From IMG/VR virus record IMGVR_UViG_3300005548_000041, positions 1 through 21,435 of that record: a DNA stretch of 21,435 bases. One strand, 5' to 3'. Under the pieces are notes generated by a model that saw only the letters and a program-made list of their open reading frames with translations, was not told the origin of the DNA and did not search any database. How positions within the stretch are numbered: position 1 is the first letter of the stretch; every line of letters starts with the position of its first letter. Of this stretch, positions 1-21,435 are shown one piece after another. A program made the position numbers and the translations under genes. The DNA comes from a virus.

Positions 1-600
1 CAGCACACCGAGGCGACTGACGGGGCGCTGTGCCGTCGCCACTCCCAACGGCTGCTGGACACTCTCACCGATATCCGGGAACTGTGGTTCGAACTCGCCT
101 TGATCCTCGAGGCTGGTTCCGCACCCAAGGAAGCGTCCCCGAAAACGCGCCGACTGAAAGCGGACAGCCCACCCGCACCCGCGAACCTCGACGCCCTCGT
201 GCTCCGCGACCACCGAACGATCCAGAAAGGCCACACTGACCCGCCGTCACTACCGGCGATCATCGCCTCATGGGTGCTGCTAGTCGCCGACGAACGACCC
301 CTCACCACCGCCCTGCCCAACTCTGTCGTCGGGCAGCTCGACCTCCTCACCCGCCATCACCAGTGGATCACCGGACAAGAATGGATTGAGGACTACCAGC
401 GGGAAATGACCGAGCTACGCAAAGCCTTGAAGTCGGCTGTGCGGGACCAGACACACCGCGAGTACGGCAAATGCCCCCACTGCAACGGGCCCGTCTTTGT
501 CCGCAACGGCTCCAACAACGCCAAGTGCTCCGGCTGCAACGCCACCTGGTCCACACCGCAGGAGTTGGCAAGACTGTCAGTGATGAGGGAGCAGGCGTGA
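1..600 (+). CDS. Zinc-ribbon phage protein, 5' truncated by window edge
   Basis: The frame is open from the first base to the TGA at 598-600, so the true start lies upstream. The visible part is 199 residues. Near the C-terminus there is a four-cysteine zinc ribbon: CPHC, about 15 residues, then CSGC. The first visible residues include an LCRRH segment followed by a leucine-rich helix, which looks like the second half of another metal site lost at the edge. The middle is mostly helical and rich in charged residues. Proteins with two zinc knuckles around a helical core and followed by a small HTH gene are common in actinophages, but I cannot name a function; DNA binding or regulation is an inference. 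The stop overlaps the next start by 4 nt (GTGA), so the two are probably translationally coupled. A TTG at 100 is an internal codon rather than a likely start. Confidence 0.75.
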   Translation, partial: QHTEATDGALCRRHSQRLLDTLTDIRELWFELALILEAGSAPKEASPKTRRLKADSPPAPANLDALVLRDHRTIQKGHTDPPSLPAIIASWVLLVADERPLTTALPNSVVGQLDLLTRHHQWITGQEWIEDYQREMTELRKALKSAVRDQTHREYGKCPHCNGPVFVRNGSNNAKCSGCNATWSTPQELARLSVMREQA

Positions 601-812
601 CCCGTGTCCCGCTCGACATCGCTGCCGCTATCGGTGAGGTCAACAAGGCCACCATCCGGCAGTGGGTGAACCGCGGCGTGATCAACCGCTACACAGACGG
701 CTACGAGGTTGCCGAGATCCTGCTGTGGGTCGATCAGGAACGGTCGCAGTGGGCCGTCGACATGCGGCAGGGGCTCACTCCGCGAGCAGCTTGTATAAGC
801 GAGCTCGGCTGA
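597..812 (+). CDS. Small helix-turn-helix DNA-binding protein
   Basis: This 71-residue protein starts at a GTG that overlaps the upstream stop by 4 nt. Residues about 4-32 (VPLDIAAAIGEVNKATIRQW, then a NRGVI wing-like turn) resemble a MerR/excisionase-type helix-turn-helix with the usual Q-W-x-x-R-G pattern. A short helical tail follows. Such small winged-helix proteins in phages act as regulators, excisionases or terminase-like DNA binders; nothing here decides between them. The open frame extends upstream to 471 inside the zinc-ribbon gene, but that part is a shadow reading of it. The last 38 nt overlap, convergently, the 3' end of the minus-strand HTH gene ending at 775. Confidence 0.7.
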   Translation: MTRVPLDIAAAIGEVNKATIRQWVNRGVINRYTDGYEVAEILLWVDQERSQWAVDMRQGLTPRAACISELG

Positions 813-1011
813 TCCCCAACTCGGCCGCCAGGTCAGCTGCTGTGCGGCCGGGTTTCATCCGACGGATAGCTTCTCGTCGCATCTCGCCGATCACCCGTTC
901 GGCTTCCCACAGCCGGTGTGATTCCTCGCCTAGCGCCGCGACCTGCTCGATGTCGGTGAGGTGGGCGACGCGTTGACGGACGGAGGTGAGGTAGGTCTCT
1001 GCTTCGGTCAT
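775..1011 (-). CDS. Small HTH regulator with N-terminal coiled coil, leftward
   Basis: This 78-residue protein is the only convincing leftward gene in the window. The first 50 residues are a charged helix (EAETYLTSVRQRVAHL... with regular leucine/valine spacing) likely to dimerise. The last 25 residues form a helix-turn-helix (TAADLAAELGISRARLYKLL) similar to those of resolvase or sigma-region-4 type. The ATG at 1011-1009 lies only six bases past a -10-like TAACTT with a TTGACA -35, so the mRNA is probably leaderless, a common arrangement in actinobacteria. The protein could regulate its own divergent promoter region, where the -35 hexamers form a symmetric palindrome; this is inference. Its 3' end overlaps the rightward HTH gene by 38 nt. 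No phage-repressor family can be named from sequence alone. Confidence 0.75.
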   Translation of the reverse strand: MTEAETYLTSVRQRVAHLTDIEQVAALGEESHRLWEAERVIGEMRREAIRRMKPGRTAADLAAELGISRARLYKLLAE

Positions 1012-1017
1012 GAAAAT

Positions 1018-1047
1018 AAGTTAGCTCCCACCCTTGACATGTGTCAA
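1018..1047 (-). promoter_or_regulatory. Leftward promoter for HTH gene (leaderless)
   Basis: Reading the minus strand, a perfect -35 TTGACA lies at 1047-1042, followed after 18 nt by TAACTT at 1023-1018 as a modest -10 (CTAACT with 17 nt is an alternative). The expected transcription start, about seven bases on, falls at the ATG at 1011. This supports a leaderless mRNA. The -35 shares the palindrome TTGACATGTGTCAA (1034-1047) with the rightward promoter. Confidence 0.6.
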
Positions 1048-1063
1048 CCCCGGAGGCTAAACT
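1034..1063 (+). promoter_or_regulatory. Rightward promoter and symmetric operator-like palindrome
   Basis: TTGACA at 1034-1039 is followed after 18 nt by TAAACT at 1058-1063 (4 of 6 consensus bases), giving a predicted start near 1070. The -35 is one arm of TTGACA-TG-TGTCAA, a perfect inverted repeat, so the same 14 bp supply the -35 elements of both divergent promoters. Outside the palindrome, the flanks are also roughly symmetric (AGTTAGCTCC on the left; GGAGGCTAAACT on the right). A dimeric regulator bound here would cover both promoters. The adjacent HTH protein is the obvious candidate. Confidence 0.6.
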
Positions 1064-1065
1064 CT

Positions 1066-1099
1066 AGTTACCAACTAAATAGAGAGGGGGTTGGCCCCT
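1066..1099 (+). promoter_or_regulatory. Short leader with alternative hairpins over the RBS
   Basis: The predicted 29-nt leader holds three small inverted repeats that cannot all form together. TAGTT(ACC)AACTA lies at 1066-1078, CCAAC/GTTGG at 1071-1075 and 1090-1094, and AGGGG(GTTGG)CCCCT at 1085-1099. The third would pair the Shine-Dalgarno G-run with bases reaching the first base of the TTG start. Because the TSS is predicted at about 1070, the first repeat may instead be a DNA operator. Stability has not been computed. Confidence 0.35.
1072..1086 (+). repeat. CAACTAAATAGAGAG start-associated repeat, copy 1
   Basis: This 15-mer matches the one at 11423-11437 (CAACTAAATAGGGAG) in 14 of 15 positions. 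Both copies end in the purine-rich ribosome-binding region, 12 and 9 nt before the start codon. The two sites lie more than 10 kb apart. Confidence 0.6.
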
Positions 1100-1230
1100 T
1101 GAATTCCGATCAAGTAGGGATGTGGGCCACAATCACCAGCACCCTGGCGGGACTGGTAAGCGTGGCGCTACAGATCGAAGAAAGGATCAAGGGCCGCCGT
1201 CGCAGGAAGCGGAAACGCCGAAAGCGATAG
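1099..1230 (+). CDS. 43-aa single-TM peptide with arginine/lysine-rich tail
   Basis: This is the first gene read from the rightward promoter. TTG at 1099 is preceded by AGAGGGGG at 1083-1090, about 8 nt away; ATG at 1120 is a fallback start, but it has no good ribosome site and would remove part of the N-terminus. The peptide has a short polar head, one hydrophobic segment (about residues 9-27, MWATITSTLAGLVSVALQI) and then a run in which 14 of the last 15 residues are Arg or Lys. The positive-inside rule puts the basic tail in the cytoplasm, where it could also touch nucleic acid or phospholipid heads. I do not recognise a family. A 10-bp hairpin follows directly. Confidence 0.6.
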   Translation: MNSDQVGMWATITSTLAGLVSVALQIEERIKGRRRRKRKRRKR

Positions 1231-1236
1231 CGGACA

Positions 1237-1269
1237 GGGACCCGGAACATACCTAGTGCTCCGGGTCCC
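1237..1269 (+). terminator. Terminator-like hairpin without U-tract
   Basis: GGGACCCGGA (1237-1246) and TCCGGGTCCC (1260-1269) form a perfect 10-bp stem with a 13-nt loop, seven bases after the TAG of the 43-aa gene. No T-run follows. It could be a U-less actinobacterial terminator, or a processing or stability hairpin. Confidence 0.6.
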
Positions 1270-1312
1270 ACCCTCTCAAGTATGAAACCCCGGCCAGGAA
1301 GAGAGCAACAAT

Positions 1313-1477
1313 ATGCGGCCCTACTGGGCACTGCTGACCACGACGATCGTCCTCATAGTGCTCGCCATCGTGCAGGCAACAGGCAGCGGCGTCCCGCTGT
1401 GGCTATGGATCGTCGACGGGGCTCTCTTCCTGGCCGGGCTCTACCTCGCCGTCACCGGCCGGCGAACACGCACCTGA
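1313..1477 (+). CDS. 54-aa membrane protein, two TM segments
   Basis: ATG at 1313 follows a purine-rich site (GGAAGAGAG, about 1298-1306) at good spacing. The peptide begins MRPYW and has hydrophobic segments at about residues 6-21 (ALLTTTIVLIVLAIVQ) and 29-47 (LWLWIVDGALFLAGLYLAV). Between them is a short TGSG turn, and the C-terminus is a basic RRTRT. This is a helical hairpin with both ends probably cytoplasmic. Its size and topology resemble class II holins, but the gene is far from the lysis genes, so a membrane-resident superinfection or regulatory role is equally possible. A different, longer reading at 1282-1500 is an out-of-frame shadow. I recognise no family. Confidence 0.65.
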   Translation: MRPYWALLTTTIVLIVLAIVQATGSGVPLWLWIVDGALFLAGLYLAVTGRRTRT

Positions 1478-1572
1478 GCGTGTCGATGTTGCAGGAGTGA
1501 CTTCACGACCCCCATACTGTCCGTGTAACGCCAATTTGGTGGCGGAGCTGTCCCCAGACCAAACTCACTAGG

Positions 1573-1604
1573 AAGCCCCGAACCCAACGGCCGGGGCTTT
1601 CTTC
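1573..1604 (+). terminator. Intrinsic terminator
   Basis: AAGCCCCG (1573-1580) and CGGGGCTT (1592-1599) pair perfectly over 8 bp around an 11-nt loop, followed by a short T-rich stretch (TCTT). This is the usual form of a phage intrinsic terminator. It lies only 18 nt upstream of the next start codon, so any downstream expression must come from readthrough or from a promoter inside the hairpin region. Nothing coding was seen in 1478-1572; it contains CGCCA/TGGCG and TTGGT/ACCAA inverted repeats. Confidence 0.7.
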
Positions 1605-1621
1605 ATGCCCGGAGGACACCG

Positions 1622-1705
1622 ATGTCACTCACTCACATCCTCCTGATCATCATCGCCGCTGGCATCTGGCTACCCGTACTAGCCAACACCGTCCGCATCC
1701 GCTGA
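1622..1705 (+). CDS. 27-aa single-TM micropeptide
   Basis: ATG at 1622 has a strong GGAGG at 1611-1615, six bases away, and ends at TGA 1703-1705. The peptide MSLTHILLIIIAAGIWLPVL continues with ANTVRIR. It is almost entirely one transmembrane helix with a basic C-terminus, giving an N-out, C-in prediction. The excellent ribosome site right after a terminator argues that it is real despite its size. Function is unknown. Small hydrophobic phage peptides may alter host membranes or modulate partner proteins. It is the third tiny membrane protein in a row in this small-gene block. Confidence 0.6.
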   Translation: MSLTHILLIIIAAGIWLPVLANTVRIR

Positions 1706-1721
1706 GAACTGGAGCTAGGCC

Positions 1722-1931
1722 ATGAGCGAAATCGGGACCGCTGAAATACGGATCAAGCCAGTCCTAGACGAAGCTGCGCTTGAACTCCTCGGCAACCTGA
1801 TCGAGGCTCGGGTAACCGCAGCCATCGAGAAGGCGCTCAACCCCCGACAAGTGATCAGCATCAGCCAGAACTTCACCTCGCAGCCAGACCCCTACGAAGT
1901 CGCCCGTCAGGCAGCCCAGAAAACCCGCTGA
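1722..1931 (+). CDS. Small conserved-type phage protein, 69 aa
   Basis: ATG at 1722 follows a GGAG (1711-1714). The protein has an N-terminal beta-like stretch (EIRIKPV) and a long amphipathic helix (residues about 14-40, DEAALELLGNLIEARVTAAI). The tail is polar and ends in a second short helix (EVARQAAQKTR). There is no cysteine and no membrane segment. The stop TGA shares its A with the ATG of the next gene, which makes coupling very likely. I have seen short proteins of this shape upstream of the terminase in actinophages, but I know of no assigned role. Confidence 0.65.
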   Translation: MSEIGTAEIRIKPVLDEAALELLGNLIEARVTAAIEKALNPRQVISISQNFTSQPDPYEVARQAAQKTR

Positions 1932-2176
1932 TGGTTGCCGGACGGGAAGCAACACCAGGCGACGCCAAAGCAACCGAACGCCTCATGGAGTACTGGGCAC
2001 ACGGACCCGGGGCAGCAAAGATCCAATGGGGCGTACCCGGCGACTTCAATCGCTGCGTAGTCGAGCTCGGCAAGTACGTCTCACCGAGAATCGTCAAAGG
2101 CCTCTGCTCCAACCTCCACCAGCGAGCCACCGGCGCACGCCCCGGCCACGCCGCCACCGAGCAGCACAGCCACTAG
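1931..2176 (+). CDS. Conserved actinophage protein upstream of HNH/terminase, 81 aa
   Basis: This gene starts on the last base of the upstream stop. It carries a recognisable core at residues about 13-65: ATERLMEYWAHGPGAAKIQW, GVPGDFNRCVVELGKYV and GLCSNLHQRATG. From memory, similar WAxGxGAAKIxWGxPGDFxRC proteins occur in many mycobacterial, Rhodococcus and Gordonia phages close to the HNH and terminase genes. No biochemical role is known to me. The C-terminus is short, polar and His-rich. Its place next to HNH and TerS suggests a packaging-associated or structural accessory role, but this is inference. Confidence 0.75.
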   Translation: MVAGREATPGDAKATERLMEYWAHGPGAAKIQWGVPGDFNRCVVELGKYVSPRIVKGLCSNLHQRATGARPGHAATEQHSH

Positions 2177-2179
2177 CCG

Positions 2180-2473
2180 ATGCCCTGGTCCACCAGCACC
2201 CACAAGGGCAGCACAAGGGCCAGTAGGGCACTACGAGACCACGTCCTCCGCATGTACCCACACTGCTACCTCCACTACCCAGGATGCACAGGGACCAGCA
2301 CAGAAGACGACCACGTCATACCCCTATACGCAGGCGGCACAGACCACATAGCCAACCACCGCGGCGCATGCCACCACTGCCACGCAATCAAGTCAGCCCG
2401 CGAGGGGCACGCAGCCCGACCAACACGCAAACGGAAACCCGAACAACACCCAGGCATCCGTCACACACCGTGA
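2180..2473 (+). CDS. HNH endonuclease, packaging-associated
   Basis: The 97-residue protein has the zinc-stabilised HNH layout. A CYLHYPGC pair at residues about 29-36 provides one CxxC-like arm, EDDHVIPL (about 42-49) carries the first catalytic/metal His, and NHRGACHHCHAIKSA (about 59-73) holds the Asn/His and second cysteine knuckle. The C-terminus is a basic Arg/Lys tail. In HK97-like phages, an HNH protein encoded next to the terminase helps TerL/TerS cut DNA at cos ends; the gene order here (HNH, then TerS, TerL, portal) matches that. The start ATG is only 3 nt past the upstream stop and lacks a strong Shine-Dalgarno site, so translation probably depends on coupling. No intron is visible, so it is unlikely to be a homing enzyme. 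Confidence 0.88.
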   Translation: MPWSTSTHKGSTRASRALRDHVLRMYPHCYLHYPGCTGTSTEDDHVIPLYAGGTDHIANHRGACHHCHAIKSAREGHAARPTRKRKPEQHPGIRHTP

Positions 2474-2625
2474 CCATAGGGGGAGCCACCCCCCACCCCC
2501 ACCCCACCGGACCTCGGAATGTATAGCAGCTCCGATCATGCGTGCGCCTTTTCCCCGTTTTGCGGTCACTCTTCGTGATCGGCTCGCCAGCGTCCTGGAG
2601 GCGCTGCCGTGACCCTGGAGGTCCG
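2474..2625. other. Candidate cos/packaging region and terS leader
   Basis: This non-coding stretch lies between HNH and TerS. It contains GGGGG (2479-2483) facing a 6-C run (2489-2494), then further C5 and C4 runs separated by single A bases to 2505. On the other strand this gives GGGG-T-GGGGG-T-GGGGGG, which may fold as a G-quadruplex. A perfect 7-bp inverted repeat, CCGATCA (2532-2538) and TGATCGG (2576-2582), follows with a 37-nt spacer. Cos sites of HNH-linked actinophages commonly lie here. The exact cleavage position cannot be read from the sequence. Confidence 0.4.
2610..2623 (+). repeat. TGACCCTGGAGGTC ribosome-site repeat, copy 1 (terS)
   Basis: This 14-mer is identical to 7023-7036 before the scaffold gene. 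It contains the GGAGG ribosome site inside an inverted repeat (GACC-CTGGA-GGTC), so the Shine-Dalgarno bases lie partly in the loop and partly in the stem. It ends 2 nt before the terS ATG. Confidence 0.6.
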
Positions 2626-3012
2626 ATGCCTGATTCCACGTTCGTCCCGGCCACCTCTCCGGCTGATCTCGATTCGGCCGGTAAGGCGCTGTGGGATGGC
2701 ATCTCGACGAAGTGGGAGCTACGTCCCGATGAGCTTCGGGTGCTCGAGGATGCGTGTCGCGAGGCTGATGTGCTCTCGTCTCTAGAGACGGTCCGTTCGA
2801 GCAGCACGTTCTCGGTGACGGTGTTCGGGTCGCAGGGTCAGATGGTGATTCACCCGGTGATCTCGGAACTCCGTCAGCACCGGGCGACGCTGGCGGCGTT
2901 GCTTCGTCAGTTGAAGTTGCCGGATGAGAATCCGGAGCAAGCTGCCGCGGCGAGGTCGTCGATGATGCGCGGCGTTGCTAATGCGCGCTGGGCGACTCGC
3001 GGTGGCGCGTAG
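2626..3012 (+). CDS. terS: Terminase small subunit (P27-like)
   Basis: This 128-residue protein recognises the phage packaging site and hands DNA to the large subunit. ATG at 2626 was chosen because it follows CTGGAGG; the GTG at 2542 would add an unlikely Cys/Arg-rich leader. Helices at residues about 12-50 (SPADLDSAGKALWDGISTKW, then RPDELRVLEDACREADVLSS) match the P27-type small-terminase pattern in which L/E-rich helices precede a GQMVIHPVISELRQ segment (about residues 67-80). A helical tail with RSSMMRGVANARW follows. The length is normal for the family. The large subunit follows with an 11-nt overlap. No classical N-terminal HTH is obvious. Confidence 0.88.
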   Translation: MPDSTFVPATSPADLDSAGKALWDGISTKWELRPDELRVLEDACREADVLSSLETVRSSSTFSVTVFGSQGQMVIHPVISELRQHRATLAALLRQLKLPDENPEQAAAARSSMMRGVANARWATRGGA

Positions 3013-4768
3013 CGCGGTCGCCCAGGTTTGTTCTGCCGATTCCGAGTTCGCGGAGATCATTCGCTGGTATGAGGATCTTCTAGAGCACACGTTTCCTCCT
3101 ACCGACCTTGCGTGGGAACCAGTCAAGATCGGTCCGACCTGGCAGTACGACAACGGCTGGGAGTTGCCGCTGTTCACGCTCGGCTGGCGGGTCCTGGCTT
3201 GGTGCGGGGTGTGGCTGAGGGATAAGAACGGCAATCCTTGGCAGTTCACGGCCGAGCAGACCCGGTTCGTCCTTTGGTTCTTCGCGGTCGATGAGTCCGG
3301 GTCGTTCGTCTATCACTCGGCTGTGTTGCAGCGGCTCAAGGGTTGGGGGAAAGATCCGCTGGCAGCCTGCCTGTCGGTTGCAGCGATGTTCGCCGAGGTG
3401 TCGTTCTCTCACTGGGACGGAGAAACCCCGATCGGCAGGGATGAGCCGGCCGCGTGGATTCAGTTGGTCGCGGTGTCGCAAGAGCAGACCCAGAACACGA
3501 TGAAGTTGTTCCCCTCGCTGATCTCACCTGAAGCGCGTAAGCACTATGGGATTCAGGTCGGCAAGCTGAACGTGTGGGGGCTCGGCGATACGCGCCAGAT
3601 CCAGGCCGTGACGAATAACCCTCTGTCGATCGAGGGAAAACGTCCGACGCTGGTCGTCCGTAACGAGACGCAGAACTGGAATTCGAGCAACGGCGGCCAC
3701 GCGATGGCCGGCGCGATCGAAGGTAACGCGGCCAAGTCAGAGGATGGCTCGGCGCGGATGCTCGACATTTGCAACGCCTATCGACCCGGTGAGGATTCGG
3801 TGGGCGAGCGGGCTCGTGAGGGCTGGGAGAAAACCCAGGGTGAAGATCCAGAGGCGTTGGACTTCGGTCTGCTGTACGACTCGCTGGAGGCGCCCCCCGA
3901 GGCGCCGCTGACCGCTGAGTCCGCGCCGAGCGTGGTGGAAGCGATCCGTGGTGACGCGATATGGCTGTCTATCAAACGGATTGTGGCCAGCATCCTGAAC
4001 CCGGCGAACTCCGCTTCAGAGTCTCGGCGCAAGTGGTACAACCAGATCACCGCGACCGAGGACGCCCGATTCGACCCGTTGCAGGTGAAGGCGTGCGAAG
4101 TCAGAGAAAAGCTGCAACCCGGCGACGAGATTGTCCTATTCGGTGACGGGTCGAAGTCCGACGACGCGACCGGCCTTGTCGGTGTCCGCATGTCGGACGG
4201 CTTGACCCAGGTGCTGCACGTCCAGCAACCAAAGCGCGGTCAGATCGTCGACCGTGGAGCCGTGGACCTCGCTGTCATCACCGCTGTAAAAACCTACAAG
4301 GTCGTCGCTTTCTGGTTCGACCCGTCCCACGCCAAGGACGAGGATGCCGAGGGTGACGAGCGGTTCTGGTGGCCACTGTGCGATGAGTGGATGCACCGTT
4401 ACGGCCGGAGGTTCAAGTTCTGGGCCGTAAAGACCGGGGACCAGAAGCATGCCGTCGCTTGGGACATGACCTCGCCGACCAGGCAAGCCCAGTTCGTTGC
4501 CGCGGTCGAGCGACTTGACGAAGACATTCAGGCCGGGCACTTCAAGTACGCCAGATCTGGCTGGTTGCAACGCCACTTGACCAATGCTCGCCGGCACCCG
4601 GGCAAGTTCGGTGTCTCTATGCGCAAAGACGGCCGCGAATCAGCCAAAAAGATCGACCTCGCGGTCTGCGCCGCCGGTGGCCGGATGTTGTGGCGGTTCG
4701 TGCAACTCGCCCGGGTCGGCACCAGCAAACGGGCTCCCGGTAAAGGCCGGATGGTCGCAATGAATTGA
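3002..4768 (+). CDS. terL: Terminase large subunit
   Basis: This 588-residue protein (from GTG 3002) is the ATP-driven packaging motor and cos nuclease. The ATPase half has a degenerate P-loop, LKGWGKDPLAA (residues about 112-122), and the Walker B/catalytic Glu region VVRNETQNW (E222). The RNase H-like nuclease half shows acidic positions D382 in FGDGSKSDDATG, D440 in FWFDPSH and D552 in KKIDLAV, followed by CAAGGRMLWRF. These are the expected metal-binding aspartates. TTG 2975 and ATG 2981 are also in frame and would overlap terS further; none has a strong ribosome site, so the start is uncertain. The gene order TerS-TerL-portal is canonical. Confidence 0.95.
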   Translation: MARSAVAQVCSADSEFAEIIRWYEDLLEHTFPPTDLAWEPVKIGPTWQYDNGWELPLFTLGWRVLAWCGVWLRDKNGNPWQFTAEQTRFVLWFFAVDESGSFVYHSAVLQRLKGWGKDPLAACLSVAAMFAEVSFSHWDGETPIGRDEPAAWIQLVAVSQEQTQNTMKLFPSLISPEARKHYGIQVGKLNVWGLGDTRQIQAVTNNPLSIEGKRPTLVVRNETQNWNSSNGGHAMAGAIEGNAAKSEDGSARMLDICNAYRPGEDSVGERAREGWEKTQGEDPEALDFGLLYDSLEAPPEAPLTAESAPSVVEAIRGDAIWLSIKRIVASILNPANSASESRRKWYNQITATEDARFDPLQVKACEVREKLQPGDEIVLFGDGSKSDDATGLVGVRMSDGLTQVLHVQQPKRGQIVDRGAVDLAVITAVKTYKVVAFWFDPSHAKDEDAEGDERFWWPLCDEWMHRYGRRFKFWAVKTGDQKHAVAWDMTSPTRQAQFVAAVERLDEDIQAGHFKYARSGWLQRHLTNARRHPGKFGVSMRKDGRESAKKIDLAVCAAGGRMLWRFVQLARVGTSKRAPGKGRMVAMN

Positions 4769-4781
4769 TGGAGGGAGCGGT

Positions 4782-6311
4782 GTGACTAGTTTCGTGAGCA
4801 CAGCGCCGCTCTTTGACGCTCCACGGTTCTCGCCAGTGTTCATCCCCACTTTGCAGTCTCTCGGCCTGTCTGATGACGAGCGAGCGACGATCGCCAAACT
4901 TCAGATGAAGGGTTGGCGCGAGCGTGGGTTACTGGAACTGACCGATGCCTACTATCGCGGGGCTCAGCTGATCACCAACTTGGGCATCGCGATCCCACCG
5001 GAGCTTGCCGGGCTTCGGACCGTCGTCGGATGGCCACGGATCGCCGTCGATCCGTATGTCGAGCGGCTGTTTCTCGAATCGTTCCGACTCCCCGGCGCGA
5101 CAGATTCGGACCAAGACCTGACCGACATCTGGATTGCTGCAGGAATGGACGCGGAGCAGTCTCTGGCCTACACGGACGCTCTGGCGATGGGCCGCGGATA
5201 TCTGACGATCGGCTCCGCATACGAAGATGGCGATCCGCCCCAAATTTGCGTGGAATCACCGCTAAACATGTCAGTGGTGTGGGATCTACGCACGCGGAAG
5301 CCAAAAGAGGCGTTGCAGTCCTACTGGATGGAAGGCCGCCGCTGCGCCGCGCTTTACGTTAAGGGCGCCACGATCCAGATCGGTGAGGACGACAACGGTG
5401 CATGGGAGGTTATCGACCGCGACGAGCATGGCTTCGAGGTACTGCCGATCGTGCGGATTGCGAACCGTCCGCGTTCCAACAATCGCGATGGTGCTTCGGA
5501 GATCACGCCGGAGCTGATGTCGATTGTTGATGCGACCTGTCGAACATTGCTGGGCCTAGAGGTTTCGCGAGAGTTGTACTCCGTCCCGCAGAAGGTACTA
5601 CTGGGCGCCTCGGAATCGGATTTTGTCAACGCTGACGGCACCGCTAAGTCGGGCTTCTCAACGTACATATCGAGGATATGGGCAATCGAACCGGACGAAG
5701 AGGGCAACGTTCCCGAGATCAAGCAGATGACGCCTTACGACCCTTCGGTGTTCACGAAACTTGTCGACATGTACGCCTCTCAGGCCGCAGGAATCCTAGG
5801 GTCGCCGCCGCAGGATCTCGGTCTGTACACCGACGGAAATCCGATCTCTGCGGAAGCGGCGCAGGTTTCTGAAGGTCGTCGGGACCGGCGTGCTCGCCGG
5901 ATGCAGGCGACCTTCGGAGTTCCGATGATCGAGACGATGCAGATATCGCTGCGGTTCATCAACGGCGGGGAGTTGCCGGATGAGTACAAGCGGCTATATG
6001 CCGACTGGAGCGATCCGCAGATCCCCAATATTGCCGGCACCGCGGACGCCCTCACTAAGTACGCCAAGGAGGGCATGATCCCGCCGACGTCAGACGTCAC
6101 CCTCAAGCGAGCGGGATTCAACGTCATCGAACGCGCCCGGCTTGAGGCCGACCGCAAAGTGGATGCTGGAGCACAGGTACTTCGAGAGTTGGCCGAATCA
6201 GAGCAGGTCAAGCTCGCTCGCGCCACCAATACGGTGGACAACAACATCAACCCTAACGGGCCGGTGAAACCGAATGACCGCGCCGCAGGCAACGGCAGCG
6301 TCAGCCAGTAG
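4782..6311 (+). CDS. Portal protein (SPP1 gp6-like)
   Basis: This 509-residue protein forms the dodecameric ring through which DNA enters and leaves the capsid and on which the terminase and neck dock. GTG at 4782 follows GGAGGGAG (4770-4777). The N-terminus (DAYYRGAQLI..., residues about 46-55) and WPRIAVDPYVERLFLESFR (about 76-94) are typical of SPP1 gp6-like portals of actinophages. GRGYLTIGS (about 141-149) and the helical stem with ISAEAAQVSEGRRDRRARRM (about 350-370) fit the clip/stem segments. The C-terminus is Asn/Pro-rich. The last 38 nt overlap the MuF-like gene. Confidence 0.93.
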   Translation: MTSFVSTAPLFDAPRFSPVFIPTLQSLGLSDDERATIAKLQMKGWRERGLLELTDAYYRGAQLITNLGIAIPPELAGLRTVVGWPRIAVDPYVERLFLESFRLPGATDSDQDLTDIWIAAGMDAEQSLAYTDALAMGRGYLTIGSAYEDGDPPQICVESPLNMSVVWDLRTRKPKEALQSYWMEGRRCAALYVKGATIQIGEDDNGAWEVIDRDEHGFEVLPIVRIANRPRSNNRDGASEITPELMSIVDATCRTLLGLEVSRELYSVPQKVLLGASESDFVNADGTAKSGFSTYISRIWAIEPDEEGNVPEIKQMTPYDPSVFTKLVDMYASQAAGILGSPPQDLGLYTDGNPISAEAAQVSEGRRDRRARRMQATFGVPMIETMQISLRFINGGELPDEYKRLYADWSDPQIPNIAGTADALTKYAKEGMIPPTSDVTLKRAGFNVIERARLEADRKVDAGAQVLRELAESEQVKLARATNTVDNNINPNGPVKPNDRAAGNGSVSQ

Positions 6312-6981
6312 TAACGCCCAAGCCGCTCAGGTGGGGCTGGCGCTGGTCCTGGAGCGGGAGGTAGCGGCGGCATGGCCAGCACTCGACGTGGACCGTTTGA
6401 AGGCGACGAAGCCGAATCTGATTGCGCTTCTTGTCCATCTGATCAACCGCTACGGGTCGGCTTCGGCGACAATGGCTGTGCGGTTCTACCAGCAGCAGCG
6501 TCAGGCGGCGGGTATCGCGGGCCGGTTCACTGTCCGACCTGCAGATCCGCCACCGCTTGCGCAGGTGAAGGCCACGGTTGATTGGGCTACGAGCGACATG
6601 TGGGGCACTGACCCTGACGTTCAGGCAGCGTTGACGAAGCTGACCGGTGCGGTGGAAACGCTGGTGCTCGATCAAGGCCGAGACACGATAATCGGCGCAA
6701 CTCACGCCGACCGCAAAGCCAAGGGTTGGGCACGGGTCCCCGAACCAGATGCCTGCTACTTCTGCGCGATGCTGGCCACCCGAGGCGCGGTGTACAAGCA
6801 CGGCACCGCCACTTTCCAGCCGCACGATCACTGCCGCTGCCACGCCGAACCGGTCTTCAACTCCTACGAGCCGTCCGCGCAGATCCGCGAATGGCAATCC
6901 CTCTACGCCAACAGCACAAAAGGCGTCTACGGGATGAGGAACCAACAGAACGCATTCCGCCGCGCCTACGAAGGCCGATAA
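6274..6981 (+). CDS. MuF-like minor capsid / head morphogenesis protein
   Basis: This 235-residue protein is encoded directly after the portal, as MuF/SPP1 gp7-type proteins are. It is probably a minor head component that binds the portal and is packed into the procapsid. The helical first half (VDRLKATKPNLIALLVHLIN) precedes the signature C-terminal region with CYFCAMLATRGAVYK (residues about 161-175) and HDHCRCHAEPVF (about 185-196). The cysteine and histidine pattern is likely a zinc site and matches the conserved end of MuF-like proteins in actinophages. ATG at 6274 lies inside the portal gene, and the 38-nt overlap implies coupled translation. No toxin or enzymatic C-terminal extension is visible. 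Confidence 0.85.
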   Translation: MTAPQATAASASSNAQAAQVGLALVLEREVAAAWPALDVDRLKATKPNLIALLVHLINRYGSASATMAVRFYQQQRQAAGIAGRFTVRPADPPPLAQVKATVDWATSDMWGTDPDVQAALTKLTGAVETLVLDQGRDTIIGATHADRKAKGWARVPEPDACYFCAMLATRGAVYKHGTATFQPHDHCRCHAEPVFNSYEPSAQIREWQSLYANSTKGVYGMRNQQNAFRRAYEGR

Positions 6982-6988
6982 CAGACTC

Positions 6989-7005
6989 CCCGCCCTGGTG
7001 GCGGG
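6989..7005 (+). terminator. Intergenic hairpin before scaffold gene
   Basis: CCCGCC (6989-6994) and GGCGGG (7000-7005) pair around CTGGT. There is no T-run. It lies 8 nt after the MuF-like stop and could be an mRNA processing/stability element or weak attenuator rather than a full terminator. Confidence 0.4.
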
Positions 7006-7022
7006 ATGGCACCAAACCCAAT

Positions 7023-7036
7023 TGACCCTGGAGGTC
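7023..7036 (+). repeat. TGACCCTGGAGGTC ribosome-site repeat, copy 2 (scaffold)
   Basis: This copy is identical to 2610-2623. Here the next base extends the inverted repeat to a 5-bp arm (TGACC-CTGGA-GGTCA). It supplies the GGAGG for the scaffold ATG at 7045. Confidence 0.6.
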
Positions 7037-7044
7037 ACCCAGTC

Positions 7045-7749
7045 ATGTCCGAAAACCCCCCTACGGATCCCGTAACTCCGGTTGCACCTTCAGATGTACC
7101 GCCGGCGCCCGCAGATACGCCGACCGACACAGCAACACCGTCGCCGCTTCATGACGATCCGGCCATTGCAAAAGCCCTTGAGGGCCTAACCGATCAACAG
7201 CGCGAAACACTTCTGACGACCGGCGGACGGAATGCACTGGCCGCCCGGCTGCAAGAAGCCAAGGAAGCGAAAGCCCAAGCAGCAACGGCGGCTGATACCG
7301 CTAGATCTGAGCTAGCTCAGACCATAGGGAAAGCCCTCGGCCTGGTTAAGGACGAGCCCGTAGACCCAGCGAAACTCACCGAGCAGCTAACGGCGAAGGA
7401 CGCAGAGGCTCGCCAGGCGAAGGTCGAACTGGCGATATTTCGGGCTGCCCAGGCGGCGAATGCCGATCCGAATGCGCTGCTCGACTCGCGTTCATTCATG
7501 AACAAGGTCGCGACGATCGACCCCAGCGATGGGCTGGCAGTCGCAGCAGCTATCGGCGATGCAATCGCGGCCAATTCCGCATTTGTCAAGGCGCAAGGCC
7601 CCCGGGTACCAGCGCCGAACCCCGCCCAAGGCTCTTCAGCGTTCGGCGGCCCGGATCTAAAGACCCAGATAGATACCGCACAAAAAGCCGGTGACTGGAA
7701 AGAGGTCATTCGCCTCGAGAACCAGAAGCTCCGGCCACCCCAGTCATAA
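7045..7749 (+). CDS. Capsid scaffolding protein
   Basis: This 234-residue protein lies just before the major capsid gene. ATG 7045 was chosen over ATG 7006 because GGAGG lies at 7030-7034 and the extra residues of the longer form look non-coding. Residues 1-38 are a Pro/Thr/Asp-rich disordered head. Residues about 50-145 are a long charged helix (ALAARLQEAKEAKAQAATAA, then KVELAIFRAAQAA), a probable coiled coil. The C-terminus, rich in basic residues (WKEVIRLENQKLR), is the expected capsid-docking helix. This layout (acidic disordered start, coiled coil, basic helix) is typical of phage scaffolds, which guide capsid assembly and then leave. No protease gene is visible in this window. Confidence 0.85.
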   Translation: MSENPPTDPVTPVAPSDVPPAPADTPTDTATPSPLHDDPAIAKALEGLTDQQRETLLTTGGRNALAARLQEAKEAKAQAATAADTARSELAQTIGKALGLVKDEPVDPAKLTEQLTAKDAEARQAKVELAIFRAAQAANADPNALLDSRSFMNKVATIDPSDGLAVAAAIGDAIAANSAFVKAQGPRVPAPNPAQGSSAFGGPDLKTQIDTAQKAGDWKEVIRLENQKLRPPQS

Positions 7750-7754
7750 CACTC

Positions 7755-7770
7755 GCCAGCATGGGCTGGC
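7755..7770 (+). terminator. Intergenic hairpin before capsid gene
   Basis: GCCAGC (7755-7760) and GCTGGC (7765-7770) pair perfectly around ATGG. It ends 7 nt before the AAGGAG of the capsid gene, without T-run. It probably acts on mRNA processing or stability of the highly expressed capsid message. Confidence 0.4.
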
Positions 7771-7791
7771 TCGAAAGAAGGAGTACCAGCC

Positions 7792-8973
7792 ATGAGCGGA
7801 ATTACCGCACTCGGAACGACCTACAACCTGCCGAACTACACCGGCATTCTGTACGGACTCACGCCATCGGAGACCAAGTTCTTCTCGGCGATCGGGGGGC
7901 TCAACGGAGGCGGCCAGGTCTCATCCACTGAAGCGGAGTGGGAGAAGTTCGACCTGCGCAACCCGGGGCAGAACGTCAACCTCGAAGGCGCGGACGCACC
8001 AGCCACACAGGGGCGAGTGCGAGGCAACGTGACCAACGTGGCACAGGTCCATCAGGAGCAGGTTTCCGTTTCCTACAGCAAGCTCGCCGCCGTGGGCTTG
8101 AAGTCGGGCAGCAACAACGACCTGTCCAACCCGATCTCCAACGAGTTGGACTGGCAGACCGAGCAAATGCTGAAGCAGATGGTCCGGGACGTGAACTACT
8201 CGTTCATCAACGGCGTCTACCAGAAGCCGAGCGACAACACGACAGCCCGCAAGACCCGCGGTCTGCTCGCGGCGATCGCAACCAACGCGACCGCTAACGC
8301 AACCTCGACCATCACGGCCTTATCGGCTGCCACCGACACGGTCACTGAGACCGCAACGGCTCTCGCCAACGGCGACAAGATCATATTCACCGACGTCGGC
8401 GCATCGACGACCCTGATCATGGGCCGCGTGTACTACGTGGTCTCCAAGTCGACCAACGCATTCAAGGTGGCTCTCACGAGCGGCGGTGCGGCGGTCACCA
8501 TCGGAACGGCCACCGTCTCCTACCGCAAGCCGTGGACCACCACGTTGACAGTCGATCACATCTCGACCCTGTTGCAGGGCGTGTATGACAACGGCGGTAT
8601 CGCCGAGTCCGACACAGCCACGCTGATCCTGAACTCCAGCCAGAAGCTGGCCGTCTCGCGGGCGTACGCCTCCGCATACGGCAAGTACGTGGAGAACAGC
8701 CGCAACGTCGGCGGCGTCAACGTCACCACCATCGAGACCGACTTCGGCACGCTCAACGTGATGCTGGAGCGGCAGATCCCGCAAGACGTGATCTGCGTTG
8801 CCTCTCTCGAGCAGTGCAAGCCGTTCTACCTGGAAGTCCCAGGCAAGGGCCACTTCTTCGCCGAACCGCTGGCCAAGACGGGCGCCTCGGACAAGGTCCA
8901 GCTCTATGGCGAGGTCGGCTTGGCCTACGGCAACGAAATGGCCCACGGCTACCTGTCCGGTCTGGCCGTCTAA
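7792..8973 (+). CDS. Major capsid protein, HK97 fold, with inserted domain
   Basis: The 393-residue protein should form the icosahedral shell. A strong AAGGAG (7778-7783) precedes the ATG by 8 nt. The N-terminal part (ITALGTTYNLPNYTGILYGL, then EWEKFDLRNP) and C-terminal part (DFGTLNVMLERQIPQDVICV, then KTGASDKVQLYGEVGLAYG) resemble the SU10/DUF5309-like branch of HK97-fold capsid proteins. Residues about 163-247 do not: they are Thr/Ala/Val-rich and beta-like (ALANGDKIIFTDVGASTTLI, then RVYYVVSKSTNAFKVALTSG). This resembles a small beta-sandwich module I know from other phage virion proteins. Removing it rejoins KTRGLLAAIATN to PWTTTLTVDHI, the usual continuation of the fold. Confidence 0.92.
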   Translation: MSGITALGTTYNLPNYTGILYGLTPSETKFFSAIGGLNGGGQVSSTEAEWEKFDLRNPGQNVNLEGADAPATQGRVRGNVTNVAQVHQEQVSVSYSKLAAVGLKSGSNNDLSNPISNELDWQTEQMLKQMVRDVNYSFINGVYQKPSDNTTARKTRGLLAAIATNATANATSTITALSAATDTVTETATALANGDKIIFTDVGASTTLIMGRVYYVVSKSTNAFKVALTSGGAAVTIGTATVSYRKPWTTTLTVDHISTLLQGVYDNGGIAESDTATLILNSSQKLAVSRAYASAYGKYVENSRNVGGVNVTTIETDFGTLNVMLERQIPQDVICVASLEQCKPFYLEVPGKGHFFAEPLAKTGASDKVQLYGEVGLAYGNEMAHGYLSGLAV

Positions 8974-9004
8974 CACACAACACCGGGTTGAGGGAGGAGG
9001 GGCC

Positions 9005-9397
9005 ATGTCAGCACCACTGGTAGACCCCTCCGAACTCGACGTTTACCTCGGCCTCAATGGGGCAATCAACACCGGTCGAGCGCGGATGCTGCTCGCCGAT
9101 GCCCAAGTCCTTTGCGAGGCGGTCCTTTCACCACTGCCTATCGGCGCGGTCGCTGTCATCAAGTCTTCAGCAGCCCGGGCCTACACGAATGTGGCTGGCG
9201 TTGTGGCGGAAACGACTGGGCCTTATACGGTGCAACGGTCATCGGCCGGCGTGTATCTAACTCGGTCGGAGCGGCGCACCTTGCGCTCACTGTCCGGCGG
9301 GGGCGGTGCGTTCAGCATCGACCTGCTGCCGAGCACGGCCGCGGACAACCTTCCGCCGTGGGATACCGATGGCGTGTTGCACGTGGAAACGTCGTGA
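9005..9397 (+). CDS. Head-tail connector (adaptor) protein
   Basis: This 130-residue protein is the first of four short neck genes after the capsid. ATG 9005 follows GGGAGGAGG; the longer frame from 8798 lies inside the capsid gene. The N-terminus (VDPSELDVYLGLNGAINTGR, then ARMLLADAQVLCEAVL) is the helical pattern of the HK97 gp6 / SPP1 gp15-like adaptors that bind below the portal. A hinge region and a basic TRSERRTLRSLSGGGGAFSI segment follow (about residues 84-100). The C-terminus ends LPPWDTDGV, frequent in actinophage adaptors. It overlaps the next gene by 4 nt (GTGA). Confidence 0.8.
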   Translation: MSAPLVDPSELDVYLGLNGAINTGRARMLLADAQVLCEAVLSPLPIGAVAVIKSSAARAYTNVAGVVAETTGPYTVQRSSAGVYLTRSERRTLRSLSGGGGAFSIDLLPSTAADNLPPWDTDGVLHVETS

Positions 9398-9729
9398 GCT
9401 TCCCGTACGGCGAAACGGTGACGGTCCGCACCATGACGGTGACGGGTCGGGACTCGCTCGGCAACGACGTCCGGACAGCCACTGATCGGCTGGTGACCAA
9501 CGTCCCGGTGTGGGATCCGCGGTTCGGCAACAGTGAGCTACTGCAAGGGCGGGACACGGTTATCTCCGACGTCGCTTTATGGCTACCGCTCAATGTTCGG
9601 GTGGTAGCGACCGATCAGGTGATTATCCGCGGCGATCTGTACGACGTTGTCGGGAATCCAGCGATCTTTCGCAACCCCATGACGGGGACATCCGGCCAGC
9701 AGGTCAACGCAAATCGGGTGACGGGCTGA
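9394..9729 (+). CDS. Head-tail stopper-like neck protein
   Basis: This 111-residue protein starts at GTG 9394 in a 4-nt overlap with the adaptor stop. It is beta-rich: FPYGETVTVRTMTVTGRDSL, VPVWDPRFGNSELLQGRDT and DVVGNPAIFRNPMTG. Its position and beta-barrel character fit the stopper (SPP1 gp16-like) that closes the portal channel and receives the tail. The longer open frame from 9112 is a shadow of the adaptor gene. The TGA overlaps the next ATG. Confidence 0.72.
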   Translation: MSFPYGETVTVRTMTVTGRDSLGNDVRTATDRLVTNVPVWDPRFGNSELLQGRDTVISDVALWLPLNVRVVATDQVIIRGDLYDVVGNPAIFRNPMTGTSGQQVNANRVTG

Positions 9730-10076
9730 TGGGCGCAACCTATCGCCACGACTTCCATGCCTTCGGCGAACACGTGCTGCGTTCGGAGTGGATGCGTGCT
9801 GAGATGCTGGCCCGAGCCGGACGGGTCAAAGCAGCGGCTGAAGCCGACGCGGCCCGTTACAGCAACACCGGCCACTACGCCGAATCCTTCGAAGCATCCT
9901 CCGGTACTGACGGCGGTGCTCACGGTGACCGAGCTTTTGGACGCGTCAAGAACACTGATCCGGCTGCGGCTGCAATTGAGTTCGGTCACCTGTCCGGGTC
10001 CCGCGGCGACGTTGATCGGCGTCCGGTCGAAGGACATCACACCCTAGTGCGGGCGTTAGATGCGGCGGCCGATTAA
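9729..10076 (+). CDS. HK97 gp10-like neck / tail completion protein
   Basis: This 115-residue protein has an N-terminal helical part (FHAFGEHVLRSEWMRAEMLA) and a polar middle (GHYAESFEASSGTDGG, about 51-66). It ends in AAAAIEFGHLSGSRG, an alpha/beta motif typical of HK97 gp10 family members, in which an IEFG-like segment precedes the C-terminal helix. Such proteins sit at the head-tail interface and are needed for tail joining. The start shares an A with the previous TGA and the stop shares one with the next ATG. The longer frame starting at 9579 is not needed. Confidence 0.72.
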   Translation: MGATYRHDFHAFGEHVLRSEWMRAEMLARAGRVKAAAEADAARYSNTGHYAESFEASSGTDGGAHGDRAFGRVKNTDPAAAAIEFGHLSGSRGDVDRRPVEGHHTLVRALDAAAD

Positions 10077-10438
10077 TGATCAACGCCGACAAGCTGGTTT
10101 TGGCTTGGTTGACCGGCGAATTCCCTTCTGCACGCGTCGCCACTGAGGCGCCAGCCGCGATCACCGGCGAGGTGATTCGGGTCTTGCGTATCGGCGGCGC
10201 AAACCGATTTGTCCTTGATCGTGCGGTAGTCGATGTTGACTGCTGGGCACTGACACGCAACGGCGCCACCGATCTGGCGGAAGCGGTTCGCGACTCGATG
10301 TGTTTCCGTCTCCCCGGCACGGTCACCGCAGCTGGTGTCGTGACCGCGGTGGCCACCATTTCAGCGCCCATCTGGCGCCCCTGGGAAAACACCAGCGTGC
10401 GCCGCTTCGGCGCGACCTACCAACTTTTCATCCGCTAA
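10076..10438 (+). CDS. Tail terminator protein
   Basis: This 120-residue protein is the last neck gene before the tail tube gene, where tail terminators (lambda gpU-like) lie. The sequence begins with a helix (INADKLVLAWLTGEF) and continues with RVLRIGGANRFVLDRAVVDV and a strand WALTRNGATDLAEAVRDSM. The C-terminus, ISAPIWRPWENTSVRRFGAT, then YQLFIR, is a familiar ending in this family: P-W-E/D-N-x-x-x-R-x-x-x-x-Y. It caps the tube and connects it to the neck. The ATG shares its A with the preceding TAA. Confidence 0.8.
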   Translation: MINADKLVLAWLTGEFPSARVATEAPAAITGEVIRVLRIGGANRFVLDRAVVDVDCWALTRNGATDLAEAVRDSMCFRLPGTVTAAGVVTAVATISAPIWRPWENTSVRRFGATYQLFIR

Positions 10439-10446
10439 CCCCTCAT

Positions 10447-10460
10447 GCCCGAGTTCGGGC
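10447..10460 (+). terminator. Intergenic hairpin before major tail protein gene
   Basis: GCCCGA (10447-10452) and TCGGGC (10455-10460) are adjacent inverted arms forming CCCG-AGTT-CGGG with extra closing pairs. There is no T-run. It probably protects or processes the strong tail-tube message. Confidence 0.4.
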
Positions 10461-10485
10461 GCAACCGAAATGGAAGTGACCCCGA

Positions 10486-11352
10486 ATGACCAGTAATCGC
10501 GACTCTGACAACGCCCTTGTTCTATCCGACTCTTTCGCTTACGTGACTGCCCCGGGAGTGTCCGGTGTGGCTCCAACTGATGTTTCCACCGCCTGGAACG
10601 CGGTGATGAAGGAGCTTGGCTGGCTGGGGGAGGCAGGCATCGGCGAGGCACGGTCCAACAACTCCACCGACGCGTTCGGGGTGAACGGTGCCTTGATCCG
10701 CAAGATCCGCTCGAACGATTCGCGGACCTTCAAGATCGAGTGCCTTGAAACCAATGCACTGGTGCTGGGTCTTTCGCGTCCCGGTTCGAGCCCGTCCTCG
10801 GTCTCATCGACGAACGAGCAGCAGACGGTCACCGAGGGCGGCTCGGGCTTGACGTCGTTCACTCTGACCTTCGACGGACAGACCACCACATCACTGATCG
10901 CGGCGGTGTCGGCCGCCGCTATGCAATCCGCGTTGGAGGCACTGTCGACCATTGGGTCCGGCAATGTCACCGTTTCGGGATCAACTAGCGGCCCGTACAC
11001 CGTGACCTTCGTCGGGGACCTCGCAGGAACCAACGTTCCGGTGATGACGGCGACCCCGACTGGCGGTAGCGGCACCGTCACAATCGCGACCCCCGTGCCC
11101 GGGGTATCTCCGCTCACGACCACGAGCGTCAAGGCCTACACCGGCTCCGACATTCGATCCTTCGGTCTGGAGGAGCAGTTCGGCGACATCGTCCGCCGCG
11201 TGTACATCGATAAGGGCGAAGCAGCCCTCACGGGAGACATCACCGATTCCCACACCGGTCTGCGCGTCTTCCAGTACGAGATCGTCTGCTACCCGGCCGC
11301 CGACGGCACCCTCTACCTCGACATCACCAACAACCCGGCTGAGGCCGTCTAA
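10486..11352 (+). CDS. Major tail protein with inserted beta domain
   Basis: The 288-residue protein is inferred to form the tail tube. The N-terminal part (LSDSFAYVTAPGVSGVAPTD, then WNAVMKELGWLGEAGI) and the C-terminal part (IRSFGLEEQFGDIVRRVYID, then TGLRVFQYEIVCYPAADGTL) match siphovirus tube proteins of actinophages. Residues about 108-210 break the pattern: they form a Thr/Val/Gly-rich module with FTLTFDGQTT, AAMQSALEALSTIGSGNVTV and GPYTVTFVGDLAGTNVPVMT. Similar modules occur in many phage virion proteins. It is likely displayed on the tube surface. GGAAG at 10472-10476 provides the ribosome site. A long hairpin follows the stop. Confidence 0.9.
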   Translation: MTSNRDSDNALVLSDSFAYVTAPGVSGVAPTDVSTAWNAVMKELGWLGEAGIGEARSNNSTDAFGVNGALIRKIRSNDSRTFKIECLETNALVLGLSRPGSSPSSVSSTNEQQTVTEGGSGLTSFTLTFDGQTTTSLIAAVSAAAMQSALEALSTIGSGNVTVSGSTSGPYTVTFVGDLAGTNVPVMTATPTGGSGTVTIATPVPGVSPLTTTSVKAYTGSDIRSFGLEEQFGDIVRRVYIDKGEAALTGDITDSHTGLRVFQYEIVCYPAADGTLYLDITNNPAEAV

Positions 11353-11362
11353 CCCTCTCGAC

Positions 11363-11404
11363 GGCGAGACGGTTGTTTGGCGCGCAGGCCACAACCGTCT
11401 CGCC
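11363..11404 (+). terminator. Long hairpin after major tail protein gene
   Basis: GGCGAGACGGTTGT (11363-11376) and ACAACCGTCTCGCC (11391-11404) form a perfect 14-bp stem with a 14-nt loop. Only a weakly T-containing sequence follows. It sits where many siphoviruses lower transcription between abundant tail tube and scarce tail chaperone proteins. Confidence 0.75.
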
Positions 11405-11422
11405 TCTACACCTATTCCTGCG

Positions 11423-11437
11423 CAACTAAATAGGGAG
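11423..11437 (+). repeat. CAACTAAATAGGGAG start-associated repeat, copy 2
   Basis: 14 of 15 positions match 1072-1086. The 3' part, GGGAG, is the ribosome site of the tail chaperone ATG at 11447, nine bases away. Confidence 0.6.
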
Positions 11438-11446
11438 TTCTGCGCG

Positions 11447-11764
11447 ATGCCCACCAAGACAAAAACGATAGACACGAGTGCCGCTGACGCTGCCGTCGCC
11501 GAGGTGATCGACGATAAGGCGATCGCCACGGTCGACTTCGCCGACGCGGTTTTCACCTTCAAGCGCAAGCGGATCGACTCTGTCCAGTTCCGTTTACAGA
11601 TGCAAAAGAACCGCGACGCGGCCGCCATTGAATGGCTGCTCGGGCAACGCCAGTTCGCCCGGTTCCTCGCCGCAACCGAAGACGAGGACGGCTGCACACC
11701 GGAGCAGACATATCTCGACTTCGTGTCGGCGATCGGAGCGGCGGTGGGAGCGGGAAACTCCTGA
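11447..11764 (+). CDS. Tail assembly chaperone G (pre-frameshift product)
   Basis: This 105-residue protein is the short form of the chaperone that coats the tape measure before tube polymerisation. After a Thr/Lys-rich N-terminus it has VDFADAVFTFKRKRIDSVQF (residues about 27-46), a strongly basic middle and a helical acidic end with GCTPEQTYLDF. Its location between the major tail and tape measure genes is diagnostic. ATG 11447 follows GGGAG. A programmed -1 slippery site sits three codons before the stop, so a fraction of ribosomes should make the longer G-T protein. The long/short ratio is normally a few percent in such phages; it was not determined here. Confidence 0.88.
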   Translation: MPTKTKTIDTSAADAAVAEVIDDKAIATVDFADAVFTFKRKRIDSVQFRLQMQKNRDAAAIEWLLGQRQFARFLAATEDEDGCTPEQTYLDFVSAIGAAVGAGNS

Positions 11765-12117
11765 CGCTGTTCGCCTTGGTGAACAGCTACTACGAAGAAC
11801 TTGAATACGACCTCGCCGGGATAGGGACTGATCTTCAGGACTTCTGGCGGGGTCGTATCACGTTGAGGCGGCTGCACGTTCTCATCACTGGGCTGCCGGT
11901 GACATCAGCCACGAAGTCCGCGATAGCTGGCCACCCCATGTGGCCAGATCTCAATCACCAGATTGCGGACCTGATCGACATCCAAGCCAAGGCGGTCTTC
12001 AAGGACCCGAAGCCTTACCCGCGCCCCGGTGACCGGGAGAGGGCTGCGCGCGCACTGAGCGCACGAGCCGACCGGTGGATGAAACGCAACCAAAAGCCAG
12101 AGGGGGTGCAGCGATGA
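11447..12117 (+). CDS. Tail assembly chaperone G-T (-1 frameshift fusion)
   Basis: The second open frame (to 12117) has no start or ribosome site of its own in the right place. It lies in the -1 frame relative to the G product. Slippage at 11752-11758 joins residue N104 to LLTLFALVNSYYEELEYDLA and DFWRGRITLRRLHVLITGLP, giving about 223 residues. The T part is helical with an aromatic/charged mix typical of chaperone C-terminal domains that bind the tape measure or tube protein. The stop TGA overlaps the tape measure ATG. The product is a join of 11447-11758 and 11758-12117. Confidence 0.85.
11752..11787 (+). promoter_or_regulatory. -1 ribosomal frameshift signal
   Basis: GGGAAAC at 11752-11758 is a canonical X-XXY-YYZ heptamer, read in the zero frame as G-GGA-AAC (codons GCG GGA AAC). 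Seven bases downstream lies a perfect 7-bp stem, GCTGTTC (11766-11772) and GAACAGC (11781-11787), around GCCTTGGT. The zero-frame stop is at 11762-11764. Slip site, spacer and stem together are the standard layout for tail chaperones. Confidence 0.92.
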
Positions 12118-15100
12118 CGGAACCCATCATCGGATCGGTAGCCGTAGATGTTGTTCCGTCCTCCCGCGCCTTCGTCGAAAAGCTCCGCGGATCGATCCTG
12201 CCCGACGCGTCACGACTCGGCGACCAGATAGGTGAGCTGATGGGCGCGCGGATCGCGTCCAAGGTCGGGACCGCGATCGATAAGGGCATCCGCTCCGGCA
12301 ACCCTGTGGCCCAGGGCGGCAAGCAAGGCGACCTGTACGGCGGCGCGTTCGGCGATGCGGTCACCGAGAAGATCCGTCGCGCCTTGGCGAAGTTGCCGAC
12401 CGCGAAAATCGATGCTGACCTGAAGCCAGCGGAGCAGCAATTGGCCAAGCTCCGAACCCAGCTCGGCACGCTCGGAAAGACGGTCGGTGTTCACATCACC
12501 GATGACGCCGCCGTTGCGGTGATCAATCACCTCAAGACGCGGCTGGACGAACTCACCGGCCCGGGGCATGACATCCGGGTACGAGTGGACGCAGCGGCAG
12601 CCTCGGCCGAGCTAGCTGCTCTGCAGGCGCAACTGGGGCTCGTCGAGACGGAGTCGAAACAGGCTACCGATCTCGGTATCAAGCCTCTTCGCGACGCCAT
12701 CCTCCTGCTCGGTCCGGCGTTGATCCCGCTGAGCGGTGCGGTGGTCGGCTTCGGCGCGGGTTTCGTTGGGCTCGGCGGCACAGCTGTCCTCGCAGTTAAG
12801 GGCATTTCGAACGAGATGAAGTCGGGCAGTGCCGAGGGCCGACAGTACGCCCAGGGCTTGGCCCTGATCAAAACCGACCTGGCTGATCTGGAGCAGATTG
12901 CTGCTCGCGGTGTGCTCTCCGGGTTCAACCGGTCGATCGCGGACGCCTCGGCCGAGATGCCGCATCTACGCGACTCCGTGGCCGGATTGTCGACGACGCT
13001 CGGCGATCTGACGGCCCACACCCTGCACGGCATTATCGCAGGATTCGACACGTTCAACCCGTTGATTCAACACACCGCGCTGTATCTCGATTCGCTGTCG
13101 GCCCGGTTCGACAAGTTCGCGTCCGGCGCTGGCGGCGCACACTTCGCGCAGACCCTCGGCCAGGATTTCGACCAGGTGATTCCTGTCCTGGAGCACCTCG
13201 TGGAGGCCGCCGGCCGGGTCGTCGCTGCGTTCGCTCCCGTGGGGTCGGAGGTCGTCGGTGGACTAGGTGCGCTCGCTGACGTCATCAACGCGATTCCGTT
13301 GCCCGTGCTACAGGCCCTTGCCGTCACTTTCACCTCGCTATATGCGGCGAACCGGTTGTCGGGGGTCTTCGATGGCATCAGCGTGAAGCTCTTGGGTCTG
13401 TCGGAGAACAGCGTGTTGGCCAACACCCGAGTGGGCCAGTTGTCTGGCTCGCTGGGAGGGATCGCGTCGAAAGTTGGCGTCTTCGCTGGTATTGGTATCG
13501 CCGTCTACACGGCCGGCAAAGCGATCAGTGACTACATCGAACGAAACAATGCGGGCATTCAGGCCCTGGACCATTTCAGTGAAACGCAGAAGAGCTTCCG
13601 GACGGCGCTCGAGGCGAGTAACGGGGTCGTCGATAAGGCGACGCGTAGCGCGGCGGAGTATGCGCTGGAACAGGCGAAATTGCCGGAACGGGCGCTGAAG
13701 GCGTCGATCACGTCCGATCAGCTGACTCAAGCGATCACCGGAACCGACCAGCAGTACGAGTCCCTGATCGAGACTTGGAAGGCGTCGGGCGCGCCGTCGG
13801 ATTCCACCATTTTCGCGTTGGATCTGCAGAGGGCCGCGTTTCTGTCCCAGCAGGCGGCGGTGCAGAAGGCCGTGGCGGCCCAACGCGAACTCGCTGATAC
13901 CCAGCCGGACGTGTGGCGCGGCCTGAATACGACGTCAGCCAGTGTGCAGGTTGTCGCCGACAAGCTCGGCCTCAGCTCCGATCAGGTAGTGAAGTTCGCT
14001 GGTGTCCTGGGCATAACCAAGGATCAGATTGACAGCGGCGCACTCTCCACCGGCAGGCTCGCCGATGCGGTGAGCGAGGTGTCGGCCGCGAGCGCCACCG
14101 GCAGCGCGTCGGTGACGACTTACATGCAAGCCTTGAGCGCGTTCAGCCAGTCCGCCCAAGGGGCCGCCGACCGCGCCACCCTGGTCGGGGAGACGCTGCG
14201 TGCCGCGAACGGCGATGCCTTGTCCTACAGCGCCGCCATCTCCGGGTCGGTCCAGGCCAACCTCGCGTTGACCAACGCGATCTCCGACCAGGCCGCAGAA
14301 GCCGTTGCCGACGCAACCGGTCTGCGTGCCGCTGAGACAGCTCTCGGGCAGGCGCAGCGGCAGGCTTCGGCTGGTGTTGCGAACGCGATCGATCAGGTCG
14401 CCTCCTCGGAGCGGTCCCTGACTCAGGCGCAGGCCGCGGCCCGCAACGCCCAGCTTGCGCTCACCGCCGCCCGTAAGGCCGCCAAGGAGCAGCTGGAGGA
14501 TCTGCGTAACCAGATCATCGACGGCCAGTTGTCGGAGCGTCAGGCGGTTCTGAGCCTTGCGCAGGCGAAGAAGAACCTCGCCGCGAACCCCAACGACCCG
14601 CAGGCCAAGTTGGATTACGACCAGGCCGTGCAGCAGTTGGCCGAGATCCGCTTGCAGAACCAGCGCCTCGCGGACGAAAAGAAACAGTCCGACAAGGATG
14701 GGATCGAGGGCTCAGCGCAAGTCGTCGCCGCGCAGCAGAACATTGCCCAGTCGATTCAGGCCGTCACCGATGCGCAGACCGCACTCGCGAAGTCCCAGCA
14801 GGGCGTCGTGGATGCCCAACTGCAAGGTGCGCAGGCCGTGGCCAGTGCACAAGCAGCGGTATCGGCCGCGGCGGACAAGCAGGCCAAAGACCTCAAGGCC
14901 TCCGAACTGGCCGCGATCGACGCCAAGACCGGCCTGATCGACCTGAGCAAGGAAGGCGCGGCACCGCTCATCGAGCAACTGCAAGGCATCCAGGACGGCG
15001 CGGTGAAGGCGGCTGCGGCCATCTATCAGCACGAACTGGCGACCGGTCATGACACGACCGCGCTGTCTGACGCCTACGACTTCTATGTGTCTCACACGCA

Positions 15101-15725
15101 GCGACAGCTCGAAGATCAGTTGACCAAACTGGGGCTGTCAGCACCAGCCGCCCACAAGGTGGCCGAGGAATACCTAGGCATCAAGAACGTCGGTGACATC
15201 GAGAACAAGATCTCATCGCCCGGAGCCGACCAGTTGAGCACCGTGCTGGATAAGCTCGGTCAGCTGCTGGCTAATCTCACCGGCCAAGTGTGGACCGTCC
15301 CGGTGCTACTCCAGTTCGACGACGACGCCGCCGGACTACAGAAAGCGCTACGAGACAACAAGGCCGCCGGTTTCGCCGCGTCGGTCAACCGAGCGATGGG
15401 CGGCTACGTCAGCGGCCCGGGGACAGGCACATCGGATTCGATCAATGCGCGGCTGTCCAACGGTGAGTTCGTCGTCAACGCCAACGCGACCAAGGTGTTC
15501 CTCCCCATGTTGTCGAAGATCAACCGCGCGGTACCCGCATTCGCGGGAGGCGGACTGGCCGACAACCGAGGGAAGGCTCAAGCCTGGTCCGCCGCGCTCG
15601 GATCTCAGTCACAAACACCTAATGTGACTGTCCAGCAGACGATCAATAACCCCTTGCCTGAACGTGCATCCCAGTCCGGACCTGCCGGTCTCCGCCGGGC
15701 CGCCTACGCCCTCGGGGCTTCGTAA
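12114..15725 (+). CDS. Tape measure protein
   Basis: The 1203-residue protein spans the tail lumen and fixes tail length; at about 1.5 angstrom per residue this implies a tail near 180 nm. ATG 12114 overlaps the chaperone stop; the frame open from 12075 adds no plausible sequence. The N-terminus (IIGSVAVDVVPSSRAFVEKL) is typical. A hydrophobic, Gly-rich stretch (residues about 196-232) may insert into the host membrane. Residues about 730-930 are Ala/Gln-rich heptads. Near the end, MGGYVSGPGTGTSDSINARL, then SNGEFVVNANAT, is the familiar tape-measure C-terminal motif. No lytic transglycosylase or peptidase domain is obvious. Confidence 0.96.
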   Translation: MTEPIIGSVAVDVVPSSRAFVEKLRGSILPDASRLGDQIGELMGARIASKVGTAIDKGIRSGNPVAQGGKQGDLYGGAFGDAVTEKIRRALAKLPTAKIDADLKPAEQQLAKLRTQLGTLGKTVGVHITDDAAVAVINHLKTRLDELTGPGHDIRVRVDAAAASAELAALQAQLGLVETESKQATDLGIKPLRDAILLLGPALIPLSGAVVGFGAGFVGLGGTAVLAVKGISNEMKSGSAEGRQYAQGLALIKTDLADLEQIAARGVLSGFNRSIADASAEMPHLRDSVAGLSTTLGDLTAHTLHGIIAGFDTFNPLIQHTALYLDSLSARFDKFASGAGGAHFAQTLGQDFDQVIPVLEHLVEAAGRVVAAFAPVGSEVVGGLGALADVINAIPLPVLQALAVTFTSLYAANRLSGVFDGISVKLLGLSENSVLANTRVGQLSGSLGGIASKVGVFAGIGIAVYTAGKAISDYIERNNAGIQALDHFSETQKSFRTALEASNGVVDKATRSAAEYALEQAKLPERALKASITSDQLTQAITGTDQQYESLIETWKASGAPSDSTIFALDLQRAAFLSQQAAVQKAVAAQRELADTQPDVWRGLNTTSASVQVVADKLGLSSDQVVKFAGVLGITKDQIDSGALSTGRLADAVSEVSAASATGSASVTTYMQALSAFSQSAQGAADRATLVGETLRAANGDALSYSAAISGSVQANLALTNAISDQAAEAVADATGLRAAETALGQAQRQASAGVANAIDQVASSERSLTQAQAAARNAQLALTAARKAAKEQLEDLRNQIIDGQLSERQAVLSLAQAKKNLAANPNDPQAKLDYDQAVQQLAEIRLQNQRLADEKKQSDKDGIEGSAQVVAAQQNIAQSIQAVTDAQTALAKSQQGVVDAQLQGAQAVASAQAAVSAAADKQAKDLKASELAAIDAKTGLIDLSKEGAAPLIEQLQGIQDGAVKAAAAIYQHELATGHDTTALSDAYDFYVSHTQRQLEDQLTKLGLSAPAAHKVAEEYLGIKNVGDIENKISSPGADQLSTVLDKLGQLLANLTGQVWTVPVLLQFDDDAAGLQKALRDNKAAGFAASVNRAMGGYVSGPGTGTSDSINARLSNGEFVVNANATKVFLPMLSKINRAVPAFAGGGLADNRGKAQAWSAALGSQSQTPNVTVQQTINNPLPERASQSGPAGLRRAAYALGAS

Positions 15726-16192
15726 TGCCGTACTACGGACCGCTTCCGGACACGTTGCTGGTGGACGGGACAGACATTCAAGCCATCGACGGCGTCATCG
15801 TCAATGAGATGGAGCTGTTCGCGCCCGGTGTGCGGAGAGGCTCGAACGATGTCATCCCTGGTCGGAGGGGTCAGATCGGCGCCGAACTAGCCTATGACGC
15901 TTACGCCTTCTCGGTCATGGTTACGATCGAGGGACCAAGCCGCGTCGACATGATCGCTAATCTGCGCTCCGTCGCTGCGGCGTGTGCCGGCACGAACGGT
16001 CTGGTGACGCTGACCCGGCGACTGTCGAAGTCCGGCGGTGGCTATGACACGCATACAGCGGCTGGGCAGTTCGTGCAGGGTCTCGGTATCTCCCTCCTCA
16101 ACCCGCAGACGGGTCAGACTGAGCTTCAGTTCGTGAATCTCGACGGCTGCTGGTTCGACGCCTCGGCCCCGACAGTGCCGATCGTGCCATGA
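15725..16192 (+). CDS. Distal tail (Dit-like) minor tail protein
   Basis: This 155-residue protein follows the tape measure, the usual position of Dit. It starts on the last base of the tape-measure stop. Key stretches are VDGTDIQAIDGVIVNEMEL, GRRGQIGAELAYDAYAFSVM and RVDMIANLRSVAAACAG. The last contains the R-x-x-M-x-x-L-R-x-V-A arrangement common to N-terminal Dit domains in actinophage siphoviruses. The end (FVQGLGISLLNPQTGQTELQ) is beta-rich. It probably forms the ring connecting the tube to the tip. It lacks the C-terminal carbohydrate module seen in larger Dits. Confidence 0.8.
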   Translation: MPYYGPLPDTLLVDGTDIQAIDGVIVNEMELFAPGVRRGSNDVIPGRRGQIGAELAYDAYAFSVMVTIEGPSRVDMIANLRSVAAACAGTNGLVTLTRRLSKSGGGYDTHTAAGQFVQGLGISLLNPQTGQTELQFVNLDGCWFDASAPTVPIVP

Positions 16193-17808
16193 CCGACCCG
16201 GTGCTCGGAACTGAACGGCCGGCGGTCCATTTGTACGCCTCGGATGGCACGACCTTTATCTCCGATCTGACCACGGCCCGCAATATCCAGTGGCTTCACG
16301 AATTATCGAAGCCGGGCACAGCATCGTTCGAGATCCCACTCGCTGATGCTGGCGATATCGCCGACCGCTGCATAGTCAAGTTCTCATGGAAAGGCGCGAT
16401 CCGGTTTGGTGTTCGGATCACGTCGGAGCAGTGTTCGCTCGCGGTCGACGGGACACGGTGGGTCAAGTTCGACAATCAGCCGGGATTGCTGTCGCTACTC
16501 AGCGACGCTGTGGTGTATCCCGAGAATGGTCTGAACCGGCGGTCCGCTCAAAGCCGCTCGTTCGGATACATGTCCAAGGATGGGGATTGGCGTGACCCGA
16601 CGGAATGGGTGACGCCACAGACCGCCGCCTTCGGCGGTGGTACCCACGGACCCAACCCTAAAGCGCTACTTCCTTATGACCGGAATTGGTTCTGGATCGG
16701 CTACACCGACCCCGACACGTCGCAGCCGGTCGATACCGTGAACTTCTTCCGCAAGGCCTTCACCCTGACCGACGCGGCCGACCTTGTGTTGATCACATCG
16801 GCTGACAACTTCGGTGATGTCTATATCGACAACGAGCAAGTGGTCACTGCGGACCGGACCGGTGCGACGAGTTGGTTCAACGCCCAATTCATTCCGCTGC
16901 GACTCGATGCCGGTGATCACCTGATCGCCGCGAAATGCCAAAACACCTCCTACACGTGGACCCCTCCGGGTGCTCTGAACCCGATGGCTTTCATGGCGAC
17001 CCTGATGTTTGTGGACGGCAATGGCCAGCCGATCCGCGACTCATTCGTCATCCATACCGACGACACGTGGGAAGTTTCCTCAGGTGTCCCCGAGCCCGGG
17101 TGGGGACGCGCCTGGGTGCTGCACACCCTGGTCACGGAGGCGCAGGCCCGCGGGGTTCTCGGGCCGTCGCTCTTAACGATGGACTTCGACGTCACACAAG
17201 ACTCCGACAGCGTCACGTGGTCCGACCGGGGCGAGTTCACGTTCGACGTCGGCACTGTGAACCTCTCAGACATAGCGACCCAACTGGCCGAGTCTCTAGT
17301 GGACTTCGATGTGGCCGCCGACACGATGACGTTGCAGGCATGGAACCGGCGCGGCTCGGACCTGTCCGCGACAGTAGAGCTAAAGCTGGGCGACGATGAC
17401 GGCACCCTGAAGTCCTACGACACCACGCGGACCACGGCCCGGTTCACTTCCGTGCTGACGCAACTCGCCGACGGGACGTGGATCGACACGCTGGACACCG
17501 CCGGGGTCTCGGCGACCGGGCTGATCGAGGTCGGCCTGAATATCGGGTCGACCTCATCCCTGGTCACTGCGGCGAATGTCGCGCGAGCACAACTCGCCGA
17601 ATCCGCCGCGATCCTTGTCTCTTCGACCGCGAAACCGTCAGTCCTCGAAGGCGCCCTGCCGTATGTGGATTACAGCTTGGGCGACTCGATCACCGTCCCC
17701 GCCCACCGCAACGACGGCACCATGCGTGCCCGGGTCCTGTCGATCACGGTCGACGGGTCGGGCGACACGGTTCAGGCGTGGCCCGAGTTCGTTATGGACA
17801 ACTCCTAA
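16189..17808 (+). CDS. Tail-associated (Tal-like) minor tail protein with inserted lectin-like domain
   Basis: The 539-residue protein begins in a 4-nt overlap with the Dit stop. Residues 1-120 (NIQWLHELSKPGTASFEIPL) and about 325-539 (LSDIATQLAESLVDFDVAAD, then VDYSLGDSITVPAHRNDGTM) belong to the baseplate hub family seen in ReqiPepy6 gp37-like proteins. Between them, residues about 123-305 form an aromatic-rich beta region: WFWIGYTDPDTSQPVDTVNF, DNFGDVYIDNEQVV, GDHLIAAKCQNTSYTW. Strand-turn-VYIDNEQ and AGDHLIAA are characteristic of galactose-binding-like beta-sandwiches. The domain likely projects from the tip and could bind a cell-wall glycan. Confidence 0.85.
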   Translation: MTDPVLGTERPAVHLYASDGTTFISDLTTARNIQWLHELSKPGTASFEIPLADAGDIADRCIVKFSWKGAIRFGVRITSEQCSLAVDGTRWVKFDNQPGLLSLLSDAVVYPENGLNRRSAQSRSFGYMSKDGDWRDPTEWVTPQTAAFGGGTHGPNPKALLPYDRNWFWIGYTDPDTSQPVDTVNFFRKAFTLTDAADLVLITSADNFGDVYIDNEQVVTADRTGATSWFNAQFIPLRLDAGDHLIAAKCQNTSYTWTPPGALNPMAFMATLMFVDGNGQPIRDSFVIHTDDTWEVSSGVPEPGWGRAWVLHTLVTEAQARGVLGPSLLTMDFDVTQDSDSVTWSDRGEFTFDVGTVNLSDIATQLAESLVDFDVAADTMTLQAWNRRGSDLSATVELKLGDDDGTLKSYDTTRTTARFTSVLTQLADGTWIDTLDTAGVSATGLIEVGLNIGSTSSLVTAANVARAQLAESAAILVSSTAKPSVLEGALPYVDYSLGDSITVPAHRNDGTMRARVLSITVDGSGDTVQAWPEFVMDNS

Positions 17809-17817
17809 GGACGGCTG

Positions 17818-18594
17818 ATGACTGACGTTCCCCGGCGCCTCCCGAGCACACCTGAAGAGCGCCTTAACGTGACTCTGGATCGGATGTCGCCGGGGTCGGA
17901 CCTTGGCGCTACCCGGTTCGCTCGACCTGTCGCACCGTGGGCAGGGCCTCAAGCGCGGGCGGTGGCGGCTCCACAGCCTTCAGGGATAACCGTTGGGATC
18001 ACCACGGATGGCGCGCACAGTTTGGCCCTGGCTTTCTCGTCCGGTGTCGACAACAGCACCGAAGCGGACGGGGTCGAATCGGTGGCACTCGGCTACGGCG
18101 CGTACTCCCCAGGCGACAAGGTCACCATCGTCGGCAGCGGATCATCCGGCGATGACAACACCGGCATCACTGCTGTCGGTTCGGGCGTGACAGTTCATGG
18201 CGAATGGTCAACCGGCGTCGGCTACCAGGCGGGCGTGTTCGGCGCCCGGTCGAATATGTACGGCAATGGTCGCGTCGAGGGTGATGACTCGACCGCTGTC
18301 GGGCAAGGCTCGCAGATCCAGACCTCGGGCGGCGATCCCGTCAACTACGCCTCCACGCTGGGCGCGTACACGACGGCCAAGGCCAACGGATCGGTTGCGA
18401 TCGGCACGAATGCAGACGGGGACGGCGCATCTGCGACTGGGGAAAACGACTTCGTGCTCGGCACCGACCAGCACAAAGTCAGCGTGCCCGGCCTGTTCGC
18501 TGTCCACGGCGCCACGCCGGTCGCCCAGTCCGCCACGCCGACCACGCTGGCCGACGTCATCGCCATCCTGCAAGCGCACGGACTCTGCGCCTAA
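17818..18594 (+). CDS. Tail fibre with YadA-like head repeats
   Basis: The 258-residue protein has a short N-terminal anchoring part (residues 1-60, Pro/Arg-rich). It then carries repeats of the trimeric autotransporter head kind: ESVALGYGAYSPGDK, GITAVGSGVTVHGEWSTGVG, DSTAVGQGSQIQ and GSVAIGTNADGDGASATGEN (residues about 85-217). A neck-like DFVLGTDQHKVSVPG motif follows. The repeats are characteristic of left-handed parallel beta-roll trimers. The C-terminus (TPTTLADVIAILQAHGLCA) is a helix often found at ends of actinophage fibres. It starts at ATG 17818 after AAGGACG. It probably binds the host envelope; receptor unknown. Confidence 0.85.
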   Translation: MTDVPRRLPSTPEERLNVTLDRMSPGSDLGATRFARPVAPWAGPQARAVAAPQPSGITVGITTDGAHSLALAFSSGVDNSTEADGVESVALGYGAYSPGDKVTIVGSGSSGDDNTGITAVGSGVTVHGEWSTGVGYQAGVFGARSNMYGNGRVEGDDSTAVGQGSQIQTSGGDPVNYASTLGAYTTAKANGSVAIGTNADGDGASATGENDFVLGTDQHKVSVPGLFAVHGATPVAQSATPTTLADVIAILQAHGLCA

Positions 18595-18619
18595 TCAAGG
18601 GAGATTGGAGCCATGTTCG

Positions 18620-18994
18620 ATGCCGTCTCGCTTCCCTCTTATGCGATATCTGCTGGCGGCCACGGCCATCGTCTCCGGTCTGGTATTCGTCCTCGGTGAT
18701 CCTTCCAAGTGGCAGCGAACACCGTCCCTGCAACTGCTGAACCAAAGCCCGATCCCGATCGACTGCTGGGGTGTGCTGGCCGTGGTCTACGGCTGCTTCC
18801 TTCTCGCCGACCGCACCCGCACCGCCGGCTATGCCCTCGGCACCGTCCTGTACGCCACCGTGTCCATATCGCTGATCATCACCTTAGGCGGACCGGGACC
18901 TAAGAACATTTTCGCGGTCGAAGCGGCCGTGATCGCCACCATGTACCACGCCTTGGCGGTCAGGTTCAGCGCGCTCGACCGGTATCTGAGATGA
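18620..18994 (+). CDS. Four-TM membrane protein in lysis region
   Basis: This 124-residue protein was assigned to ATG 18620 because GGAG at 18607-18610 lies 9 nt away; ATG 18613 is in another frame and ATG 18641 remains possible. Four hydrophobic segments occur at about residues 9-26, 48-63, 68-88 and 92-109. The N-terminus is basic (MPSRFPLMRY), predicting a cytoplasmic location. The loop between the first two segments is polar. No family is recognised. It sits between fibre and endolysin genes and overlaps the next gene by 4 nt. It is a candidate accessory holin or membrane regulator of lysis. Similar small membrane proteins are common at this site. Confidence 0.75.
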   Translation: MPSRFPLMRYLLAATAIVSGLVFVLGDPSKWQRTPSLQLLNQSPIPIDCWGVLAVVYGCFLLADRTRTAGYALGTVLYATVSISLIITLGGPGPKNIFAVEAAVIATMYHALAVRFSALDRYLR

Positions 18995-19308
18995 GCAGCG
19001 AACACTGGACCGCTCTTGGAGTGCTAGCGGCGGTGATCTTCGGCGTCATCGGGTTGTGGCTCCAGGCCCGCACCGCCGGCCGTGAACAGGCAGCCCATCG
19101 GGCCAGAGAACTCGCCGACGCAAAAGCCGAAGGCAGACGCGAGATGGAGCGGCAAATGCTCTATGAACGCGACCAGAAAATAGCGGCCCAGAACGACCTG
19201 GCGCAGGCCCGCGCTGACGCTGCCGAAGCCAGAGCCCAAGCCAATGAGGCCGGCCGTGAATACCGCCAGCAGATCGCGGACCTTCAGCGGCAACTATGGG
19301 GAAGGTAA
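18991..19308 (+). CDS. Single-TM coiled-coil protein, lysis region
   Basis: This 105-residue protein starts in a 4-nt overlap with the preceding stop. One TM helix (residues about 7-25, ALGVLAAVIFGVIGLWLQA) is followed by an Arg/Lys-rich boundary and a long charged helix to the end (ERDQKIAAQNDLAQARADAA and further), a coiled coil. The flanking charges, acidic N-terminus and basic after the TM, predict N-out/C-in, so the coiled coil is cytoplasmic. This is the opposite of the usual Rz inner-membrane spanin. Its role is unknown; it could be a pore regulator or an oligomerising holin partner. There is no signal peptidase motif. Confidence 0.75.
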   Translation: MSSEHWTALGVLAAVIFGVIGLWLQARTAGREQAAHRARELADAKAEGRREMERQMLYERDQKIAAQNDLAQARADAAEARAQANEAGREYRQQIADLQRQLWGR

Positions 19309-19313
19309 TTCTG

Positions 19314-19661
19314 ATGCCATTCGGACCGAGACCCGAGCATGGTTCTATCCGATCCCTCGATCGGTTCACTGTGCGGCTGCTCGTGCTGAGCATCGTTCTC
19401 CTGATGCTGGTCGGCAGCCTCGCCGAGGCGTACATCTCTGAACGTAGGTCCTCCCAGACTGCGGCGTCGATCGCTGCGCTATGCCCGTTCTGGCGTGACC
19501 TCGCGCAACTACCGCTGTCCGCTACCTCGACAAAACTCGCGTTCACGATCATCGCCGACACCCGGATCGCCTACGCCAAACAGAGCTGCGAGAAGACCAC
19601 CGGGGCACTACCGGAGCCCGATCCGCGGGTAAAGCCGCTCCTCCCGGCCGGGGTGAAGTGA
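19314..19661 (+). CDS. Single-TM protein with exported Cys-pair domain
   Basis: This 115-residue protein was assigned to ATG 19314 because GGAAGG (19300-19305) lies 8 nt away; ATG 19296 would be without ribosome site. The N-terminus is basic, followed by one TM helix (residues about 24-44, VRLLVLSIVLLMLVGSLAEA). The C-terminal 70 residues, predicted outside, contain ALCPFWRDLAQLPLS and QSCEKTTGALPEPDPRVKPL, with two Cys that may form a disulfide. I recall similar short LCPFWRDLA proteins just upstream of lysins in phages of mycolic-acid actinobacteria. A role in lysis is inferred from context only. The stop overlaps the endolysin start. Confidence 0.75.
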   Translation: MPFGPRPEHGSIRSLDRFTVRLLVLSIVLLMLVGSLAEAYISERRSSQTAASIAALCPFWRDLAQLPLSATSTKLAFTIIADTRIAYAKQSCEKTTGALPEPDPRVKPLLPAGVK

Positions 19662-20401
19662 TGCCCGAATACGCGCCCGGCGCTGTCTACAGCCTGTTCG
19701 CCCTGATCCAGAAGGGCATTCCATCCGCCGGACTGGCCGGCATCATGGGTGACCCCGCCACACATACCTACGGCTATCACCGGTCCCGGAACTGGAACCG
19801 GCTACACAGCTCGCAAGGTTTTAGCGACTACTCGATCCGGTTGTCCCGGGATCTCGGCGGCGACGGGGACGCATGCAGCGCCCTGGACATCTCGCTCAGC
19901 CCGGACCTGATGAAAGCGGTCACCAACCGGCTGTTGCACGCAGCGAAAGCGAAGGACCCGCGGCTGAGTGCGCTGCGAGAGTTCTGCGGCACCCTCGATG
20001 GACGCAACACCTACCCGTGGGACCTGCCGACGAACTCCTCCGAGGGCGTCAACACGTGGGACTCCTCCCACCTCAGCCACGTGCACCTGTCGCTGTACCG
20101 CGACGCTGCCACCAACGCCGCCGCCCTCGCCCCGATCGCCGCAGTCATCACGACTCCGATCGAGACCACGTCCGGTAGCGGTACCCCCATCACGCCCGAG
20201 GAGGACGACATGACCCCAGTACAGGCCCAGATGCTCGCCTACGTCTACAACGAGATCCGCAGCGCGGTCGCCGTCGGACAACGCGACTTCGCCTCGACGG
20301 TGAAGGCGTCCTTGGGCACCGCGCAGAGCAATTTCAACCAGATCAAGGTGACCCAGGCGCAAATCGCCGCGGTCCAGGACGCAATGAAAGCGGGCAAGTA
20401 A
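19661..20401 (+). CDS. lysA: Endolysin, M15-like peptidase with C-terminal helical domain
   Basis: This 246-residue protein cuts peptidoglycan. Residues about 1-165 form the enzyme: GYHRSRNWNRLHS (H40), GDACSALDIS (D76) and SSHLSHVHLSL (H140, H142). These fit the zinc ligands of a VanY/M15-type peptidase, although the spacing differs from classical SxHxxGxAxD. A Ser/Thr/Pro linker (TTPIETTSGSGTPITPEE) leads to residues 184-246, a helical domain probably binding the wall or forming oligomers. An in-frame ATG with perfect AGGAGG begins that domain. GTG 19658 is an alternative start one codon earlier. No amidase or glycosidase motif is seen. Confidence 0.85.
   Translation: MPEYAPGAVYSLFALIQKGIPSAGLAGIMGDPATHTYGYHRSRNWNRLHSSQGFSDYSIRLSRDLGGDGDACSALDISLSPDLMKAVTNRLLHAAKAKDPRLSALREFCGTLDGRNTYPWDLPTNSSEGVNTWDSSHLSHVHLSLYRDAATNAAALAPIAAVITTPIETTSGSGTPITPEEDDMTPVQAQMLAYVYNEIRSAVAVGQRDFASTVKASLGTAQSNFNQIKVTQAQIAAVQDAMKAGK
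20199..20212 (+). promoter_or_regulatory. Internal ribosome site and start within endolysin gene
   Basis: AGGAGG (20199-20204) is a full complement of the 16S 3' end, five bases before ATG 20210-20212 and in the endolysin frame (residue 184). Use of this start would give a separate 63-residue C-terminal domain (20210-20401) beginning MTPVQAQMLAYVYNEI. The encoded residues here are E-E-D-D, in a linker where codon choice is flexible. Confidence 0.6.
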
Positions 20402-20832
20402 TGGCCGAGCACAGCATCGATAACGTCATCGAGGATGTGGAGAAGACCGTCTCGAAGTTCGCCCGGGCGATCGCCTTGAAGCGGGCCGGCATCACCGCTG
20501 TCGTAGGTGCCTTGCTGCAACTGGGTGTCCTTTTCGACGTGATCACACCGGACGAGTCATCGCACGTGACCGGGCTCATTCAGATCGGCCTCGCGACCCT
20601 CACCATGATCGGCGCGGGCCTCTGGATTCACAAAGGCGCGACGCCGGCGGACATCGCACTGGACCCGAAGGATTCCGACGGAGTGCCGCTGATCCGCGTC
20701 GACGCCGCCGCTCAGATTGCTACCCAGGCGGCGGCCGCGGCCGTGGCGGCACCGCCACCGAGCCCGGTCGACTTGGCCAGCCTCGACGCTGAAGCCGCCC
20801 AACTGTTGGGCAATCACAACCCACCGGTCTAG
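20401..20832 (+). CDS. Holin, two TM segments
   Basis: This 143-residue protein follows the endolysin with TAATG overlap. The first 28 residues are a charged helix. TM1 lies at about residues 30-48 (GITAVVGALLQLGVLFDVI) and TM2 at about 57-76 (VTGLIQIGLATLTMIGAGLW); a short polar D-E-S-S-H turn separates them. The tail is Ala/Pro-rich. Two TM helices next to an endolysin gene fit a class II holin of actinophages, which forms membrane holes that trigger lysis. The strong terminator 18 nt downstream ends the late operon. It is more convincing as the holin than the 4-TM protein at 18620, but pairing of both is possible. Confidence 0.82.
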   Translation: MAEHSIDNVIEDVEKTVSKFARAIALKRAGITAVVGALLQLGVLFDVITPDESSHVTGLIQIGLATLTMIGAGLWIHKGATPADIALDPKDSDGVPLIRVDAAAQIATQAAAAAVAAPPPSPVDLASLDAEAAQLLGNHNPPV

Positions 20833-20850
20833 CCGCTTCCGTTCTCCCTA

Positions 20851-20878
20851 CCTGCCCGGAATACCGTGGCGGGTTTTT
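20851..20878 (+). terminator. Strong intrinsic terminator after lysis genes
   Basis: CCTGCC-CGG (20851-20859), tetraloop AATA (20860-20863) and CCG-T-GGCGGG (20864-20873) form a nine-pair stem with one bulged T and one G-T pair, followed by five T (20874-20878). It is the best terminator in the window and probably the end of the main late transcript. The next ATG starts only 24 nt later. Confidence 0.85.
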
Positions 20879-20902
20879 CATGCGCCCCAAAGGAGAAACC
20901 TG

Positions 20903-21435
20903 ATGACCAGCAACGTCCGCACCTTCATCACGAAGCGAGCCCTGGTCGCTTCCGCTGCGGCTCTGGCCATCGTGGGCCTGGTCGGCTTCGGTGTCGCCGC
21001 AGGCCCATCGGGCAACGCTGTCACCTTGGCCGACATCCCGCAGGTCGCACCGTCTTGCGCCCCGCTAGCCGTCTCGACCCCAAGCCTGAGCGCGGACGGC
21101 AGCTCCTACGGGTTCGACGTTGCTGGTACCCATTGCGTCGTCCCGGCCCCGCCGACTCCGGCACCGAGCACCGTGGTCACGACCGTCACGCCGACCGCAA
21201 CGCCCACCAGCACCGCGCCGACCTCGAGCGTCACGCCGACGCCCACCCCGACGCCTACCGTCGTTCCGGCAGGTTTCCCGAACGCGGGCACCACCGGTGT
21301 GCCGGCGGGCACGGTGCTCACGAAACGCGGCGGCTTCAAGGTCACCGCATCCAACTCGACCTACCAAAACCTGGAAATCGACGGCTGCGTGACCTTCGGC
21401 TCGGGCGTGGCCAACGTCGTTTTCCGCAACGTCCT
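20903..21435 (+). CDS. Secreted right-handed beta-helix-like protein, 3' truncated by window edge
   Basis: ATG 20903 is preceded by AAAGGAG (20889-20895), and the frame stays open to the edge (177 residues). Residues about 1-33 are a Sec signal peptide: basic start (RTFITKRA) and a hydrophobic ALVASAAALAIVGLVGFGVA core. A small domain with two cysteines (PSCAPLAV, GTHCVVPA) is followed by a long Thr/Pro linker (VTPTATPTSTAP, VTPTPTPTPTVV). Then FPNAGTTGVPAGTVLT begins a region with GFKVTASNSTYQNLEIDGCV, resembling the first coils of parallel beta-helix proteins of the pectate-lyase fold. I recall similar proteins in actinophages. The cargo is exported from the host cell or carried on virions; function unknown. 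Confidence 0.75.
   Translation, partial: MTSNVRTFITKRALVASAAALAIVGLVGFGVAAGPSGNAVTLADIPQVAPSCAPLAVSTPSLSADGSSYGFDVAGTHCVVPAPPTPAPSTVVTTVTPTATPTSTAPTSSVTPTPTPTPTVVPAGFPNAGTTGVPAGTVLTKRGGFKVTASNSTYQNLEIDGCVTFGSGVANVVFRNV

Follow-up and report, generated by a model that had tools for sequence, protein, structure and literature searches.

A signal-bearing beta-helix gene near the late-gene end of an actinophage contig and its viral and bacterial relatives

The right end of IMG/VR virus record IMGVR_UViG_3300005548_000041 (the window, meaning the whole stretch of 21,435 nucleotides that was analysed) raises the question of what a phage would do with a beta-helix protein that begins like an exported one. 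A preliminary description had placed such a gene just past a terminator and had offered a depolymerase, a receptor-masking factor and a lysogenic-conversion cargo as possible roles. We compared the gene with its relatives in viruses and bacteria, with the predicted structure of a complete homologue and with known systems.

The window gene and the phage that carries it

The gene is real and runs open to the contig end, with its start at ATG 20903 rather than at position 20851 as previously described (Table 1). If it ended as in the complete homologue L004, it would comprise ~378 codons. Upstream of it, the hairpin at 20850-20874 folds at -16.4 kcal/mol (z -3.63), is followed by UUUUU and is kept in the sister phage L005; a consensus terminator scan of the window did not pick it up, probably because the stem is bulged. 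The N-terminus passes a simple signal rule of our own, which is also satisfied by 58 of the 355 other genes on related contigs, and the last 54 residues of the window are 91% identical to the L004 helix. Both the signal-bearing beta-helix protein past a terminator and the Thr/Pro linker, which had been proposed from the letters of the sequence, were borne out in this way.

Table 1 Features around the beta-helix gene at the right end of the window
Feature	Position	Strand	Basis or remark
Putative endolysin	19658..20401	+	HxH-type residues by eye
Small membrane-type protein	20401..20832	+	holin-like by position and hydrophobic stretches only
Intrinsic terminator, hairpin with one bulge and U tract	20850..20878 (hairpin 20850-20874, U tract 20874-20878)	+	fold
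Ribosome-binding site AAAGGAG	20889..20895	+	7 nt ahead of ATG; unchanged in sister
Beta-helix gene, open to contig end	20903..21435	+	ATG 20903; 177 full codons
Export-type signal	20903..21019	+	R6/K11/R12, hydrophobic core 13-33, possible cleavage after A39; own rule
Segment C52 to C78	21056..21136	+	two cysteines ahead of helix
Pro/Thr/Ser-rich linker, residues 81-118	21143..21256	+	translated sequence
Beta-helix start, GFPNAGTTGVPAGT cap and first coils	21272..21435	+	similarity to L004; L004 model

The beta-helix gene lies just beyond the probable lysis genes. The putative endolysins of the window and of L004 had no Pfam match and only chance-level PDB sequence matches, and the small membrane-type protein matched neither Pfam nor PHROG. 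A UUCUCC upstream of the terminator is complementary to GGAGAA in the ribosome-binding region (20842-20897; second fold, z -1.82), and this weakly predicted pairing could hide the site in read-through transcripts. The putative endolysin gene itself contains an in-frame AGGAGG-ACGAC-ATG (window 20173-20227, ATG at 20210), and the 55-bp stretch around this ATG is 89-91% identical to the lysin-type gene of a phage that is unrelated elsewhere. A scan of 178,344 amino acids recovered the acidic-Met motif encoded there only from the four copies of this gene, in two phage types; L003 and L004 are near-copies, as are the window and L005. Possibly, ATG 20210 is an internal start for a free 63-residue C-terminal product.

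Judged by its terminase, the window phage is an actinophage: the best of the matches listed was Microbacterium phage Footloose (55.4%), followed by Bifidobacterium and Mycobacterium phages. For the capsid, the best matches listed were Mycobacterium and Propionibacterium phages, and most of the 121 matching records were Pseudomonas phages. L004 gave one weak match to a Thermobifida phage.

The sister contig is 95.4% identical to the window over 10.35 kb, and both stop within the part that encodes the helix. Exact copies of the terminal 59 nt of the window (21377-21435) and of the terminal 120 nt of the sister occur in the otherwise unrelated phage L004/L007; window and sister agree exactly over their final 25 nt only. 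At the DNA level, similarity between the window and L004 is confined to the helix region and 55 bp of the putative endolysin gene; the two endolysin proteins show a further weak match (36.6% over 112 residues). From these overlaps we infer that the assembler halted at a node common to several phages. That the gene is broken at a shared stretch therefore points to a helix cassette moving between phages, with leader and linker differing. The same exact matches, and the ending of both contigs inside the shared stretch, would also be expected of an assembly chimera or of stray DNA at the contig end. However, the sister has the same start, ribosome-binding site, terminator and N-terminal half, and the complete L004 gene has further genes after it and a tape-measure-like gene upstream on its contig. 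We regard this artefact as very improbable, and a chimera could touch only the last stretch of the window.

The predicted fold and the viral family

The complete gene of L004 (L004:7783-8874) encodes 363 amino acids, with a signal-type start, a two-cysteine stretch, a Thr/Pro linker and a helix of ~250 residues; no cell-wall anchor was seen by eye in the complete protein. The sister is 98% identical to its helix over 96 residues. The preliminary description had called for the entire helix and its catalytic residues, and this homologue supplied the former: AlphaFold, given 29 viral rows, predicted an all-beta full helix for the L004 domain (pLDDT 90.7, pTM 0.91). The fold is thus predicted on L004 to be a right-handed parallel beta-helix, of which the window has the first coils only. 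As for the latter, the helix alignment holds a single invariant residue, His136 (29/29 rows), which is residue 244 of the L004 protein, and no catalytic set could be named from the 29 rows.

Searches with sequence alone placed the domain loosely. For Pfam PF13229 (Beta_helix), the window gave no match and L004 reached 21.5 bits against a curated cut-off of 25.9, and 15 of 29 relatives matched at E<=0.01. One PDB sequence search was without match and the other gave two at E 0.12 and 0.39; NCBIfam matches lay far below the cut-offs. Neither NCBIfam nor PDB gave a sequence match to an enzyme of characterised activity.

With the L004 model, the best solved structures in Foldseek were tailspikes (two matches at E<=0.001, best 4.9e-4). 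The best 50 entries listed by VIA-align (Z 20.6 to 18.3) were mostly polysaccharide-acting beta-helices. The epimerases AlgE4 and AlgE6 and the lyases 6kfn and 8jaz had the top Z of this tied list (AlgE6: Z 20.6, 2.3 A over 207), at identities of 14-16% for the epimerases and 11-15% for the lyases. Binders and non-enzymes (PfbA, Vag8, pertactin, NosD) are also in it, and function is not given by the fold alone. Alginate epimerases carry a DPHE-type catalytic motif. A mannuronan C5-epimerase was considered because DPHN in L004 resembled it and was rejected, since of the residues preceding His136 the Asp is kept in 5 and the Pro in 6 of the 29 rows. Superposition of the motif was likewise set aside: the aligned ranges begin at model residue 14 and AlgE6 residue 138, and the motifs probably do not overlap.

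A profile built from four distant members retrieved 36 viral loci, three of them a near-identical set; a single-sequence scan of genome contigs gave 1 relative. We read the frames of L004 and 33 further viral loci, of which L020 is without an N-terminus. Among 33 readable viral N-termini, which include the near-copies L023/24, L031/32, L037/38 and L039/40 and exclude window and sister, 25 passed the signal rule, compared to 58 of 355 other genes on the same contigs. All 25 have a P/T/S fraction of at least 0.40 ahead of the helix. The eight that failed the rule (L031, L032, L039, L040, L043, L045, L046, L051) have fractions of at most 0.30, a measure that fails in L039/L040, and L045/L046 are ambiguous, with a hydrophobic stretch behind an acidic start. 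The same helix domain therefore occurs in viruses both with and without an export-type signal.

Cysteines follow this division. Of the 23 distinct rows with a signal, 22 have at least two cysteines in the 115 residues ahead of the helix, compared to none of the 6 others (Fisher 1.5e-5 for 29 distinct rows, which are related to one another). These cysteines played no part in the signal rule, and they fit folding outside the cell. Within the helix, a cysteine pair (L004 helix residues 39 and 61) was present in 15/23 signal-bearing rows versus 0/6 (p 0.006). Taken as a whole, helix cysteines (2.4 against 0.96 per 100 aa) are frequent in signal-less rows as well, with 2 to 10 in the helix; helix cysteines are therefore no export marker by themselves.

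A tblastn search with the window, L004 (protein and helix) and the helices of L052, L027 and L026 against the 50,697 phage records of INPHARED returned no convincing member, the L004 helix giving two matches (E 0.7 and 3) with the threshold relaxed to E 10, and a megablast of the window gave no match. Isolate collections may miss the family.

Viral neighbourhoods and bacterial relatives

Lysin-type domains (Amidase_2, GH25, Rv2525c-like) are encoded 0.1-1.9 kb upstream of the beta-helix gene in six viral contigs (L021, L026, L028, L042, L047, L052), and in L022 a GH25 gene lies directly downstream. Seven of nine lysin candidates tested matched Pfam, those of the window and L004 being the two that did not; one of the seven matches is a VanY downstream of the signal-less L039. 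An integrase lies 3-6 kb away in L022 (by Pfam), L042 (by BLAST) and L026 (by BLAST, partial), and in L042 and L026 the helix gene follows the lysin and precedes the integrase.

Virion genes are neighbours as well. Among signal-bearing members, capsid genes are found 0.8-1.5 kb upstream in L033 and L041, and tail-type genes nearby in L021, L022 and L036. Eight contigs (L023, L024, L025, L030, L034, L037, L038, L049), near-copies included, share an opposite-strand gene of one BLAST cluster, and the one tested, from L023, matches a portal PHROG. Among signal-less members, L039 and L043 have virion-type neighbours, L051 has head-decoration-type matches alongside, and L031/L032 lie between a primase and a tail gene (in L032, primase upstream and tail gene downstream). 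Two simple rules of position were dropped on these grounds. A lysis-linked position does not hold for all members, given that signal-bearing ones are also near capsid and tail genes. Neither does a clean split into exported members outside and unexported members inside the structural genes, with capsid and tail genes near signal-bearing members and L031/L032 beside a primase. The capsid and tail neighbours of signal-bearing members therefore weaken the argument from position.

Relatives also occur in bacteria. The L004 helix matched 32 plasmid records, 27 of them from Sinorhizobium. In a sample of 197 genomes from the class to which a Micromonosporaceae MAG belongs, 43 carry the family; the MAG had been chosen for its match and is counted among the 43. 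In 30 of 40 genomes tested, the distance from a member to a Wzy_C gene is at most 10 kb, compared to 0.65 expected at random positions; it is at most 5 kb in 20 and at most 15 kb in 32. Of 73 individual genes, 44 are no farther than 15 kb away. Forty neighbouring genes were also hand-picked at ten strong loci and two plasmid loci. Among the 25 of 41 Pfam families listed, glycosyltransferase families and Wzy_C were commonest, with four members each; next came TPP_enzyme_C (3), other glycosyltransferases (3) and nucleotide-sugar families (2), and flippase families were also present among the 40 neighbours. The signal rule was passed by 22 of 32 bacterial rows with a readable upstream frame. One rhizobial relative (L013:2437-4827), annotated as a calcium-binding protein, has its helix joined to RTX-like repeats, recognised by eye, which suggests type I export in place of a signal peptide.

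Viral and bacterial rows are interleaved. A tree of 69 rows requires 9 changes between virus and host labels, at least 5 of them forced by well-supported branches. In it L004, the row of window type, groups with a row from bacteria at 90/94, and both of these branches are long. The mixed labels therefore indicate several transfers, which may have run in either direction.

What the protein may do, and precedents for it

Because of the bacterial context, the fold, the export-type features and the one invariant His, we consider a protein acting on exopolysaccharide (EPS) most likely. The reading we prefer, and to which we give about an even chance, is that of an exported bacterial-type beta-helix whose target is EPS and which an actinophage carries, close to its late-gene end, as cargo that is not part of the virion. 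The preliminary suggestions of a depolymerase and of conversion cargo point in this direction, considering the signal, linkers and cysteines, the lysin-type genes near the helix gene in seven contigs, the integrases at 3-6 kb in three and the bacterial Wzy genes; the activity is the part that we infer. The comparisons spoke neither for nor against the decoy or receptor-masking role of the preliminary description.

Two other readings have to be weighed against this one. Tailspike depolymerases of phages are virion components. Those of HK620, Sf6 and Dettilon and a phage-type K1 capsule lyase share the same right-handed parallel beta-helix, and the protein could be a tail spike or fibre whose hydrophobic N-terminus is an anchor, or is simply tolerated, and which ends up in the virion. 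The match of the predicted fold to tailspikes is consistent with this, as are virion-gene neighbours of signal-less and some signal-bearing members and the matches of 2/29 and 1/29 relatives to phrog_7458 and phrog_2234 (tail spike). Unlike tailspikes, however, most members have a signal-type N-terminus, a linker and pre-helix cysteines, which would be needless for assembly in the cytoplasm, and bacterial copies of the same design mostly pass the signal rule. A tailspike would be expected without an export signal, and the window N-terminus is signal-type by our own rule. We judge a virion role for the window protein unlikely.

Alternatively, the product could be a surface protein of lysogenic conversion, such as an adhesin, a lectin or a receptor mask, which attaches to glycan and leaves it uncut. 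The adhesin PfbA has the same fold, the terminator sets the gene apart from the preceding genes, as in morons, and an integrase is near the gene in L022 and L042, with a partial one in L026. Against a pure binder, the invariant His and the place beside EPS polymerase genes suggest glycan turnover, and the complete L004 protein has no anchor visible by eye. We consider this reading unlikely.

For the preferred EPS-acting cargo we envisage a course in which export, disulfides, catalysis, substrate, timing and benefit are all proposals based on sequence and context. The protein would be translated from its own ribosome-binding site, on a read-through or a separate transcript, and its signal would direct export by Sec. 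Disulfides and the Thr/Pro linker would suit it to the cell exterior, where the helix groove may bind, cut or trim host Wzy-type EPS, as the bacterial WceF does with stewartan. Progeny could thereby escape trapping and neighbouring cells lose cover; where the gene is near an integrase, the surface of the lysogen might be changed. A wider scenario, which we put forward tentatively and think more likely wrong than right in its full extent, is that unrelated phages have repeatedly swapped a Wzy-cluster EPS-trimming protein with bacteria and kept it as an exported cargo cassette, in some cases near lysis or integration genes. The helix would be traded among phages with leader and linker differing, and slime would be remodelled from infected cells or lysogens, not by the virion; other phages would use the signal-less domain as a virion part. 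If true, phages would alter the matrix that surrounds actinobacteria, whether in infection or in lysogeny, and bacterial members of the family could be tested for a role in EPS length control.

Precedents exist for both halves of the preferred reading, by analogy and as far as the accessible parts of the sources describe them. WceF of Pantoea stewartii is a Tat-exported beta-helix encoded in an EPS cluster with wzc, and its mutants make larger stewartan (PMC7949094). It demonstrates that an exported beta-helix encoded in an EPS cluster can cut EPS, and the bacterial relatives resemble it in gene position and export-type start (30/40 near Wzy_C, 22/32 passing the signal rule). Compared by description, WceF differs in its Tat signal, its 736 residues, its trimeric state and its bacterial origin, whereas here a helix of ~250 residues occurs in phages. 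For the phage role, PghP and LevP of Bacillus phage phiNIT1 are soluble, apparently host-acquired enzymes against host surface polymers; PghP is described as non-structural, made when infection ends and freed at lysis, and as exposing neighbouring cells to phage (PMC6966330, PMC9863714). As phage-encoded, apparently host-acquired soluble enzymes, they offer a precedent. They differ in host and polymer, and their activity was measured whereas that of the present protein is a prediction; LevP is, in addition, described with another fold (PMC6966330, PMC9863714). The term 'signal peptide' is absent from these two review texts. WceF may thus serve as a model for the bacterial role and PghP/LevP for the phage role.

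In one review, phage polysaccharide depolymerases are treated mainly as virion parts, namely tail spikes, with the phiNIT1 enzymes as an exception (PMC6966330), and viral CAZymes including a pectate lyase PL3 have been described from mangrove soil (PMC6460857). The available portion of PMC9862828 contains nothing on the beta-helix family. Among what were mostly titles and abstract openings, which make weak evidence, we found no published description of a phage protein with a signal peptide and a beta-helix or depolymerase domain. Soluble phage polymer-degrading enzymes and EPS-cluster beta-helices are already known; relative to the literature found in this form, an actinophage that encodes a signal-bearing member of the present family, with signal-less kin in other viruses, appears new.

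Several further genes were observed in passing. Near its left end, the window encodes a small helix-turn-helix protein (775-1011, minus strand; matches just below Pfam cut-offs) and an HNH endonuclease (2180-2473, plus strand; PF01844). One viral contig carries a tandem pair of beta-helix family genes (L027:5362-7676). In L044, an NAD-dependent epimerase/dehydratase type protein (L044:2527-3408; PF01370) is encoded upstream of the beta-helix gene. Directly before the beta-helix gene of L025 lies a GDSL lipase/acylhydrolase-type gene (L025:4633-5457) with a signal-like start by eye, whose product is possibly a second exported enzyme.
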